DNA from: Cyanomargarita calcarea GSE-NOS-MK-12-04C | GTDB lineage: Bacteria > Cyanobacteriota > Cyanobacteriia > Cyanobacteriales > Nostocaceae | Direction: 5' to 3' | Assembly (NCBI GenBank): GCA_019359595.1 | Contig: JAHHGZ010000010.1 | Location: 1-64,000 of the forward strand | Length of the DNA: 64,000 bases | Part shown: positions 1 to 64,000 of the stretch, piece by piece | Position numbering within the stretch: the stretch's first letter is position 1 | How the letters are laid out: the number at the start of each line of letters is the position of its first letter | Translations under genes and position numbers: made by a program | The notes under the pieces: generated by a model | Databases searched by the model: none | What the model was told of the DNA's origin: nothing | What the model saw: only the letters and a program-made list of their open reading frames with translations

Positions 1-71
1 TTAGCTTGTTTGTAGAGCTGCTCTAATTCAGAAATATTTGAATGCTCCACTATACTGATCCGTTTTGGCAT
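1..71 (-). CDS. IS630-type transposase, N-terminus only (runs off left edge)
   Basis: Only the first 23 codons are inside the window; the reading frame starts at an ATG on the minus strand and is open to the edge. The peptide begins MPKRISIVEHSNISELEQLY, which resembles the N-terminal helix-turn-helix start of cyanobacterial IS630-type transposases and related HTH proteins. It may be a full gene, a fragment or a stand-alone HTH protein. Its position beside the distal end of CRISPR array 1 suggests that mobile DNA borders the locus. Confidence 0.45.
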   Translation of the reverse strand, partial: MPKRISIVEHSNISELEQLYKQA

Positions 72-108
72 AAATCATATTTTTACTCTCTGCTTTTATC
101 GTAAGCGA

Positions 109-240
109 TTATGCGGACATGATATCAAATAATAATCGCAACTCTTTAGGTTCACCCGACCACTTAGAGAAATTAAATACAGCCTTCTGGATTCCTTTTA
201 AGCCTTTTTTCTGCGATGACCGCAATGAAACTCTCATCAT
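109..240 (-). CDS. possible 43-aa small protein or gene remnant
   Basis: A minus-strand frame opens with two consecutive ATG codons and encodes a basic peptide ending in KELRLLFDIMSA. I do not recognise it. Composition looks coding-like, but there is no clear ribosome binding site, and it could be the C-terminal remnant of a longer gene. It lies between the left-edge transposase start and CRISPR array 1. Confidence 0.2.
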   Translation of the reverse strand: MMRVSLRSSQKKGLKGIQKAVFNFSKWSGEPKELRLLFDIMSA

Positions 241-474
241 AAATAGATTCTGACTCAAGTCATATAGAAACAATTGAATTCAAATAGGTTGCTTAAGTGA
301 CATAAATAACATCAAGCAAATAATAGCGCTTTTTTCGCTTTATTGCATAAACCATAGAAATTTTTGTGAATAAATCCAAAACATGACGATTAGTAACGAA
401 ATAACATCAAATTGTGTCGAAATCTTAATCGATGTAAAGTTAACAATTTCGGAGCCTCCTGTCAGGCTACTCCG
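241..474. other. AT-rich spacer beyond the leader-distal end of CRISPR array 1
   Basis: No gene is visible. An imperfect inverted repeat (GGAG..GCC / GGC..CTCC, about 451-474) touches the last repeat and could form a weak hairpin at the end of the leftward pre-crRNA transcript. It lacks a convincing T-run. Confidence 0.4.
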
Positions 475-1898
475 GTTTCCATCCCCGTGAGGGGTAATAA
501 ATTCAAAACTTCTGCAAAAACTGGATATACGTTTGAAAAACGTGTCAACGTTTCCATCCCCGTGAGGGGTAATAAATTCAAAACAAAAAAATCCTGTTGA
601 AAGATGGATTTCAAGAAAGTTTCCATCCCCGTGAGGGGTAATAAATTCAAAACTTAAAAAAAGCGTTTATGTGCTCGCAAGAGTTTAGGGCGTTTCCATC
701 CCCGTGAGGGGTAATAAATTCAAAACCTTTAAGCAGTATGAAGTTAACTGCTTACAAGAGGACAAAGTTTCCATCCCCGTGAGGGGTAATAAATTCAAAA
801 CTGGGTTTACTTTGCGATGGGTTGATAGCGAAGGTAAGTTTCCATCCCCGTGAGGGGTAATAAATTCAAAACGTCGTGGGTGGGAAATGCCCGACATGAT
901 TCATCATTGTTTCCATCCCCGTGAGGGGTAATAAATTCAAAACAACAACCGATTGGTGACGTTGCCATCAAATGACTCCCTGTTTCCATCCCCGTGAGGG
1001 GTAATAAATTCAAAACAAATTGTGCTAAAGGATCGGATAGGCTTGAAGTATGTGTTTCCATCCCCGTGAGGGGTAATAAATTCAAAACAACAAGGATTTA
1101 GTTACAATAAATCAATAAGCACTGAAAGGTTCCATCCCCGTGAGGGGTAATAAATTCAAAACATGTCATTGCTTGTCACTTACCAAGGTGCGCGCAGCAA
1201 GTTTCCATCCCCGTGAGGGGTAATAAATTCAAAACCACTGCTACGGAAGTTTTAACCCTTCCATGAGCCACTGGTTTCCATCCCCGTGAGGGGTAATAAA
1301 TTCAAAACCAATCAGTACCACCGGCAAGGTGAGCTATACGTTGAGGTTTCCATCCCCGTGAGGGGTAATAAATTCAAAACCTACGATTTTCAAAAACGTG
1401 TCAATGATGACACGCTAGGAGTTTCCATCCCCGTGAGGGGTAATAAATTCAAAACCTTAATTAGCTTCCAAAGCTGTGAAAGCCTGTCCAACAGTTTCCA
1501 TCCCCGTGAGGGGTAATAAATTCAAAACTTGTGGAACAAAGCGACAAAATGAATCAGAGGAAGTTTGTTTCCATCCCCGTGAGGGGTAATAAATTCAAAA
1601 CTGGACGTAATCATCGTTGTCGCAAACGACAACCAAGAAGGTTTCCATCCCCGTGAGGGGTAATAAATTCAAAACATTTATACTTTCCTCACAAGAGACC
1701 GTAATAACAACATGTTTCCATCCCCGTGAGGGGTAATAAATTCAAAACAATCTTTTATGAATAAAGATGGTTATTTATCAAAATCAATGTTTCCATCCCC
1801 GTGAGGGGTAATAAATTCAAAACAAGCAAAACAACAGCTTATGAGTAGCGGTTTATCTGTGACGTTTCCATCCCCGTGAGGGGTAATAAATTCAAAAC
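475..1898 (-). CRISPR. CRISPR array 1, 20 repeats of 35 bp and 19 spacers
   Basis: Twenty 35-bp repeats start at 475, 550, 619, 692, 767, 838, 909, 982, 1054, 1128, 1201, 1274, 1346, 1421, 1494, 1567, 1641, 1714, 1789 and 1864. Spacers are 34-40 bp. All repeats are identical except the one at 1128, whose second base is G instead of T. On the minus strand the repeat begins GTTTTGAATTTATT, then has a CCCC-TCAC-GGGG hairpin and ends in the 8-nt ATGGAAAC. That is the layout expected when Cas6 cuts at the base of a hairpin and leaves an 8-nt 5' handle. Together with the leader at the right end, this supports leftward transcription, so the newest spacers should be on the right. Repeat shape and the RT-Cas1 nearby fit a type III system. 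Confidence 0.98.
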
Positions 1899-2167
1899 TC
1901 TACCCATTTGAAACCTTTGCCATGACTGACTTTCAGGGGTCATTTTAGCAGGGACTCTAACTTACCTATCAACAAGCATCAGCTATTGACAATAAGCACC
2001 CCACACACCCCAATCAAACCCTTTCACAGCAAGCGATTAGCGGGGGTCAACGATAGAATCAGGGCTTCAGAGCTTGCCCTACCCCCGCTAAAAACTTGCG
2101 TGTGGTTAGTAGAAACAAAAACTTATACATTCACTGTGAAACGCAATATTAACTTTTCAAGGTTCTA
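1899..2167 (-). promoter_or_regulatory. leader of CRISPR array 1 with predicted promoter
   Basis: This segment is homologous along its whole length to 6807-7077, the leader of array 2; nothing else in the window matches it. On the minus strand a TTGATA (1967-1972) and a TAAAAT (1942-1947), 19 bp apart, form a candidate -35/-10 pair that is conserved in leader 2. A perfect 11-bp inverted repeat (arms 2037-2047 and 2081-2091, TTAGCGGGGGT / ACCCCCGCTAA) is also conserved and may bind an integration host factor or regulator. The leader directly follows the 3' end of cas6. Confidence 0.85.
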
Positions 2168-2192
2168 ATTTGATAAAACCAAGTATACCAAA

Positions 2193-3308
2193 TTACTCCT
2201 GATTCTTTAAAGCCCGACGTGCTAACTTAACATAAGTTTTCACAGTTTCATAAGGCATCTCCAAATCTTCCGCGACTACCTGCAACGACTCACCCATCTC
2301 TCGCCTTGCTAATATTGTCGCCCATTTAGAAGCAGTTTCATCCGCACGGGTTCCCCCTGTTCGCTTGCGTTGTGCTTTAAAAATCTCAATTAAATCTTCA
2401 ATTCGTTTTGCTAACACAGTCTGCACATCGGGTATATCTTGCACAACCTCAGATGACCAACCCAAGCGAGTTTGTCCCAATCCAAAGGTAGTTTTATGTC
2501 CAGTACCGCAATAGGGTGCAAGTTTTCCCAAAGCGTAAAATAATTGATAATATTCTGGCTTTTTCTCAGCAACATTTGTCAAACTTAACTCAACTGCACC
2601 AGTAAAACCTGTCACCGAACCTCTTTTACCGGCTGGTACTTTCATTGTTGTTAGATGACAGCGATTAATCAACACACAATTATCAACCCAATCTAAGAAC
2701 TCATCTTGATCGACAGTCATTCCCGAAAAATCATTCCACCGTCGCAAGTAGCTGTGGAAAATATTCGCTGGTACTGGTAGGGGAAAATGATGACCTTTGC
2801 GACGAAAACTTGTAGGAGTAAGGAATTGTAGCGTCAAAGTCCCACCAACTTCAGAGTTTAGTAGTTCCGCATAAGTTGTGGGAGGATGGAGAATATTGCA
2901 AGCCTTTATTTGTAAAGGTGCATCGCGCAAATCAACAATACTCGGTAAATTATTTGTCCACTGCGCTAGCCATTCCTGAACTCGACGGGATAAAACCGTG
3001 ACATACCAACGATAGGTACTGTTTGCTGATAATTGTAACTGCCTACCAGTACTAGTGATTTCTCCATCCAGCCCAGAAATAGTAAAAGCTTTTTCCGACT
3101 CTCCATCATGAAGATATGCAGAAAGTCCTGGGTCATTTTGTTGTACTTGCTGGAGAAACCAAGCATGAAGTCCCACAGTATACTGAGGAACCAAATAAAA
3201 ATCTTTTTCAGCTACCAACTCGAACTCCAGCCCAACCAATTCCGTGTCTAACGACCATTTGAACTGAGATTCAGATGTGGTTGGCTTTTTGCGGGTTTGT
3301 CTGGGCAT
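2193..3308 (-). CDS. cas6: CRISPR pre-crRNA endoribonuclease Cas6
   Basis: This 371-aa RAMP-family protein is the pre-crRNA processing nuclease that cuts within the repeat to release crRNAs. The N-terminal ferredoxin-like part contains the family-typical segment around TVGLHAWFLQQ (His48, a candidate catalytic histidine). The second half has the glycine-rich Cas6 signature near residues 230-285 (VTGFTGAVELSL and FGLGQTRLGW). The last 60 residues form an extension with a predicted helix-turn-helix (MGESLQVVAEDLEMPYETVK), which could add nucleic-acid binding. It ends 25 bp before the leader of array 1. It is the only Cas6 seen; both arrays share the same hairpin and handle, so one enzyme could serve both. 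Confidence 0.92.
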   Translation of the reverse strand: MPRQTRKKPTTSESQFKWSLDTELVGLEFELVAEKDFYLVPQYTVGLHAWFLQQVQQNDPGLSAYLHDGESEKAFTISGLDGEITSTGRQLQLSANSTYRWYVTVLSRRVQEWLAQWTNNLPSIVDLRDAPLQIKACNILHPPTTYAELLNSEVGGTLTLQFLTPTSFRRKGHHFPLPVPANIFHSYLRRWNDFSGMTVDQDEFLDWVDNCVLINRCHLTTMKVPAGKRGSVTGFTGAVELSLTNVAEKKPEYYQLFYALGKLAPYCGTGHKTTFGLGQTRLGWSSEVVQDIPDVQTVLAKRIEDLIEIFKAQRKRTGGTRADETASKWATILARREMGESLQVVAEDLEMPYETVKTYVKLARRALKNQE

Positions 3309-3472
3309 GGTAGCAATTGAGTCATTTTTGCATATACTACATCTATCTTATCTTTTTTGCGTCCCCTCGCGGGGATAAAAAATCCTCAGCGGAGTTTTGA
3401 TTGCTGAGGATAATAATAAATATGTTGGTTGAAATCAAAAAACGCAGGTAATTTGACTTCACATAGAGCTAA

Positions 3473-3718
3473 TCAATTCAAAGCATCACTCTCAGGTAAT
3501 TGTTGCACTCCTTGCACATCAAAAATAATCGCAAATTTGATATTCTTGATTGAGCTTTCCAGCACTTGTAGATAAGCAACTGCATCATTACGTTTCCGAA
3601 AGCGTGCAACAATATCAGACTGTTGACTAGCTTTAGAGAGACCAGTATTATCCAACTCTTGATTATTAGATAAAATGCGAATAATACACCAAGGATGTAG
3701 TTGCTGCAAATAGGTCAC
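3473..3718 (-). CDS. small conserved-looking hypothetical protein, 81 aa
   Basis: The product has short strand-helix-strand stretches (CIIRIL, ARFRKRNDAVAYLQVLE, KFAIIFDV) like small cyanobacterial proteins of unknown function that I have seen near CRISPR and plasmid genes. No catalytic motif is visible. It is in the same orientation as cas6, which lies 165 bp downstream, and could be part of the minus-strand cas transcript. Function unknown. Confidence 0.5.
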   Translation of the reverse strand: MTYLQQLHPWCIIRILSNNQELDNTGLSKASQQSDIVARFRKRNDAVAYLQVLESSIKNIKFAIIFDVQGVQQLPESDALN

Positions 3719-3837
3719 GATAACCTCCCTACAAATGCTAGTAAACCACCAGAGATGTTGCTGTGGAATTGACTATCATCACAATAATTAAAGAAAAGCT
3801 AATAAAACAGTTCAAGATGATATTGACAAAGTAATTA

Positions 3838-3946
3838 ATACCATTTCTGTATGAAGATGCAATTAATAGCCCACGCAGGTGGGCTTGGTTTGTATAGCCC
3901 CACCCTTCTAGGGTGAAGGGCATAAAGCTTCATACAGAATTGGTAT
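3838..3946. repeat. MITE-like element with two internal hairpins
   Basis: Near-perfect 19-bp inverted ends (3838-3856 and 3928-3946, one mismatch) enclose two palindromes, AGCCCACGCAGGTGGGCT and a CCACCCTTC/AGGGTGAAGGG type. The same hairpins recur at 10245-10680 and 50068-50217, and the same ends at 39164-39277, so this is a dispersed non-coding family. Confidence 0.7.
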
Positions 3947-3965
3947 AAGTTATGAATAGTCTAAG

Positions 3966-4271
3966 TCAAGCTTGAGAGTTATGAAAATTTAACCACTGCA
4001 AAACCTGTTCGGGAATCTCCTCGAAATGTTCCAAGAAAAAATCCATCAAAGCGAGATGAAGTAAATCGCTGTGTGTGGGGTAGCGTCGGTTTTGACCATT
4101 TCTAAACCAGCCTCGCACGGTAGAATCAGAACGCGAACATATCAAAGCAATTTGCTCGTAACTTACACCCCATTTTGCATAAAACTGTGTTGGTGTCATA
4201 CTAAAATCCCAATCGCTATAGAGTTGAATCAGCCGTAATTCTCGCATTTGCAATGAATGAGGTTTAGGCAT
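3966..4271 (-). CDS. small helix-turn-helix protein, 101 aa
   Basis: The middle of the protein (FYAKWGVSYEQIALICSRSDSTVRGWF, about residues 30-57) reads as a helix-turn-helix in which the second helix is a candidate recognition helix. The C-terminal third is a helical segment rich in Leu, Phe and Glu. Similar short HTH proteins are frequent in filamentous cyanobacteria, often near mobile genes. It lies between the RelE-like gene and the small hypothetical in the cas strand orientation. It may regulate the neighbouring toxin-like gene or the locus, but that is inference. Confidence 0.6.
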   Translation of the reverse strand: MPKPHSLQMRELRLIQLYSDWDFSMTPTQFYAKWGVSYEQIALICSRSDSTVRGWFRNGQNRRYPTHSDLLHLALMDFFLEHFEEIPEQVLQWLNFHNSQA

Positions 4272-4307
4272 GATAAGTAAGGTAAGAAGGTAACAAAATC
4301 TTGATGT

Positions 4308-4331
4308 AGAGACGCTATATATAACGTCTCT
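4308..4331. repeat. short palindrome AGAGACG/CGTCTCT
   Basis: A 7-bp perfect stem around an AT-rich loop lies between the HTH gene and the RelE-like gene. It resembles short dispersed cyanobacterial palindromes and could end or stabilise the transcript from the right. Confidence 0.45.
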
Positions 4332-4347
4332 AGAAATCTCTACAAAA

Positions 4348-4620
4348 TTAGTGCGAATCTAAATGCGTAACGAGAATGCTTCGTTCTTCCTCCATATAAA
4401 GCCAATAAAATCGTTTCGCCATTGATGCAGAAGAACTCCAAACATAACCATCTGTGCAGTGATATCGATGCGTTCTTAAACTGCGGTAATTCGGGCCATT
4501 ATTAGCGAAACATTCAAATGCTTTGTCGTATTGCTTACGGTCTAAAGAGGGTAATGCATCAAGTTGTTTTTCAGCTTTTGAACTAAAAATCAAACGAAAC
4601 TTGAAAGTTTGAATGTGCAT
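4348..4620 (-). CDS. RelE/ParE-like toxin, solitary
   Basis: I chose the internal ATG at 4620 (product MHIQTFKFRLIFS..., 90 aa) over an ATG 51 bp upstream because family members start this way. The order FSSKAEKQLDALP, SLRTHRYHC, YVWSSSASMAKRFYWLY, ILVTHLDSH follows the beta-helix-beta fold of RelE/ParE-superfamily mRNA-cutting toxins. There is no typical adjacent antitoxin; the downstream 101-aa HTH protein is the only candidate partner. It sits directly after cas2 on the same strand. Confidence 0.55.
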   Translation of the reverse strand: MHIQTFKFRLIFSSKAEKQLDALPSLDRKQYDKAFECFANNGPNYRSLRTHRYHCTDGYVWSSSASMAKRFYWLYMEEERSILVTHLDSH

Positions 4621-4791
4621 TTTGAATGTGCATTCAATAGTTTCCAAATACCCAAACTTAAAACCTCGCACAGAAACCTTTATGCATTGGTGGTGCGCGT
4701 GCTTTTTTCCAAGCGTTCATACTGGTATTATTAGTAAGGCAAATATTTGTCTAAATCTTGGACGGAATGTATCGCATTTCTACAGCACCTC

Positions 4792-5070
4792 TCACACAAT
4801 AAACGCGGCATCGTCTACCACAAATTCAGGTTGCGTCCCCACCACTGCGACTTTACAACGATTGTGAGCAGACATAGGATAAAATCTCACTTGGTCTTCG
4901 CGCTTGTTCACAAGTCGCATTAGGTATTTAGACACAATTTGGTACTGATTTTCATCCAAAACGCACTCGAAAACCGATTTTTGTACGCGAAGTCCGTAAG
5001 CTTCGAGAATTTTTGACACTTTGGTACGACGTGTATCGCTAACAATGTCATAGCAAACAAGGTAAAACAT
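4792..5070 (-). CDS. cas2: CRISPR-associated protein Cas2
   Basis: This 92-aa protein is the dimeric core of the Cas1-Cas2 spacer integrase. It opens with MFYLVCYDIVSDTRRTKVSKIL, the ferredoxin-like first strand with the conserved Asp of the family (YDI..D.RR), followed by GLRVQKSVFEC and the second strand DQVRFYPM. Its start is 2 bp after the cas1 stop, so the two genes should be co-translated. It is the only cas2 in the window and may also partner the RT-Cas1. Confidence 0.95.
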   Translation of the reverse strand: MFYLVCYDIVSDTRRTKVSKILEAYGLRVQKSVFECVLDENQYQIVSKYLMRLVNKREDQVRFYPMSAHNRCKVAVVGTQPEFVVDDAAFIV

Positions 5071-5072
5071 GA

Positions 5073-6122
5073 TTATTTCACCAAGGTTAATGCTGTTTTC
5101 TGAGGTCTAGCGATATTTGTGAAAGTAGAATGATTGGGATGAAATTTCAATGCTAAAGGACGGTAATATTCTACGTCACCAAGCAAAGACGCAATATATT
5201 CGCGCACCTGTAAATCGATGCACTGACGATATGTAACTTCCCCTGCATAAGGATGAAGTACAAAAGTTCGGAGTTTTCCTTCCCAACATTGGAGGAACTG
5301 TTGAAGTAGAGTATGGGTTTTTTTCCCATTTCCATTACCGTTGCCATTAGATTTCAAACTAGTCAGATTACGAGCAAAATTTAACACTAAGTCATCGACA
5401 ATCGGTGCGCGAAATTCTGCCGCGAAATCCCATGCTAAGGGTAGTTCGTGACAACTGCTGTGGTGTAAAATTGCGTAATCTGGGTGAAGTCCTGCGGTGT
5501 TAAGAAAGGTGTAAATATATTGATGAAGCAGTGTATTCCCCAGGTTTTGCAGTCCACTAATGTGCTTTGCGGTTGTACGTGGGCATCCGTTGTTATAGAA
5601 GCTGAGTAAGGAAGCAACGGCACAATAATAGATATTATCAGCTTCCTCACTGCATTCGTGCAATTCGTTAATAGACCCTGAAGAAGGTAAATTATCAATC
5701 ATCAACGTCAGGTAATTTAATGCACGTTGGGTTGTATGGTTTGCGTGGTACTGAGTCCAACTTTGCAAAAAAGTATGTTGGTTGTGCAATTTTGCCCAGA
5801 TGATACTTTCTGCTGTCGCACGATTAAATTCAGTATCCCGTGCGCGTCTACACTGGTAAGTTAAGTATTTTGGTCGCAATTTTGAGAGGTTTTCTAGTCT
5901 TCCTAAAGGTTCACCTTGTTGGGTTAAATACAACGCAGGAATTTGATGGCAGTATATAGTTTGAATCACTTCCTTTGGTAGATGAATATTACCAAAGATG
6001 AAGAATTGACTAATATTGCGAATGGGAATACAGATACGTTGCTTTTGTTGGTGAAATACCTTAAAATATTGGTGCTGTACTTGATATGAAACGTCCGATT
6101 CGGTGATGTAAATTGTGGACAT
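5073..6122 (-). CDS. cas1: stand-alone Cas1 integrase
   Basis: I chose the ATG at 6122, giving 349 aa that begin MSTIYITESDVSYQVQHQYF, because the upstream in-frame extension is AT-rich and overlaps an iterated operator-like motif. The metal-binding triad is present by alignment with the RT-fused Cas1: Glu159 (SEEADNIYY), His220 (GLHPDYAILH) and Asp232 (LPLAWDFAAEFR). A run of Asn-Gly repeats (SNGNGNGNGKK, about residue 257) is a low-complexity linker. Together with Cas2 it should form a complete adaptation complex independent of the RT-Cas1. The leader-distal end of array 2 lies 0.5 kb upstream. Confidence 0.95.
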   Translation of the reverse strand: MSTIYITESDVSYQVQHQYFKVFHQQKQRICIPIRNISQFFIFGNIHLPKEVIQTIYCHQIPALYLTQQGEPLGRLENLSKLRPKYLTYQCRRARDTEFNRATAESIIWAKLHNQHTFLQSWTQYHANHTTQRALNYLTLMIDNLPSSGSINELHECSEEADNIYYCAVASLLSFYNNGCPRTTAKHISGLQNLGNTLLHQYIYTFLNTAGLHPDYAILHHSSCHELPLAWDFAAEFRAPIVDDLVLNFARNLTSLKSNGNGNGNGKKTHTLLQQFLQCWEGKLRTFVLHPYAGEVTYRQCIDLQVREYIASLLGDVEYYRPLALKFHPNHSTFTNIARPQKTALTLVK

Positions 6123-6237
6123 AGGTTCAGCAAAGTAAAAGGTTAAAAGTAAAAAGAGGAAAGCTTGCTCTTGCTTTTTACTTAATTCCATCATCTCAAA
6201 CTGATATCTGAGTTCATATCTGCGCAAACGCAATTTT

Positions 6238-6268
6238 TATATGAGTTCGTATATGAGTTATATGAGTT
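6238..6268. promoter_or_regulatory. iterated TATATGAGTT motif upstream of cas1
   Basis: Three copies of TATATGAGTT start at 6238, 6250 and 6259, about 116 bp upstream of the chosen cas1 start. The same motif, as TATATGAGTT and TATATGACTT with the same 12-bp period, occurs at 9377-9431 between RT-cas1 and the HTH-DUF4384 gene. A shared regulator site is likely. Confidence 0.55.
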
Positions 6269-6488
6269 GAGAAAAAATACTCTTTATCTCATGATTTTTT
6301 CTTGTACAGTGCAAACATAATACGCTTTGCGTCAATTTCCTGGCTTATTGCACTCCTACAACTTTCACTGAGGGAAATATCCAATCTTGTGGGATGGCCC
6401 GTCCGAAAAACTGGAAAAGCAGGGATGCCCACCCCACAAGAGATTTTTGGATATTTTTTATTTGGAATTCCCTAAGAAACACTATCAA

Positions 6489-6519
6489 AAGGGGTTAAGC
6501 TTCGTTTAACCCCTTCGAC
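6489..6519 (-). terminator. hairpin at the distal end of array 2
   Basis: A perfect 10-bp stem (AAGGGGTTAA / TTAACCCCTT, arms 6489-6498 and 6506-6515) with a 7-nt loop is followed, in leftward transcription, by a short T-run. It would end the array 2 transcript before cas1. The right arm overlaps the first bases of the direct repeat that begins at 6511. Confidence 0.5.
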
Positions 6520-6621
6520 GTATCTCAATAAATCGTTTTCTATTGGTGAAGTTAACATTGACAAAACCACTGTTGCCTGAAACACCCTTCGACGTATCTC
6601 AATAAATTGTTTTCTATTGGT
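6511..6621. repeat. CRISPR-like direct repeat pair of a different sequence family
   Basis: Two 37-bp copies (6511-6547 and 6585-6621, one mismatch) begin CCCTTCGACGTATCTC and end TTTTCTATTGGT. They are separated by 37 bp of unique sequence, the same period as the real array 4 bp to the right. The repeat is unrelated to the neighbouring CRISPR repeat and lacks its hairpin. It could be a remnant mini-array of another CRISPR type or a local duplication. Confidence 0.6.
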
Positions 6622-6625
6622 CAAG

Positions 6626-6806
6626 ATTTTCATCCCCGTGAGGGGTAAATAATTTCAAACGAAAAAAAACTACAAGAAAGTAGGTATACCGGACAAAGTT
6701 TCCATCCCCGTGAGGGGTAAATAATTTCAAACAAGAAGGGACACCATAACGGATCCTTCGGACATCTTAATGTTTCCATCCCCGTGAGGGGTAAATAATT
6801 TCAAAC
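6626..6806 (-). CRISPR. CRISPR array 2, three repeats and two spacers
   Basis: Repeats are at 6626-6660 (degenerate start), 6698-6732 and 6772-6806; spacers are 37 and 39 bp. The repeat shares the hairpin and the ATGGAAAC handle with array 1 but differs in the other half (minus strand GTTTGAAATTATTTA rather than GTTTTGAATTTATTA). The degenerate copy at the left is the leader-distal end, consistent with leftward transcription from the leader on the right. Its shortness suggests a young, rarely expanded or trimmed array. Confidence 0.95.
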
Positions 6807-7077
6807 CCTTACCTTTTGAAACCCTTGGCATTAATGGCTTTAAAAGGGTCATTTTAGCGGGGGGTCTAAATCCTCTGTCAACAAGCTCAACTTATTGACA
6901 ATAGGCAACATATATACCGTCCTCAAACCTATATGTAGCAAGCGATTAGCGGGGGTCAACGAAAGAATAAGGGTTCCAGAGGTTGCCTTACCCCCGCTAA
7001 AAAGTTACGTGTGCATAGTCAAAAAAAATACTTTTGCTTTCACTTAGAAACGTGAAATTAAGTTGTCAAGGTTCTGT
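6807..7077 (-). promoter_or_regulatory. leader of CRISPR array 2 with predicted promoter
   Basis: It is homologous to leader 1 (1899-2167). On the minus strand TTGACA (6876-6881) and TAAAAT (6851-6856) are 19 bp apart, as in leader 1, placing the start of transcription about 40 bp before the first repeat. The 11-bp inverted repeat (6946-6956 / 6990-7000) is preserved exactly while much of the rest has diverged, which points to a functional site. The leader follows the 3' end of RT-cas1. Confidence 0.85.
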
Positions 7078-7156
7078 TAGACATATCCGAGAGTATAACG
7101 TAACACTCTAGATTTTTTCGCAGCGCCAACAACAAACTTAACATAAGTTTTCTTGA

Positions 7157-9181
7157 CTATCTCTCCCAAATAATCGGTCGGTAAATTTCCACCTCACCTT
7201 TCAAGCAAGAAATATACTCCCGCACCTGTAACTCAATAGCACGACGGTATGCTACTTTTTGTCCGGTATGGGGATGGGTCAATTCCGATTGCAACTTTTC
7301 TTCCCAATGCTTGAGAAACTTCTTGAGTGCGTGCGGCTGAAAATACACCGCTGCTCGTTCGTCGGGTAATGTAAAATCATCAATCGTAAAAACTTGAGAA
7401 TTAACCAAATAAGTTACTAAAGAATCGACCAACTGCGATCGCCACTCTTCGACTAAATCTGAAACCAATGCTGGGTGATTATCACGGGGAACGTGTAAAT
7501 TGCCAAAATGGGTATGCAGTCCTACAGCTTGGATAAAAGAAAAAACATTTTGGCTTAATAAAGTGTATCCCAGACTCAGCATACTATTAATCGGGTCAGT
7601 GGGTGGGCGTTTTGTGCGCTTCTCAAATTTAAACTCACCAGAAAATAAACTTCCCAGTGCTTGAAAATAAACTGTCGCAGCTTTTCCTTCATACCCCCGT
7701 AACATATCCATATTTTCTGCAAAGGGTAATTTACTCATCAAAACGTCTAAATCATTAACGGCCGTTTTAATCAGCTTTCCATCAGTATCTTGAGATTTGC
7801 GACGACGATTTAATCGCATTAGCAATATCCGTGAATTATGTAACTTTGCTTTCACTATGGCTACAGCTTGTTTTTTGACAAACTCCGGATTTTGGCAACA
7901 CTCCACCTGCCGCATCAAATACTCAACTTTTGCATCACCTTCTACCTGCAACCTACCGAAATATCTGCCTTTTTGTGACAAGTACATAATTAGAATTCGT
8001 CTCCGTAAGGCTAGAGAAGCAGCACCATGAGATACATTACAAGAACCAAATAAAACAATACTACTGACACGACTTACCGGAACCTTAATCCGTAATTCCC
8101 CCTGATAAAAAACTTGAAATTGCTGATTTTTTACACTCAAATATGCACCTTGGTCAGTTATATATAAAGTAGTCATTGCTTCCTGCCAATAATGGGAATT
8201 TGACGCTCTCGGAAAATTAATCGGCTTGTCGATACTGCAAGCCTTCGGAGGACGAGAAACGGGTTTCGTTGGTTTGGGCTTAGTGCGAAAATAAGGCGTA
8301 CCTGAATCGTTGATTACCCATTCACCTTCTCGGATGGGTTTGGGTATTGGAGGTGCGTAAACTTCACCCCATGCGAAGCGATAACCCAGAAAAGTAAACT
8401 CGTCTGTGGGAATAAAAATCTGTGTCTTTTCTGGTTGTAGAGTTAAATAAACCTCCCCTAACCACCCGCTAACTTTGTCGAGAATACGGTTAGCTTCTTG
8501 CCAACTACTACAAGCAATAGCAAAATCATCTCCGTACCTTACTAAATTAATCCCGTGACTGAGACATTTTCTATCAAAATTAGTCAAGTATAAATTTGCC
8601 AATGCCCCAGAAAGTACACCACCTTGCAACACACCTTTACCTGGATAAACAGGTTTTCCAGCGATGACAATACCCGAACGCAGTTGTCCTTCAAGTAATC
8701 GCAATACAATTGGTTCAAGCTTCAATTCCTCCAACGCAGTTAACAACAACGGCCAACAGAGGTTGTCATAAAAATCGGCGATATCAGCTTTGATAATCCA
8801 TTTTGGCTGATACTGGTAGTAGGAATACAAATGCTGTACAGCTTGCTGGATGCCTCGTCCGGGACGATAGGCATAGCTGCAATCGAGAAAAGTATCTTCC
8901 AGGGGAAAATACAGTTCATCAAGTAGTAAACGCTGCACGATTTTGTCCTGCACCGTAGGAATGCCAATCAACCGTTTACCGCCATTTTTCTTAGCGATAT
9001 AAAACCCTTTAGCAGGGCTTGCAGTATAAGTTTCGTAGTGGATTTGGTAAGCAATATTGCGTAATTTATCGGCAGCCATTGACTCAAATAAGTCAACAGA
9101 AATACCATCTACACCCGCAGCTTTACTTCCCGCACGAATTTGTAACCATGCGGCTGTAATGAGTTCGAGGGAAAAATGCAT
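7157..9181 (-). CDS. reverse transcriptase-Cas1 fusion
   Basis: This 674-aa protein fuses a group II-intron-like reverse transcriptase (about residues 1-270) to a Cas1 integrase (about 335-674) through a Pro/Lys-rich linker. RT motifs appear in order: KKNGGKRLIGIPTVQDKIVQ, SYAYRPGRG, IIKADIADFYDN (catalytic Asp133), LQGGVLSGALANLYL, YGDD (216-219; many relatives have YADD), LQPEKTQIF and FLGYRF. The Cas1 triad is intact: Glu498 (GYEGKAATVYF), His563 (GLHTHFGNLH) and Asp575. Such fusions belong to type III systems and can acquire spacers from RNA. There is no Cas6 domain in front and no dedicated cas2 next to it. It is upstream of leader 2. Confidence 0.96.
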   Translation of the reverse strand: MHFSLELITAAWLQIRAGSKAAGVDGISVDLFESMAADKLRNIAYQIHYETYTASPAKGFYIAKKNGGKRLIGIPTVQDKIVQRLLLDELYFPLEDTFLDCSYAYRPGRGIQQAVQHLYSYYQYQPKWIIKADIADFYDNLCWPLLLTALEELKLEPIVLRLLEGQLRSGIVIAGKPVYPGKGVLQGGVLSGALANLYLTNFDRKCLSHGINLVRYGDDFAIACSSWQEANRILDKVSGWLGEVYLTLQPEKTQIFIPTDEFTFLGYRFAWGEVYAPPIPKPIREGEWVINDSGTPYFRTKPKPTKPVSRPPKACSIDKPINFPRASNSHYWQEAMTTLYITDQGAYLSVKNQQFQVFYQGELRIKVPVSRVSSIVLFGSCNVSHGAASLALRRRILIMYLSQKGRYFGRLQVEGDAKVEYLMRQVECCQNPEFVKKQAVAIVKAKLHNSRILLMRLNRRRKSQDTDGKLIKTAVNDLDVLMSKLPFAENMDMLRGYEGKAATVYFQALGSLFSGEFKFEKRTKRPPTDPINSMLSLGYTLLSQNVFSFIQAVGLHTHFGNLHVPRDNHPALVSDLVEEWRSQLVDSLVTYLVNSQVFTIDDFTLPDERAAVYFQPHALKKFLKHWEEKLQSELTHPHTGQKVAYRRAIELQVREYISCLKGEVEIYRPIIWER

Positions 9182-9376
9182 GGAAAGTTAAAGGGTAGAA
9201 GTTAAAAATCATTAATCTACAAAAAAGAAAACTCAAATGTGTAATTTGAGGTATTATATTGGGAAGCATCACCGCAAATTCCTCTGCACAATCGAGGAGG
9301 CTAATCAGCATTCAAAAAACAAAATATTCTTTGTATTTCTTTTTACTTTGCCTTTAAATTAATTTTTGCACCCCTA

Positions 9377-9431
9377 TATATGAGTTCATGTATGGGTTAT
9401 TGACTTAGTTATATGACTTCGTATATGACTT
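9377..9431. promoter_or_regulatory. iterated TATATGASTT motif between RT-cas1 and HTH-DUF4384
   Basis: Copies occur at 9377 (TATATGAGTT), 9389 (TGTATGGGTT), 9397 (TTATTGACTT), 9410 and 9422 (both TATATGACTT), mostly 12 bp apart. The cluster ends 30 bp before the HTH-DUF4384 start and about 200 bp upstream of RT-cas1. It matches the cluster upstream of cas1. Confidence 0.55.
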
Positions 9432-9461
9432 AAATAGAATTCTTTACCTTTTTACCTTTTT

Positions 9462-10205
9462 ATGGGACGTACTCTGGTTGCATCACCTGAAGGCGTTAAT
9501 CATGCAAGAAAAGCCTTAAAAGTTAGAAATTTAACCCAAACCGATTTGGGTATTGAGGTAGAATTAGCCTACTCAACTGTTAGTAATTTTTTTAACGAGA
9601 AACCCATATATCGCACGAATTTTCAGGAAATCTGCACCTTCCTGGATTTAGATTGGCAAAATATTGCTGCACCTGGTGAAGAAGAAACCCAGAAACTAAC
9701 ACTCCTCGAAGAACTTTGGCAAAAACTTCAAACCTTAGGTTCACCCACCGAACAAATGGGATTAGTCATAGCACAAGAGGAAACCCTCGGTTGGACAAAA
9801 AAAATACCAAGTCGTTACGAAAAATCAGTGCGAATGGGTAGCTATATTCGTTTTGAAGTCAATTTGGAAACACCAGGATATTTACTACTGCTACAAAAAG
9901 ATACATTAGGACAATTGTGGTGTTTTTGTCCCTCATGTTTTGCACCTCAGCCACAATTAGAAAAAGGTAAAACAAGTCTTCCGCAAGAAAGTTCACCCAT
10001 TACCTCATTTCACATTGAAGGTACACCAGGTAAAGAACAAATTCTGGCAGTAATTACTCAAGATATGCCTAAATTGGAATGGCTATCACAAGCAAATGAC
10101 GAACCTTTAGAGTTAACCGAAAGCTTTCTTGGGGAATTACTCAATTATATAAGTACTAGTCGAGATAATCAGATTATATATACCGAATATGAAATTGTTG
10201 AGTAA
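9462..10205 (+). CDS. HTH-DUF4384 protein, candidate CRISPR locus regulator
   Basis: The N-terminus (residues 1-70) is a helix-turn-helix of the Cro/C1 or cyanobacterial type, with ARKALKVRNLTQTDLGIEV and AYSTVSNFFNEKPI as candidate helices. The C-terminal part (about 120-230) matches the pattern of DUF4384: MGSYIRFEVNLETPGYLLLL, then LWCFCPSCFAP and PGKEQILAVIT. DUF4384 domains elsewhere are fused to kinases or proteases and are thought to be ligand or protein binding. The gene is divergent from RT-cas1 and has iterated motifs in front of it, so I infer that it regulates itself and the adaptation genes. A TPR-CHAT gene follows downstream. Confidence 0.75.
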   Translation: MGRTLVASPEGVNHARKALKVRNLTQTDLGIEVELAYSTVSNFFNEKPIYRTNFQEICTFLDLDWQNIAAPGEEETQKLTLLEELWQKLQTLGSPTEQMGLVIAQEETLGWTKKIPSRYEKSVRMGSYIRFEVNLETPGYLLLLQKDTLGQLWCFCPSCFAPQPQLEKGKTSLPQESSPITSFHIEGTPGKEQILAVITQDMPKLEWLSQANDEPLELTESFLGELLNYISTSRDNQIIYTEYEIVE

Positions 10206-10244
10206 AAAGGGAAAAAACTAAAAAGAGAAAACAAAAGGGCATTT

Positions 10245-10691
10245 AATTAGCCCACGCAGGTGGGCTTTGTACCCCTCCGGGGAAGCAAGCAACGTATAGC
10301 CCCACCCTTCTAGGGTGAAGGGCTAAGATAAACTGGTTTGTAGAACATCGACGACGATTGTTTCTAACCCACCCTTCTAGGGTGAAGGGCACTAAGATAA
10401 ACCCTCAAATAAATTTCAGGGCTAAAAATGTCTTAACTTAGTACCTCTCCCCGATCCCTGCGGTGTATACACAATATCACAATATCGCCCTCACCCTAGA
10501 AGGGTGGGGCGTTGTGCGTGCCAAGCCCACCTGCGTGGGCTAAAATCTTTCTAGCCCATGCTTGTAATCAGAACTATTACGATTATCACGGCGATTATCC
10601 CACCTGCGTGGGCTAAAATCTTTCTAGCCCATGCAGTTGGGCTTCCTTTGTTTAGCTCTACCTTTCTAGGGTGAGGGACTTAACTTTTCAC
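10245..10691. repeat. cluster of dispersed palindromes between HTH-DUF4384 and TPR-CHAT
   Basis: The palindrome AGCCCACGCAGGTGGGCT and its partner CCACCCTTCTAGGGTGAAGGG occur several times, in direct orientation at 10245-10392 and inverted at 10487-10545, with partial copies to 10680. The stretch holds no gene. A GTG inside the last copy (10671) could extend the next gene, but it is more likely repeat sequence. Confidence 0.75.
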
Positions 10692-13600
10692 ATGAAAAAT
10701 ATCTCAAACATCATCGAGAAACTAAATCAACTTAATAGCAGAGTTGTCAAACTAGTTGAAGAAGGAGATTTTGAGTCAGCATTATTAGTCACGCAACAAG
10801 CAGTAAAATTAGGTGAAGAAAGTAGGAGCGAACATCCAGCTATAGCCGATAGCTTGAATAACCTTGCAGAATTATATCGGATGCAAGGACGCTATTTGTT
10901 AGCAAAACCCTTGTATCTTAAAGCCTTCAATATGAGAAAATCCTTATTAGGAGAATCACATCCCGATATTGCTCAATCTTTAAATAACTTAGCCGCATTT
11001 TTAGTTACCCAAGGACATTATCAAGAAGCAGAAGAAAAATTATTTGCAGCCTTAGATATCTGGAAACAGCACTTGGGAGAAGAACACACAGAAATAGCAA
11101 CCAATCTCAATAATATTGCTGAAGTCTATCGTGAACAAGGACGTTATCGAGATGCTGAACAGATGCATCTAAAAGCATTATCAATGCGAAAGCATTTGCT
11201 TGGTAATGAGGATATCGAGATAGCCCAAAGCTTAGGTAACCTTGCAGCGCTTTATGAAACTCAAGCCCAATATTCAAAAGCCGAAGAATTACATCTAGAA
11301 GCATTAGCAATCACAAAAAAAGTGTTAGGTGATGACCATTGGTACATTGCTGTAAGCTTTAATAATTTAGCTGCATTATACGACTCCCAGGGACGATTTT
11401 CTCAAGCGGAAGAAAATTATTATAAAGCCTTAAATATCTGTCAACAATCATTTGGAGCAGAACATTCCTATATAGCAATTACATTAAATAATATTGCATC
11501 TAATTATAAAGAACAGGGACGCTATCAAGATGCAGAGAAGAAGCATTTAGAAGCTTTAGCAATGCGAAAAAATATATTTGGAGACGAACATCCCGAAGTT
11601 GCAATGAGTCTTTCCCATCTAGCAGAAATTTATCAGGAGCAAGGAAGTTATCAAAAAGCGGAAAAAACTTGTTTAGAAGCCTATCAAATGCGAAAACGTC
11701 TTTTGAGTGCAGAACATCCAGATATTGCCGTTAGCTTACAAAATTTAGCTGTATTATACTCATATCAAGGGCGATACCCAGAAGCAGAAGCAAAATATTT
11801 AGCAGCATTATCCCTCTTGGAAAATTTATTCGGAAAAGAACACCCTGATGTTGCCCAAAATTTTAATAATCTTGCTGGACTTTATCAAGAACAGGGACGT
11901 TTTTCTCAAGCAGAACAAAAATATTTAGAATCCTTAGAGATTAGAAAGAAACTACTCGGACAAGAACACCCTGATATTGCCGATAGTTTGGGCAGAATCG
12001 CAGAACTTTATCGTCAGCAAGGACGCTACAATCAAGCCGAAGAAATTCATCTAGAAGTATATCGAATGCGCAAACGCTTACTAGGAGAAATGCATCCCGA
12101 CGTTGCCGCTAGTCTCAACAATTTAGCAGTATTATATGATGCAAAATCACAATATTCTCAAGCTGAATTATCAGCTTCAGAAGCATTATTAATTACCAAA
12201 AACCTATTTGGCAACAATCACCCACAAGTTGCCAGCAATATGAATAATTTAGCTGCCATCTATGGAAGTCAGGGACGTTACTTAGAGGCAGAAGAAATTC
12301 ATTTAGAAGCTTTAAAAATCAGAAAATCTTTATTAGGAGAAACCCATCCTGATATTAGCAATACTTTAAATAATTTAGCGAATATATACTTTGCTCTTGG
12401 ACGCTATCCTGAAGCGGAGCAAAAGTATAGAGAAGCTTTATCTCTGCGTCAGAATTTATTGGGAGAATCACACCCAGATGTGGTATTAAGTTTAAATAAT
12501 CTAGCAACTGTATTAACTGCTACCAATCGTCCTGCTGAAGCTTTATCATGTCGCATTCAGGCAAGCAACATTAACGATAAAATAATTAGTAATATATTTT
12601 CCTTTAGTTCAGAAAATGACCGTCTGGCCTTTGTCGAAAAAATCAGAAATAACTTTGACCTATTCCTTTCTTTAGTTTGTAACCATCTTCCTAGTTCTCA
12701 AGATGCCAAACAAGCAGCATTAGATTTTGTCCTCAAACGTAAAGCTGTAACTGCATCAGCACTCACGGCTCAAAACCAGGCACTTGCTAACGGACGTTAT
12801 CCTCATCTGACAGAAAAATTTCGCCAACTCAATAACTTAAGCAACCAAATTATTCATCTAACTTTTGCAATTCCCCAAACAGATAATTCTGCTCCATACC
12901 AAGAAAACCTAAAACAACTGCGATCGCAATATAACAGCCTGCAAAAACAGCTAGCTGCACAAGTCCCAGAAATTCAATTATCCCAGCAAACCTGCGACTC
13001 TTATACCGTCGCATCCGCTTTACCCAATAACTCAGTCTTAATTGAATTTGTCCGATTTGATACCTTTGATTTCCAAGCGATTCAGGCAAACAGCGAACCT
13101 CAATGGCTTCCCGCTCGTTACGTAGCATTTATATTACCTGCAAATCAACCCGATGCGGTACAAATGGTAGATTTGGGGGAAGCCTCAACCATCGATGAAT
13201 TAATTTTGCAGTTTTGCACCATTGCCTCGGATAATACGAAAAATACCCTAGGATGGGGTAAAAAGGCTAAGATTCAATCCCATAACCCCGCTACCGGAAT
13301 TCAACTTTATAAAACACTCTGGCAACCTATTCAAAAAATAGTACAAAATTACCAACATATAATTATTGCCCCCGATAGCAACTTGAATTTGCTGCCATTT
13401 CAAACATTACCTTGCAATGATGCAGGTACACGCTTGTTGATTGATGAATGCACTATCAGCTATTTAAGCGTGGGACGGGATATTCTGCGAAGTCATTGCA
13501 GCACCTCTGGAATCGAAAAGCGAGCCGCAAGTCCAGCATTAATACTTGCCGACCCAGATTTTGATTTATCTGATGTTACTAAAAATACACGCAGACCTAA

Positions 13601-14447
13601 CCCCCCTACCCCCCTTCCCTGCGAGGGAAGGGGGAAATCAAAGTCTCTCTCTAATAATCAACTTGATGAATTTGTACTCAGCTTAGATGAAACCAGCCTA
13701 TCTCGGGCACCTGGTACAAAATTGTTAGGAGAAAGCATCGCCAAAAAGCTACCGGGAGCAAGGCTATACACTGATATACAAGCACTAGAAACTCGTTTAA
13801 CAGCCAACGATTGTCCCATTGTAATGCTTATTGCCACACACGGCTTATTTATTCCCGATTCGCAACACCAACCACCCGATAAAACAAGATTTGCAAAAGC
13901 AACCAACCCAATGCTACGTTCTGGACTTGCTTTAGCCGGGGCCAACATCTGGCTATCTGGTGGAACTCTCCCAAAACAAGCAGGTAAAGGCTTCATTCTT
14001 GCACAGGATATTGCAGGTTTAGACCTGTGGGCAAACGAACTGACTGTATTATCTGCCTGCGATACTGCTAGAGGAGACATAAAAATTGGCGAGGGTGTAT
14101 TTGGCTTACGACGTGCATTTGCGATCGCAGGTTCAAAGAGGCTGGTAATGAGCCTGTGGAAAGTCCCAGATAAAGCAACGGCCCTGCTAATGGAGCCTTT
14201 CTTTGATTACTTGCATGACGGGATGGGATGTGCAGAAGCATTACGAAAGGCCCAAAATTATATCCGTAAAATTACTGTGAAACAATTGCGGCAGTCTACT
14301 CTGGGTTTGGAAGTCCTCAAAGAAAGGTTACGACTAAATGAACTGTCACAACAGAGCAAAATTGATTGTCACGAAGAAGATGAACCACTTGAGCATCCTT
14401 TTTACTGGGGAGCATGGATTTGTCAGGGGGGAGATACACATAGGTGA
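10692..14447 (+). CDS. TPR-CHAT putative caspase-like protease, 1251 aa
   Basis: I chose the ATG at 10692; an in-frame GTG 21 bp upstream lies in a repeat. About 14 kinesin-light-chain-type TPRs of 42 aa (pattern SLNNLAELYRxQGRY..AE..HPD) fill residues 30-620. A C-terminal CHAT domain has the His/Cys dyad: His1050 in MLIATHGLF and Cys1123 in TVLSACDTARGD, with FWGAW-like FYWGAW near the end. CHAT proteins are caspase-family proteases; TPR-CHAT proteins are common in cyanobacteria, and one family (Csx29) is the protease of type III-E CRISPR. No gRAMP is present, so a CRISPR role here is only suggested by position. An in-frame repeat insertion is at 13610. Confidence 0.85.
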   Translation: MKNISNIIEKLNQLNSRVVKLVEEGDFESALLVTQQAVKLGEESRSEHPAIADSLNNLAELYRMQGRYLLAKPLYLKAFNMRKSLLGESHPDIAQSLNNLAAFLVTQGHYQEAEEKLFAALDIWKQHLGEEHTEIATNLNNIAEVYREQGRYRDAEQMHLKALSMRKHLLGNEDIEIAQSLGNLAALYETQAQYSKAEELHLEALAITKKVLGDDHWYIAVSFNNLAALYDSQGRFSQAEENYYKALNICQQSFGAEHSYIAITLNNIASNYKEQGRYQDAEKKHLEALAMRKNIFGDEHPEVAMSLSHLAEIYQEQGSYQKAEKTCLEAYQMRKRLLSAEHPDIAVSLQNLAVLYSYQGRYPEAEAKYLAALSLLENLFGKEHPDVAQNFNNLAGLYQEQGRFSQAEQKYLESLEIRKKLLGQEHPDIADSLGRIAELYRQQGRYNQAEEIHLEVYRMRKRLLGEMHPDVAASLNNLAVLYDAKSQYSQAELSASEALLITKNLFGNNHPQVASNMNNLAAIYGSQGRYLEAEEIHLEALKIRKSLLGETHPDISNTLNNLANIYFALGRYPEAEQKYREALSLRQNLLGESHPDVVLSLNNLATVLTATNRPAEALSCRIQASNINDKIISNIFSFSSENDRLAFVEKIRNNFDLFLSLVCNHLPSSQDAKQAALDFVLKRKAVTASALTAQNQALANGRYPHLTEKFRQLNNLSNQIIHLTFAIPQTDNSAPYQENLKQLRSQYNSLQKQLAAQVPEIQLSQQTCDSYTVASALPNNSVLIEFVRFDTFDFQAIQANSEPQWLPARYVAFILPANQPDAVQMVDLGEASTIDELILQFCTIASDNTKNTLGWGKKAKIQSHNPATGIQLYKTLWQPIQKIVQNYQHIIIAPDSNLNLLPFQTLPCNDAGTRLLIDECTISYLSVGRDILRSHCSTSGIEKRAASPALILADPDFDLSDVTKNTRRPNPPTPLPCEGRGKSKSLSNNQLDEFVLSLDETSLSRAPGTKLLGESIAKKLPGARLYTDIQALETRLTANDCPIVMLIATHGLFIPDSQHQPPDKTRFAKATNPMLRSGLALAGANIWLSGGTLPKQAGKGFILAQDIAGLDLWANELTVLSACDTARGDIKIGEGVFGLRRAFAIAGSKRLVMSLWKVPDKATALLMEPFFDYLHDGMGCAEALRKAQNYIRKITVKQLRQSTLGLEVLKERLRLNELSQQSKIDCHEEDEPLEHPFYWGAWICQGGDTHR
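13610..13634. repeat. 25-bp palindrome inserted in frame within the CHAT region
   Basis: A perfect 11-bp stem (CCCCCTTCCCT / AGGGAAGGGGG) with loop GCG, preceded by C-rich sequence, is a dispersed cyanobacterial repeat type. Here it is translated as PNPPTPLPCEGRGK within a region between the CHAT core strands, so it probably adds a surface loop without breaking the frame. Confidence 0.8.
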
Positions 14448-14768
14448 CATAACGTAGTAACTACCGATATTGCGGTTAATTGACCGGACATCATATTATA
14501 TTTTGCTCATGCGATCGCCACTTGCTACAAACGGGGGAACCCGTAAGCTGATATCTTGCATCTCTCAAATCAAATGTCAAAATCATCACTGCTATTACCC
14601 AGGTAGATCGATTCATATCCCTATCCGCCAGGGACTAGAAGTCCCTGTCTAATAGCATAAGTCCATTAAAATGGACTGAGAACAAAGATGGTTTTTATCG
14701 TAACTTACAAAATTATAAGTTTTGGGTTTATACGCAAGCTGTAAGATATAAGCGCCCACTCCTAACTC
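14448..14768. repeat. intergenic palindromes and heptamer tract
   Basis: No gene is supported. Two palindromes (CAGGGACTAGAAGTCCCTG near 14630 and AGTCCATTAAAATGGACT near 14660) recur in inverted order at 51937-51985. A CTCCTAA heptamer tract at 14758-14784 runs into the next gene's 3' end. Confidence 0.6.
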
Positions 14769-15236
14769 CTAACTCCTAACTCCTTCCTCCTTCTCCCCCC
14801 GTTCTCGGGTTAAACTATCGATCGCATCACCCAATGCCGTTGTCAGACTTTTACGGCTTTGAGCGTGGCTTTCCTGCTCAGTTTTCAATGCTTGCTGCAG
14901 GCGATCGCGTTCTTTGGTGACTGCAATTAATTTTGCTTGCAATTCCTCCACAGAGCCTATACTATCTATTTCTTCCCGGATGCTAGTCACAGAAGAAGCA
15001 TCATTGAGAGATCCGTCTTCGATACCCCGCAGTTGCTGAATTTCTCCCTTGAGTGAAGCGATCGCTAATTGTGAAAGTTGAGTATCTCGGCGACGTTGCT
15101 CTGCTTCTGTATTGTAGAGTTTGCGCCATTTTTCAGAACTTTCCCAAGCTTCATCGCGAGCATTCTGAAATTCTATCATCTGCAGTTTGAGGGTTTGAAT
15201 TTCTGTCAACCACTGTTGCGTTAAGTCTTGCGTCAT
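14769..15236 (-). CDS. coiled-coil protein, 155 aa
   Basis: The sequence is rich in Gln, Glu, Leu and Lys with heptad-like spacing at residues 5-70 and 95-150, which predicts two coiled-coil segments with a polar middle (NDASSVTSIREEID). No enzymatic motif or signal peptide is visible. It looks like a conserved cyanobacterial protein of unknown function. The C-terminus overlaps the heptamer repeat tract, so the last few residues may be repeat-derived. Confidence 0.65.
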   Translation of the reverse strand: MTQDLTQQWLTEIQTLKLQMIEFQNARDEAWESSEKWRKLYNTEAEQRRRDTQLSQLAIASLKGEIQQLRGIEDGSLNDASSVTSIREEIDSIGSVEELQAKLIAVTKERDRLQQALKTEQESHAQSRKSLTTALGDAIDSLTRERGEKEEGVRS

Positions 15237-15375
15237 AATTTTTTATACCAAGTATAGCGATCGCAAAAATATGATTTGTAAAGTTAGTGACATGTATCTC
15301 AGAGAACTCTTGAAAAATACTAGCAGGGGAGTAAAATATTTAGCGATTCAATTTAGATAAATAATGCGATCGCCA

Positions 15376-15885
15376 ATGTCTCAACCACCTCTTCGCTTAT
15401 CTACGACTCAACATGAAACCAAGGCGGATAGCTTCAAACGCCTGCGTAGACTCAGCCGCCTCCTAGATGGTATGATTACCATCCCCGGAACAACCCTTGG
15501 AATTGGTTTAGATCCGATTTTAGGATTACTACCAGTTGCAGGTGATTTCTTAGGAGTCATGCTTTCTGCTTATATTGTCCTAGAAGCAGCACGCATGGGT
15601 GTATCTCAAGCTATTTTGGGCAGAATGGTCTTGAATATTATCGTAGATGGTTTGGTAGGTGCAGTTCCAGTGTTGGGAGACTTTTTTGATTTTGCCTGGA
15701 CAGCGAACATTCATAATGTCAAACTTTTGGAAGACCATTTACAACAACCAGCCACCCAAAGAAAGAGCGCAAGTAAATGGTTTATAGTTGGGATTTTAAT
15801 CGGATTATTTATTATTGCCGTTGGATTGGTAGCCATTACCGTAGCGCTGATGAAATGGTTAGTGGGAGGATTGTTTGGTGGTTAA
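15376..15885 (+). CDS. DUF4112 family membrane protein
   Basis: Residues 30-110 match the DUF4112 pattern (LDGMITIPGT..IGLDPILGLLPVAGDFLG, then NIIVDGLVGAVPVLGDFFDFAW): two glycine-rich hydrophobic hairpins that probably sit in the membrane. A clear transmembrane helix (WFIVGILIGLFIIAVGLVAI) follows near the C-terminus. The start could also be an ATG at 15364 that overlaps a HIP1 octamer. The function of the family is unknown. The hydrolase gene begins 24 bp downstream, so the two may be one transcript. Confidence 0.8.
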   Translation: MSQPPLRLSTTQHETKADSFKRLRRLSRLLDGMITIPGTTLGIGLDPILGLLPVAGDFLGVMLSAYIVLEAARMGVSQAILGRMVLNIIVDGLVGAVPVLGDFFDFAWTANIHNVKLLEDHLQQPATQRKSASKWFIVGILIGLFIIAVGLVAITVALMKWLVGGLFGG

Positions 15886-15909
15886 TGTTTTACTCGTGAA
15901 ATTAATTTA

Positions 15910-16845
15910 ATGAAAGATTGGTGGGAAGTTACTTTTCCAAACGGACGGCAAAGTCTAACAATTACTGATGCTCATGGTTACCCCGTACAAATAGCTTATG
16001 GTGAGAAAGGTACGGGTAAACCACTATTTTTATTACATGGGATTGGCAGTTGGAGCTATAATTGGCGGCACAGCATTGAGCCATTATCTAAATATTTTCG
16101 GGTAATTTGCTTTGATGCCAAAGGTTATGGTTTTTCAGAAAAATCTCTGTCCCGTCGGGAACAAAACGGTCATCAAGTTATAGAGATAGAGCGAATTATT
16201 CGAGAATTATGTGATGAACCCGTGACGATTGTCGCCGAATCTTTAGGTGCATTAGTTGCCCTTGCTCTTGCTCAACAAAATCCCCAATTAATCGCCCGGT
16301 TAGTGGTATTAAATGTACCGATTTTTGCTCAGAAACTACCCCATTGGGGAATGTCTTTACTTTCTCAAATTCCACTAGAGATAGTGCAAACAATTGATAC
16401 TTTGCGTTTAGCATACTTATTTGCACCGCTAGTTAGAGAAGTGATGGCAATAGAACGGCGCGGAGTCCTTTTTGACCCATCGATATTGACACAAGAAGAT
16501 GTTTTTTGGATAACTTATCCGTATATTGAATTTCCTGGTACTTTAACCAAAGTCACCGAAGAATTACAAATAGCAGCGCGAGAAATTGCCGATTTCCAAG
16601 CAGGTAAACCAAATTGGTTGAGTAAGATTAAAGATAAATTGAATACTATTGAATGTCCGACATTAATTTTGTGGGGTGAACAAGATACTTGGTTCCCTGC
16701 CAGTGATGGGGAGAAATTGCGTCAGCGTTTGCGTAATTCTCGGCTGCAAATTCTCGCTAATTGCTGCCATGATGCCTCATTTGGTGCTTCAAAGGTGGTG
16801 AATGCAGCGATTTTAGAGTTTCTGCAACAGACGGATTGGTTTTAA
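15910..16845 (+). CDS. alpha/beta hydrolase, 311 aa
   Basis: The fold is clear: oxyanion-hole strand LFLLHGIGSWSYNW, the nucleophile elbow VAESLGALVALA (Ser in a variant A-E-S-L-G elbow), the acid loop LILWGEQDTWFP and the late histidine in NCCHDASFG. It has no signal peptide. The substrate cannot be read from sequence; esterase, lactonase or haloperoxidase-like roles are possible. It probably shares a transcript with the DUF4112 gene upstream. Confidence 0.85.
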   Translation: MKDWWEVTFPNGRQSLTITDAHGYPVQIAYGEKGTGKPLFLLHGIGSWSYNWRHSIEPLSKYFRVICFDAKGYGFSEKSLSRREQNGHQVIEIERIIRELCDEPVTIVAESLGALVALALAQQNPQLIARLVVLNVPIFAQKLPHWGMSLLSQIPLEIVQTIDTLRLAYLFAPLVREVMAIERRGVLFDPSILTQEDVFWITYPYIEFPGTLTKVTEELQIAAREIADFQAGKPNWLSKIKDKLNTIECPTLILWGEQDTWFPASDGEKLRQRLRNSRLQILANCCHDASFGASKVVNAAILEFLQQTDWF

Positions 16846-16899
16846 TGTCCTCAACAAGAAGCAAGGAAGCAGGGGGCAGGGAGAAAGGGGGAATGTCCC

Positions 16900-17478
16900 T
16901 TAGCTTTTAAGTCCTGCACTCAAAATCTGTGCAGCCGTCAACTCTAATGCTGGAAAGTTGAGGGAAACAATCTGTTCATTGCCCTGGTAAATCCGCTCCT
17001 CATACAGCCCATCCACCCATTCGAGCACCGTCACTTTTGCGGCGATCGGGTCTACAATCCAATATTCGGGAATGTGTCGTGCTGCATATTCTGTCCGTTT
17101 GTGTCGATAATCCCGGTTCTCCTGCTTGGGGCTAACGACCTCAACCACCAGTGCCGGGGGCGGCATATCGTGAGTGAGTAGAGCCTGCGCCCGACCGTCT
17201 AGAGCAGTGGCGGACTCTTCTGAGTGAATCATTAGGTCTGGTTCTCTAGCGGTCGCCCTTGCACCCGCGACGGCAATCTGGTGACGGATACCCAACTGAG
17301 TATAAGGGATGCCAATTTGCAAGAAAGCAGCCAGAAGGAAAGCCGCAATCTGAGTATTCAAGGTGCTTTCTGTGGGCATTTCGATTAGCATTCCATCAAC
17401 CAGTTCATAGCGAGTGTCAGTGCCGTCGTCATAATTCAGGTAGTCTTCTAGAGTCATACTGGATCGGATTGCAACCAT
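16900..17478 (-). CDS. Uma2 family (DUF820) putative nuclease
   Basis: The core TLEDYLNYDDGTDTRYELVDGMLIEMP, then REPDLMIHSEE, PPPALVVEVVSPKQENRDYRHKRTEYAARHIPEYWIVDP is the Uma2 restriction-endonuclease-like fold with its D..E.K pattern (D of EPDLM, E of VEVVSP, K of HKRTEY). I chose the ATG at 17478; another lies 27 bp upstream. These genes are highly expanded in filamentous cyanobacteria and their role is uncertain. Confidence 0.85.
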   Translation of the reverse strand: MVAIRSSMTLEDYLNYDDGTDTRYELVDGMLIEMPTESTLNTQIAAFLLAAFLQIGIPYTQLGIRHQIAVAGARATAREPDLMIHSEESATALDGRAQALLTHDMPPPALVVEVVSPKQENRDYRHKRTEYAARHIPEYWIVDPIAAKVTVLEWVDGLYEERIYQGNEQIVSLNFPALELTAAQILSAGLKS

Positions 17479-17669
17479 TGCGATCGCCTCACGCTTACTG
17501 CTCAACCGTCAAGTGAAATTTGCTGCATTCTCGCTTCTACAGTTTAGCAAGGTAACCTGAAAACCAAAAACCCCAAACTTACCAGGAAGTGCTTTAAACT
17601 GAGTAGCAAGGTGATGATGCTCTGCATTAAATTACAATTGGTACGTAGCTACAACAGGAGAGTTAGTCA

Positions 17670-17999
17670 ATGAACCTCGTTTTAGAGCGTGAGACACCGC
17701 CTCTGCGCGAAGATGAAACCGGAGCAATTCGAGTCGGAAATTCAAGGGTTTTGCTAGAACTTGTGATCCGAGCGTTTCAAGATGGGGCATCCCCTGAGTC
17801 TATTGTTCATCGATATTCAACGCTCTCCTTATCGGATGTCTACAACACAATCGGTTACTATCTTCGGCACCAAGATGCTGTGGAAGCGTACTTAAATCAG
17901 AGAGAGCAGTTAGCTGAATCTGTGCAGCAACGTTTGTCTGGAGTTCAACCTGACTTGAGCCTCATTCGTTCTCGTTTATTGTCTCAACAACAGCCATAG
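17670..17999 (+). CDS. DUF433 antitoxin-like protein
   Basis: The 109-aa product has the DUF433 winged-helix signature (IRVGNSRVLLELVIRAFQDGASPESIVHRY, SLSDVYNTIGYYL). A good ribosome binding site (AGGAGAG) precedes the ATG. Seven bases downstream is a DUF5615 PIN-like gene, the usual toxin partner, so this should be the DNA-binding, neutralising half of a type II toxin-antitoxin pair. Confidence 0.85.
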   Translation: MNLVLERETPPLREDETGAIRVGNSRVLLELVIRAFQDGASPESIVHRYSTLSLSDVYNTIGYYLRHQDAVEAYLNQREQLAESVQQRLSGVQPDLSLIRSRLLSQQQP

Positions 18000-18006
18000 C
18001 AGCGGT

Positions 18007-18357
18007 ATGTTGCGATTGTTCAGCGACGAGAATTTGAATGGTGACATTGTTAGGGGACTGTTTTTACGTCAACCTGAGCTTTCACTACTGCGAATTCAAG
18101 ATGTAGGTTTGCGAGGAGCCGATGATCCAGCAATATTAGCTTGGGCAGCAAGTAATGAACGTATTCTGCTTACCCACGATCGCGCAACCATGCCAGATTT
18201 TGCTTATGAACGTTTGGTTAGGGGAGAACGAATGGCAGGATTATTTATCATCAATGACCGAATGTCGGCTCGACAGGCGATCGATGAGTTGTCACTGCTG
18301 ATAGATTGTAGCGATCAAGCAGAATGGCAGGGAGTTGTGTTGTACCTACCTTTGTAG
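18007..18357 (+). CDS. DUF5615 PIN-like toxin
   Basis: The 116-aa protein starts MLRLFSDENLNGDIVRGL, with the first PIN acidic residues (SDEN), and continues with IQDVGLRGADDPAILAWAASNERILLTHDRATMP, which holds the second acidic cluster and the TxD motif. PIN-like nucleases of this family are partnered with DUF433 proteins, as here. Both genes look intact. Confidence 0.85.
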   Translation: MLRLFSDENLNGDIVRGLFLRQPELSLLRIQDVGLRGADDPAILAWAASNERILLTHDRATMPDFAYERLVRGERMAGLFIINDRMSARQAIDELSLLIDCSDQAEWQGVVLYLPL

Positions 18358-18408
18358 ATTTATCGGTGAGACAACCACCATCATTATGTTACTCGCTAGA
18401 AACAATCG

Positions 18409-18537
18409 CAATGAAGGAAGAAGTAAGGAGGAAGAAGGAAGAAGGAATAGCTAATAAAAATGCGCGTTCGTAAGTTTAAAGCTCATTCAATCCCACCTTT
18501 TACTCATGTGGGTACTTCTTCCTTCTTTCTTCGTGAA
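18409..18537. repeat. dispersed element, inverted relative to 22711-22931
   Basis: GGAAGAA heptamers, a conserved core containing GCTAATAAAAATGCGCGTTC, and a segment with CTCATGTGGGTACTTCTTCC are repeated in inverted orientation around 22711-22931. The right part of this copy encodes the C-terminus of the DUF6737 gene. Confidence 0.7.
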
Positions 18538-18766
18538 TGGAGTTAAGCGATTCCAATATCCCACTGCGGATAACTGATTGGGGATAGTAAATTAAGAAAA
18601 ATCCCATCCATGTTAATACAGGGATGGAGACTATAACTGTTAACCAGATAGTTTGAAATATCAACCAGCTACCACTGATGATTGTTATACCTGTGAGCAA
18701 AATAGACCAAGGTTGACACCACCAGGGTTTGTAATTCCAGACACTAAGGGGCTTGTTGTCAGACAT
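18500..18766 (-). CDS. DUF6737-like small membrane protein
   Basis: The 88-aa protein begins MSDNKPLSVWNYKPWWCQPW and has two transmembrane segments (SILLTGITIISGSWLIF and LTVIVSIPVLTWMGFFLIYY), as in a small membrane-protein family of cyanobacteria. The last 13 residues (SIHEERRKKYPHE) are encoded by a dispersed repeat that recurs at 22711, so the original C-terminus has been replaced or extended. Confidence 0.65.
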   Translation of the reverse strand: MSDNKPLSVWNYKPWWCQPWSILLTGITIISGSWLIFQTIWLTVIVSIPVLTWMGFFLIYYPQSVIRSGILESLNSIHEERRKKYPHE

Positions 18767-18796
18767 TTGATTGTTGGAGAATCCGCAAATAGTGTT

Positions 18797-19153
18797 TTAA
18801 TTATCTAACACTTGCCGGATGCGTCGCTCCAACCTTTCTAAATCCAAACCGCCTTCGTCACGACTAATCCGCCGCACGGTAGAATTTACATTACCTAAGT
18901 CTGTCAATAAATCTTGGAGAATCTCCTGTTGTTGGCGTGCTTGAGTCACTTCACGCGGCTCCTGTACCAAATCGCGGACAATAGTATCCTCAGCCCTTGA
19001 CGCGATAATTGGGTCAACTTGTCCCTGTACATGGACGAAAGTTCGACGTCCCGGTCCCCGCTCTTCTTCAATAGGCATAACTGCTGTAACCTGGTCAGAG
19101 CGCACATATTTGCCAAAACCGAGATGGACTAGCATTGATGTCTGTATTTTCAT
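18797..19153 (-). CDS. RemA/DUF370-like protein, 118 aa
   Basis: The N-terminal 75 residues (MLVHLGFGKYVRSDQVTAVMPIEE, RRTFVHVQGQ, IIASRAEDTIVRDL) follow the pattern of the RemA/DUF370 family, a small DNA-binding regulator first described for Bacillus matrix genes. The C-terminal 45 residues are charged and probably helical. The similarity is by pattern only, so this is a tentative family call. Confidence 0.45.
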   Translation of the reverse strand: MKIQTSMLVHLGFGKYVRSDQVTAVMPIEEERGPGRRTFVHVQGQVDPIIASRAEDTIVRDLVQEPREVTQARQQQEILQDLLTDLGNVNSTVRRISRDEGGLDLERLERRIRQVLDN

Positions 19154-19650
19154 GTAATTTAAGAGTTTGTTTTATCACTTACTACTATTTTAAACCTTGG
19201 CAATATAACCAATTAGCTATAACTAGAGCGGGTTCCACGGTATTTAGATGTAGTAGTTTCCTGTGTTTTTTTTGGTAAAAATTGAGTAATACTGGTTACT
19301 GTATCAATGTGTTGGTGGATACACTCAAGCTGTACTAGTTTACCGATTGAGTTCGTTCCGAAAATATGAGCGATCGCCAATTAATTTTAATTGGCATGGT
19401 TTGGCTTATTCGGCTACTTTTGATACCCGATAATATTATGGCGATCGCCCGAATGTGCTTTCGTATATGTGGAAAAGCTTAATAATTCGCCACATTAATT
19501 TCGAGATGCCGCAAGATCCCCGACTTCGCAGAAGTTGTCGGGGATCTGACCCTCGCAATATGTCAAAAATAAACCGATTTTGTATTTCTTGTGGGGTGGA
19601 CAGAAAAGCCCATCACCCAATCTAAAATCTATGGCTCCAAAATTCTTACC
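19154..19650. other. intergenic region with a dispersed GATCCCCGAC palindrome
   Basis: No gene is visible. A hairpin repeat at about 19505-19551 (GATCCCCGACTTCGC / GTCGGGGATC type, followed by TGACCCTCGC) has relatives at 51720-51765 and 57557-57608. HIP1 octamers are present. Confidence 0.6.
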
Positions 19651-20724
19651 CTATCTCTCCACCACCTCACGCAACAACTGCGCCAACTTCTGCGCACTAT
19701 CTAGAACAGCGATCGCCTTAGCCTTATCCCCCATCTCCCTCAACTCGGATGGTGACTGCAGCAACCTCAAAACCTGACTTTCCAACACAATAGCCGTCAA
19801 CTCAGACTGCTTAAAACTTAAGCCCGCACCTACATCCGTAAACACTTTTGCATTGTAAGATTGATGGTCTTCTGCCGCAAAAGGATAAGGAATCATAATT
19901 GCTGGAGTACCACATACAGCCAATTCTGTCAAGCTTCCAGCCCCAGAACGTGTAATCGCTAAATTAGCACGTCGTAACAATGCCGCCATATTGCTATAAA
20001 AAGGTAACGATATATACTGCGGGTGCTTCAAAGTATCAGCTTCTGGGTCATTATCCCCCGTCAAATGGACTACATAGGCACCTGCATCAAACCAAGAGGA
20101 GGCACACTCGCGCACCAATTTATTAATCGCTACGGCTCCTTGAGAACCTCCAAATACGACAATTACCGGAACACTCTGGGGGATATTTAAATCTAGGGAT
20201 GAAACAATAGATTCATCCAAGAACTGCGATCGCACGGGAGTACCCACATAGACATTTTTGGCACGAGGCAAATACTTAGCAGCGGCTTCAAATCCTACAG
20301 CCACCGCATTACACCAAGGGCCGAAAAAGCGTGTTACCTTACCAGGTAAGGCATTAGATTCGTGAAAAACCACAGGTATACCCAGCGATCGCGCCGCAAT
20401 TACACTTGGTCCTGCAATATAACCCCCCGTAGTGAACACACCATCAAATTTGCCTTGTTGTAATAGCTTCCTTACCTCTAAAATTGAACCCACAAGTCCA
20501 CCAAAAATCCGGAGAGTACCAAGTCCAAACTTCTGCTGAAAGCCCTCAACGACAATAGTATTCAATTTATACTGTTTGGGAACTAACTGAGTTTCCAGGC
20601 GATTCGGGACACCCAGCCATTCAATTTCATAATCTGGCAATTGTTCAGCTAGTGCGATCGCCGGAAACAAATGTCCACCAGTTCCACTTGCAGCTATAAG
20701 TAATCGTATGGGTGCGTTTGCCAT
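19651..20724 (-). CDS. murG: MurG glycosyltransferase
   Basis: It transfers GlcNAc from UDP-GlcNAc to undecaprenyl-pyrophosphoryl-MurNAc-pentapeptide to make lipid II at the inner face of the plasma membrane. Visible motifs: AASGTGGHLFPAIALAEQL (GTGGH loop), TGGYIAGPSVIAA, FHESNALPGKVTRF, VFGGSQGAVAIN and the donor-binding RSGAGSLTEL...PYPFAAEDHQSYNA. I chose the ATG at 20724 (357 aa); an upstream in-frame ATG adds 15 residues that look untranslated. It is divergent from the NTF2-like gene. Confidence 0.95.
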   Translation of the reverse strand: MANAPIRLLIAASGTGGHLFPAIALAEQLPDYEIEWLGVPNRLETQLVPKQYKLNTIVVEGFQQKFGLGTLRIFGGLVGSILEVRKLLQQGKFDGVFTTGGYIAGPSVIAARSLGIPVVFHESNALPGKVTRFFGPWCNAVAVGFEAAAKYLPRAKNVYVGTPVRSQFLDESIVSSLDLNIPQSVPVIVVFGGSQGAVAINKLVRECASSWFDAGAYVVHLTGDNDPEADTLKHPQYISLPFYSNMAALLRRANLAITRSGAGSLTELAVCGTPAIMIPYPFAAEDHQSYNAKVFTDVGAGLSFKQSELTAIVLESQVLRLLQSPSELREMGDKAKAIAVLDSAQKLAQLLREVVER

Positions 20725-20809
20725 CAACCTCTTCCGTTGTTCCTTCTTCGGTTCTCTAAGTTCAAACAATTTCCCTGCAATCTCTAGTCAAATCCGTAAA
20801 CTACTGCCG

Positions 20810-21622
20810 ATGAGTAACATTTTTGCCTTACTACTGAGACGCCAACAAAAATTTCCCAGAAGTCCTTGGGTACTTGTATTCCTACTAGCACTTGGGTTGA
20901 CAAGTGGTTGGAAATGTGCAGAAGCTAGCACACCGGTAAATGCACCCGCTGAGTTGAAAAACCTGCTGACGCAAATTGATAATTCAGCAAACAAGGGCGA
21001 TGTCAAAGCAGTGATGCAGTACTACAGCCCCAATTTTACACACGGGGATGGATTAACCCGTCAGACTATGGAAAAAGCCTTAACTGCACTCTGGAAGCAA
21101 TATCCTAGGTTAAGATACACCACGCAGTTACAGTCTTGGAAATCTGAAGGTAATGCCATCATCGCCGAAACGGTGACTAGTATAACTGGTTTACCGTCTT
21201 CTAACAGTAGGAACTTGGCTTTAAATTCTACAATTAGATCGCGTCAACGGCTAACAAGTACGCAAATTCTTCGTCAAGATATTTTATCTGAACGAACTCA
21301 ACTTACCTCCGGTGCTAAACCGCCCAAAATAGAGATTAAGTTACCAGACCAAGTAAAGGTAGGTCAGCAGTATACTTTTGATGCGATTGTCAATGAGCCG
21401 CTTGGCGAAGATTATCTCCTAGGGGCAGCCTTGGAAGAACCTATCCAACCAGAAAAATATCTCAGTTCCACATCGGTAAACTTGGAATTACTCTCAGCAG
21501 GCGGACTTTTTAAACAAGGACGCGCTCCTGCTACCCCCGGTAGTCAGTGGATTTCTGCAGTAATTATGCGCGGTGATGGCATGACGATGGTCACTCAGCG
21601 CTTTCAAGTTGTGAAAAAATAG
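20810..21622 (+). CDS. exported NTF2-like protein
   Basis: I chose the ATG at 20810 (270 aa). A signal or anchor segment (WVLVFLLALGLTSGWKCAEA) precedes a domain that looks NTF2-like: LKNLLTQIDNSANKGDVKAVMQYYSPNFTHGDGLTRQTMEKALTAL. The second half is beta-rich, with IEIKLPDQVKVGQQYTFDAIV. It may act in the periplasm or thylakoid lumen. Its function is unknown. Confidence 0.7.
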   Translation: MSNIFALLLRRQQKFPRSPWVLVFLLALGLTSGWKCAEASTPVNAPAELKNLLTQIDNSANKGDVKAVMQYYSPNFTHGDGLTRQTMEKALTALWKQYPRLRYTTQLQSWKSEGNAIIAETVTSITGLPSSNSRNLALNSTIRSRQRLTSTQILRQDILSERTQLTSGAKPPKIEIKLPDQVKVGQQYTFDAIVNEPLGEDYLLGAALEEPIQPEKYLSSTSVNLELLSAGGLFKQGRAPATPGSQWISAVIMRGDGMTMVTQRFQVVKK

Positions 21623-21627
21623 TATTT

Positions 21628-21668
21628 GTTAGGAGTTAGGAGTTAGGAGTTAGGAGTTAGGAGTTAAT
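21628..21668 (+). repeat. TTAGGAG heptamer tract
   Basis: Five or more tandem heptamers (short tandemly repeated repetitive sequence typical of filamentous cyanobacteria) follow the NTF2-like gene. Confidence 0.85.
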
Positions 21669-21732
21669 TCTCCCTTGTCCCTATTGCCCCCCTTATCCCC
21701 TGCTCCCTGCCCCCTTCCCCCTGCCTCGATCA

Positions 21733-22512
21733 ATGACTAAAAATCAAACTATATTAATCACTGGTGCTTCTTCAGGTATTGGGGAAGCTTGCGCCAGAAT
21801 TTTTGCCATCGAAGGTGCAAAATTAATCTTAGCGGCACGTCGATTGGAACGTTTGCAAAAATTGTCGGATGAACTTGTAGAGACGTATTTTGAAACATCT
21901 CATCAGAATATTTACTTATTACAGTTAGATGTGCGCGATCGCTCTGCTGTCGAATCGGCTATCTCCAATTTACCGGATGAGTGGGCTGATATTGATATTC
22001 TGATTAACAATGCCGGTCTAAGTCGCGGTTTAGACAAACTCCACGAGGGCGACTTTCAAGATTGGGAAGAAATGATTGATACCAATATCAAGGGTTTGCT
22101 TTACCTCACTCGTTATGTTGTTCCTGGAATGGTGAAACGCGAACGCGGTCATGTGGTAAATATTGGTTCTATCGCCGGACATCAAACTTACCCCAAAGGC
22201 AACGTCTATTGTGGGACTAAAGCGGCTGTGAAATCAATCACCGAAGGATTGAAACAAGACCTTTTGGGAACCCCTATAAGAGTCACATCCGTTGACCCTG
22301 GTATGGTCGAAACCGAATTTAGCGAAGTCCGTTTTCATGGTGATAGCGATCGCGCTCAAAATGTTTACCAGGGATTAACTCCTCTAACTCCAGATGATGT
22401 GGCTGATGTTATATTTTTCTGCGTCACCCGACCAGCACACGTAAATATCAACGAGATTATACTGATGCCAGTTGACCAAGCAAGCGCAACACTGGTGAAT
22501 CGTCGTACTTAG
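21733..22512 (+). CDS. SDR family NAD(P)-dependent oxidoreductase (YdfG-like)
   Basis: This 259-aa classical short-chain dehydrogenase has the nucleotide loop TGASSGIGEACA, an AARR segment that suggests NADP preference, DILINNAGLSRG, the catalytic Ser in IGSIAGHQTYPKGNVYCGTKAAVK (Tyr and Lys of YxxxK), and VDPGMVETEFS. It most resembles the YdfG group that oxidises 3-hydroxy acids such as serine or 3-hydroxypropionate. The actual substrate is not certain. Confidence 0.9.
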   Translation: MTKNQTILITGASSGIGEACARIFAIEGAKLILAARRLERLQKLSDELVETYFETSHQNIYLLQLDVRDRSAVESAISNLPDEWADIDILINNAGLSRGLDKLHEGDFQDWEEMIDTNIKGLLYLTRYVVPGMVKRERGHVVNIGSIAGHQTYPKGNVYCGTKAAVKSITEGLKQDLLGTPIRVTSVDPGMVETEFSEVRFHGDSDRAQNVYQGLTPLTPDDVADVIFFCVTRPAHVNINEIILMPVDQASATLVNRRT

Positions 22513-22710
22513 AATTAACAGATTTATTTATATGTATTTTCATCGTAGGTAAAAAACACCTGCGATTTTTTTGTGAAAAAACTTGCAACTCATAGTCATT
22601 ATGAGTATGATTTAATTAAGATGGAGCGAACACCCCAGATGTGGAAAACCAAGAATCGGTAGATTGCCGATACTCTTGCGAATCAAGCTGGGGTTTGGTG
22701 GGGGGAGTGA

Positions 22711-22931
22711 TGTTATTCACGAAGAAAGAAGGAAGAAGTACCCACATGAGCACTCATGTGGGATTGAAACAAAGACACTGTTTTTCTTCTGTGCGAGACA
22801 CTACGTGAACGCGCTACAAAGGACTCGAAAAACATCTTTTTTTTACTGAAGCTCTAAACTTACGAACGCGCATTTTTATTAGCTATTCCTTCTTCCTTCT
22901 TCCAACTTCGGTCCTTACTTCTTCCTTCATT
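22711..22931. repeat. dispersed element, inverted partner of 18409-18537
   Basis: It carries the same blocks as 18409-18537 in reverse order and orientation (CACGAAGAAAGAAGGAAGAA, CCCACATGAG, GAACGCGCATTTTTATTAGC, heptamers), with about 90 extra bases in the middle. No gene is supported in the 22513-22963 gap. Confidence 0.7.
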
Positions 22932-22963
22932 TGTAACGACATCATAAAAAAAAGGAGCTAAAA

Positions 22964-23359
22964 ATGAACTTTACCCGCTTTGAACACATTAACGTTTGTT
23001 GTAAAGATATCGATGCAACTCAGAAGTTTTACCAAACTTTATTTCCTGATTGGTATGTGCGTGCAGAGGGTATATTCAATGGTAGTCGCTGGATGCATTT
23101 CGGCAATAACCAATATTATCTTGCGCTCAACGATTGTTCTGAGCAAGAACGGGTGAATAAGCCTTATGAAAGTATCGGCATAAATCACATTGGCTTTACA
23201 ATAAAAGATGGCGAAGCGATGAAAGAATTGTTGGATGCTTATTCCATTGAATATTACACAATGACAGCATCGGAAACCAAGCATAGGATTTATGTCAATG
23301 ACCCAGATGGTAACGAAATTGAATTAGTGGAATATCAACCCGAGTATGCATTGAAGTAA
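22964..23359 (+). CDS. VOC family (glyoxalase-like) protein
   Basis: The 131-aa product has two beta-alpha-beta-beta-beta modules: FEHINVCCKDIDATQKFYQTLFP and GINHIGFTIKDGEAMKELLD...RIYVNDPDGNEIELVEYQ. His8, His70-type (NHIGF) and the late Glu of EIELVEY are candidate metal ligands. A strong ribosome binding site (AAGGAG) lies 8 bases before the ATG. The substrate is unknown; antibiotic-resistance and dioxygenase relatives share the fold. Confidence 0.85.
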   Translation: MNFTRFEHINVCCKDIDATQKFYQTLFPDWYVRAEGIFNGSRWMHFGNNQYYLALNDCSEQERVNKPYESIGINHIGFTIKDGEAMKELLDAYSIEYYTMTASETKHRIYVNDPDGNEIELVEYQPEYALK

Positions 23360-23821
23360 TTCAAGATTTCTGGCGGGAGTTTTTTCAAACCCCCACAGTA
23401 TAGAATACTGGGGCTATAAGAACAAAGCCTGCCTTCACAGGCTATAGAAGTTTAGCCTGCGAAGGCAGGCTTCGTTTGTATAGCGATACCCTTCCAGGGT
23501 ATTGATTTAAAAAAGTGGGATGTTCCCTTGCTGACTTCTTAGTTGTATCAAGTCCGCGCTTATGGACTTGATATAATCGTCGCTTCCTGGTTCCCACAAA
23601 TAGCTTTAAAAGCATATCAACGCTAGAGCCTTCTACCAAAATGGATGTTAGCCATTAGGTTTTCTCCCACGCATTTATTAGATTTTAGCTGTTATACCTT
23701 CCTTCGCCTACCGAACAATCTCAAAAATCATCACAATTTTTTTTTCAAAACTCTTGACCCTTACGTAGCGTCAGGTTCTAGTATCAAATTATCGCACATA
23801 TTTTCTTTAGCGATTGCAATT
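23360..23821. other. intergenic region with paired hairpin repeats
   Basis: Hairpins AGCCTGC..GCAGGCT and GATACCCTTCCAGGGTAT, joined by a GTTTGTATAGC linker (23453-23505), copy the layout of the element at 3868-3921 with different stem sequences. The rest holds no supported gene; the MerR frame is open from 23645, but its real start is later. Confidence 0.6.
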
Positions 23822-24553
23822 ATGAATATACAATCTACCGCAATGAAAGTGGGGGAACTTGCCAAACGAACTGGTATTTCAGTTCGGACGCTCCATTACT
23901 ACGATGAAATTGGATTGCTATCACCATCTGGACGTACAGACGCTGATTATCGTTTGTATGCAGAAGCAGATATTGTCAGGTTGCAGCAAATTATGTCACT
24001 GCGACAACTCGGTTTTTCACTCTTTGAAATTCGAGAATGTTTGCAAAGTCCAGATTTCTCTCTGCATCATACAATTCAACTTCACATCACACGGTTACGA
24101 GAGCAAATTGAACTGTCTCACAAACTGCTACATCGATTAGAAATAATCGATTCCCACGCAGCAACATCAATTACTATCGAAGATTTAATTCAAACTATTG
24201 AGGCTATTACTATGTTTGAGAAATATTATACCCCCGAACAACTCGAAACTTTGAAGCAACGTCGGGATTCTCTGGGGGAGGAGCGGATTCATCAAGTTGA
24301 GAATGAATGGGAAAAATTAATCTCGCAAGCTCGTGCTGAGATGGAAAAAGGCACCGATCCAGCTAGCGAACCCGTGCAAAATATTGCCAAACGTTGGCGA
24401 GAATTGATTAATGAGTTTACAGGTGGAAATCAGGAAATCGAGCAATCCTTAACAACGATGTATCAGCAGGAAGGGGTGGAAGCAGCAAGTCGAGGTATGG
24501 GTGATGCGGCATTGTGGGAATATATGGGGAGAGCAATTGCCGAACTCACTTGA
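23822..24553 (+). CDS. MerR family regulator with TipAS-like domain
   Basis: I chose the ATG at 23822 (243 aa), seven residues before the conserved start MKVGELAKRTGISVRTLHYY. The MerR DNA-binding domain (YYDEIGLLSPSGRTDADYRLY) is followed by a helical linker and a ligand-binding TipAS-type region (EKYYTPEQLETLKQRR, ANRW-like AKRWRELI, GDAALWEYMGRAI). Such proteins activate promoters with long spacers in response to small ligands. A fragment of a paralogous gene lies at 25424. Confidence 0.9.
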   Translation: MNIQSTAMKVGELAKRTGISVRTLHYYDEIGLLSPSGRTDADYRLYAEADIVRLQQIMSLRQLGFSLFEIRECLQSPDFSLHHTIQLHITRLREQIELSHKLLHRLEIIDSHAATSITIEDLIQTIEAITMFEKYYTPEQLETLKQRRDSLGEERIHQVENEWEKLISQARAEMEKGTDPASEPVQNIAKRWRELINEFTGGNQEIEQSLTTMYQQEGVEAASRGMGDAALWEYMGRAIAELT

Positions 24554-24663
24554 ACGCGATCGCTTTCTCAAGGTTAAATATTCAAATCCGATAAAACTTC
24601 CTTCTAACAACGAGGTCGGCAGTTATTTAGAGTAAAATTATGGGGTTCGTCATCAGAAAAATT

Positions 24664-24819
24664 ATGACTCCTTACGATGAAGAAGTCCGTGAATTTTGGA
24701 ATCGAGTTGCTGATGATTGGGACATCCAGGTAGGAGACGACGGAGATAGTAACCGTCGTCTAAACTCCGACCCTACTTTATGGAAGTTTGTGGGAAATGT
24801 CCAAGGTCTGCGCTGTTTG
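24664..24819 (+). pseudogene. class I SAM methyltransferase, 5' fragment
   Basis: The first 52 residues (MTPYDEEVREFWNRVADDWD..SDPTLWKFVGNVQGLRCL) look like the N-terminus of a class I methyltransferase, stopping just before the expected D-x-G-C-G-x-G SAM-binding loop. There the sequence switches to antisense PIN-gene DNA. The gene is truncated and cannot bind SAM. Confidence 0.6.
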
Positions 24820-25013
24820 GGTAAATACGTTTCGGGATGCTCCGGCAGAGGTAGCTTGCCCAACTGGTACTTGATAATTGCTTCCCAGACTGAAATTACA
24901 CTCAGATATATCTCATTGTCTGGATCGCGAATTGCATCCCGAACATCCGTTGACAACTGGGTATCGCCACTGATGAACCACAAAAAGATATGCGTATCTA
25001 ACAAAATCCTCAT
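24814..25013 (-). pseudogene. VapC-like PIN toxin, 3'-truncated
   Basis: Residues 1-67 are a normal PIN start (MRILLDTHIFLWFISGD, AIRDPDNEIYLSVISVWEA, GKLPLPEHPETYLPKQR), with the first Asp and Glu. The downstream frame runs antisense through the methyltransferase fragment and is not PIN-like, so the C-terminal acidic residues are lost. It overlaps the antitoxin stop by 3 bases, as in an intact operon. Confidence 0.75.
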
Positions 25014-25267
25014 TTGCCCTCGAATGCACTGAGAATATCTTCCGGCAAAGGAGCATCGAAATCATCTGGAACGGTAAACTCACCTGCACACAAACCAAAT
25101 GGTCGCAATTGCTTAGTACTGGCAATAGGTCTAAGTTCAGCGTTAGCGAAGCTGACCGAAGGTATCGGCTTATCTGCTTGCAGGATCACAAAAGTTTCAC
25201 CGGCCTCCACTTGACGCAGATACTTTGAAGGATCGCGTTGAATTTCGTCAACTGTCACATTCACCAT
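25010..25267 (-). CDS. Phd/YefM-type antitoxin
   Basis: The product begins MVNVTVDEIQRDPSKYLRQV and contains GETFVILQADKPIP, the Phd/YefM DNA-binding fold, then a C-terminal toxin-binding tail (VPDDFDAPLPEDILSAFEG). The ATG at 25267 is better spaced from GAGG than the one at 25273. A short stretch (SVSFANAEL) looks like an in-frame repeat insertion. Its partner PIN gene is truncated, so the antitoxin survives alone. Confidence 0.8.
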   Translation of the reverse strand: MVNVTVDEIQRDPSKYLRQVEAGETFVILQADKPIPSVSFANAELRPIASTKQLRPFGLCAGEFTVPDDFDAPLPEDILSAFEGK

Positions 25268-25423
25268 AAACATACCTCAGTGTAAACTCAACTTAGGACA
25301 AGCTCTATCTCACTCAATTGTAGATGATGGGTTGTATGTTTCCAGTTAGGATGAGTCTGGAATCGTAATTTATGATAAAACTCATCAGCTGCTAGCGTAT
25401 CGGTTCGCAACGTCACCCTGTTG

Positions 25424-25465
25424 GAAATTCGAGAATGTTTACAAAGTCCAAATTTCTCTCTATTA
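25424..25465 (+). pseudogene. fragment of a MerR-type gene
   Basis: About 40 bp nearly identical to 24023-24064 of the intact MerR gene (encoding EIRECLQSPDFSL with a few changes) is surrounded by unrelated sequence. It is either a remnant of a second MerR gene or a copied fragment. Confidence 0.6.
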
Positions 25466-25600
25466 AGAGTAATCCAAGAAATAAACGATCCCGTCTTGTT
25501 AGGCGTCTCGCCTGTCCTTGGTATGTGTAGGACAGACGCGACGTCTATCCTACGATATTGACTTTGGATATTTTTTTAATTGAAACACTCTAATCACCCC

Positions 25601-25967
25601 CAATACGGTTCGGTTAATAGCCGTGAAATAAATTACCCTTCAAGATGCCTTCGGCTACACAGCGATAAGCAAAAAACCCATTAAACTCCTAACTAACACA
25701 TTCCACAATCCATATATAGCAAGGGTTACAAAAAAATGTGTTATTTTCATATTTTACGCTCCGCGTTTGCTGCGCCCGTTAGAGGCTGACCGGAATGCAC
25801 CATTCTCAATAAGCCCAAAATCCAGCCCTGAAATAAATTTCACAGCGAGAAGCTAAAGTAAGCGGTCATCTTACTGGGTAAAGTTTTTAACCCATTTTAA
25901 TGGGTTTAAGCTTCTCGCTGTGAACTTTAGTTCAGGGCAGCATTTTGGGTTTAACCGAACCGTATTG
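25601..25967. mobile_element. 367-bp MITE with 17-bp perfect inverted ends and 10-bp target duplication
   Basis: The ends CAATACGGTTCGGTTAA (25601-25617) and its exact complement (25951-25967) are each flanked by the direct repeat TAATCACCCC (25591-25600 and 25968-25977). There is no coding frame inside. A second inner inverted repeat (around AGCGAGAAGCT and AGCTTCTCGCT) lies at about 25830-25935. A 10-bp duplication fits transposition by an IS4- or ISAs1-type enzyme supplied in trans. The right duplication contains the stop codon of rsgA. Confidence 0.85.
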
Positions 25968-25970
25968 TAA

Positions 25971-27032
25971 TCACCCCTTCTTATAATTCCGCATCGCTTT
26001 AGTCAGCTTTTTCCATTTTTCTTTCTCAGCTATATACTCCCTTTGGTCTTGTTTCCTTTCCATATACTTAACTTCTTTGTGCAACTTCTGGTAATTCAAA
26101 AACCTAGATTCATCCAATCTCCCCTGTTGTAATGCTTTTTGCACCGCACAGCCGGGTTCCTGCTGGTGCTGGCAATCTCGAAAACGGCACTGTTGCGCCA
26201 AATTTTCAATGTCTGCAAAGGTTTCGGGCAAACCTTCATCTCCCGCCCATAACTGTATTTCCCGCATTCCCGGAGTATCAATCATCAAGCCACCACCAGG
26301 AAGTACCATCAACTCTCGATGGCTAGTTGTATGCTTACCTCGGTCATCTCCTTGACGCACAGCTTGCACTGTTTGGACAGTTTCACCCATGAGTTGATTG
26401 GTAATAGTCGATTTACCAACCCCAGAGGAACCCAACAAAGCAACGGTTTGTCCCGGTTGCAAGTACGGTTTGAGTTCATCCAATCCTTGACTTGTGGCAG
26501 CACTGATAGTGATAATTGGCACACCCAAGGCAACTGCTGCGACTTCCGCCAAACATTTTTCTAGGTTTAGGCATAAATCCGCTTTATTTAAGACAATTAC
26601 CGGGTTGGCACCGCTTTCCCATGCCAAAATCAGATAACGTTCAATTCTTCTGGGGTTGAAGTCACCATCTAATCCTGTGACTAAAAATACAGTATCAACG
26701 TTGGTGGCAACAATTTGTTCTGCGGTTTTTGCCCCTACAGTTTTGCGAGAAAATTTGCTTTTTCGGGGCAAAATATCGTGAATAGTTGCAGTTCCTTCCC
26801 CTTCTCTGGCACGGATAACAACCCAATCACCAACTGCTGGTAAATCTTGACGTTCGGCAGCACGATATCGTAATTTACCTGTAATTTCTGCCGATAATTC
26901 GAGGCGATCGCTTTGCAGAATGTAAGTATTTCTGCATTCAATTACTACCCTAGCCACCGTAAATCCTTGGTGACGATAGGGTTCAAAGCTGGAAGCGAAA
27001 AAATCATTCCAACCCAATAAATCCAAATTCAT
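25971..27032 (-). CDS. rsgA: ribosome small subunit-dependent GTPase RsgA
   Basis: RsgA is a circularly permuted GTPase that helps mature the 30S subunit. Seen in order: an OB domain ([20 protein letters not shown]), the permuted G4 motif VLNKADLC, the P-loop [18 protein letters not shown], a switch with [28 protein letters not shown] (DTPG), and the Zn knuckle [17 protein letters not shown] chose the ATG at 27032 (353 aa). Its last codons lie in the target duplication of a MITE. Confidence 0.95.
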
Positions 27033-27176
27033 TGATATTTCCTCAGTACGTGTTGCTTGTGTTGCACAAGGCACGCAGAAGAATTTAATGGTTCATTTCT
27101 CCAAACCATTTTGGCACGTTCACATTTATGTGTGCGCTAAACCACGATTCTAATTAGTTCTGTCTAATCTCAAATC

Positions 27177-27278
27177 CTAATCAAAAACGGTAAGGGGACT
27201 GAACCAGAAATTCTGCACCTTGTTTCGGTTTTGTGGCGATGGTTCCACCCGGACGGCGATGGCGATAAATTCAGTCAT
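27177..27278 (-). CDS. possible 33-aa small protein with strong ribosome binding site
   Basis: An ATG at 27278 follows AGGAGG at ideal spacing and opens a frame of 33 codons (MTEFIAIAVRVEPSP...). I do not recognise the peptide. It lies 145 bp upstream of rsgA on the same strand and could be a small protein, a leader peptide, or the remaining start of a lost gene. Confidence 0.35.
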   Translation of the reverse strand: MTEFIAIAVRVEPSPQNRNKVQNFWFSPLTVFD

Positions 27279-27370
27279 AGTTCAACCTCCTGTAAGGCGT
27301 TTTTTAAGTTGGTATTTTGTGAGCTACAACTCTAAGTTAGACAATTCCGGAAAATTTGGGTTAGTTGTTT

Positions 27371-28345
27371 CTAGGAGCCAAAAGTATTCATATTGTTGTT
27401 TCCAAACTGATTATGAATATAGTCTACAAGCTTTCGGATATCTGCTACTAATTCTTTCATATTTTCTGGAGTAAGTATTATTTCTTCTCCAGACTTTGAC
27501 TTTCCGTTACGATGAACAAGATCGTGCCTAACATCAATTGCTTTAAAGAATTTTTTCAAGTCTTCTGGAAACTCTATATCTAAAGTGGCTTTGTACATTG
27601 GTTTAACCTTTTTTAGATTATGCCACATTTGTGAAGACAAGTATTTTTTAACTTCGTCATCAATTTTATCAACTGTAGAAAATAGTTCCTGCAAAGAGAA
27701 TTTCTGTTTTGCAAATTCTGGATTAGACTCGACAAATTTTCTAATCAATACACGTTTTTGTAGAACCGTATTGATAAAAGCATCTGACAAAAAAGTTTCT
27801 AAGACGGTAATCACGTTGATGTAAAGCAATCTGAACAAATACTGTCGAACGTCAACAGTGTTTTCTTGGTTTATGACAGGTACTTCAGCATAAAGTAAAG
27901 CTTCAATTTTTTCTAAGCTTTCTAGAAAAGTTCCATAAAAATCAGTATTTGACAGAATGACTGACGAATAATATTCATCGTAATCATTATCATTAGGTGG
28001 ATAAAAATCAGCTTCTAGCACTTCATAATCAAATATCTCCCACTTTTCGTCTTCTTGAATAACTTCCCCCTGGATTTTTGCCAAAATCGAGGTTCCCAGA
28101 ATTGATGTTTCATCATCTGGTGTGCCATCTAAATATACACCAGTAGAAAAACTAATCTTCTCTGGTTCTACAAACCAAGCTTCAATAATCTCGTACGTAT
28201 CAAGTCCCCAACCTATCGAACCACTATAGGATATTAAACTTGCTATCGTGTCATCATCCATTAAGTCCAAAGCAAAACGGAAACCAGTATTCGCAAGCAA
28301 TTCATCAACAATTTTTTCTGCTACTGCATCTAAATTTGTTATCAT
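27371..28345 (-). CDS. HEPN-domain protein, 324 aa, unknown function
   Basis: The C-terminal part contains IDVRHDLVHRNGK (about residue 272), which fits the HEPN R-x4-H catalytic motif of RNA-cleaving or RNA-binding helical domains of the RiboL-PSP/MAE type. A long helical region precedes it. The acidic N-terminal half (with NDNDYDEYYSS) shows no motif I know. HEPN proteins often serve in toxin-antitoxin or antiviral systems. No nucleotidyltransferase partner is adjacent, so a solitary effector or housekeeping RNA role are both possible. Confidence 0.65.
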   Translation of the reverse strand: MITNLDAVAEKIVDELLANTGFRFALDLMDDDTIASLISYSGSIGWGLDTYEIIEAWFVEPEKISFSTGVYLDGTPDDETSILGTSILAKIQGEVIQEDEKWEIFDYEVLEADFYPPNDNDYDEYYSSVILSNTDFYGTFLESLEKIEALLYAEVPVINQENTVDVRQYLFRLLYINVITVLETFLSDAFINTVLQKRVLIRKFVESNPEFAKQKFSLQELFSTVDKIDDEVKKYLSSQMWHNLKKVKPMYKATLDIEFPEDLKKFFKAIDVRHDLVHRNGKSKSGEEIILTPENMKELVADIRKLVDYIHNQFGNNNMNTFGS

Positions 28346-28751
28346 TATTAATTTTATTATTCAGTGGACAGCTTTAATTTATAATCAGCAATAATATCTC
28401 AATCATAGTCAATATCCAGTCAAACAAAAAGTTATTAATTCTACTCAAATCAAGCTTTAAACGCAATTATTTTTCTCTACAAAGAGGTATTAAAACAAGA
28501 TTTAAATTTGAAAGTAGATGCGGTACGTGCAAAGAAATCTAAATATTTACCAACAATGATTACAAAAAAATAAGTTTTAGCAACCTGTCGCAATAAGCGC
28601 GACTTTTTAGACGCGATGGCTTAACTCAATGATTGAGATTGGCTTGAGCGATAGTTTTGGGGTGTTTGCCTTGTCCATCGTATTTTGTTTTACATTTATA
28701 ACGACACAATTGAGGCAACGCAGACAGTCTCTCAACCGCAACTGTTCGCTT
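28346..28751. other. intergenic region, no gene seen
   Basis: The sequence is AT-rich to about 28570, then of mixed composition. It contains no supported gene, hairpin or recognised repeat; it may include gene remnants. Confidence 0.4.
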
Positions 28752-28997
28752 CTATGCGTCCTGCTCCAGTAACTTGTTAGCGGGCTGACGCTGGGCAACC
28801 TGCATCAATAGCCGCAATGCATTATTTACATCATCCTTTGTTGGAAAAGCTTGAGCCACATCAGGGTCTAGAAGAACCAAATTTGTGCCTCTTTGATAAC
28901 GCTCAACATACTTGCCTCTGACCCCTCCTTCAAGTTGAGAAAAGTCATATTCAGGGAGTAATTCATCGTCCATCTCGCTGTCAACTCTCTTGTTCAT
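28752..28997 (-). CDS. BrnA-type antitoxin
   Basis: I chose the ATG at 28997 (81 aa), which overlaps the end of the upstream brnT, as is usual. The sequence LLPEYDFSQLEGGVRGKYVERYQRGTNLVLLDPDVAQAFPTKDDVNNALRLLM has the acidic N-terminal linker and the ribbon-helix-helix-like C-terminus of BrnA antitoxins. It should bind and neutralise BrnT and repress the operon. Confidence 0.75.
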   Translation of the reverse strand: MNKRVDSEMDDELLPEYDFSQLEGGVRGKYVERYQRGTNLVLLDPDVAQAFPTKDDVNNALRLLMQVAQRQPANKLLEQDA

Positions 28998-29256
28998 AGA
29001 ACCTCCTTTCCGATCCGGTGGCTTTTCGGGCACTGATAATTCGTATCGTTTCCCCTTGGTCAGTATGAGCAATGATTAGAAGTTGCCCAAACCTAGATAT
29101 GCCTATAATAACGTAGCGACTCTCTCCAATCGAATGGCCTGGATCGGGAAAGGTGACAGAGAGCGAATCGTTGAATACGGTAGCGGCTTCTTCAAACGAA
29201 ACACCATGCTTTCTATAGTTTGACTCGGCTTTATCTGGGCTCCATTCAAATTCCAT
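28981..29256 (-). CDS. BrnT toxin (RelE-like RNase)
   Basis: The 91-aa product opens MEFEWSPDKAESNYRKHGVSFEEA and ends IRIISARKATGSERRFYE, the classic BrnT pattern (W-x-K...N..KH.v.F.EA and iISAR.at..Er..Y). BrnT is a ribosome-independent mRNA-cutting toxin. It precedes and overlaps the antitoxin gene by 17 bases, the reversed order normal for this family. The pair looks intact. Confidence 0.85.
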   Translation of the reverse strand: MEFEWSPDKAESNYRKHGVSFEEAATVFNDSLSVTFPDPGHSIGESRYVIIGISRFGQLLIIAHTDQGETIRIISARKATGSERRFYEQES

Positions 29257-29269
29257 AGGAAACTACTTA

Positions 29270-29611
29270 CTACCACCTTGACTTAGCTGCCATAAGCTTA
29301 TTGTACAAAGCAGGATCGTTAGTTTGTAGGGGTTGGGGCATAGCACCAAAAGCTACTTCCAAGGGCTGCCAGGTAAGAATCTATCTCAACACGATTAGCT
29401 AGATAGAACGCGATACGGCTTTAGCCGTTGCCAAGGGCATCGCCCCATAAACTTGTTCCAATGCTAGTAACGGAAAAGACTGAACAATGCTTTCTGGTGA
29501 TAATCCACTTCGGAAGGCATAAACAACCGAGTCGAGGGAAATCCGGGTTCCTTCGACCCAGTAAGCATCGTCCCGATACTCTACATAAGATTTGGCTGCA
29601 ACAACTGGCAT
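29270..29611 (-). pseudogene. DUF433 gene broken by a repeat and frameshifts
   Basis: The first 57 residues are a DUF433 domain (YWVEGTRISLDSVVYAFRSGLSPESIVQSFPLLALEQVYGA). Then about 40 bp of a dispersed repeat (GCGATGCCCTTGGCAACGGC.. type) breaks the frame. Beyond it the original C-terminal part can be read in other frames (FYLANRVEIDSYLAAL, then TNDPALYNKLMAAKSRW). No DUF5615 partner remains. Confidence 0.75.
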
Positions 29612-29626
29612 ATGTTTGTTTTGGCT

Positions 29627-29812
29627 CTACCTATTTTTAATCATAAACGAACAGACTCCCGGAGTAACTACGCGATCGTCCACAGTTTTAATTTGATAAT
29701 GGCTAGCTTCATCGCCGACAGATAAAATATAGACGGAGCGGGAGCAACGTCCGTCCGGTGAAAGCGTTGCTCCCAGCATTGTTACTGGACTGGGGTTGCT
29801 GGATTTCATCAC
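29627..29812 (-). CDS. hypothetical protein, 61 aa
   Basis: The frame opens at ATG-ATG and is just upstream of the DUF433 pseudogene. I do not recognise the sequence (SVYILSVGDEASHYQIKTVDD). It could be a chance frame or a remnant. Confidence 0.3.
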   Translation of the reverse strand: MMKSSNPSPVTMLGATLSPDGRCSRSVYILSVGDEASHYQIKTVDDRVVTPGVCSFMIKNR

Positions 29813-29860
29813 TCAACCTAGTCTAAAAAGTGACTTGATTGTACTAAAAGGAGAGTAGCG

Positions 29861-30388
29861 ATGAAAAAAGTAGCGGTGTTTGGCAATACTGGAGGCGGTA
29901 AATCAACTTTAAGCAAGAGATTATCGGAAATTATTGGTTTGCCACTTCACGTCTTAGACAAGATTAAATATCAATCAGGGGGCATTGAGATTGCACAGGA
30001 CGACTATAAGCGCACCCATGAGAAAATTTTGGTTACTGACCGATGGATTATTGACGGGTTTGGTTGCATGGAAACCCTCTGGCTACGACTGAACGAGGCG
30101 GATAGTCTGGTTTATGTGGATTTACCGCTATACGTACATTTCTGGTGGGTAACTAAACGACTCATCACAGGTTACTTTAAACCACCAGCAGGCTGGCCGT
30201 CCAATAGTCCAATATTGAAGAGTTCGATTAATAGTTACCGCGTGCTTTGGTTATGTCACAAATATTTGACCCCAAAATATCGTGAGTATATCGAGCAGGC
30301 TCAAAGCACCAAAAGTGTTTATCACATTCGATCGACTGAACAGATTACGCAATTTTTTAAATTAATTGATGCAGGACACCAACTGTAA
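29861..30388 (+). CDS. P-loop kinase-like protein (adenylate kinase/FlaR-like)
   Basis: The 175-aa protein starts with a Walker A loop (MKKVAVFGNTGGGKSTLSKRL) and has LPLHVLDKIKY, WIIDGFGCMETLWLRLNEADSLVYVDLP and a WWVTKRLITGY segment, as in small adenylate-kinase-like or topology-modulation proteins. A good ribosome binding site (AAAGGAGAG) precedes the ATG. Its 3' end overlaps the convergent kinase remnant by 32 bp. The substrate is unknown. Confidence 0.75.
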   Translation: MKKVAVFGNTGGGKSTLSKRLSEIIGLPLHVLDKIKYQSGGIEIAQDDYKRTHEKILVTDRWIIDGFGCMETLWLRLNEADSLVYVDLPLYVHFWWVTKRLITGYFKPPAGWPSNSPILKSSINSYRVLWLCHKYLTPKYREYIEQAQSTKSVYHIRSTEQITQFFKLIDAGHQL

Positions 30389-30800
30389 AAATGTTGTCGA
30401 GTAATATAGACCGCTGTTGATAAGGTTTTAAACCATCTTTGATGCCATATTTTTCCATCATCCTGCGTTTATCATTCTCCGAACATGCATCATAGGGTGA
30501 ACGAATAAGTTGACCAAGATTCCGCAGGATTTCTCCATAGTCGTAAAATCTGTTCTGCTCAAAAAAAGACTCTTCATCTGAACTCAATGCGAAACTTTTG
30601 TCAAGTACCAAACCAAAATCGGTCAAATATATCTGTTCCCCATCGGTGAGGATGTTGCGAAAATGCGCATCGAAGTGGATAGTTCCCTTCGTCCTCAAAA
30701 AGTCAATCGTCGTGCGTAAGTCATCCAGGGGTTTTTGAAGTTTGTTGGGGTTTAAGAGGAGCCATGTTTCCAGAACATACGGTATATACTCTAGGAACAT
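30357..30800 (-). pseudogene. protein kinase-like gene, N-terminal half missing
   Basis: The frame encodes only the C-lobe: TIHFDAHFRNIL (catalytic H-x-D...N) and LTDFGLVLD (metal-binding DFG). The frame is open about 75 bp further upstream but has no start, and the glycine loop and Lys/Glu of the N-lobe are absent. It is therefore a 5'-truncated kinase gene, probably non-functional, with its end overlapping a convergent gene. Confidence 0.7.
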
Positions 30801-31021
30801 GATTTTTTTATTTTCATCGTCCCAATTCTTCTGGGTTCGGGAATATCTCTCTATCAGTCGATACCAGAACTGAAGCTAAAACTAGTTAATACACAATCTT
30901 ATCCCTATGGTGTTGTTGAACTCCATTACCAAAGAACAGACCAATAAAATAAGTTAGCCGATTAAACCAATCTTGTAACATCTTGTAGCATGGAAAAGTA
31001 AACATATTTTGTCTCTTCTCC

Positions 31022-31924
31022 ATGTGTCAGGATTCTCCAAACCAAAAAGTTTCGATCAAATCACCTAATGACAAACCCAATCGTTCTATCCTAACAAAGC
31101 GTGCAGTCGATGCGTCGGTATCGATTGCGTCCAGTTATGGCATTAATGTTGACGACCCCCATGTGTTAGCTGATGCTTACTCCGTAAGGATTCACCTCCG
31201 ACCTGCGCCAATAGTTGCTCGTGTAAGTACTATTACTTGTGTTTTGCGATCGCCGATTGATTCTTGGCTCGCAAGGGAAATATCTATTACTGAATTTCTT
31301 TTATCACAAGGTATTTCAGTGGTTCCACCCAGCGATATGTTACCACCATTACCCCATCATCACGATGGTCTATCTATGAGCTTTTGGCGTTACGCTCAAC
31401 CCATATCCGATGTAGTATCATCTGCGGTGGTTGGAGAAATGCTAGCGGAGTTACATGGTGTTCTGCGGGATTATTCTGGGGAGTTGCCATTTTTAGCACC
31501 ACCACTCAACGATATTCCACGGGGACTCGAACGAATTGAGCGCATTGGAAATATCCTCACTAAAAGCGATCTAATGCTACTGCGAGAAACTTACGAGATA
31601 TTGCTGCCTCATGTAAAAAATAATTCAATCGATTCGTTGCAACCATTACACGGGGACGCACATGCTCATAACTTAATTCCAACAGCGAAAGGTCTGCTGT
31701 GGAATGATTTTGAGGATACTTGTTTGGGTTCTATTGCTTGGGATTTAATTAACCTTGACTCGGAAGGGAGAGCAGCTTATCCAAATGCACCCGAAGCTAC
31801 AACACTAGAGCCATATAGGAAGCTGCGACAATTACATGGGATCGTCTGGGTATATGCGCTGCTACCAGAATTTCCAAATTGGCTCGAACCTGCCAAGGTC
31901 ATGCTCGATGAGTTGCGTGGTTAA
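31022..31924 (+). CDS. phosphotransferase family protein (APH-like)
   Basis: The C-terminal half has the aminoglycoside-phosphotransferase catalytic core LQPLHGDAHAHNLIPT and the metal-binding LLWNDFEDTCLGSIAWDLINL; an N-lobe with VRIHLRPAPIVARV precedes it. The length of 300 aa is normal. Members phosphorylate many small alcohols; antibiotic resistance cannot be inferred. Confidence 0.85.
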   Translation: MCQDSPNQKVSIKSPNDKPNRSILTKRAVDASVSIASSYGINVDDPHVLADAYSVRIHLRPAPIVARVSTITCVLRSPIDSWLAREISITEFLLSQGISVVPPSDMLPPLPHHHDGLSMSFWRYAQPISDVVSSAVVGEMLAELHGVLRDYSGELPFLAPPLNDIPRGLERIERIGNILTKSDLMLLRETYEILLPHVKNNSIDSLQPLHGDAHAHNLIPTAKGLLWNDFEDTCLGSIAWDLINLDSEGRAAYPNAPEATTLEPYRKLRQLHGIVWVYALLPEFPNWLEPAKVMLDELRG

Positions 31925-31971
31925 AGTCAGCGGCAGCAAACAACATTGTTATGCTGCCGTAATCGCTTTGA

Positions 31972-32499
31972 CTAATCTGGACTAACTTGATTCTTTGCTT
32001 GAGCAGTTCGTCTTCCCCAGGGCTTCAGAACTGAAATTCCAATGATGACAAACAGAAAGAGAACCTGAATGATAGTTCCAAGCAACACCCCTTTAGCATC
32101 GAATCCATAGATTGGATTGTCAAGGGCTTGTAATCCCGCTTCCCTTGAAAGGCTAGCAGCAACATTGCCCCACGGGAATAGCCAGAACGTACCAAAAATT
32201 ACTAATCCAGTCGTCAGCACCCACTTCGTAATCACCCAGTAAAACTTGGTGAAGCCATAATTTGTCACCCAGCAAAGAAATGTTGCTGTCACGACCGAAC
32301 CAATAGCTGAAGGAATCACAATCCAGTCATCAAGCAGAGTAATTGCAGAATCAAGCGTATGCAACACCTCTGCATTGGTTGAATTTGTATTCCTCAATGA
32401 TAGAAGAAACATACTCAAAACGGCTCCTGTCCACAGTGCAGCAAAACCGACGTGTGCCGACAGTAACCAGTTTTTTTGGTTGACACTCAGTTTCGGCAT
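31972..32499 (-). CDS. DUF2269-like membrane protein
   Basis: I chose the ATG at 32499 (175 aa) because AGGAGGA lies just upstream. Four hydrophobic helices (SAHVGFAALWTGAVLSMFLL, DWIVIPSAIGSVVTATFLCW, WVLTTGLVIFGTFWLFPWG, GTIIQVLFLFVIIGISVL) give a small integral membrane protein with conserved His and Trp near the first helix. It lies downstream of a MarR gene and an AT palindrome, so it may be the regulator's target. Confidence 0.65.
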   Translation of the reverse strand: MPKLSVNQKNWLLSAHVGFAALWTGAVLSMFLLSLRNTNSTNAEVLHTLDSAITLLDDWIVIPSAIGSVVTATFLCWVTNYGFTKFYWVITKWVLTTGLVIFGTFWLFPWGNVAASLSREAGLQALDNPIYGFDAKGVLLGTIIQVLFLFVIIGISVLKPWGRRTAQAKNQVSPD

Positions 32500-32563
32500 T
32501 TTTCCTCCTGAAAGTCGTAAAGATCCAAACCTGCACTGATGCAAGTCGCGTCAGGCAGAAAGA

Positions 32564-32590
32564 TTAATATATTAATATTCAATATATTAA
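32564..32590. promoter_or_regulatory. perfect AT-rich inverted repeat, candidate MarR operator
   Basis: The arms TTAATATATT and AATATATTAA flank 7 bases, 65 bp upstream of the DUF2269-like start and just downstream of the marR-type gene. Size and symmetry suit a MarR dimer. Confidence 0.5.
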
Positions 32591-32628
32591 GTAATTTGGC
32601 AAAGATCAACATAAAAAAGTTGCGATCG

Positions 32629-33123
32629 CTAGAGAAAATTCTCAACAATTTGATCGAGGAGCTTCAAAACGGTTTCTTGCTCTGATGCCGACATATTATT
32701 CGCTGCCCTCTCTATCGTCTCTGCACCAAGTGGCGGTAGCACCTTCATGAGTTGCTTTCCCTCATCGGTGAGCCATACCCGAACAATCCGGCGGTCATTG
32801 GTGTCGCGTTCTCGGTAGACGAGATTGCGATCCTCCATCCGATCCACGACTCCGGTCAGGGTTGCGCCTAACTGCTTCAGTCTGTCAGCAATTCCTGTCG
32901 TCGAAAGACCGTCTTCCTCCCACAAACAGCATAAGACAAGGTAGTGAAACGGAGTCAGACCGTAAGGTTCAAGCCGCTCTAAAAAATCGCGGTACATCAA
33001 CTGAGAGGCAAGTTTCAGCTTGTATCCCAAGTTGTAAGGAGCTAGAGCATATCGCCATTGTCGGAGAAAATCAGCATTAGAGGATGAACTAGGCATTTGA
33101 TAAGAGGGTGGTTGCTTAAGCAA
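32629..33123 (-). CDS. MarR family transcriptional regulator
   Basis: The 164-aa protein has the winged helix of the family: LTPFHYLVLCCLWEEDGLSTTGIADRLKQLGATLTGVVDRMEDRNLVYRERDTNDRRIVRVWLTDEG, with the D-x-R-R wing. An alternative start at 33096 would shorten it by nine residues. It precedes a membrane protein gene and a candidate operator on the same strand. Confidence 0.9.
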   Translation of the reverse strand: MLKQPPSYQMPSSSSNADFLRQWRYALAPYNLGYKLKLASQLMYRDFLERLEPYGLTPFHYLVLCCLWEEDGLSTTGIADRLKQLGATLTGVVDRMEDRNLVYRERDTNDRRIVRVWLTDEGKQLMKVLPPLGAETIERAANNMSASEQETVLKLLDQIVENFL

Positions 33124-33263
33124 ATAGTTAATACGTTAACCATTCTAAGATGCTCATTAAACCAAGCGCCTCAAACCACAGCCCTACCAACTTTCTCCAA
33201 AGAACTTAACCTTGCAATTTAACTAGATAGAATTAAATCTAGAGTTTTCAAAAAGCTAATGCC

Positions 33264-33863
33264 GTGCAAAGTTCTCCTTTCCCGACTATCAACGTCCTGA
33301 AGCAACCCACCAGTTCAGCTTGGGTTGAACAAGCGATCGCCAACCTTGATATCATCCTTCTAGACCACTCCCACTGCGAACGCAAGGCAGCGGGAGTAGC
33401 GTTAAATTTGATGTTTGCCTACCCTTCCAATACCAAAATGGTGCGAGAGTTAACTAAAATTGCGATTGAAGAACTAGAACACTTTGAACTAGTCAATCAA
33501 TGGCTGGAAAAACGCAATATTCCCCTTGCACCTTTACAACCACCTCCCTATGGTGCAGGTTTAAAGGCACAAGTCCGCACTCAAAAACCACATAAATTCT
33601 TAGATTCTTTATTAGTTACTGGTTTAATTGAAGCTCGCAGTCACGAACGCTTGGGATTATTAGCTACAAATTGTCCAGAGCCAGAATTAGCTAAATTTTA
33701 TCGCGGTTTGATGGCATCAGAGGCCCGCCACTTCGGTATTTATTGGGTATTAGCAGATACCTATTACGACCGTGAAATTGTCATGCAACGGCTGGATGAA
33801 TTAGCGGTTGTCGAAAGTGAGTTGCTCGCAACTTTGCATCCAGAACCGAGGATTCATAGTTAG
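33264..33863 (+). CDS. miaE: tRNA-(ms2io6A)-hydroxylase MiaE
   Basis: MiaE is a di-iron monooxygenase that hydroxylates the isoprenoid on A37 of some tRNAs. The four-helix ferritin-like bundle is evident, with iron ligands in DHSHCERKAAG, IAIEELEHFE, LIEARSHERLG and MASEARHFG. The length of 199 aa is normal. The start is a GTG; an ATG is not available nearby. Confidence 0.92.
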   Translation: MQSSPFPTINVLKQPTSSAWVEQAIANLDIILLDHSHCERKAAGVALNLMFAYPSNTKMVRELTKIAIEELEHFELVNQWLEKRNIPLAPLQPPPYGAGLKAQVRTQKPHKFLDSLLVTGLIEARSHERLGLLATNCPEPELAKFYRGLMASEARHFGIYWVLADTYYDREIVMQRLDELAVVESELLATLHPEPRIHS

Positions 33864-33959
33864 GGACTTTTTCTGTGTAATTATCTGCCTATATATGCGG
33901 TTTTCTCTCTTATGTCTACTTCATTGACTTGCAATTTACTCGAATGGCACAATTTCGCA

Positions 33960-34085
33960 AGTTCGTAGCGAATCCTCTGAAAAAACTCTGCGTACCTCTG
34001 CGCTTTCCAGCCTGCGGCAAGCCGCAAAAGCGTCTACACCATCCCACCCTACGGGAAGGCGAAGCGCCTACTGCGTTTAAAAATG
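33960..34085. repeat. dispersed repeat, inverted copy at 55216-55330
   Basis: Blocks GCGGCAAGCCGCAAAAGCGTC and AGGCGAAGCGCCTACTGCGTT are present here and as reverse complement at 55216-55330. They are read through in the long frame upstream of the GNAT gene but are not part of it. Confidence 0.75.
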
Positions 34086-34141
34086 CTACAAATTTATGCT
34101 CTTCTGTACCAAGTTGGTTTTTCAAGTTCATGGCCACTCAA

Positions 34142-34633
34142 ATGACTAATTATTATAAAGATTTTTTGATTCGCAGTTGGGAAGAACGCGATCGCCTCTT
34201 CGCATCTGAAATCATCCACTCAGTATTATCAGAATACGGCTTGGGTTGGGAAGCAAACGGTGCAGACCGGGATGTGTTGGAAGTGGAAGAATGTTACTTA
34301 GCAACTGGTGGTGAATTTTGGGTAATTGAACACCAAAACAAACTAGTAGGAACCGGGGCATATTATCCCATCCAACGGGGAGAAAACGCTGTAGAAATCA
34401 GAAAAATGTATCTTTTGCCCAACGTCAGAGGTTTAGGACTGGGGAAATATTTGTTACAACAGTTAGAAATAAGCATAGCCTCTCGTGGTTTCCAAGAAAT
34501 TTGGATTGAAACCGCCAGTATTCTCACTGAAGCAGTCAAACTGTACGAAAGCAACGGCTATGAACCAGGAACAGGAGTAGAAACAACCCGATGCGATCGC
34601 GTCTACTTGAAAAAGTTAGGAGTTAGAAGTTAG
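34142..34633 (+). CDS. GNAT family N-acetyltransferase
   Basis: I chose the ATG at 34142 (an ATG at 34130 is equally possible), because the frame upstream crosses a dispersed repeat. The GNAT core is clear: FWVIEHQNKLVGTGAYYPI, EIRKMYLLPNVRGLGLGKYLL (acetyl-CoA loop), IWIETASILTEAVKLYESNGYEP. The substrate is unknown. The C-terminus KKLGVRS runs into a heptamer tract (34620-34672). Confidence 0.88.
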   Translation: MTNYYKDFLIRSWEERDRLFASEIIHSVLSEYGLGWEANGADRDVLEVEECYLATGGEFWVIEHQNKLVGTGAYYPIQRGENAVEIRKMYLLPNVRGLGLGKYLLQQLEISIASRGFQEIWIETASILTEAVKLYESNGYEPGTGVETTRCDRVYLKKLGVRS

Positions 34634-34844
34634 GAGTTAGGAGTTGGGAGTTGGGAGTTGGGAGTTGGGAGTAATCTTTCTGGGTGAGCCACAACCATTA
34701 ACATTTGTATCGCTGTCGTTTCATATATATACCTCTTAAGAAATAACTACGATTCTTTCATTAGAGGGAAGAAGTAATGCTTGTGAAACTTTAAAATAAC
34801 TTATGGTATTGGCACAACTAAAATATTTTTTAAATGAGAGTACT

Positions 34845-35027
34845 ATGATATCTTTGACACAATCTTGGCTGTGGGCTGTCTGTTGTGTAGGTATGGTGAT
34901 TGGCTCAGTAGCGATGGGCTTGAATTCAGCTATTTATAGACAAAAACAAGGATTTAATTATGCGTTGTTCAGTTTTTTCGTTACTGTTTTAATAGTGAGT
35001 ATGTATACCTCAATCAACTTGGAATGA
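34845..35027 (+). CDS. small membrane protein, 60 aa
   Basis: From the ATG at 34845 the product has two transmembrane helices (SWLWAVCCVGMVIGSVAMGL and YALFSFFVTVLIVSMYTSI). An upstream ATG would add 14 residues. Its stop overlaps the start of the DUF1622 gene (ATGA), so they should be translated together. Function unknown. Confidence 0.6.
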   Translation: MISLTQSWLWAVCCVGMVIGSVAMGLNSAIYRQKQGFNYALFSFFVTVLIVSMYTSINLE

Positions 35028-35518
35028 AAAGAGAGTCATCCCGTGATTCTTTAGGGACTATTCTACTGCCACTAGGATTAATTTTTGGTTTAGTGCTGTT
35101 ACTTTCGTTAAATGGACAATATAACGAAGCAGCATCTAAGGGTGTATTGGAATCGTGGCTAAAGGTGATAGTCGGTTACTTAGCAGCAGGAACAGAAATC
35201 GCTGCAGCTATGGTCATTGGACTGGCAGTTATTCGTGGTATCGCTGTTTATTTAAGCCAATTGTTCTCCCGTTCTAAACAGCATATCGATTCTACAGAGC
35301 TAGTGCGCTTGCAACTGGGACGAGGATTGGCCCTAGGATTGGAATTTACTGTAGCTAGTGACATCTTGCGAACGGCTGTTGCGCCAACTCGTCAAGATAT
35401 CTTGAATCTAGGAGCAATTGTGCTGTTGCGAACACTGTTGAATTATTTCTTAGAACGGGAGATTAGGCAGGTAGAACAAAGCCGATTCCCAGAACGGGAT
35501 TTTGCGACCAAAGAGTGA
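35024..35518 (+). CDS. DUF1622 family membrane protein
   Basis: The 164-aa protein has three hydrophobic helices and the family segment VRLQLGRGLALGLEFTVASDILRTAVAPTRQDILNLGAIVLLRTLLNYFLEREI, typical of DUF1622. The role is unknown; it is probably an inner-membrane protein that acts with the small protein encoded just upstream. Confidence 0.85.
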   Translation: MKRESSRDSLGTILLPLGLIFGLVLLLSLNGQYNEAASKGVLESWLKVIVGYLAAGTEIAAAMVIGLAVIRGIAVYLSQLFSRSKQHIDSTELVRLQLGRGLALGLEFTVASDILRTAVAPTRQDILNLGAIVLLRTLLNYFLEREIRQVEQSRFPERDFATKE

Positions 35519-35684
35519 TGAGTCGAAAGCTGTCACTTCTATAGGGGTTTTCAAAGAATGCAATGACCGTATTTCTACGAATTAAGTCGTATCTCTTAAT
35601 ATATAGTTTTTTGATTAAAATTGCTGATACTTTACTCCAGGTAAGCATTACAAGGTTTAAAATCTCAGTATGAATTTTTAAATT

Positions 35685-36368
35685 GTGAAAATGCGAACCT
35701 GGGCAAAAAAATATTTTCAAGGCTTTCTCAAACTTTTTCTCCAATCTTCTTGTCCTCTGTGTCAAAGGCAAACATCAGAGGAATTTTGTCCAGACTGCAC
35801 AAGACAATTACTCAACTGTCACCTCAAAGACCCCAATTTTCTTTGGAAACAGCCATTACCCGTGTTTGTGTGGGGTGCTTATGGCGGTAGTTTGAAACGA
35901 GCGATCGCGGCAATGAAATATGAAAATCACCCCGAAATTGCCCGTCCCTTGGGTCAGTGGTTAGCAGAAGCATGGATGTTATATTCACAACCAAGTAGCA
36001 AGCAGCCTGTAGTTGTTCCAATCCCACTCCACAAAAGCAGACAAAAAGAACGGGGTTTCAACCAAGCTGCACTAATCGCAGAAAGTTTTTGTGAAGTTAC
36101 TGGCTTCAAATTGAAACAAAACGGTTTGCAACGGATGCAAAACACCCAGGCACAGTTTGGTTTAAGCGTGTCAGAGCGGCAAAAAAACTTAGCTAAAGCC
36201 TTTGAAATAGGGCAGGACTTTCGCCGTCTGCCAGATGCCCCCGTTCTGTTAGTCGATGATATTTATACTACAGGCGCGACTGCCAGAGCCGCAGTGGAAA
36301 CACTTAATCAGAATAGAATCTCCGTATGTGGCTTAGTCGCGACTGCTACCACGGCAAAAAGCGGCTAA
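35685..36368 (+). CDS. ComF family protein
   Basis: A Cys4 zinc motif (CPLCQRQTSEEFCPDC) is followed by a phosphoribosyltransferase-like fold with PVVVPIPLHKSRQKERGFNQA and the PRPP-binding loop VLLVDDIYTTGATARA. The length of 227 aa is normal. ComF is needed for DNA uptake in naturally competent bacteria, including some cyanobacteria; a link to competence here is by family only. Confidence 0.92.
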   Translation: MKMRTWAKKYFQGFLKLFLQSSCPLCQRQTSEEFCPDCTRQLLNCHLKDPNFLWKQPLPVFVWGAYGGSLKRAIAAMKYENHPEIARPLGQWLAEAWMLYSQPSSKQPVVVPIPLHKSRQKERGFNQAALIAESFCEVTGFKLKQNGLQRMQNTQAQFGLSVSERQKNLAKAFEIGQDFRRLPDAPVLLVDDIYTTGATARAAVETLNQNRISVCGLVATATTAKSG

Positions 36369-36531
36369 AGTGGTAGCCCACCCAGGTGTCGCTCCGTACG
36401 TATAGCGACACACGAATAGGGTGTTGAGGCTTAGTACAAAAAGTGGCTAAACAAATAATTTATGGGCAAGCCAGCCTTGGTAAAACTATAATTGACCAAA
36501 TTACGCTCTTTTTGTGGGAAGACACTCCGGG

Positions 36532-36990
36532 ATGATAAATAAGCCTTTTGCAGTGGGTTTAAGACAAGTTACAATCATTCCTGCGACATTACTGGCAATT
36601 GGCATCAGTACAACAGCAGCTTTTGCCCAAGCTAAGTTGTATAATCCGATCCCTTTACCCAAAAGTAATGAAGTTGCTGATTCGCTGACCGATAAAGACA
36701 TTCCCACAGGTCAAGGTGGATTCGCCCGTGATTACTCGGTACAGTTGACTAAGGGTGATAATCTAGCGGTGGATCTGTCGTCTGATAGTTTTGACAGCAT
36801 TATTACGCTGCTCGGACCGAATGGAGCAACAGTGGCAGAAAATGATGATGGGCCTGATGGTAGCAGTAATTCTTTACTATTTACCCGCATTATGGAAACG
36901 GGACCTTACATAGTTCGCGTCCGGTCTTTTGGGGAAACTGGTGTTGGCACTTTTAAACTCAAGGTGACACGACTACAGCCAGCCAAATAA
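36532..36990 (+). CDS. exported PPC-domain protein
   Basis: I chose the ATG at 36532 (152 aa). A signal peptide (VTIIPATLLAIGISTTAAFA|QA) precedes a beta-sandwich like the bacterial pre-peptidase C-terminal domain: DYSVQLTKGDNLAVDLSSDSFDSIITLLGPNGATVAENDDG...YIVRVRSFGETGVGTFKLKV. It is likely periplasmic or secreted and may bind other proteins or glycans. Confidence 0.75.
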   Translation: MINKPFAVGLRQVTIIPATLLAIGISTTAAFAQAKLYNPIPLPKSNEVADSLTDKDIPTGQGGFARDYSVQLTKGDNLAVDLSSDSFDSIITLLGPNGATVAENDDGPDGSSNSLLFTRIMETGPYIVRVRSFGETGVGTFKLKVTRLQPAK

Positions 36991-36996
36991 AGTTAT

Positions 36997-37393
36997 AAGT
37001 TAGGAGTTAGGAGTTATGAATTAGGAGTTAAGAGTTAGGAGGAGCAAAGTTGGGAATTGGGAGTTAGGAGTTATGAATTAGGAGTTAAGAGTTAGGAGGA
37101 GCAAAGTTGGGAATTGGGAGTTAGGAGTTATAAATTGGGAGTTAAACCTCATCCATGTTGAAACCTGGAGTTTATAGTTATTCAGACGTGTCAAAGTAGC
37201 GACGTATGTTGCAATCTCAAAGTCTTGTCAGAAAACAACGGTTCTCAAGGCAGACGAGGTTTATAAGCTATGAGTTATTAAGTCAAGAAAATATTTATTC
37301 CTAACTCCTCACTCCTAACTCCTCACTCCTCACTCCTAACTCCTCACTCCTAACTCCTAACTCCTCACTCCTAACTCCTCACTCCTAACTCCC
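36997..37393. repeat. 57-bp tandem duplication and opposing heptamer tracts
   Basis: A 57-bp unit built of TTAGGAG-type heptamers starts at 37007 and 37064, with a partial third copy at 37121. The reverse-complement heptamers (CTCCTAA, CTCCTCA) run from about 37297 into the cobS stop, so the two tracts could pair as a long imperfect hairpin between convergent genes. Confidence 0.8.
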
Positions 37394-38158
37394 CAAAGCC
37401 GTCAGGACACACAAAAATAGGGCTTCAGTCCACTCAACAACTGCACCGTAGGTATCTCCTGTATGTCCGCCCAGTTTATGATTGAACCAGGCACCAGTTA
37501 GAGTGGCGATCGCGCTTCCTCCTAGGATCGTTGTCAAAGCCAAAAATAGGTGGTGGTTCAGCAGCAATAAGCTACTTAATCCAAGCAACAACAACAGTCC
37601 TGGTAAGACATCCCAGTAGGAACGAATCGCTTGTTTGTGAAATGCGCCTTTGCCAGTGGGTTTTAGATAAGGATAGCGGGCGATCGCCAGCACCTGTCCC
37701 CAACGTCCCCACCCACAAGCCAAAATTAGCCCCAAGCAACGGTCTTGGTGGATATCGTTTAATGCAGTTGTTTTGAGCAACAGCAGGACTACAGCAGTCA
37801 TTGCCCCAAACGCACCTGTAGCACTATCTGTCATTACAGACAGCCGACGTTCTGGATCGCCTACCGCCAAACCATCAGCTGTATCCATCGCCCCATCTAA
37901 ATGCAGTCCTCCAGTTATCCCAACCCAAAGACTCACTACCAATGCGCTACGAGTTAACACAGGCATATTCATATAATGCATTGCAATGTCAACTAATCCT
38001 AATATTCCCCCAATGATTAGCCCGACTAATGGGGCGAGACGTGCTACTCCCCGGAACTCTAAACCGTTCATATATGGTAAGGGAATACAAGTATAAAACG
38101 TCATACTTGCTACTAAGTTTAGAAACCATCTTTGATACCACTTATACTTAACAGTCAT
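37385..38158 (-). CDS. cobS: adenosylcobinamide-GDP ribazoletransferase CobS
   Basis: CobS joins adenosylcobinamide-GDP and alpha-ribazole in the last steps of cobalamin-type cofactor synthesis at the membrane. The 257-aa protein has several transmembrane helices and the conserved [16 protein letters not shown] and [12 protein letters not shown] segments. The C-terminus overlaps a heptamer tract. No other cobalamin gene is adjacent. Confidence 0.92.
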
Positions 38159-38565
38159 ATTAATAACAAGAGTTCTTATTTATTAGCACTATAAGGAAAA
38201 AACAAAAATGACTGTTCAACTCATGACGCTCGAAATTCCTTCACAGCAAGGGCATGAGATTTTAAAGCTTTAGATAAGATTTATTCGTCGATTGGCTTGA
38301 TTCAAAAAATTTTGTTATGCTGATCCCAGTGTTAAACGCTAAGATAAAAGTATTAAATATCACGTTTTATCCGAAATGAAGAAGCAACAATTTATTAAAT
38401 GTAGTTTTGTTGTCAAGTTGTGCAGCTAACAGCTTATTGAAAGTTTTGCTATTTGATCGCCCTACAGAATAGATAACAAATTAAATGTAGGGGGGTTAAC
38501 AAAACTGTTAAATTAACTGTTGGGCTGTGTTGTACTTCACCTTCGCTCTCCTTTGCTATTTTCTT
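38159..38565. other. intergenic region between cobS and the tgt neighbourhood
   Basis: A 21-codon frame (38208-38273) starts MTVQLMTLEIPSQQ and may be a remnant. No terminator, repeat or gene is otherwise convincing. It probably holds divergent promoters for cobS and the next gene. Confidence 0.35.
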
Positions 38566-39018
38566 ATGAGCCATCATCTACCCGACACTAAGATACCAGC
38601 TCCGTGCATTATCAACACGGGCATAATTGTTAATAAGTTGGATATGCGGCGATTGTTAGAAGATTTAGGTCGTGTCCACTATATTCACACCCAAAAGGGC
38701 AAGGTTGTGAGCGAGGGACAAGGGGATGTGATGGAAGTATTTGCCAATCCCCAACGCTCCACCTTAGTCGCCAACCAAGCGTTATATCTAAACGTTTGCA
38801 GTTTTGATTGCCTGGAACTCAAACAGTCTGAGGAAAAACAAACCTACTTGGATTTGGTGCAAGAAGGTTTTTGTTTACGACTGATTCCCCTCTCAACCCC
38901 CCAGCAAGAGCGACGGGAGCGTTCCATCAACGTCACCGCTATAGAAGCGATGATGGAGCAAGTACTCTCAGCCAGATGGGATGCAGAACTTGACGACGAC
39001 TGTTCTGATACATTTTGA
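38566..39018 (+). CDS. conserved cyanobacterial hypothetical protein
   Basis: From the ATG at 38566 the product is 150 aa, soluble, with the pattern MRRLLEDLGRVHYIHTQKGKVVSEGQGDVMEVFANPQRSTLVANQALYLNVCSFDCLEL and an acidic C-terminus. I recall similar proteins of unknown function encoded near tgt and psbK in cyanobacteria. A GTG 39 bp upstream would add a hydrophobic stretch and is less likely. Confidence 0.6.
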   Translation: MSHHLPDTKIPAPCIINTGIIVNKLDMRRLLEDLGRVHYIHTQKGKVVSEGQGDVMEVFANPQRSTLVANQALYLNVCSFDCLELKQSEEKQTYLDLVQEGFCLRLIPLSTPQQERRERSINVTAIEAMMEQVLSARWDAELDDDCSDTF

Positions 39019-39379
39019 ATGGTTAGTTGTTAGTTGTTAGTTGTTAGTCGTTATTGGTTAGTGGTTAGTGGTTAGTTGTACGCTGCACCGTTCGCAAAGC
39101 GTTGCCTTTACTGCTAGCCGCAATAGACACGAAGTAGCTTCCGTAGGTAGCGTCTATGGTGTTATACCGTTTCTTTGTGAAGCTGCATATATTACCCCCC
39201 GGCTACGCCGTCCCCCCTTGGCAAGGGGGGACTACAGGGGGGTCTTGATTATGTGCATCTTCATACAGAATTGGTGTTAGTGGTTAGTGGTTGCTGGTTA
39301 ATCTGTAACAACCAACCACTAACCACTAACAACTAACAACCAACAACTAACCACTAACAACTAACCAATAACCATCTAA
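39019..39379. repeat. heptamer arms enclosing a MITE-like element
   Basis: TTAGTTG/TTAGTGG heptamers (39019-39078) are mirrored by their complements (39297-39375). Between them lies an element with inverted ends at 39164-39182 and 39259-39277 of the same type as 3838-3946, containing the palindrome CCCCCCTTGGCAAGGGGGG. No gene. Confidence 0.75.
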
Positions 39380-40483
<1,104 letters not shown>

Positions 40484-40595
40484 AGGGACAATCAAGAAAA
40501 ATTTATCCCCCAATGCCCAAAAATTAACAACTAACCAAATCATGTTAAAATATTTGTCAATTATGAAGCGGTTAGATAGGTCAATTTAAACGGAT

Positions 40596-40733
40596 ATGGA
40601 CGCAGCATTTTTGTTAGCAACATTGCCTGAAGCTTACCGAATCTTCGACCCCCTGGTAGATGTTCTCCCAATTATCCCCGTCTTCTTCTTGCTCTTAGCT
40701 TTTGTTTGGCAAGCAGCAGTGGGATTTAAGTAA
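40596..40733 (+). CDS. psbK: photosystem II protein K precursor, 45 aa
   Basis: The frame [20 protein letters not shown], then [19 protein letters not shown] and AAVGFK is PsbK, a single-helix subunit of the photosystem II core. The short N-terminal part before the conserved [14 protein letters not shown] is normally removed. It is followed by a strong terminator. Confidence 0.96.
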
Positions 40734-40759
40734 GCAAAAAGTTTTTATTTTATTTCACC

Positions 40760-40789
40760 AGACAGGTAAAATGCCTGTCTTCTTTTTTT
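40760..40789 (+). terminator. rho-independent terminator after psbK
   Basis: The stem AGACAGG / CCTGTCT (40760-40766 / 40774-40780) is followed by TCTTTTTTT. Confidence 0.9.
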
Positions 40790-40878
40790 GGGGTAAAATT
40801 TTTGATAAAATTAATTATTCTTAATACTTTGTAATGAATTACTATATTAAGTGAGATGCAGCAAACTAGGAATCGGGT

Positions 40879-41175
40879 ATGGGTAACATCAAATTCGTTA
40901 AAGAAGATAAAGAAGTAGTCGCTGCAGATGGTGCCAACCTCCGTCTGAAAGCGATGCAGAATAATATAGATATATATAAATTTATTGGCAAGATGACCAA
41001 TTGCGGCGGTGGTGGCAATTGTGGTACCTGTATTGTAGAGATTGTGGAAGGAATCGAGAATCTTTCGCCACGAACAGATACAGAGAACCGATTTTTAAAG
41101 AAAAAGCCGGAGAATTACCGCCTTGCCTGTCAGACTTTAATTAATGGGCCGGTAAGTGTGCTAACTAAACCTTAG
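40879..41175 (+). CDS. 2Fe-2S ferredoxin-like protein
   Basis: The 98-aa product has the plant-type ferredoxin cluster-binding pattern [16 protein letters not shown], with a further Cys in RLACQTLI. A four-Cys 2Fe-2S site is present: C42, C48, C51 and C84. It should be a soluble electron carrier. It lies between psbK and psbM, as in several cyanobacteria. Confidence 0.88.
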
Positions 41176-41264
41176 CGTCTTGCGAAGAACAAATAACACC
41201 TTATACGCCAGGTAGTGTTATTCTGAAAGTGTTGACACCGAAATCATAGAGAGGCTTTCTTGCC

Positions 41265-41378
41265 ATGCAAGTTAATGACCTAGGGTTCATCGCGAGCATT
41301 TTGTTCGTACTGGTTCCCGCTGTTTTTTTAATACTTCTTTACACGGTAACTGCTAGCCGCGAAGGTAGAAAAGATTAA
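41265..41378 (+). CDS. psbM: photosystem II protein M, 37 aa
   Basis: The frame [37 protein letters not shown] is PsbM, a single-helix subunit at the photosystem II dimer interface. It is followed by a hairpin terminator. Confidence 0.96.
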
Positions 41379-41402
41379 TTCAGACCTGTGTATAAAACCA
41401 AG

Positions 41403-41434
41403 AACCCCTGCACTGATAGTGAAGGGGTTTTTTA
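41403..41434 (+). terminator. rho-independent terminator after psbM
   Basis: AACCCCT pairs with AGGGGTT and CACT with AGTG inside; a T-run follows (41428-41433). Confidence 0.88.
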
Positions 41435-41439
41435 TTAAT

Positions 41440-41818
41440 GAAGGAAGAAGGAAGAAGGAAGAAGGAAGAAGGAAGAAGGAAGAAGGAAGAAGGAAGAAGG
41501 AAGAAGTTTTCAATATACAAACTTCTTCCTTGTAGGGATTTAAAACCCCAACTTTCTATGCGTTGTCAGTAATGAAGGAAGAAGGAAGAAGTTTTCAATA
41601 TACAAACTTCTTCCTTGTAGGGATTTAAAACCCCAACTTTCTATGCGTTGTCAGTAATGAAGGAAGAAGGAAGAAGGAAGAAGGAAGAAGTTTTCAATAT
41701 ACAAACTTCTTCCTTGTAGGGATTTAAAACCCCAACTTTCTATGCGTTGTCAGTTTTGAGTTGAGGTCAGAATCCCCATATCAAAACTCCCCTTCTTCCT
41801 TCTTCCTTCTTCCTTCAT
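41440..41818. repeat. three copies of a 65-bp block separated by GGAAGAA heptamers
   Basis: The block starting GTTTTCAATATACAAACTTC and ending TATGCGTTGTCAGT is at 41506-41570, 41591-41655 and 41690-41754. GGAAGAA heptamers separate the copies (different numbers each time), and a TTCCTTC tract closes the region at 41793-41818. The unequal heptamer numbers point to slippage or recombination. Confidence 0.88.
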
Positions 41819-42709
41819 TCAAGCGTTTGTGCGTGCTAACAACACCGGGCAAGTGGCATTCACTCGAACATAATCAGACAAAGAGTCACCTAAAAGCCTG
41901 TCTAAATCGACGAAACTTTTAGCAATTGAGGGACGGCGATCGGGAGAACCAAGTAGTAATAAGTCTACGTTCAAATCCTCTGCCAATCGACAAATTTCTT
42001 GACCCGCTCTACCGCTGCTTGTGATATAAGCTTCTTGCCCAGGTTTGCCGCTACCGGTGACACAACGATACGGGACACCATATTTTTTCGCTTCGGCGAT
42101 CGCAGGGGCAAAAATTGGGTTTTGTTCTGGGTTAACCTCAACACCATCTTGTTTTTTACCGATCCATTCGGTGTTAATATTAGCCAGAATTAATTCCCCT
42201 CCCTTAACATCTCGGACTAAGTACAAAGCTAACCCGAGACAGTGTTTTGCAGCATCAGAATTGTCTATCGCTACCATTACCCGCTTGATTTTTTTGACAT
42301 AAATGTCATCTTTAACCAGCAACATTGGACGAGAGGACAATTGAAAAACGTACTGACTAACTGAGTTCCCCAAAATCGATTGCAGCCGCTTCAGTCCGCG
42401 CGAACCCATAATAATTAAATCAGCTTCCATTTCATCAGCTACTTGGCAAACTACATCCTTGGGTTCTCCTTGCCGCAAAATAGAAGAAACTTGGCTGGGA
42501 TCTAAGTTCAAAGACACAATGGCCGACGCCAAAATCTTGCCCCCTTCTTCCCACTTAGCTGTCATCGCTGCAGCACTAGTTTGTGGGGTAACAACGTGCA
42601 AAACTGTAACTTTTGCTCCTTGAATCGATGGCATATCTGTCAAAGTTTTGAGCATCTCTTCCGCGTGCCCCAATCCAGAGACAGCCAGCAAAATTTTCTG
42701 TATCATCAT
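41819..42709 (-). CDS. tandem universal stress protein (two UspA domains)
   Basis: From the ATG at 42709 the product is 296 aa. Domain 1 (QKILLAVSGLGHAEEML ... DLIIMGSRGLKRLQSILGNSVSQYVF) and domain 2 (KRVMVAIDNSDAAKHCLGLAL ... DLLLLGSPDRR...LGDSLSDYVRVNATCPVLL) each have a UspA fold. The ATP-binding G-x2-G-x9-G(S) pattern is better in domain 1. Such proteins respond to stress or energy state; the specific role is unknown. Confidence 0.88.
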   Translation of the reverse strand: MMIQKILLAVSGLGHAEEMLKTLTDMPSIQGAKVTVLHVVTPQTSAAAMTAKWEEGGKILASAIVSLNLDPSQVSSILRQGEPKDVVCQVADEMEADLIIMGSRGLKRLQSILGNSVSQYVFQLSSRPMLLVKDDIYVKKIKRVMVAIDNSDAAKHCLGLALYLVRDVKGGELILANINTEWIGKKQDGVEVNPEQNPIFAPAIAEAKKYGVPYRCVTGSGKPGQEAYITSSGRAGQEICRLAEDLNVDLLLLGSPDRRPSIAKSFVDLDRLLGDSLSDYVRVNATCPVLLARTNA

Positions 42710-43309
42710 GACACCTTGTTGTTTTTGAATACTTGGGTTAGGCTCGGGAGCAATTGGCTCGGCTTTGATTAACCCCCTCAGGGTCAACAACCTAGTCAGT
42801 ATATAGGCACAATTAAATTTCAGGAATCAGTCTTTAATTAGAGACTTTACACTGTAAATTTTAATTACGACCAGTTACTTTAGTTTCCAACTAAGCTTTT
42901 ATGCTTCCAGCATACTCTCAATTCTGTCCGACAAAGTTAACGAATTATTATCAAAGTTATTATCTTTAATTTAAATTAAACATCCTTAAACATTATCGAT
43001 TCATCAATAATTAAGTATTGCAAAGAAATGCAAATAAAATATACAAATAATAATTTGGTGAAAGAAGCCCCCATGACTCCAATTCTGGGGGGGAAGAAAA
43101 TTCAAAGTTGAACATACTTGGGGAGCCACTGCGTTTCTTAGCTCTGCCGACTTGTAGCATGTGGCGTGGATTTAGTTCTGTTTTTTTGCATTCAGCTCAC
43201 AGTAAGGTGGGTAGGGGAGCATCTGAGTCGCACCAGCCCCCTAAATCCCTTAATCCTGGGGGTTTAATTTTTTCTCAAACAGAATTGGGGGTAGGGGGCT
43301 TCATGGTCT
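42710..43309. other. intergenic region with dispersed G-rich repeats
   Basis: AT-rich to about 43060, then palindrome-like sequence (CCCCCATGACTCCAATTCTGGGGGG and a GGGGGCTTCATGGTCT block that recurs at 48615). A frame across 43108-43338 is repeat-derived. No gene is supported. Confidence 0.5.
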
Positions 43310-45412
43310 TTACGCTGCAGTTAAACCATTATGCTTAAGTAAAGGTTCCGTACTGGGTTCGCGTCCCCGGAAAGATTTAAACACCTCCATCGGATGTTTG
43401 CTACCACCGAGTGCTAACACAGTATCGCGGTAGCGTTTACCTGTAGTAATTATTGCCTGCTCATTTTCCAAGCCAGCTTCTTCAAAAGCAGCAAAAGCAT
43501 CAGCACTTAGGACTTCAGCCCATTTATAACTGTAGTATCCCGCCGCATATCCACCCTCAAATATGTGTCCAAAAGCACATAGAAAGGCATCTTCTGGCAA
43601 TGGTGGGATAACACTTGTAGTTTTGGCAATGCGATCGCGCACATCTTTGGGAGTTTCATTTCCACCAGGGCTATAGCGATGATGCAGTTCTATATCCAAT
43701 CTGCTAAAGTGGACTTGCCGCAACATGGTACCGCCACTCATGTAATTTTTTGCCGCCAGCAGCTTTTGATAATAATGTTCTGGCAGAGGCTCACCAGTTT
43801 CGTAATGCTTTGCCATTCCAAACAAAGTAGTGCGATCGTAGCACCAGTTTTCCATAAACTGGCTTGGTAATTCCACTGCATCCCATTCTACATTATTGAT
43901 ACCTGCCGCCCCTGCATAGTCAACCTTGGTGAGCATATGGTGCAAACCATGTCCAAACTCGTGAAACAAAGTCTCGACTTCATAAAACGTCATTAAGCTG
44001 GGCTTACCATCGACTGGGGGACTTTGGTTGCACACCAAATACGCCACAGGTAAACGGGTGCTTGTCTTGCCATTTTCTGTACTTTTGCCCCGGTTGATGC
44101 AGATATCCATCCAAGCACCACCACGTTTTTCCGCAGGACGACTGTAAGGATCTAAATAAAAGTAGGCAGTGGGAGTGCCTGTTTCGTCTGAGATTTGGAA
44201 ATAACGGATATCCTCATGCCAAACTGGGGCTTGTCCGTCAGCAGGAGTGACAGTAACACCAAACAGCCGTTTCACAAGTCCGAACAAACCATCCAAAACT
44301 TGGGGAAGGGGGAAATAAGGGCGTAATTCTTCTTGGGTAAAGGCAAATTTTTCTTCTCGTTGACGTTCGGCCCAAAAACTGATGTCCCAGTGTTGAAAGT
44401 CGTTCGCTTCTTTTGCACCCTTGTGAGCGGCAAAAGCTTTGAGTTCTGCCAATTCCTTACCAGCAGCATCATAACTGGCGTGACGGAGTTCTTCCAAGAG
44501 CGCTTCGACTGCTTCAACATTAGGAGCCATTTTACTGGCAAGACTTAATTGAGCAAAAGTCTTAAAGCCGAGTAACTCAGCAAGTTCTTGACGCAGCACC
44601 AAAGTGCGCTCAATTAAGGGGTTATTATCCAATTCCCCCGATGAAGCCCGAGAGATAAAAGCTTTGTAGAGAGTTTCCCGTAAATCGCGACGGGTGCTAT
44701 GTTGCATAAAAGGCCCATAACTGGGAAAGTCTAAAGTAATTATCCAAGGACCATTTTCTGGTGTGGCATTTTCTTCACCTGCAGCCCGTGCCACTTGTGC
44801 CGCCAAACTAAGTAAACTGGGTGGTAAGCCATCCACTTCTTCTTTGGTAGTTAGCTTTAACTTAAAGGCTTTGGTAGCGTCCAGCAGATGGTTGGAAAAT
44901 TTGGTAGAGAGTTCAGCCAATTCCATCTGAATTTGATTAAAACGCTCTCTGGCTTCACCATCCAAGCCAACACCGGATAATTCTGCATCCCGGATAGCAG
45001 CTTCGACAATCCGCTGCTGGGCAGACTCTAAACTTGCCCAAGTATCGCTATTGCGGAGGGCTTTAAAAGCATTGTATATTGGCTTGCTTTGACCGAGCTT
45101 GTTAGAGAACTGCACAACCTTGGGCTGTACTGTTTCTTGAGCTTCTCGTAGTTGCGGGCTATTTTTCACACCCATGAGATGATTAACTATACCCCAACTC
45201 CAACTCAAGCGTTCCGTCAGCGTTTCAAGGGGTTCGACCAAACCACTCCAAGTGGGTTTAACATTAGATTCCAAGTTGGTCAGATCCTTGTCAAGTTCTG
45301 CCAAAAGCTGGTTCATCGCCGGCACAACTTGTTCTGGCGTAATTTCTGCAAAGGGCGGTAACCCGTAGCCCCTGAGTAAAGGATTATTGGAAATAATGAC
45401 GTTTGAACTCAT
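43310..45412 (-). CDS. M3 family oligopeptidase (oligopeptidase A type)
   Basis: This zinc metallopeptidase degrades short peptides in the cytoplasm. The active site is TLFHEFGHGLHHML (HEFGH, zinc ligands plus Glu), with a further Glu in NNVEWDAVELPSQFMENW. The start at 45412 (700 aa) is preferred to the ATG at 45445. The length is normal for the oligopeptidase A/PrlC branch. Confidence 0.93.
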   Translation of the reverse strand: MSSNVIISNNPLLRGYGLPPFAEITPEQVVPAMNQLLAELDKDLTNLESNVKPTWSGLVEPLETLTERLSWSWGIVNHLMGVKNSPQLREAQETVQPKVVQFSNKLGQSKPIYNAFKALRNSDTWASLESAQQRIVEAAIRDAELSGVGLDGEARERFNQIQMELAELSTKFSNHLLDATKAFKLKLTTKEEVDGLPPSLLSLAAQVARAAGEENATPENGPWIITLDFPSYGPFMQHSTRRDLRETLYKAFISRASSGELDNNPLIERTLVLRQELAELLGFKTFAQLSLASKMAPNVEAVEALLEELRHASYDAAGKELAELKAFAAHKGAKEANDFQHWDISFWAERQREEKFAFTQEELRPYFPLPQVLDGLFGLVKRLFGVTVTPADGQAPVWHEDIRYFQISDETGTPTAYFYLDPYSRPAEKRGGAWMDICINRGKSTENGKTSTRLPVAYLVCNQSPPVDGKPSLMTFYEVETLFHEFGHGLHHMLTKVDYAGAAGINNVEWDAVELPSQFMENWCYDRTTLFGMAKHYETGEPLPEHYYQKLLAAKNYMSGGTMLRQVHFSRLDIELHHRYSPGGNETPKDVRDRIAKTTSVIPPLPEDAFLCAFGHIFEGGYAAGYYSYKWAEVLSADAFAAFEEAGLENEQAIITTGKRYRDTVLALGGSKHPMEVFKSFRGREPSTEPLLKHNGLTAA

Positions 45413-45666
45413 ATTGTTGTGTGAGTAGCCGTTAAATACGGACAAAGTGAGAATTTGTGTTTATATCATCTAATATAGCGATCGAGTAGCATTCCACATA
45501 TCAATTCTGTGTGAGGTTGCACCAAATAAACATATCCATCCGCGTCTATCTGTATTTATCTGCAGTTAATTATTTCTTTTTCATCCTTTTTACACCACAT
45601 CTGGTGACAATTCATGTATAGTCACCAGATGTCCAATAAACACACAACAACGCCAGTTCTCGACAT

Positions 45667-46887
45667 TTACGCAGACTTGGCTTGTTTTTGCTGTTCTTGG
45701 TTCTTGCCATCAGGAATTACTCGTTCCAGCAAACGGGCAATTAGGGGTAGAAAACCGATTACCAAAACCACTCCGAACACGTTGAATATCAACTGGGCAT
45801 TCGCAATTTCGCGAGCGACATCATTTTGCGCTCCTAGCAAACTAGAAAGCCACTGGGCAAGTCCTACCAATTGTGCCGCAAATAAAATTCCCACAGCGGC
45901 GGTGGTAACATTAAATACTAAATGAAAAATCCCCGTCCGGACTGCTGGGCGTTCCCTTCCAATAGTAGCTACCAAAGTATCGGCACAGGTACCAACTTCT
46001 GCACCCAGCATTAATGCTATACCAGCAGGTAAAGTTATTAAACCTTGACTTGCTAAGGTGACGACAATGGCAACAGTAGCAGAGGAAGATTGAACCAAGA
46101 TTGTAAACATTGCCCCAACTAAAGCACCCAGCAATTTATTATTACCCAACCGTTCCATCAAATTAATAAACGGCTGGTAATTCTCAAAGGGTTTCATAGC
46201 ATTTTCGATTTGGTCAAGCCCGAAGAACAGCAAGCCAAACCCAAGTATAATTAAACCGATGTGCTTGAGGCGGTCTGTTTTACCAAACATCAGTAACAAA
46301 AAGGCAATCAACAACGCTATTGGGGCATATTCGTTAATTTTAAAAGCAACAAGTTGAGCGCCGATAGTCGTGCCAATATTAGAACCGAGAACTACCCCCA
46401 GAGACTCTACAAACGTCAACAAGCCAGCACTAACCATCGCAATCACGATGATAATTGTGACACTTGATGAGTCTAACACTGTTGTCGCAGCTGCACCAGT
46501 TGCCACCCCTGCATAGCGATTTGTGGTAAACTTGCTAATCCAAGCTTTCGCGCGATCGCCAGCTAGAGCTTCCAATCCTTCAGCCATTCTTGTGACACCA
46601 TACAAAAATAGCACGAGTCCTGCTATTGCACCCATCACTATCTTAAAAATATCTAGTTTCCCATTTTCTTCTTTTTTCGACTCTGCTTTTTGAGGCTGTT
46701 GATTATTTTTCTGCTCTGTTGTATTTGGAGTAAAATTTTGAGCATTTACCTGCAGTTGAAAAGCTGGTCTATGAATCCAAGAGAAATTATTGTCAAATAT
46801 AGTAGGTTGCACAACCAAAGCTGAAACTAAAATACTCAAAGCTATCCATTTAAGTATTCTTTTATTGGACTTTTTGGAAAATAGCAT
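45667..46887 (-). CDS. Na/Pi cotransporter family protein
   Basis: The 406-aa membrane protein has the PF02690 repeats: LDSSSVTIIIVIAMVSAGLL with GVVLGSNIGTTIGAQLVA, and VQSSSATVAIVVTLASQGLI with GIALMLGAEVGTCADTLVA. The QSSS signature is intact in the second repeat and LDSSS in the first. An N-terminal signal/anchor and a Gln-rich linker precede the first repeat. It probably imports phosphate with sodium, or works in phosphate homeostasis. Confidence 0.9.
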   Translation of the reverse strand: MLFSKKSNKRILKWIALSILVSALVVQPTIFDNNFSWIHRPAFQLQVNAQNFTPNTTEQKNNQQPQKAESKKEENGKLDIFKIVMGAIAGLVLFLYGVTRMAEGLEALAGDRAKAWISKFTTNRYAGVATGAAATTVLDSSSVTIIIVIAMVSAGLLTFVESLGVVLGSNIGTTIGAQLVAFKINEYAPIALLIAFLLLMFGKTDRLKHIGLIILGFGLLFFGLDQIENAMKPFENYQPFINLMERLGNNKLLGALVGAMFTILVQSSSATVAIVVTLASQGLITLPAGIALMLGAEVGTCADTLVATIGRERPAVRTGIFHLVFNVTTAAVGILFAAQLVGLAQWLSSLLGAQNDVAREIANAQLIFNVFGVVLVIGFLPLIARLLERVIPDGKNQEQQKQAKSA

Positions 46888-47184
46888 TGTCGTTCCTCTA
46901 CAATCACAGCTTGCACGGAATATCTACTGATTAAAATTGCCAAAGAAATAAAGCCAAACATATATATGCAGACTATTGAAAACTATTCATCGTCAAAGGA
47001 AATTTTCAGGAGACAATAAAATTTTCTAATTTTAAAACTTTATTTACTTGCACCTTAAGATGGAGATTATTATTAAAATATATTATTTACCGAAAATTTA
47101 AACTTAACTTAAATAAAAATTAACTTTGGAATTAGCCTGAAGTTGCCGTAAACTGCCTATAAAGGATAATTTTAAGAGCAATTT
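46888..47184. other. divergent promoter region, no gene
   Basis: The region is AT-rich between the divergently transcribed Na/Pi and dienelactone hydrolase genes. No repeat or hairpin stands out. Confidence 0.35.
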
Positions 47185-47976
47185 ATGAAATCACTGTTTT
47201 TTTTAGCGATCGCCCCTGTAGCTGTTATATTCTTATCTTCAGTGCAAGCATCGGCAGCAATTCAAACTTCATTTATTGAGTACAAAGACGGTAACCAAGT
47301 TTTAGAAGGCTATCTAGCATACGACGACGCTATCAAAGGCAAACGTCCTGGTGTACTAGTCGTTCACGAATGGAATGGCTTGCAAGATTATGCCAAAAAA
47401 CGCACCGAGGAATTAGCGAAGCTCGGGTATGTGGGATTTGCCGCTGACATCTACGGTAAAGGTATCCGGCCAAAAAATCCCCAGGAGTCGGCAGCACAAG
47501 CAAAGATTTATCGCAGTGACAGAAAATTGATGCGCTCCCGTGCAACTGCTGGGTTACAAGTATTGCAAAAAAATCCCTTAACAGATAGCAAACGCATAGC
47601 CGCCATAGGTTATTGTTTTGGTGGCGGTACAGTATTAGAATTAGCGCGTAGTGGGGCTTCAATCGCAGGTGTAGTAAGTTTTCATGGCAACCTTGATACA
47701 CCCAACCCCAACGATGCCAAAAATATCAAAGGTAAGGTATTAGTATTACACGGTGCCAATGACCCCCTTGTACCAAACGAACAAGTCAAAGGCTTTGAAA
47801 CAGAAATGCTTCAAGCAAAAGTGAATTGGCAATTAGTATCCTATCCTGGTGCAGTGCATGGCTTTACCAACCCAGAAGCAGGTAACGACGCTTCAAAAGG
47901 TGTTGCTTATAATGAGTCTGCAGACAAAAGTTCTTGGCAAGTTATGAAGGGATTTTTTCGGGAAATATTTAAATAA
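47185..47976 (+). CDS. exported dienelactone hydrolase family protein
   Basis: A signal peptide (SLFFLAIAPVAVIFLSSVQASA) precedes an alpha/beta hydrolase with the dienelactone hydrolase elbow IAAIGYCFGGGTVLELA (nucleophile Cys), acid in LHGANDPLVP and histidine in YPGAVHGFTNPEA. It is therefore periplasmic or secreted. The substrate is unknown. Confidence 0.9.
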   Translation: MKSLFFLAIAPVAVIFLSSVQASAAIQTSFIEYKDGNQVLEGYLAYDDAIKGKRPGVLVVHEWNGLQDYAKKRTEELAKLGYVGFAADIYGKGIRPKNPQESAAQAKIYRSDRKLMRSRATAGLQVLQKNPLTDSKRIAAIGYCFGGGTVLELARSGASIAGVVSFHGNLDTPNPNDAKNIKGKVLVLHGANDPLVPNEQVKGFETEMLQAKVNWQLVSYPGAVHGFTNPEAGNDASKGVAYNESADKSSWQVMKGFFREIFK

Positions 47977-48031
47977 GAGTTAGGAGGGCTATTTCATTCT
48001 CGCAAAAACCCAAAAAGCCCTCATCCCCTAA

Positions 48032-48058
48032 CCCCTTCTCCCAAAGTGGGAGAAGGGG
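48032..48058. repeat. palindrome CCCCTTCTCCC / GGGAGAAGGGG
   Basis: A perfect 11-bp stem with a 5-base loop after the hydrolase gene; a common dispersed cyanobacterial repeat that may act as a transcript end. Confidence 0.7.
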
Positions 48059-48107
48059 GATTGGATTGTCTGTTATCGAAAAGATTAAAGGAGCAGCAAG
48101 ATGGTTA

Positions 48108-48305
48108 ATGTCCGAAATAGTTCAAGAAATAATAGATACCGAAATCGAAGGTCTTACTAAAGTACTATCAATTGATAGAGCTAAAGAATTTTATTTAGAT
48201 ATTGGATTTCAAGAAAACCCTGATTATCCACGAGAATTAATTCTGACGAAAGAAGCAGCATTAGCTTTTCTAGAAGACCAATTGCATCGCAGAGGAGAAA
48301 GATAA
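48108..48305 (+). CDS. hypothetical protein, 65 aa
   Basis: I chose the ATG at 48108; a TTG at 48066 lies in the repeat. The sequence MSEIVQEIIDTEIEGLTKVLSIDRAKEFYLDIGFQENPDYPRELILTKEAALAFLED has no motif I recognise. Its stop overlaps the next ATG by one base (TAATG), so the two genes are translationally coupled. It could be one half of an uncharacterised small two-gene module. Confidence 0.5.
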   Translation: MSEIVQEIIDTEIEGLTKVLSIDRAKEFYLDIGFQENPDYPRELILTKEAALAFLEDQLHRRGER

Positions 48306-48574
48306 TGACAAGTCAAAAATATGAACCAACAACAGAAGATTTGGAACGATGGGAAAAATTGGATGAACTTGGTATGACCGCAATGTGTGGTACACCTATG
48401 TCAGATGAAGAATATGAACATCGACTTCAATCTGTTATCGATGGTAGTTGCTTTGTGAAGTATCTAGACAAAGTACTGAAGCAAAAGCAAGAACTGGAGG
48501 ATAAGTTAGCAGGTATCGAAAAAACAGAACAAATGCTAAGGACAAAGATTGCAGAATTTAAAACCAAAAAATAA
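48305..48574 (+). CDS. hypothetical protein, 89 aa
   Basis: The second gene of a coupled pair. The product is soluble, with a helical C-terminus (KYLDKVLKQKQELEDKLAGIEKTEQMLRTKI, probable coiled coil) and no catalytic motif. Function unknown. Confidence 0.5.
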   Translation: MTSQKYEPTTEDLERWEKLDELGMTAMCGTPMSDEEYEHRLQSVIDGSCFVKYLDKVLKQKQELEDKLAGIEKTEQMLRTKIAEFKTKK

Positions 48575-48668
48575 ATGCTCTTGAATTTTCTTCTCCCCTT
48601 TGAATTGGGCGTAGGGGGGCTTCATGGTCTAATGTTCTTAACTCAAATTTGATATTTGGCAAAATTAT

Positions 48669-48782
48669 CTATTCAGAATTTGTGAATTCTTGGATCAACT
48701 GTTGAGGAGTCATAATTCGCGGACTAGTTACCGCGAAATCGTTAGGGTTGCGAGTAACATTTGTGTCTAGCAAAACTTTCAC
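48669..48782 (-). pseudogene. PIN toxin with large internal deletion
   Basis: The 37-codon frame joins a PIN start (VKVLLDTNV) directly to a typical PIN C-terminus (TRNPNDFAVTSPRIMTPQQLIQEF). About 90 central residues, including two of the acidic active-site positions, are missing with the frame preserved. Its GTG start overlaps the antitoxin stop (GTGA), as in an intact operon. Confidence 0.8.
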
Positions 48783-49066
48783 AGGTTGTGTTTCTCCTTC
48801 AAAGCTTCCCATTTCGCCTCATCTGGGTCAAAATCAGCAGAGGTAGGCTGTGTCTTTGAGAACCATCCTTGTAAAGCTTTGATTTTCGTTCTTCGTTTTG
48901 TTGTTTCTGGTTCTGGTTCGTTTGTACTTTCTGCTGGACTAGTAATCGTCTGGGCAGATAGTAAGACAATTACTTCCACATCTCCACCAGGTGGCATCTG
49001 AATGGGTTCGGTAATAACTAAGTTACCAGTTGCGTCGATTTTTCCCTTGAGTTTGTATGCTTGCAT
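48779..49066 (-). CDS. antitoxin of a deleted PIN toxin
   Basis: The N-terminal half (MQAYKLKGKIDATGNLVITEPIQMPPGGDVEVIVLL) looks like an AbrB-like or related antitoxin beta-domain. The C-terminal tail (ALQGWFSKTQPTSADFDPDEAKWEALKEKH) resembles toxin-binding tails of VapB-type proteins. It appears intact and overlaps the PIN remnant by 4 bases. Confidence 0.65.
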   Translation of the reverse strand: MQAYKLKGKIDATGNLVITEPIQMPPGGDVEVIVLLSAQTITSPAESTNEPEPETTKRRTKIKALQGWFSKTQPTSADFDPDEAKWEALKEKHNL

Positions 49067-49148
49067 GATTATCGCTCATATCACTCTATTTCTAGAGTAT
49101 CTCGTGCTGACCAAATTGCTTCTTTGTATTTTTCCCACCCCTCCTAAT

Positions 49149-50039
49149 TCATTTCACCCGTGTCATTTCAAATAAATGTTGGGCATTGTTACCTAAAAAT
49201 CCATCAAAAAGTTCTTTTTTTCCATCCATTTCTATCATATAGCGTTGGGCAATTTCATAATAAGCATAAGTCCAAGTAATTTGAACTTCCTCACCACTTT
49301 TCTCATCAATTACTGTTACCAATTCTGTTACAGCTTGAGTTGCCGTTTGCCGCAAACCACAGTTAATATTACCCTCAATATCAGCTTTCATCGGTACACC
49401 TAAATTAGCCAAACCAACGACTGTAGTCTCTATATCAGGGAATTGTGGTGTATTCTGTATATTGACATAACCTGTAAAATGATTGACAGCGAAACCGTGG
49501 AGTAACACCCAAGCACCATATTGAGTTACTCGATTAACTTCTTCTACAATACAACGTTTCGGTGCTTGCCAAGGGCGATTGAAGAACCTCAACCCGTCTA
49601 AAAGAATATTTTCGACTGTAGTAGGTTCAAAATACAATTTTGGTTTGACAGCAGAGACTGTTTCATAAATTAGCTTTTGAGTTGATTCTAGTAAATCATC
49701 TACTATTAATTCACTAATAAATAACTTAGGTAAATTAAACTCCTCTTGTTGCGGATGGCGATAGTGACGCGCATAAAGATGAGTTTCTGGGAAATTATAC
49801 TCTCCCGCCACTTCATAACCCAAAAAATTAACAAAACTTTCCAGATATTCAATTCCCAAATTAACTATACCTTCTGCTGTCTCCACATTCATCCGCAAAG
49901 AACGAAAAGCAATATGGTCATTAGCAATACGACCCCCAGCAGCAGTTATCATTTCTTCGTAGATACTGGCATAAATAACCCTGTGACGATACTCCTGCCA
50001 AAGTAAATCCCACAATTTCTGGATATTTTCTACTTTCAT
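49149..50039 (-). CDS. DUF1338 family protein (2-oxoadipate dioxygenase-like)
   Basis: The 296-aa protein has the DUF1338 hallmarks: RVIYASIYEEMITAAGGRIANDHIAFRSLRMN (metal-ligand His in DHIAFR), FPETHLYARHYRHP and AWVLLHGFAVNHFTGYVN. The family includes a metal-dependent 2-oxoadipate dioxygenase/decarboxylase of lysine breakdown; whether this member acts on that substrate is not known. Confidence 0.85.
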   Translation of the reverse strand: MKVENIQKLWDLLWQEYRHRVIYASIYEEMITAAGGRIANDHIAFRSLRMNVETAEGIVNLGIEYLESFVNFLGYEVAGEYNFPETHLYARHYRHPQQEEFNLPKLFISELIVDDLLESTQKLIYETVSAVKPKLYFEPTTVENILLDGLRFFNRPWQAPKRCIVEEVNRVTQYGAWVLLHGFAVNHFTGYVNIQNTPQFPDIETTVVGLANLGVPMKADIEGNINCGLRQTATQAVTELVTVIDEKSGEEVQITWTYAYYEIAQRYMIEMDGKKELFDGFLGNNAQHLFEMTRVK

Positions 50040-50059
50040 AAAAAACTGTTCCTTTGTGA

Positions 50060-50217
50060 ATTCCCCCTCACCCTAGAAGGGTGGGCGCCAGGTGCTTCAA
50101 GTCGGCGGAGCCGCCCAACGCACTGGCTCGGCTATACGTTGCTTGCTTAGAGCGGAGGGGTACAAAGCCCACCTGCGTGGGCTATTAATTGAATCTTCAT
50201 ACAGAAATAGTATTAAA
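50060..50217. repeat. dispersed palindromes, inverted copy of the 3838 family
   Basis: It contains CACCCTAGAAGGGTG, AGCCCACCTGCGTGGGCT and an end CTTCATACAGAAATAGTATT, i.e. the 3838-3946 element in reverse with an extra G/C-rich insert. It reaches the stop of the aminotransferase gene. Confidence 0.75.
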
Positions 50218-51523
50218 GAACTTCTTCTAATAACTCCGAAAAAATATCCAAAGCAACTTGAATTTGTTCCGCATCAATCACCAAAGGTGGACAAAAACGA
50301 ATAGCAGCCTTACCACAACCAAGCAACAACAAACCCTTATAAAATGCAGCTTGAACAATGGTATCGCGTAAATCTCGATCCAACAAATCCACCGCTACCA
50401 TCAAACCTTTACCGCGTGGTAGGGAAAAGAGCGAAAATCTCTCATGCAACTCCCTCAAACCAGCCTGTAATAATTCTCCCATTTTGACGGCATTTTCCAT
50501 CAAACCGCCTTCCAACAATCGCAAAGTCGCAATCCCCGCCGCACAAGCCACTGGATTACCTCCAAATGTGGTAGCGTGAGAACCAGGTGGCCATGTCATG
50601 ATTTCCGGACGGGAGAGAATAGCACCCAAAGGCATTCCGCTAGCGATACCCTTGGCAATCGTGATTATATCAGGCATCACACCCCAATGTTCGATCGCAA
50701 ACAACCGACCAGTACGACCCATTCCAGATTGCACTTCATCAACCACCATCAAAATACCGTGGCGATCGCATATTTCCCGAATTCTTGGCAAAAAGCCATC
50801 CTCTGGGACAATATAACCACCCTCACCTTGAATCGGTTCCACAACGATCGCCGCCACTTCGTTTGGTGGTAATATAGTAGAAAATAATTGCTCCTCTAAA
50901 TAATCCAAACTAGCGTGAGTACCGTAAGGGATATGAGTCACACCACAAAGTAGCGGTCCAAAATTCTCTCGCTGCACAGTTTTGGAAGCAGTCAAAGACA
51001 TTGCCCCATAGGTGCGTCCGTGAAATGCGCCCAAAAACGCCACAATTAGAGAACGCTTTGTGTAATATCGCGCAAGTTTTATTGCCCCTTCGTTCGATTC
51101 GGCACCCGAATTTGTAAAAAAAACCTTCGCAGCACTCCCCCCGATTGCAGCGTTAAGATAAGGAAAAGGCGCACGATTAGCTAATTTTTCCGCCAACTCC
51201 ACCATCGGCTCATAGTAAAAATCAGTACCAGACATATGTAGCAAATTCGCCGCTTGGTCTTGTATAGCCCGCACAACATCAGGATGGCAATGTCCCGTAG
51301 CAGTAACAGCAATACCTGCAGTCATGTCCAAAAATACATTACCATCCACATCTTCCACCATACACCCCTCACCGCGAGCCACAACTAAAGGATAATCGCG
51401 GGTGTAGGAAGGAGAAGTTACAGCACGGTCACGCTCTACAATGTTTCTAGCACGAGGCCCCGGTAAAGATGTTATTAAATGGGGTATGCGCGGTAAACCT
51501 ATGTTAACAGGGATACTTAACAT
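50213..51523 (-). CDS. class III aminotransferase
   Basis: The 436-aa PLP enzyme has FLDMTAGIAVTATGHCHPDV, FFTNSGAESNEGAIKLAR, the PLP-binding VDEVQSGMGRTGRLFAIEHWGVMPDIITIAKGIASGMPLGA (catalytic Lys in AKGIA) and TFGGNPVACAA. It belongs to the acetylornithine/4-aminobutyrate aminotransferase group; the amino donor cannot be decided from sequence. Confidence 0.9.
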   Translation of the reverse strand: MLSIPVNIGLPRIPHLITSLPGPRARNIVERDRAVTSPSYTRDYPLVVARGEGCMVEDVDGNVFLDMTAGIAVTATGHCHPDVVRAIQDQAANLLHMSGTDFYYEPMVELAEKLANRAPFPYLNAAIGGSAAKVFFTNSGAESNEGAIKLARYYTKRSLIVAFLGAFHGRTYGAMSLTASKTVQRENFGPLLCGVTHIPYGTHASLDYLEEQLFSTILPPNEVAAIVVEPIQGEGGYIVPEDGFLPRIREICDRHGILMVVDEVQSGMGRTGRLFAIEHWGVMPDIITIAKGIASGMPLGAILSRPEIMTWPPGSHATTFGGNPVACAAGIATLRLLEGGLMENAVKMGELLQAGLRELHERFSLFSLPRGKGLMVAVDLLDRDLRDTIVQAAFYKGLLLLGCGKAAIRFCPPLVIDAEQIQVALDIFSELLEEVL

Positions 51524-52086
51524 TATTTATTTAAGTTTTTTTAAAGAATTATTTATGATTAAACGGTTACCAGCTATGAGTTGCTGTAACAATTGATTCT
51601 ATTTTGGAAATTGAGTAAAAACGCAGAGGTTTTTTGACTCACTCCCTCTGGGTTACTCTGCGCCTATCATTAACTATGTGATATGAGCCTAGTAGTCTGT
51701 GTCATTAATTTTGAAGTTTAGCGAGGGTCAGATCCCCTTTTCTTTGAAAGTTGTCGGGAATCTAGCAATCCCCCAGAATTAATCATATTGTTAAAAAATC
51801 CAATTGTTCAACGTAGCGTAAGCACCGAGTCCTGCAAGGGACACGAGACACGCATACTTTATTTCGTGGAATATTCTAACTGATACTAATGCTGCTATAC
51901 AATAGTGATTAAAGCTACTCAATACAAATAATCCCAGTCCATTTAAATGGACTTATGCTATTAGGATGGGACTTACAGTCCCAGGTGGATGAAACCGCAG
52001 TAAAATAATATGTAATTATCTTTATTATGTTACCCTGATGTTTATTAAAGTGTAAAATAATACTCCAAGCTTTAATTTGATTGAAT
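51524..52086. other. intergenic region with palindromic repeats
   Basis: A GATCCCC..GTCGGGAATC repeat (51720-51765) and the AGTCCATTTAAATGGACT / GGGACTTACAGTCCC pair (51937-51985, inverted copy at 14625-14680) are present. No gene is supported. Confidence 0.6.
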
Positions 52087-52503
52087 ATGTCAGCTAAAGA
52101 TAAATTTCATGGAATTGTGAAATCCGCCTTAGAAAAAGATAGGTGGACAATTACAGATGACCCTTTGCGTATAGAGTGGGGTTTAGTAGAAGTATACATT
52201 GATTTAGGAGCAGAAAAGATTATTGGGGCACAAAAAGAAGACCAAAAAATCGCGGTTGAAGTGAAAAGTTTTCTTGCTCAATCAACTATTTCAGAATTTC
52301 ATACAGCACTTGGTCAATTTATCAATTACCGTTTTGGATTGTCACAAGAACAACCAGAGCGTATTTTATATTTAGCAGTTCCTCTAGATACCTATAATAC
52401 TTTTTTCAAGTTACCATTTACTCAGGCAATAACTCAAGAAAATAAATTACGTTTACTTATCTATGATGTTCAAACAGAGGAGATTTTCCAATGGATAAAT
52501 TAG
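52087..52503 (+). CDS. XisH family protein
   Basis: XisH and XisI were named for their need in excision of the fdxN element in heterocysts and are widely copied in filamentous cyanobacteria. The 138-aa product has MSAKDKFHGIVKSALEKDRW, an Asp in VEVYIDLGAE, and AVEVKSFLAQSTISEFHTALGQFINYR, a restriction-endonuclease-like D..E-x-K pattern. The ATG at 52087 is preferred to a TTG two codons earlier. It overlaps xisI by 13 bp. Confidence 0.9.
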   Translation: MSAKDKFHGIVKSALEKDRWTITDDPLRIEWGLVEVYIDLGAEKIIGAQKEDQKIAVEVKSFLAQSTISEFHTALGQFINYRFGLSQEQPERILYLAVPLDTYNTFFKLPFTQAITQENKLRLLIYDVQTEEIFQWIN

Positions 52504-52826
52504 AACAATATAGAGATTGTATTAAACAAATCCTGAAAAAATACCAGCAATATACAAAAGCTGATAGCGCTATAGAAGCGCAAACAGTATTTGATACAGA
52601 ACACGACCACTATCAGTTAGTATATGTAGGTTGGGAAAATCAGCGGCGCGTCTATGGTTGTGTATTACATTTAGATATCAAGAATCAAAAAATTTGGATT
52701 CAACACAATGGTACAGAGGCTAATATTGCTGATGAATTAATCGATTTAGGTGTTTCAAAGACGGATATTGTACTAGGTTTTCATTCTCCCTATAAAAGAC
52801 AATTTACGGATTTTGCTGTTAGTTAA
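52491..52826 (+). CDS. XisI family protein
   Basis: The 111-aa product (MDKLEQYRDCIKQILKKYQQY ... FDTEHDHYQLVYVGWENQRRVYGCVLHLDIKNQKIWIQHNGTEANIADELIDLGVSKTDIVLGFHSPYKR) is a clear XisI. It overlaps xisH and both are intact. No xisF recombinase or element borders are seen here, so this is one of the stand-alone xisHI pairs. Confidence 0.93.
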   Translation: MDKLEQYRDCIKQILKKYQQYTKADSAIEAQTVFDTEHDHYQLVYVGWENQRRVYGCVLHLDIKNQKIWIQHNGTEANIADELIDLGVSKTDIVLGFHSPYKRQFTDFAVS

Positions 52827-52876
52827 GTTTGGGAGCATCTCAATGAGCGTAAAGCACAACCTAACCTTGTATCTAT

Positions 52877-52906
52877 TTAACCCCCTCTTTGCACAGGAGG
52901 GGTTAA
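52877..52906. terminator. hairpin between convergent xisI and hisZ
   Basis: TTAACCCC pairs with GGGGTTAA with an extended G/C stem; the T-runs are weak in both directions, so the terminator call is tentative. Confidence 0.35.
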
Positions 52907-52912
52907 GTCTCT

Positions 52913-54121
52913 CTACAATGATTCAATCATCGGTGAACCATCAGCTTTAATCCAAACGATTTGGGCTATCTGACTCGAATTCGCATATTGTCTGATATCC
53001 GAGGCATTTCTTTCTCCCAAATCCATTTCTACCCTAACTAAATGGGTGGAATCTCGGAGTTTTTGGGCGTAAGCAAATGCTGCTGTATATGCATCCTCGC
53101 TTTCTGGTACTACCAACCAGTTACTAACTGGTATATTTTGCGGTAATTGCTGAGTTGACAACAATATTTGGTATAAATTATCTAGACTCAACGCAAAACC
53201 AATACCGGAAATATTTTCTCCTTGGGGATGATACAGTTCCAACAATTGGTCATAGCGGCCACCACGTCCTAATACTTTTGCTCCAGCCCGGTTATCGCTG
53301 ACGACTTCAAACACAATCCCCGTGTAGTAGTCGATGGTTTGGATAAGGCTGAGGTCGAGAATTAAGGGGAATTTGGAGCGAGATTCTAGTAAATCTACCA
53401 GGGATTTCAGGTTACTTACAGATGTTTGCTGTTGTTCGTCTAAATCCAACTCACTGACTTTTTGTAAAACATCCCCTGGTTCTCCGCGCAAATCGAGCAT
53501 AATTCTGGCACGATCGCGCAATTCTTCAGCTAAAGGTAAGCTATCAAGAGTTACCCTATCTAAATTCGCGATCGCACTCCGAACTTTATCCCGAACATTT
53601 GGGGGAAATGCATCCAGTAGCGATCGCGTGATTTTGGCCTCTCCTAAAATTAAATGCCAGCGGTTTAAGTCCAGGGCTTGCATACAATCTGCGACTAAAA
53701 GCAGCACTTCTGCATTACCCAACAATCCCCCACCACCCAACAACTCCACCCCAGCTTGGTAAAATTCCTGTGCCTGGTTGTGTTTCGATTCCGGCATCCT
53801 CAAGAACACATTAGCATTGTAGTAGAGGCGTTGGGGATAAGCCACACCTGCGAGCCTGGTGACGGCTGTACGGGCAATGGAGGCTGTTAATTCTGGACGC
53901 AAGCCCAATTCTTCATCCTCAGCATTTTGCACCTGAATCACTGTTCTGCGCCCAATAGCACCCCCCGCCATCAGGGTATCCATGCGCTCCAAGGTTGAGG
54001 TGATAATCCTGTGATATCCCCAACGGTGAAACACCTGCTCTAACCTGTCTTCTATCCAACGTTTTTGAGCCACATCCAAGGGTAATAAATCCCTAGCACC
54101 TGCGGCTGGTTGATACACCAT
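52913..54121 (-). CDS. hisZ: ATP phosphoribosyltransferase regulatory subunit HisZ
   Basis: HisZ is a histidyl-tRNA synthetase paralogue that activates the short HisG in histidine synthesis. The 402-aa protein has GARDLLPLDVAQKRWIEDRL, LRPELTASIART, EFYQAGVELLGG, DYYTGIVFEVV and LGRGGRYDQLL motifs of the class II synthetase fold and lacks an anticodon-binding domain. Its ATG overlaps the stop of the upstream J-TPR gene by one base (TAATG). Confidence 0.93.
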   Translation of the reverse strand: MVYQPAAGARDLLPLDVAQKRWIEDRLEQVFHRWGYHRIITSTLERMDTLMAGGAIGRRTVIQVQNAEDEELGLRPELTASIARTAVTRLAGVAYPQRLYYNANVFLRMPESKHNQAQEFYQAGVELLGGGGLLGNAEVLLLVADCMQALDLNRWHLILGEAKITRSLLDAFPPNVRDKVRSAIANLDRVTLDSLPLAEELRDRARIMLDLRGEPGDVLQKVSELDLDEQQQTSVSNLKSLVDLLESRSKFPLILDLSLIQTIDYYTGIVFEVVSDNRAGAKVLGRGGRYDQLLELYHPQGENISGIGFALSLDNLYQILLSTQQLPQNIPVSNWLVVPESEDAYTAAFAYAQKLRDSTHLVRVEMDLGERNASDIRQYANSSQIAQIVWIKADGSPMIESL

Positions 54122-55074
54122 TATTTTTTCTTCCCGCCAAACAAACCACCAAACAAACCGCCTCCCCCGGACTTATCTGGTTGCTTCACCCCAGTCGTTG
54201 ACGATGCTGTAGGCTTCGTCACACTGGGTTTATGCCCCAGAAGTTGTTCGATTCTGCGTTTCCCCTCCAACGCGGTTTCGTCTTTGGGGTCTAGTTGCAG
54301 GGCGCGGTCAAAATGGACTTTTGCCATTGTCGTTTGATTTTGCTTCAAATAGACCACTCCGATCAAGCTGTGGCAGCGACTATTATTCGGCTCTAGCTTC
54401 AGTGCGTCCTGTAATTCCACCCTTGCTGGTGCCCATTGATTCTTCGCAATCAACTCTTGTGCCCGACGAATATACTGAGTTCCTGGTGATGGTTCTGATG
54501 GTGGAGTTGCTGCTGCTTTGGGCTGAGAATTGGAGTTGCTACTTTTTGCTTGTGAGGCTGGGGGGGGAGGGGGTGGTGCGTTGTGAGAAAATGCTTTGCC
54601 AGCAGTCCGCATCAAGTACACCAAATTCAATTCGCTGATTTGGGCAATGACTTGCAGCGCTTTCTCTAGAGAGTCATATTGAGTTTCAGCTATTTTGGCG
54701 ATCGCATTCCGATAAATCTGCTCGACATTCCCGGCACTCGCCATCTGCCTTCCCAACTCGGTATGAAATTCTACTGAGGCAGATTCTTGTACAAGCCGCT
54801 TGCCCATTTGGGACAACACAATAATGTATTCTGCGCGACTGCGATCCACAGAAAGTTTTTCGTAAGCTGGGTTTACCAATTTTGACAACAATTCGCTAGC
54901 TAGTTGTTTTTCTTTTGGACTTCCAGTAGCAGAACTATCGGGATGCAGATGACGAGCGATTTTTATATAGCGTTTGCGGATATCCTTCACATCCGCATCA
55001 ACGGGCACGCACAAAACCGCGTGGTAATCTATGAAATCATATCTAAATAAACCGCGATCTATTTTTAATGACAT
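54121..55074 (-). CDS. J-domain protein with TPRs
   Basis: Residues 10-75 form a J domain (YHAVLCVPVDADVKDIRKRYIKIARHLHPDSS, HPD motif), which stimulates Hsp70. A helical middle, a Pro/Ser-rich linker (PPPPPPASQ) and a TPR region (RAQELIAKNQWAPARVELQDALKLEPNNSRCHSLIGVVYLKQNQTTMAKVHFDRAL) follow, ending in Gly/Lys-rich sequence. It is translationally coupled to hisZ. Confidence 0.88.
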   Translation of the reverse strand: MSLKIDRGLFRYDFIDYHAVLCVPVDADVKDIRKRYIKIARHLHPDSSATGSPKEKQLASELLSKLVNPAYEKLSVDRSRAEYIIVLSQMGKRLVQESASVEFHTELGRQMASAGNVEQIYRNAIAKIAETQYDSLEKALQVIAQISELNLVYLMRTAGKAFSHNAPPPPPPASQAKSSNSNSQPKAAATPPSEPSPGTQYIRRAQELIAKNQWAPARVELQDALKLEPNNSRCHSLIGVVYLKQNQTTMAKVHFDRALQLDPKDETALEGKRRIEQLLGHKPSVTKPTASSTTGVKQPDKSGGGGLFGGLFGGKKK

Positions 55075-55215
55075 ATATCTGTTTTATACTTTGTAGCCTA
55101 GAGATTCTTACTAGTTTACGATACAAAAATTTTTGTGAAGACGACATGGGTAAGGCACGGAACCATTTATTGCTAAAATTACTTTCATACCGTGGGCACA
55201 CGGAAATAAACCCTT

Positions 55216-55340
55216 GCAAATTCATAGCGAATTATTTAAACGCAGTAGGCGCTTCGCCTTCTGTGTAGGGTGGGTTGCTGTAGACGCTTTTGCGGCTTGC
55301 CGCAGGCTGGTAATCGCAGAGGGTCGCAAAGTTTCTGTTG
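55216..55340. repeat. dispersed repeat, inverted copy of 33960-34085
   Basis: The same blocks (AACGCAGTAGGCGCTTCGCC and GACGCTTTTGCGGCTTGCCGC) appear in opposite orientation to those upstream of the GNAT gene. No gene. Confidence 0.75.
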
Positions 55341-56153
55341 TTATTTCCAAGCCGACAATGGAGGAGCTTGACCCAACTCAGAACTCAAACTGCCATGAAT
55401 AGAGCCATTCGTTGCCAGAATCTTACCTGACTCAATATGCAGAGGACTTCCATCATAGGAGGTTACTTTTCCTCCAGCTTCTTGCACCAAAATCACCCCA
55501 GCGACAACATCCCAAGGCGAGATACCCCGTTCCCAGTAGCCATCGGCACGCCCACAAGCTACGTAAGCTAAGTCTAGTGCCGCCGAACCACTACGTCGCA
55601 CTCCTTGAGTCAGGTGCGTGAGGTGACAAAATTCTGCGTAGTTATTATCAGATGTTTCCCGCCTGTCGTAAGCAAATCCCGTAACTAACAGAGATTTACT
55701 TAATTCAGATGTATCCGAAATCTTGATAGGCTGACGATTGCGCGTTGCCCCCAAATTAGCTGCTGCTTGGAATAACTCATTGTGGAAAGGGTCATAAATT
55801 ACACCAACCTGCGGCACACCATTCACTAGCAGCCCAATAGAAACCGCAAAAGCTGGGTATTGGTGGGCGAAGTTGGTTGTACCATCTAGGGGGTCAATTG
55901 CCCACAGAAATTCATTATCTTGATTTCCCAACTTGCCTGATTCTTCCGCAAGGATCGCGTGTTCGGGGAGGTGACGGTGGAAAAAGTCCAAAATTACCGT
56001 TTCTGAAGCTTTATCCGCAACCGTAACGAAATCACCAGGCCGTCCTTTTTCGGTAATCGCGTTTTCTACCTTACCTAAATAACCTTGTAACACCGCACCT
56101 GCAGCTAGTGCGGCCTCTGTCGCAATGTCGAGAAATATTTGTAAATTTGTCAT
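55341..56153 (-). CDS. inositol monophosphatase family protein (SuhB-like)
   Basis: This Mg-dependent phosphatase has the family signatures HAILAEESG, the metal site WAIDPLDGTTNFAHQYP, and WDVVAGVILVQEAGGKVTS. The length of 270 aa is normal. It may act on inositol or other sugar phosphates. It is divergent in function from, but on the same strand as, the J-TPR and thermonuclease genes. Confidence 0.92.
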   Translation of the reverse strand: MTNLQIFLDIATEAALAAGAVLQGYLGKVENAITEKGRPGDFVTVADKASETVILDFFHRHLPEHAILAEESGKLGNQDNEFLWAIDPLDGTTNFAHQYPAFAVSIGLLVNGVPQVGVIYDPFHNELFQAAANLGATRNRQPIKISDTSELSKSLLVTGFAYDRRETSDNNYAEFCHLTHLTQGVRRSGSAALDLAYVACGRADGYWERGISPWDVVAGVILVQEAGGKVTSYDGSPLHIESGKILATNGSIHGSLSSELGQAPPLSAWK

Positions 56154-56156
56154 TTG

Positions 56157-56255
56157 TTAGGAGTTAGTGGTTAGTGGTTAGTGGTTAGTGGTTAGTGGTT
56201 AGTGGTTAGTGGTTAACTGTTCACCAACAACTAACAACCAACAACCAACGACTAA
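56157..56255. repeat. TTAGTGG heptamer tract and its complement
   Basis: Seven TTAGTGG-type heptamers (56162-56212) are followed by complementary AACAACC/AACCAAC repeats (56225-56255), able to form a hairpin. A similar pair lies at 56787-56849. Confidence 0.85.
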
Positions 56256-56261
56256 CTTTAT

Positions 56262-56783
56262 TTAACGATTCAAACGGCGAAACTCAGCAGGAGTGAGACG
56301 CATGGGTTTTTCTGCGTCCCAAATACCTTGCCCCATGAGTCTAGCCCATTGTTGGGCGCGTTCTAAACGTTGGTCGTATTTATGGTTAGGCGATCGCCCG
56401 ACGAATAAGGCATAACCTTCTTTGACTAATACTTCATTCAATAACACCCGATCTTTCCACACATAAGCGAGCGATCGCCCGGTTTTGTCTTGTGTTTGCA
56501 CATCAAACTCCACCATTACTGGTTGCTCTCCATCCCTCATTAGCTCTTCTAAGCGTTGTTTTGCTGTTTCTCCCCAAGGACGTTGGCGCAAATCTGGTGC
56601 ATCAATGCCAACTAAACGCACCTGGGATATTAAACTGGGTTGTTCTCCCATACCGACCGCTTCAAAAGCTTGTCCACTGACCACCCTTGCCACATTCACG
56701 GGTAAGCGGTTGGTTTCAAGTGGCTTTTGGGATTGACAACCCAACAGAAGTAATAAGCAAGCTAAAATTACAATTCTTATCAT
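56262..56783 (-). CDS. thermonuclease family lipoprotein
   Basis: A lipoprotein signal (ILACLLLLLGC) is followed by a staphylococcal-nuclease fold: VARVVSGQAFEAVG, VRLVGIDAPDLRQRPWGETAKQRLEEL (catalytic Arg/Asp region), DKTGRSLAYVWKDRVLLNEVLVKEGYA. It probably cleaves nucleic acids outside the plasma membrane. The length of 173 aa is normal. Confidence 0.88.
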   Translation of the reverse strand: MIRIVILACLLLLLGCQSQKPLETNRLPVNVARVVSGQAFEAVGMGEQPSLISQVRLVGIDAPDLRQRPWGETAKQRLEELMRDGEQPVMVEFDVQTQDKTGRSLAYVWKDRVLLNEVLVKEGYALFVGRSPNHKYDQRLERAQQWARLMGQGIWDAEKPMRLTPAEFRRLNR

Positions 56784-56849
56784 TTTTTAGTTGTTGGTTG
56801 TTGGTTGTAACCACTATCCACTAACCAATAACAACCAACAACTAACTAA

Positions 56850-57209
56850 TTAATCTTCATCTAACGGTAAAGCCTTGCGGATTCTACCTTTTGCAAAATA
56901 TTGCCCAAACTGGAGTTCGTAGACTTCATCTTCATCTTGTGTCTCTAGCTCTAAATCAGAACGGGCGTAGCTAACACATAACAAAGCGTACCCTTTTTTC
57001 CGTAACTCCGGCGATAATCCGATTGCCTCCGGTTGATAAATCTCTCCTGAAATCACCCGTACGGCACAACTGGTACAAGCTCCATTTCGACAGGAGAACG
57101 GCAGTTGTACGCTCTGCTGTTCCGCACTGTGGAGGATGTAGCGGTCATCTGGGACTTCTAGAGTATGTTCTCCAGTTGCGCTTGAGCGAATTTTTATCCT
57201 GTAGGTCAT
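56850..57209 (-). CDS. 2Fe-2S ferredoxin
   Basis: From the ATG at 57209 the product is 119 aa. The cluster ligands are in FSCRNGACTSCAVRVISG (C-x4-C-x2-C) with a fourth Cys in YALLCVSYARSD. The acidic, slightly long C-terminus (DEDEVYELQFGQYFAKGRIRKALPLDED) resembles a distinct cyanobacterial ferredoxin group. The electron partner is unknown. Confidence 0.9.
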   Translation of the reverse strand: MTYRIKIRSSATGEHTLEVPDDRYILHSAEQQSVQLPFSCRNGACTSCAVRVISGEIYQPEAIGLSPELRKKGYALLCVSYARSDLELETQDEDEVYELQFGQYFAKGRIRKALPLDED

Positions 57210-57374
57210 GACGATTTTGGATTTTAGATTGTTCAACGGTAAAAGGGATTAATTTCCCCCTCCCTTTTTCCTTATTCTCTGTTCTTTCCCCTTCCCCTTT
57301 AACCTTTGTCCCTATTTTAGGAAAGAGTTTGCTATTTATTGAATTTCAATGTAGGATAATACCTTGTGGCATCT

Positions 57375-57459
57375 GGAGAGGTGGCCGAGCGGTTTAAGGC
57401 GCAGACCTGGAAAGTCTGTTTAGGGAAACTTAACGAGGGTTCGAATCCCTCCCTCTCCG
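57375..57459 (+). tRNA. tRNA-Ser(GGA)
   Basis: A full cloverleaf can be drawn: acceptor GGAGAGG/CCTCTCC, D-loop with GGTTTAAGGC, anticodon stem CAGAC/GTCTG with loop CTGGAAA (anticodon GGA at 57409-57411), a long variable arm as in serine tRNAs, and a T-loop GGTTCGAATCC. The 3' CCA is not encoded. Confidence 0.96.
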
Positions 57460-57819
57460 TTCCAAAAGTTTTTATTCGTTGTTTCAATAGAAATTTACAC
57501 ATCAGCTTAATATCAAGCTGCTATGTGAATTTGTAAACGTCAAATATTTAAGTCTTATGGGGGTGCAAGATCCCCTTTTCTTTGAAAGTTGTCGGGGATC
57601 TGACCCTCGGTGAACTACTAGAAACCGCTTATATAAACAAAGCCTAACTCTTTTATCCAAAAATGGTATCAATACTTATTCATAAAGGTGAAAATTTTGC
57701 CATCTTGTGATAAGCTGTGCCCATCCAAATGGCACTTTTTTTTGCGAAAAGGTATCAATACTCAAAAGTTACTTGTTACACTTGACACTTTTGACCTTAG
57801 ATAACCTCAGAAACAAAAA
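57460..57819. other. intergenic region with dispersed hairpin repeat
   Basis: A GATCCCC..GGGGATC repeat (57569-57608) of the family at 19505 and 51720 is the only notable element. It probably also holds the promoter of the EAL gene. Confidence 0.55.
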
Positions 57820-59340
57820 ATGTATAACTTATTCAATTTTTTAAAACAGCAGCCTGAAGAATTCATGAACAAAATTCAATTAGGCGAATTCAAGTTAGGA
57901 AGTCCAAAAACATCAGGAAATATAAATATTTTATATCCGCAAGCATCTTATCTACATCATTTTTTAGAACCTTACGAAGATTTAATAAGTAAGTTAATTA
58001 TAGAATTAACAGATTTGGCTGAGGAGAATACTTCTAGTAATTATCTGCTTGATATAATTAGAAAGTCCTCGCAAGCAGATTTTGTTTTTATCTTACAGAA
58101 TATTACTCAGAATAGCTGGGTTGTCAAATCACAAAGCAATCTGTCTGATATTCTCGATCAAGATGCTTATGCAGCCAATCTAAAATCTACAATTTTACAA
58201 ATAACTTCAATCGAATCTGTTTTTAATTCGGCTCATTATGGAATATATAAAATCCATGAAAGTACAAAAGGGGTTTCCAAGGCATTTGTTATAATTCCCT
58301 CGCGATCGCAAGCACCACATGAAGTAATGATTGTTTGCGGTTTACCTCCAGATTCTTATCTTTTAGAGAATATATATAGTCAAATTTTAGTAAGTTTTTA
58401 TCAAGCAGTTCAGAGACTATCCCTTCAACCAGAATTGGTTGAAGCTGCAATTATTGATGACTTAAAGAAAAACTTTGGATTTGTTTCTGCATCGCTTTAT
58501 GATAGAAGATTAAAATTATTCTGTGACCGACTCAAAGCAATGATAGTTTATTTTGAGCCTGTCCTGCATTTAGACCCCGAATATTTATTTATTAGTGGTT
58601 GGGAGGCTTTAGCAAGAAATCCAGAAAGTTTAGTTGCACCTTTAGATTTATTTGAAGCAGCGGAATTGTGGGGTTCGCGATTCACTATGAAACTTGACTG
58701 TCATTTTCTGATGGTTGCAACTACAAGTTATCGACAGGCGAGAAAGTCAAAACAAAGAAGACCTGAAGATATTGTACCATTATCTGTTAATGTTTATCCA
58801 GCATCTTTGATGCAAAAAGAATATTTTGAAACAGTGCGCGAGATTCTCAAAGATAAAATTATTGCACCCAAAAATTTGGTATTAGAAATTTCTGAAAAGA
58901 CTGAATTGCCCAAGCTAGATGAAGGTGCTTACTTAAATTCTCCAATGGCTGTCTTCAAAAATAAACTTTTGGAATATGTACATCAACTAAAGATTAGATT
59001 CGCTATTGATGATTTTGGGGTTGGTTATGCTTCTGTATCTCGTCTAGCCGGATTGAGTCCATCTTATGTGAAAATTGATAGAGATATTTTGCATCATCCA
59101 CCCAGTGATGTGATTATCCGTTTTGTCCATGAACTTGTAGGTGCAAATAATTTAAATCCATCGAATGTGATTGTGGAAGGTGTGGATGAGACTACTCCTA
59201 TTACTTTGCATCGCTTGAAAGAGATAGGAGTGAGTTATATTCAAGGGCATATTGTTGGTAAACCCGAACCGGAAATATATCGTCTCACTCAAGAAAAAGC
59301 AGAGTATTTGAAGAGCTTGATTTTGTTCCCGAAGAATTAG
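57820..59340 (+). CDS. EAL-domain protein, c-di-GMP phosphodiesterase candidate
   Basis: The 506-aa protein has an N-terminal region with a possible GAF-like sensor (LRQ-type motifs absent) and a C-terminal EAL domain. Active-site residues: Glu in GWEALAR, Asn in PLSVNVYP, Glu in LVLEISE, Asp-Asp in FAIDDFGVGYASVSRL, Lys in YVKIDRD, Glu in IVEGVDE and Gln in YIQGHIVGKP. All key positions are present, so it may hydrolyse c-di-GMP. Confidence 0.88.
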   Translation: MYNLFNFLKQQPEEFMNKIQLGEFKLGSPKTSGNINILYPQASYLHHFLEPYEDLISKLIIELTDLAEENTSSNYLLDIIRKSSQADFVFILQNITQNSWVVKSQSNLSDILDQDAYAANLKSTILQITSIESVFNSAHYGIYKIHESTKGVSKAFVIIPSRSQAPHEVMIVCGLPPDSYLLENIYSQILVSFYQAVQRLSLQPELVEAAIIDDLKKNFGFVSASLYDRRLKLFCDRLKAMIVYFEPVLHLDPEYLFISGWEALARNPESLVAPLDLFEAAELWGSRFTMKLDCHFLMVATTSYRQARKSKQRRPEDIVPLSVNVYPASLMQKEYFETVREILKDKIIAPKNLVLEISEKTELPKLDEGAYLNSPMAVFKNKLLEYVHQLKIRFAIDDFGVGYASVSRLAGLSPSYVKIDRDILHHPPSDVIIRFVHELVGANNLNPSNVIVEGVDETTPITLHRLKEIGVSYIQGHIVGKPEPEIYRLTQEKAEYLKSLILFPKN

Positions 59341-59635
59341 GTCAACTAATTTTTCTTGCGAGTACAAAGAACGCATTTTAGAAACCTTAATTCTCCCTCA
59401 CCCTATTCCTGTGGGGCTACACATACATAAGCTGACCTGCAAAGGACTGAATAAAAGCGATTGACAAACCCAGCATCTCATCATGCTAATATGTATTTTA
59501 TATTACTAAAAAATCTATTTATCGGTCTATTAGCCCCAATAATAAATAATTAGTAGCACCCTTTTAGACAAGGGGGCTTGCGCCGATCGCTTGGGAAGTT
59601 CAAAATAAAATTGCAATGCACACGGGGAAACTAAC

Positions 59636-61066
59636 GTGAGTCAGGGATTTGATTACGATTTAGTAATTATAGGCGCTGGGGTTGGCGGACATGGCGCAGC
59701 CCTCCACGCTGTGAGTTCCGGTCTAAAGACGGCGATTATCGAAGCTGCTGATATGGGGGGTACCTGTGTCAACCGGGGCTGTATTCCGTCGAAAGCGTTG
59801 TTGGCGGCTTCTGGACGGGTGCGGGAGTTACGCAATGCCCACCACCTAAAAGCCTTGGGAATTCAAATTGATAACGTCCAGTTTGACAGACAGGCGATCG
59901 CCAACCATGCGGGTAATTTAGTTGCGAAAATTCAAGGGGATTTAACCAATTCTCTCAAACGTCTGGGTGTGGACATCATTCGGGGTTGGGGTAAACTCGC
60001 CGGACAGCAAAAGGTAACTATTGTTACAGACAGTGGTGAAAAAACGATTACGGCAAAAGATATAATTCTTTCCCCTGGTTCCGTTCCCTTCGTTCCCCCC
60101 GGTATTGAAGTTGACGGCAAAACGGTATTTACCAGCGACCAAGGGGTAAAATTAGAGACATTGCCAAATTGGATCGCAATTATTGGTAGCGGTTATATCG
60201 GCTTGGAATTTTCTGATGTTTACTCGGCTTTGGGTTGTGAAATCACGATGATTGAAGCCCTAGACCAGTTGATGCCGGGATTTGACCGCGATATTGCTAA
60301 ACTGGCGGAACGGGTGTTAATTACTCCCCGTGATATTGAAACTCATGTGGGAATTTATGCCAAGAGAGTCATTCCCGGTTCCCCTGTAATGATTGAGTTG
60401 GCTGATTTCAAAACCAAGGAAGTTGTGGATGTTATCGAGGTGGATGCTTGCTTAGTGGCAACTGGACGCATCCCCGCAACCAAAAACATCGGTTTGGAAT
60501 CTGTCGGTGCAGAACTTGACCGTCGTAATTTTATCCCAGTTGATGACCGGATGGCGGTCTTGAGTGGGGGTGAAATAGTACCGCATCTCTGGGCAATTGG
60601 CGATGCAACTGGGAAGATGATGTTAGCCCATGCCGCATCTGCCCAAGGTGTGATTGCGGTGGAAAATATCTGCGGTCATTCCAGAGAAATTGACTATTTA
60701 TCAATTCCCGCAGCCGCATTTACCCATCCAGAAGTTAGCTATGTGGGGATGACAGAAACCGCAGCTAAGGATTTGGGTAAAGAATTGGGATTTGAAGTAG
60801 CGACTTCCAAGAGTTACTTTAAAGGTAATTCTAAAGCTTTGGCAGAGGGTGAAGCGGACGGGATGGCGAAGGTTGTGTATCGCAAAGATACGGGAGAAGT
60901 TTTGGGTGTCCATATTTTTGGAATGCATGCCTCAGACTTAATCCACGAAGCATCAGCAGCGATCGCCCACCGTCAATCTGTCAAATCCCTTGCTCACCTA
61001 GTCCATGCCCATCCTACACTTTCCGAAGTCCTGGATGAAGCCTACAAAAGAGCGATCGCCTCTTAA
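59636..61066 (+). CDS. lpdA: dihydrolipoyl dehydrogenase
   Basis: The flavoprotein E3 of 2-oxoacid dehydrogenase and glycine cleavage complexes. Seen: FAD-binding [17 protein letters not shown], redox disulfide [16 protein letters not shown]-binding [36 protein letters not shown] and the dimer His-Glu in [13 protein letters not shown]. The start is GTG. trpC follows after a heptamer tract, a common order in this group. Confidence 0.95.
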
Positions 61067-61067
61067 A

Positions 61068-61221
61068 AAGTTAGGAGTGAGGAATTAGGAGTGAGGAATT
61101 ATTAATCCCCAACTCCCAACTCCCAACTCCCAACTCCTAACTCCCAACTCCTAACTCCTAACTCCCAACTCCCAACTCCTAACTCCCAACTCCTAACTCC
61201 TAACTCCTAACTCCTAACCGT
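61068..61221. repeat. CTCCTAA/CTCCCAA heptamer tract between lpdA and trpC
   Basis: About 15 tandem heptamers (AACTCCC, AACTCCT) fill the gap; a few inverted TTAGGAG copies lie at its left end. Confidence 0.88.
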
Positions 61222-61230
61222 TCTCAATTT

Positions 61231-62115
61231 ATGCAAATCCGTCGTCGTCAACCCCACCCATCTGTTTCTGTAGCCATGCTGTGCTATCAAACAGCGCTTC
61301 CTGATGCTGCCCCTAACAATATATTGGAGGAAATTGTCTGGCAAAAAGAAATAGAAGTCGGTCAAATGCGGGAAAAGCGTCCTTTGCGAGAGTTGCAAAA
61401 ACAAGCACTGACTGCACCAGAATCTCGTGACTTTGTGGCTGCACTGCGATTCGGTAAAACTAAACCCGCTTTGATAGCCGAAGTCAAAAAAGCTTCTCCC
61501 AGTAAAGGAATTTTACGAGAAGATTTTGACCCAGTACAAATTGCCATTCAATACCAGCAAGGTGGTGCTAGTTGTCTCTCAGTTCTCACTGATGCCAAGT
61601 TCTTCCAAGGCAGCTTTGATAACTTAGCCAAAATCCGCAGCGCTGTTGACTTGCCGCTACTGTGTAAAGATTTTATTATCTATCCTTACCAAATGTACTT
61701 GGCGCGAATTCAGGGCGCGGATGCTGTATTATTAATCGCAGCGATACTGAGCGACCAAGATTTGCAATACTTTCTCAAGATTGCCAAAAGCTTGAAAATG
61801 GTGGCTTTGATTGAAGTTCATACCCTTGAAGAACTCGACCGTGTGCTAGCCTTAGATGGCGTCTCTCTCGTGGGAATCAACAATCGCAACTTGGAAGATT
61901 TTTCTGTAGATTTACAAACTACCTGCCAATTGCTGACGGCAAGAGGTAGTCAATTGCAGTCACGGAATATTCTAGTTGTAAGCGAATCCGGATTGCATAA
62001 CCCAGATGACCTGACTATAGTTATGACTGCAGGTGCATCTGCTGTGCTGATTGGAGAGTCTTTGGTGAAACAAGCAGATCCAGAATTAGCTATCAAAAAC
62101 CTCTTCAAGTTGTGA
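61231..62115 (+). CDS. trpC: indole-3-glycerol phosphate synthase
   Basis: TrpC makes indole-3-glycerol phosphate in tryptophan synthesis. The TIM barrel shows [16 protein letters not shown] (catalytic Glu/Lys region), [55 protein letters not shown] and [11 protein letters not shown]. The length of 294 aa includes about 30 extra N-terminal residues common in cyanobacteria. Confidence 0.95.
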
Positions 62116-62239
62116 ATCTTCATCACCTGATAAATCAGGACTTTAACCAATCATTTATTTGCTGTGTAACAATTGATTCAGCACTCTGCATTCTCTGACC
62201 GATAAAAAAATCCCTACTCTAAAATCTGAAAGCAACTTC

Positions 62240-62488
62240 ATGGAGCAAATTCCTCTGCCTTCACCTGTCCACTACGAACTTATACTGCAACTGCTGGAAA
62301 GACAAACCATGTCAGCAGTTAGTCAAAACCCGGATCTCCGACGTCAAGTGAATCAGCTAATTATTACGCTCCGTAAAGCTGCCGTTCAACAAAAGCACTT
62401 GGAAGAAATCTGCCAGTTCTCCTCGGTGGCAGTTGACCATCGCTGGTCAATAAATCATAATTCTGGGAAAGCTGTTGCCCCTGATTGA
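62240..62488 (+). CDS. DUF5340-like small protein
   Basis: The 82-aa product starts MEQIPLPSPVHYELILQLLERQTM, a pattern of a small conserved cyanobacterial family of unknown function (I believe DUF5340). It is helical and soluble, with no catalytic residues visible. It is 125 bp after trpC. Confidence 0.55.
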   Translation: MEQIPLPSPVHYELILQLLERQTMSAVSQNPDLRRQVNQLIITLRKAAVQQKHLEEICQFSSVAVDHRWSINHNSGKAVAPD

Positions 62489-63001
62489 TTAAAACTCGTC
62501 AATCCATTAGTTCCTCTGAAACCCTTTTAATCAACAGGGTTTTGAAGAATCCAATCCTTAACTCCTAAATCTAAAATTCGCTATTTCACAGACATCCGCT
62601 CTAAGTCGGCTTATTTTGTCCTTAAACGCGGAAACTAGGTAAAATTTTCTAGGCTAGGGGATAAAGAACTTTACTTTATCTCCCCAAAAAACCTACAGAC
62701 ACCAAAAACACCAATAGGGAAACCTTAACTGCCTTGATGCTTTTATTTTATATATGGTTTAAATTTAATAATAGATGCTTATTATACCATATATTTAATT
62801 TTTTTTACAAATTAATCATCTTTTTGAATGCTCGGTAAAATGGGCTATTCAAACATAGACTCGGAAGCCCCCCTGCCCAGAAGAAAATTCAAAGCTTTAT
62901 TCACCCACAGATTGAAGTAATAAACGCTACACGAATATGTGCCGTAGGTAGCCCACAGTAAGGTAGACTAATTAAACGTATCTTCATAGTTACAATCACC
63001 A
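62489..63001. other. intergenic region with hairpin
   Basis: A stem (GGGGATAAAG / CTTTATCTCCCC, 62657-62685) with one bulge may terminate the DUF5340-like transcript. The rest is AT-rich with a repeat block near 62865-62960. No gene is supported. Confidence 0.5.
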
Positions 63002-63146
63002 ACCTTTGCTGCAATTGGCTGTACCGGGTTCACTAAACCTACTTAAATCTGGACAAGCCAGCTAGCAGTAAGGTTTGTGTCGGAATAAGTAATCTTGCTT
63101 ATCCGGAAATACTGTATAATTCTAAGTCAAGAATTATACATTTTTT
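63002..63146 (+). promoter_or_regulatory. structured leader with perfect terminator hairpin before the amidohydrolase
   Basis: Pairing CCTTTGCTGC / GCAGTAAGG (63004-63073) closes a complex folded region. A second hairpin (CGGAATAAG / CTTATCCGG, 63081-63106) and a perfect 11-bp stem TGTATAATTCT / AGAATTATACA (63113-63140) with T6 follow. The gene start is 33 bp later, so this is either an attenuator/riboswitch or the end of a small RNA. Confidence 0.45.
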
Positions 63147-63178
63147 AGCCAGGAAAAAAATTCAGTGAGGATAATAGT

Positions 63179-64000
63179 GTGAAAGGCCAACTGCAGAAGT
63201 ACCATAGGCTATTGATTCTTTTTGTCTGTACAGTATTTATTGCCTTTGCGGGTCAGGTAGCAATCGCCCAGAACAATTACCGCTGGGGCAATCAATCCAG
63301 ACAGCCAGTAGAAATGATTGTGAGTGGTGATTTTGTTGTCACCATGAATGAAGCACGACCTGTAATCGAGAATGGGGCGATCGCCATCAAGGACGGCAAA
63401 ATTGTTGCAGTAGACACACAAAACAAAATCATGGCAGCTTACAGTTCTGCCAGAAAGTTACCAGGCGAGGGTATGGTACTGATGCCGGGTCTTGTCAACG
63501 GTCACTCTCATTCGGCAATGGTGTTGTTTCGCGGTCTTGCGGACGACTTAAGGTTAGAAGATTGGTTACAAAATTACATATTTCCCGCAGAAAGACGGTT
63601 CGTTGACGATAATTTCATCCGTGTTGGTGAAGAACTTGCTTGTTGGGAGATGATTCGTAGTGGAACCACAACATTCGTTGATATGTACTTCAAGCCGGAT
63701 GTTGCCGCGAAAGTAGTTGATAAATGCGGCTTGCGAGCTATGATTACAGGTTCGGCGATAGATTTCCCCAGTCCTGGTTTTCAAGGCTGGGATGATGCGT
63801 TTGCCTCGGCGGTAGATTTCGTGAAACGCTGGAAAGGAAAGAACCCACGAATTATACCAGCCCTAGCTCCACACGCTCCCTATACTGTCTCGCCAGAGCA
63901 TCTAACACAGGCAATTGGGGCTGCACGTCAATACGATGTGCCATTGACAATTCATCTTGCAGAGACACAAACCGAAGTCAAAGACATCCAGCAGCGCTAT
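63179..64000 (+). CDS. exported amidohydrolase, SAH/5'-MTA deaminase-like (runs off right edge)
   Basis: The frame starts at a GTG with GAGG 9 bases upstream, and is open for 274 codons to the window edge. A signal peptide (RLLILFVCTVFIAFAGQVAIA|Q) is unusual for this group. The metal-binding MPGLVNGHSHSAMVLFRGLADD (H-x-H), ACWEMIRSGTTTFVDMYF, ALAPHAPYTVSPEHL and IHLAETQTE follow the cytosine/guanine/S-adenosylhomocysteine deaminase branch of the amidohydrolases. The C-terminal metal ligands lie outside the window. Confidence 0.85.
   Translation, partial: MKGQLQKYHRLLILFVCTVFIAFAGQVAIAQNNYRWGNQSRQPVEMIVSGDFVVTMNEARPVIENGAIAIKDGKIVAVDTQNKIMAAYSSARKLPGEGMVLMPGLVNGHSHSAMVLFRGLADDLRLEDWLQNYIFPAERRFVDDNFIRVGEELACWEMIRSGTTTFVDMYFKPDVAAKVVDKCGLRAMITGSAIDFPSPGFQGWDDAFASAVDFVKRWKGKNPRIIPALAPHAPYTVSPEHLTQAIGAARQYDVPLTIHLAETQTEVKDIQQRY

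What the first reader, a model, noticed from the sequence alone, without database searches (positions are those of the whole stretch)
6238..9431. Same iterated TATATGASTT motif upstream of cas1 and in the RT-cas1/HTH-DUF4384 gap
Three copies lie before cas1 (6238, 6250, 6259) and four to five before the HTH-DUF4384 gene (9377-9431), mostly with a 12-bp period, about one helical turn, and in the same orientation relative to cas1 and RT-cas1. Such iterons are typical operators. The divergent HTH-DUF4384 protein is the obvious candidate to bind them. This would be a dedicated regulator that couples both adaptation genes, which I do not know to have been described.
Basis: partly seen in the sequence, partly recalled or inferred. 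Interest (0 to 1): 0.8.

Follow-up and report, generated by a model that had tools for sequence, protein, structure and literature searches.

The report
Shared switch for CRISPR memory genes
Two genes that let a cyanobacterium record new infections in its CRISPR memory carry the same four-part DNA docking site, which tracks across many genomes with a neighbouring regulator gene, so memory formation is probably switched by a dedicated sensor-regulator.

Summary
The motif is real and more ordered than reported. Both regions carry four TATATGASTT-type sites spaced 12-21-12 bp. This operator precedes RT-cas1 and usually cas1 in the HTH-DUF4384 loci examined (degraded in one, L221). It also occurs in other families where the divergent gene shares only the N-terminal HTH and the rest is a STAND/NACHT ATPase. 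A distant RT-Cas1 lineage with no such gene lacks it. HTH-STAND genes sampled without regard to CRISPR carry TGASTT direct repeats in the same orientation and spacings, so the code belongs to this HTH family. On the adaptation-gene side an extended -10 (TGN-nAnnAT) sits exactly 6 bp from site 1 in 51 of 60 operators, so the repeats occupy the -35 position; I infer an activator of the SARP/MalT type. On the regulator side a TTGAC box lies between the pairs almost only when the regulator gene is adjacent, suggesting autorepression. DUF4384 is a single replacement of STAND and comes from a widespread DUF4384/TPR-CHAT gene pair. Binding, sign of regulation and signal are untested.

The parts
9377..9431 (+). 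Operator 1, between RT-cas1 and HTH-DUF4384: sites 9377-9386, 9389-9398, 9410-9419, 9422-9431 (12-21-12)
   Evidence: conserved in orthologous gaps
9400..9405 (+). TTGACT between site pairs; probable -35 of the HTH-DUF4384 promoter
   Evidence: TTGAC in 13/21 operators with adjacent HTH gene versus 1/39 others, Fisher 4.6e-7
9362..9370 (-). Predicted extended -10 of RT-cas1 (TG C AAAAAT), 6 bp from site 1
   Evidence: fixed position in 51/60 operators; promoter role inferred
6205..6268 (+). Operator 2, upstream of cas1: sites 6205, 6217, 6238, 6250 (12-21-12) plus a fifth at 6259
6190..6198 (-). Predicted extended -10 of cas1 (TG A GATGAT), 6 bp from site 1
   Evidence: promoter role inferred
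9462..10205 (+). Regulator candidate: N-terminal XRE-type HTH (about residues 9-68) + DUF4384
   Evidence: Pfam DUF4384 3.9e-15, HTH_26 weak, AF2 pLDDT above 90 in most of the HTH, Foldseek HipB/VanUg-like
10671..14447 (+). TPR-CHAT protein, conserved downstream partner of HTH-DUF4384; His/Cys motifs present
7157..9181 (-). RT-cas1 fusion, target gene 1
   Evidence: Pfam RVT_1 + Cas_Cas1
5073..6122 (-). Stand-alone cas1 (MSTIYITE start), target gene 2
   Evidence: Pfam Cas_Cas1; start chosen by comparison with orthologs
4792..5070 (-). cas2, 2 bp downstream of cas1, probably co-transcribed
   Evidence: Pfam Cas2

Best explanation
The repeats are a four-site direct-repeat operator bound by the HTH-DUF4384 protein, a member of a cyanobacterial family of XRE-type HTH regulators whose C-terminus is usually a STAND/NACHT ATPase. 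Bound protein occupies the -35 position of an extended -10 promoter at both RT-cas1 and cas1 (with cas2) and recruits RNA polymerase, so the two adaptation genes are switched on together. On the other face of operator 1, bound protein covers the regulator's own promoter and limits its expression. In this lineage the STAND half was replaced by DUF4384, and the TPR-CHAT protein encoded next door probably supplies the signal. Shown by sequence: the operator, its conservation, co-occurrence with the HTH, fixed promoter geometry, domain replacement. Inferred: binding, activation, autorepression. Speculative: the TPR-CHAT signal.
For: (1) Same 12-21-12 architecture at both genes and in orthologs. 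(2) A PWM trained on the window's family gives a median score of 45.4 in 37 regions of other families with an HTH-STAND gene, against -24.8 in 19 regions grouped as lacking it; Mann-Whitney 3.7e-9. Some of the 37 loci were first found through the motif. (3) orf101, orf107 and cas2 persist at loci where this operator is absent or degenerate. (4) In 57 HTH-family genes chosen by HTH similarity, TGASTW occurs 86 times in sense and 29 in antisense, with spacing peaks at 11-12, 21-23 and 33 bp; 13 pairs at 12/21/33 against 0.15 in mononucleotide shuffles, maximum 2 of 200. (5) Extended -10 at exactly 6 bp in 51/60 operators. (6) TTGAC tracks an adjacent regulator gene, and a relocated regulator gene (L122) carries TTGACA plus one pair. 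(7) Only two such operators in the genome, which argues against a global regulator. (8) Operators also precede RT-less Cas1 genes with no local HTH gene (L098, L108, L109).
Against: No binding, expression or transcription-start data. An operator over the -35 region could equally block polymerase. Cas6's C-terminal HTH was not excluded as a binder. L221 keeps the regulator with a degraded operator. TTGAC is missing in 8 of 21 adjacent arrangements. Four RT-cas1 loci (L146-L149) have no HTH gene beside RT-cas1; L147 has one about 10 kb away.
Confidence: 0.72

Rival explanations
1. Same binder, opposite sign: the HTH protein represses RT-cas1 and cas1 until a signal (STAND sensing, or CHAT cleavage of HTH-DUF4384) releases it.
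For: Extended -10 promoters can work without a -35; many XRE regulators are repressors (general knowledge); DUF4384 is paired with a putative protease.
Against: The repeats sit in register with the -10, as activator sites do in SARP promoters (nearest repeat 8 bp from the -10, PMC10936776; here 9 bp from the hexamer), and no conserved -35 remains.
Confidence: 0.22
2. A different protein (orf101 HTH, Cas6 C-terminal HTH, or a global cyanobacterial regulator) binds the repeats.
For: orf101 and the Cas6-HTH fusion lie in the cas operon.
Against: orf101 is present in several loci where the operator is absent or degenerate. The repeats occur before HTH-STAND genes sampled without reference to CRISPR. 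Only two operators exist in the genome.
Confidence: 0.05
3. The repeats are simple tandem-repeat noise or a mobile-repeat remnant, as cyanobacterial genomes often carry.
For: TATATGAGTTTTTATATGAGTT tandems occur away from cas genes in some genomes; the single 10-mer is not rare.
Against: Fixed 12-21-12 spacing, fixed orientation and fixed distance to a -10 across many families.
Confidence: 0.01

Closest known systems
SARP/AfsR (Streptomyces): DNA-binding domain + NOD (STAND) + TPR
   Same: Direct repeats about one helical turn apart next to the -10 in place of the -35; STAND/TPR sensor in the large forms (PMC10936776)
   Different: SARP has an OmpR-type DNA-binding domain plus BTA domain and 11-bp repeats; here an XRE-type HTH, 12-bp repeats in two pairs, CRISPR adaptation genes, and DUF4384 in the window protein
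MalT-type STAND activators
   Same: STAND ATPase fused to a DNA-binding domain; multimerises on inducer (PMC6468293)
   Different: MalT's DNA-binding domain is C-terminal; different regulon
Csa3a (Sulfolobus)
   Same: Dedicated regulator that raises cas1/cas2 transcription (PMC10013973)
   Different: CARF-domain archaeal factor; unrelated protein and site
CvkR and Arc regulators of type V-K CAST in cyanobacteria
   Same: Dedicated regulator encoded divergently from the CRISPR gene it controls (PMC9938897)
   Different: MerR or Arc type; CvkR is a repressor and controls cas12k/tnsB, not adaptation genes
RT-CRISPR-3 clade of cyanobacterial RT-Cas1
   Same: RT-Cas1 plus a second, more distant cas1, as in the window (PMC5541045)
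   Different: A word search of that paper's main text found no HTH, NACHT or 'regulat' term

Membership tests
XRE/Cro-C1 HTH family | Five-helix HTH with XRE-type fold | tested here: met
   AF2 helices 9-21, 26-32, 37-44, 51-60, 65-68, block pLDDT 92-96 for residues 11-70; Foldseek prob 1.00 to HipB, VanUg, C.BclI, though E-values above 0.001; Pfam HTH_26 E 0.0012, below cut-off
STAND transcription regulators (MalT type) | STAND/NACHT ATPase in the same protein | tested here: not met
   Window protein has DUF4384 only; met in relatives of other families
STAND transcription regulators (MalT type) | Inducer-driven multimerisation on DNA repeats | not testable with these tools
   needs protein
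SARP | OmpR-type DNA-binding domain plus BTA domain | tested here: not met
   XRE-type HTH, no such Pfam domain
SARP | Direct repeats at fixed distance from the -10 | tested here: met
   TG at position 7-8 in 51/60 and AnnAT at 11-15 in 51/60
Csa3 | CARF domain + winged HTH | tested here: not met
   no such domain in the Pfam scan
RT-CRISPR-3 type loci | RT-Cas1 fusion plus a second cas1 in the module | tested here: met
   clade placement against the published set was not tested
Craspase (III-E) TPR-CHAT | Bound to a gRAMP/Cas7-11 effector | not tested
   TPR-CHAT has ATHG and SACDT motifs; no search for gRAMP was made

The most novel reading that the evidence does not exclude
CRISPR spacer acquisition, including acquisition by RT-Cas1, is an inducible response in cyanobacteria: a NOD-like (STAND) sensor, or in the window's lineage a caspase-like TPR-CHAT protein acting through HTH-DUF4384, switches on both adaptation genes through one shared operator when it senses infection, independently of the effector genes.
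Probability: 0.4. Interest if true: 0.88.

Novelty: new variant of a known kind. Interest (0 to 1): 0.76.

Why it matters
When cells allow new spacers to be acquired is poorly understood, and few regulators specific to adaptation genes are known. This predicts a dedicated one, with its exact operator, a family-wide DNA code, and a sensor of the same class as animal and plant NLR immune receptors. Loci of this kind occur in named culture strains such as Anabaena cylindrica PCC 7122 (plasmid pANACY.01), Allocoleopsis franciscana PCC 7113 and Fischerella muscicola PCC 7414, so it can be tested directly.

Tried and rejected
The single 10-mer as evidence: rejected, not rare. orf101 as binder: disfavoured. 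TATATGAGTTTTTATATGAGTT tandems in G245, G059, G277, G077 and G001: not near cas genes in the stretches read, treated as unrelated. Lone site at 257: no partner, treated as chance. My first HTH-minus group was too crude: several of those loci hold a shorter HTH-STAND gene and degenerate TGAGTT pairs (L141/L142 score 24-25; HTH found); only L158-L163 are clean negatives. The lag-12 test on loci of mixed strand was redone with orientation corrected. Operator base 6 (G or A) versus HTH residues (S/N after KP[IV] in L118/L120/L123, L107, L127; L101 is an exception): suggestive only, since these rows are neighbours in the RT-Cas1 tree. Foldseek gave no useful match for DUF4384. The Synechocystis 6803 pSYSM HTH-NACHT gene has no clear operator. 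A Pfam scan of other DUF4384 N-termini failed on coordinates and was not repeated. One literature query for regulated adaptation returned mostly genome-editing papers.

Full report
OBSERVATION. The window is a cyanobacterial RT-Cas1 CRISPR module: cas6, small genes, cas2 and cas1 on the minus strand, an array, RT-cas1 on the minus strand, then divergently HTH-DUF4384 and TPR-CHAT. Scanning with a model of the repeat shows that both regions hold the same array of four 10-bp sites spaced 12-21-12 bp: 6205/6217/6238/6250 and 9377/9389/9410/9422. The cas1 side has an extra site at 6259. In the 7.9-Mb genome the four-site pattern occurs at these two places only, apart from hits at the mismatch limit. 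Cas10-like matches lie on other contigs, so effector genes do not appear to share the operator.

ORTHOLOGS. All six full-length HTH-DUF4384 relatives first found lie beside RT-cas1 and TPR-CHAT, and each RT-cas1 gap carries the same array; five of the six also carry it before cas1 (in L042 cas1 has moved). Thirteen relatives in a second, named collection, partly the same genomes, gave the same picture: the HTH-DUF4384 genes lie by RT-cas1 except L218, where the regulator is relocated, and L222, a partial match. L221 is degraded and L211 has an insertion splitting site 4.

THE HTH TRACKS THE MOTIF. A search of 391 genomes of the order found the pair motif at RT-cas1 and cas1 genes in other families, where the divergent gene shares only about residues 3-75 and in most continues as a NACHT/STAND ATPase of about 1150-1400 residues. 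RT-cas1 loci were then collected by protein similarity alone and read. A PWM trained on the window's family scored a median 45.4 in 37 regions with the HTH-STAND gene and -24.8 in 19 others (Mann-Whitney 3.7e-9). Two cautions: part of the first group had been found through the motif, and the second group was later seen to include loci with a shorter HTH-STAND gene and degenerate repeats. The distant RT-Cas1 lineage (L158-L163) has neither HTH nor repeats. An RT-Cas1 locus in another order (Pseudanabaena galeata, L225) has an HTH-AAA gene in divergence and four TATATGASTT sites with altered spacing.

THE CODE BELONGS TO THE HTH FAMILY. In 57 HTH-family genes chosen only by HTH similarity, TGASTW sites within 350 bp upstream number 86 in sense and 29 in antisense, with spacings concentrated at 11-12, 21-23 and 33 bp; 13 pairs at 12/21/33 compare with 0.15 expected from shuffles. 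Only 9 of the 57 carry such a pair, so the code is not universal in the family, and I did not check each gene for distant CRISPR genes. This is still the strongest argument that the HTH protein itself recognises the repeats.

PROMOTER GEOMETRY. Aligned on the operator, 60 regions show a TG at positions 7-8 and AnnAT at 11-15 from site 1 towards the adaptation gene, each in 51 of 60, with no comparable signal at other offsets. I read this as an extended -10; no conserved -35 remains, and sites 1-2 fill that place. SARP activators have direct repeats 11 or 22 bp apart with the nearest 8 bp from the -10 (PMC10936776); here the nearest site ends 9 bp from the hexamer. This favours activation but does not prove it. 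In the spacer between pairs, TTGAC occurs in 13 of 21 operators with an adjacent divergent regulator gene and in 1 of 39 others (Fisher 4.6e-7). Where the regulator gene has moved (L122) it carries TTGACA with one pair, while the RT-cas1 operator lacks TTGAC. So TTGAC is probably the regulator's -35, and bound protein would cover its promoter.

ORIGIN OF THE WINDOW'S REGULATOR. In a tree of 42 RT-Cas1 proteins the DUF4384 loci form one group (94/88; 93% of bootstrap trees) nested among STAND loci. DUF4384 proteins without the HTH are followed by a TPR- or TPR-CHAT-like gene in most of 22 loci read. The simplest history is that the STAND half was replaced once by DUF4384, bringing its TPR-CHAT partner. 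CHAT His and Cys motifs are kept in most copies. That TPR-CHAT signals to or cleaves HTH-DUF4384 is a guess by analogy with Craspase.

STRUCTURE. AlphaFold gives a confident XRE-type HTH at residues 9-68 and a moderate model for the rest; the HTH resembles HipB, VanUg and C.BclI, with E-values above 0.001 for the whole model.

LITERATURE. Word searches of two RT-Cas1 papers gave no hits for HTH or NACHT; one 'regulator' hit in PMC5513706 was not read. Dedicated CRISPR regulators are known (Csa3a, CvkR), as are STAND activators on direct repeats. I found no report of this regulator or operator, within an open-access library only.

VERDICT. Observation confirmed; interpretation supported in outline. 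Biochemistry is missing.

Noticed in passing
window 257-266 (-): A lone exact TATATGACTT without partner, at the distal end of array 1; treated as chance.
   Followed up: partly
window 2193-3308 (-): Cas6 carries a C-terminal region matching PADLOC PDLC01151, an HTH often fused to Cas6.
   Followed up: no
window 3966-4271 and 4348-4671 (-): Two small genes with no Pfam hit are conserved in the cas operon of many RT-Cas1 loci.
   Followed up: partly
window 1905-2160 and 6815-7100: The two arrays share a similar flanking sequence (leader-like) on the same side.
   Followed up: no
L098 9854-10870, L108 10048-11064, L109 10605-11627: RT-less Cas1 genes (76-81% identical to the Cas1 half of RT-Cas1) with the operator and no local HTH gene; L098 and L109 lie beside repeat arrays.
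   Followed up: partly
L211 about 4990-5190: An insertion splits site 4 of the operator, possibly a small mobile element.
   Followed up: no
L013-L017, L051-L067: DUF4384 proteins without HTH are usually followed by a TPR- or TPR-CHAT-like gene: a widespread two-gene unit.
   Followed up: partly
L112, L113 and other G245, G059, G277, G077 loci: TATATGAGTTTTTATATGAGTT tandem repeats in many copies away from cas genes.
   Followed up: no
L224 (pANACY.01), L226 (pMIC7113.03), L225 (pPg_04): Several of these modules sit on plasmids, one typed as conjugative.
   Followed up: no

Follow-up and report, generated by a model that had tools for sequence, protein, structure and literature searches.

The structured block at 62990-63146, which lies in front of a deaminase gene, is very probably the junction of two unrelated pieces: a remnant of a TnpB element's right end and the native leader of the deaminase gene, with a hairpin of its own. 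The block lies in a window of 64,000 nt, the whole stretch of DNA that we analysed, taken from Cyanomargarita calcarea GSE-NOS-MK-12-04C (GCA_019359595.1, contig JAHHGZ010000010.1, positions 1-64,000 of the forward strand). Comparison with related genomes gave the identity of the right end, the strand that carries its structure, the position of the junction at 63107 and the conservation of the hairpin.

The preliminary description had seen here a closed complex fold, a second hairpin and a terminator-like stem with a T6 end before a GTG start, and this anatomy is present. The fold of 62990-63146 on the + strand reaches -52.4 kcal/mol, with a z-score of -7.64 and none of 200 shuffles as good. 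It consists of a closed fold at 62997-63082 (z -3.35), a second hairpin at about 63081-63105 (z -4.46) and a perfect 11-bp stem at 63113-63123/63130-63140 (z -6.25), followed by T6 at 63141-63146, which ends 32 nt upstream of the GTG at 63179. The raw stability is unexceptional for the window, where 10 of 852 tiles of 150 bases fold equally well or better. Folding is good on the minus strand as well (z -4.17), and the advantage of the + strand over it (z -6.6 vs -4.2) counts against reading the block as a relic. Rfam searches of the whole window, together with a permissive search (E <= 10) of 62480-63300, returned no relevant family at the gathering cut-off or at E <= 10. The terminator scan left the stem at 63113-63140 unlisted, because only 2 of its 11 pairs are G-C.

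We searched the block as DNA in 60 relatives and then in 217 family genomes. It occurs at 82-86% identity at five places in four other genomes, among them Dulcicalothrix desertica PCC 7102 and Calothrix sp. NIES-4105 (5 of the 217 genomes including Cyanomargarita calcarea, E <= 1e-4). Two of the five copies lie just 3' of intact genes for RuvC/TnpB-like proteins of 542-545 aa, on the strand opposite to the RNA first proposed. The third follows a RuvC/TnpB-like gene with an internal deletion, the fourth only about the last 44 codons of such a gene, and the fifth, judged by eye, its last few codons. Past the element end, which reads ...TTTAGTGAACCCG on the minus strand of the window (63025), the copies abruptly cease to resemble one another. 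Of 30 family loci, 11 carry the terminal motif no more than 171 nt from the tnpB stop. A search of 247 kb on both strands gave 11 matches to the motif, every one so placed; the other 19 loci, fragments included, have different ends or none recognisable. The window thus holds, on its minus strand at 63025-63106, 82 bp corresponding to the 3' part of a reRNA/omegaRNA scaffold of an IS607-type TnpB element, with the element end at 63025, a truncation at 63106 and native sequence from 63107. An intact element is absent at the locus, and since only these 82 bp remain, with no tnpB ORF nearby in the window, we regard them as a relic and not as an active element. Plasmid and phage collections gave no match to the block, and in the single available genome of the genus it was found only in Cyanomargarita calcarea itself.

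The conserved structure of this right end belongs to the minus strand. In an alignment of seven right-end copies, 97.7% of the pair cells are standard, two-sided changes occur at 7 of 20 pairs, and none of 500 shuffles reaches the covariation score. Read on the tnpB-sense strand, the pair cells comprise 119 Watson-Crick, 11 G-U, no A-C and 3 other combinations. Because a G-U on one strand is an A-C on the other, the 11 G-U against 0 A-C indicate that the conserved RNA structure is that of the window's minus strand and not of its + strand. The window copy itself retains every one of the 20 scaffold pairs. A covariance model built from the right ends found 9 matches in 7 of 208 genomes at E <= 0.01; seven of the nine are the sequences used to build it, and only two are new, both weak matches (5.7e-4 and 7.9e-4), which counts against our reading. 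Rfam returned nothing on six related loci, and the covariance model made here describes a cyanobacterial TnpB right end for which Rfam has no entry.

Matches to the tnpB family were found in 25 of 208 genomes. The Pfam cut-off for Cas12f1-like_TNB was reached by three of five family proteins tested (L046, L048, L051) and missed by L054 and L038; L040/L002, from the window's own subfamily, also scores below it. The family profile matches solved TnpB and Cas12f chains, with a best E of 1.7e-7. On these matches the RuvC proteins belong to the TnpB/Cas12 superfamily. A narrower assignment to Cas12 or a CRISPR system was rejected, as weak PADLOC matches to Cas12f/b/u and the PDB matches to TnpB/Cas12f place the protein in the superfamily only. 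Among the relatives, the tnpB of L045, 67% identical to that of L038, is interrupted by a single stop codon; next to this pseudogene stands a right end that looks intact. L044 holds a 57-aa ORF divergent from tnpB (1240-1413, minus), perhaps a small regulator, and similar antisense stretches occur upstream of tnpB in L049, L050 and L071.

A weaker right-end copy, a covariance-model match, lies directly after an IS607-type tnpA (MerR + Resolvase), with no tnpB ORF listed, and tnpA-like 3' ends were seen by eye upstream of more distant tnpB relatives. The former, at 1440-1660 of L116, is possibly a tnpA-only element. The closest tnpB relatives, L043 and L044, showed no adjacent tnpA, a point against our reading. 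The arrangement at the family loci is that of the right-end guide RNA (reRNA) which PMC10711439 describes for IS607 TnpB. According to PMC10711439, IS607 right ends are also expected to carry a fixed right-flanking G. The G is present in the window, but in only 4 of the 8 copies read, which likewise counts against our reading.

The DNA flanking the element end, at 62991-63024, occupies what would be the guide position in a live element. It is absent from the other copies and pairs with the right end, and the large closed fold of the + strand is the right end paired with the adjoining 62997-63024. The duplex of flank and right end reaches -23.3 kcal/mol, a value that 83 of 2000 shuffled flanks (4%) and 70 of 5000 random 34-mers of the window (1.4%) also attain. 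The pairing is thus mildly unusual and compatible with chance, and the large closed fold is most likely accidental. We also considered whether 62991-63024 might be the right end copied in inverted, degenerate form and rejected this, the pairing being only mildly unusual. With up to 3 mismatches allowed, the 22-nt stretch at the guide position has no second occurrence in the genome. A search of 60 genomes with the left flank, looking for an empty site, matched no other genome and found only repeats within the Cyanomargarita calcarea genome.

The deaminase is present in 29 of 208 family genomes, including Cyanomargarita calcarea, and we compared the 28 orthologous upstream regions. The right-end block was found in none of them at E <= 0.1. 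The native leader (63107-63178, + strand) shows 75-79% identity to seven of the 28 orthologous leaders, and as all seven alignments begin at 63107, the border between relic and native sequence maps to that base. Within the leader, an AU-rich 11-bp hairpin at 63113-63140 is conserved without gaps and with covariation in 10 of the 28 orthologs (L074, L080, L081, L083-L086, L091, L096, L098). Among nine distinct sequences, the window included, 4 of 11 pairs have two-sided changes, and neither the count of pair types nor the covariation score is reached in any of 500 shuffles. Pairs read on the + strand include 12 G-U against 1 A-C, with 8 other mismatches, and half of the hairpin bases vary little. 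The T6 run at 63141-63146 has a counterpart in 7 of the 10 hairpin relatives, the nearer ones, and is absent in the more distant L091, L096 and L098. The fit to the 11-bp hairpin covered these ten. Among the other 18 orthologs, by eye, eleven (L087-L090, L092-L095, L097, L099, L100) show another possible stem, a shorter one, in the corresponding position, L076, L077 and L079 have the apparent coding end of another gene close upstream, and L075, L078, L082 and L101 have nothing similar. On this pattern of substitution, 63113-63140 is probably a true hairpin of the + strand mRNA leader, and among the parts of the block it is the only one with evidence of selection at the deaminase gene. The check put forward in the preliminary description, whether related upstream regions conserve the pairing, therefore comes out in favour of the 11-bp stem (10 of 28 orthologs) and against 62997-63106 (0 of 28).

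The gene behind this leader starts with the GTG at 63179, reads on the + strand and runs beyond the window end at 64000; it encodes a TRZ/ATZ-type deaminase of the amidohydrolase class, 484 aa overall. The partial protein matches Amidohydro_1. Its best NCBIfam match is the TRZ/ATZ hydrolase PRK09045, which at 501 bits lies below the cut-off of 540, and it also matches models of 5'-deoxyadenosine and SAH/MTA deaminases, likewise below cut-off. A signal peptide is a judgement by eye only. A gene for a DUF5340 protein (62240-62488) lies between trpC and the intergenic region. Positions 62942-62988 are part of a multi-copy, MITE-like repeat of the Cyanomargarita calcarea genome, found at no fewer than nine further places with 85-100% identity over parts of 62489-63022. 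The intergenic region before the deaminase is a patchwork of mobile remnants. Elsewhere in the window, CRISPR repeats (Rfam CRISPR-DR37) lie at 475-1898 (19 listed) and 6698-6806 (2 listed).

We infer the following order of events. An IS607-type TnpB element would have inserted with tnpB reading leftwards, on the minus strand. A deletion ending exactly at the start of the deaminase's own leader, 63107, would then have left the last 82 bp of the right end, which in a live element would form the 3' end of the guide-RNA scaffold transcript. The relic probably does not function as a guide RNA, since no cognate tnpB was found and the sequence at the guide position occurs nowhere else in the genome. 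The native hairpin would probably be transcribed with the gene on the + strand, and might serve either to make the mRNA more stable or as a weak terminator or attenuator; either role is possible.

The preliminary description had suggested the layout of a riboswitch-controlled attenuator; on such a reading 62997-63106 would be the ligand-sensing aptamer and 63113-63146 the terminator of the expression platform. The strong + strand fold, a hairpin and T6 close to the start codon and the conservation of that hairpin speak for it. However, the putative aptamer is missing from all 28 orthologous upstream regions, has no Rfam match and is a transposon end whose conserved structure lies on the other strand, and the T-run is lacking in three of the ten hairpin relatives. 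We therefore hold a riboswitch to be extremely improbable: the complex fold and second hairpin are the antisense of a TnpB right end, and what survives of the original proposal is the covarying leader hairpin and its possible terminator or attenuator action. A second suggestion, a small RNA gene ending at T6, found no support either. A stand-alone + strand RNA newly assembled from the relic, using the native hairpin as its terminator, would fit the compact fold ending in hairpin and T6. It is very unlikely nonetheless, as the unit is not conserved and has a single copy in the genome, and the scan lists neither a suitably placed promoter-like site nor a terminator-like site.

A further alternative is that the right end is still in use, either as an orphan guide RNA transcribed from the minus strand and working with a TnpB, or as a transposon-derived promoter or regulatory element of the deaminase. 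In its favour are the 20 of 20 intact scaffold pairs and a TATAAT at 63115-63120, which none of the other aligned hairpins has. Yet the genome has only two TnpB homologs, 36-40% identical, one with an internal stop and the intact one with a different 3' end, and the guide-position sequence recurs nowhere else at up to 3 mismatches. A promoter at 63115-63120 was rejected, as no -35-like match is listed at standard spacing before the TATAAT and this motif is not common to the relatives. Continued use of the right end is thus highly improbable. That the perfectly paired right end, fused to the conserved leader hairpin, was captured in one lineage as a regulatory front of the deaminase, acting as an orphan guide RNA or in promoter-proximal control, we likewise consider very unlikely. 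The hairpin itself could be a DNA operator, since it forms a dyad, some 40 nt ahead of the start codon, in which half of the bases vary little. The two-sided changes that preserve pairing and the 12 G-U against 1 A-C fit a + strand RNA better; an RNA hairpin is thus favoured, and an operator appears unlikely though worth keeping in mind.

Together, the junction of a TnpB right-end relic with a native leader shows how a convincing riboswitch-like fold can arise from a dead transposon end and a native hairpin, a case in which the z-scores of the folds, taken alone, would have misled. A covarying leader hairpin in front of a cyanobacterial TRZ/ATZ deaminase is moreover a candidate for regulation. 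In the papers listed by searches on TnpB, IS607, omegaRNA and related subjects, titles and opening abstracts described neither the right end nor the leader hairpin.

Compared with known systems, the block shares with purine, SAH and other riboswitches only its position upstream of a purine-metabolism-like gene, whereas it has no Rfam match in 62480-63300 and its structure is not common to the orthologs. The leader hairpin resembles an intrinsic terminator or attenuator in having a stem and then T6 near the start codon, the stem being conserved with covariation; it differs in that the stem is AU-rich, with 2 G-C pairs, and the T-run is missing in three of ten hairpin relatives. The relic is not a member of the RAGATH-18 reRNA family, since it has no Rfam match, and the proteins of its relatives, at 480-545 aa, fall outside the class that averages 390 aa in PMC11061315. 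Unlike the reRNA/omegaRNA of IS607 TnpB, it consists of 82 bp only, without tnpB. It shares with that RNA a structured scaffold 3' of a TnpB-family gene that ends at the element border, with variable DNA beyond; an IS607-type tnpA occurs with some of its relatives.
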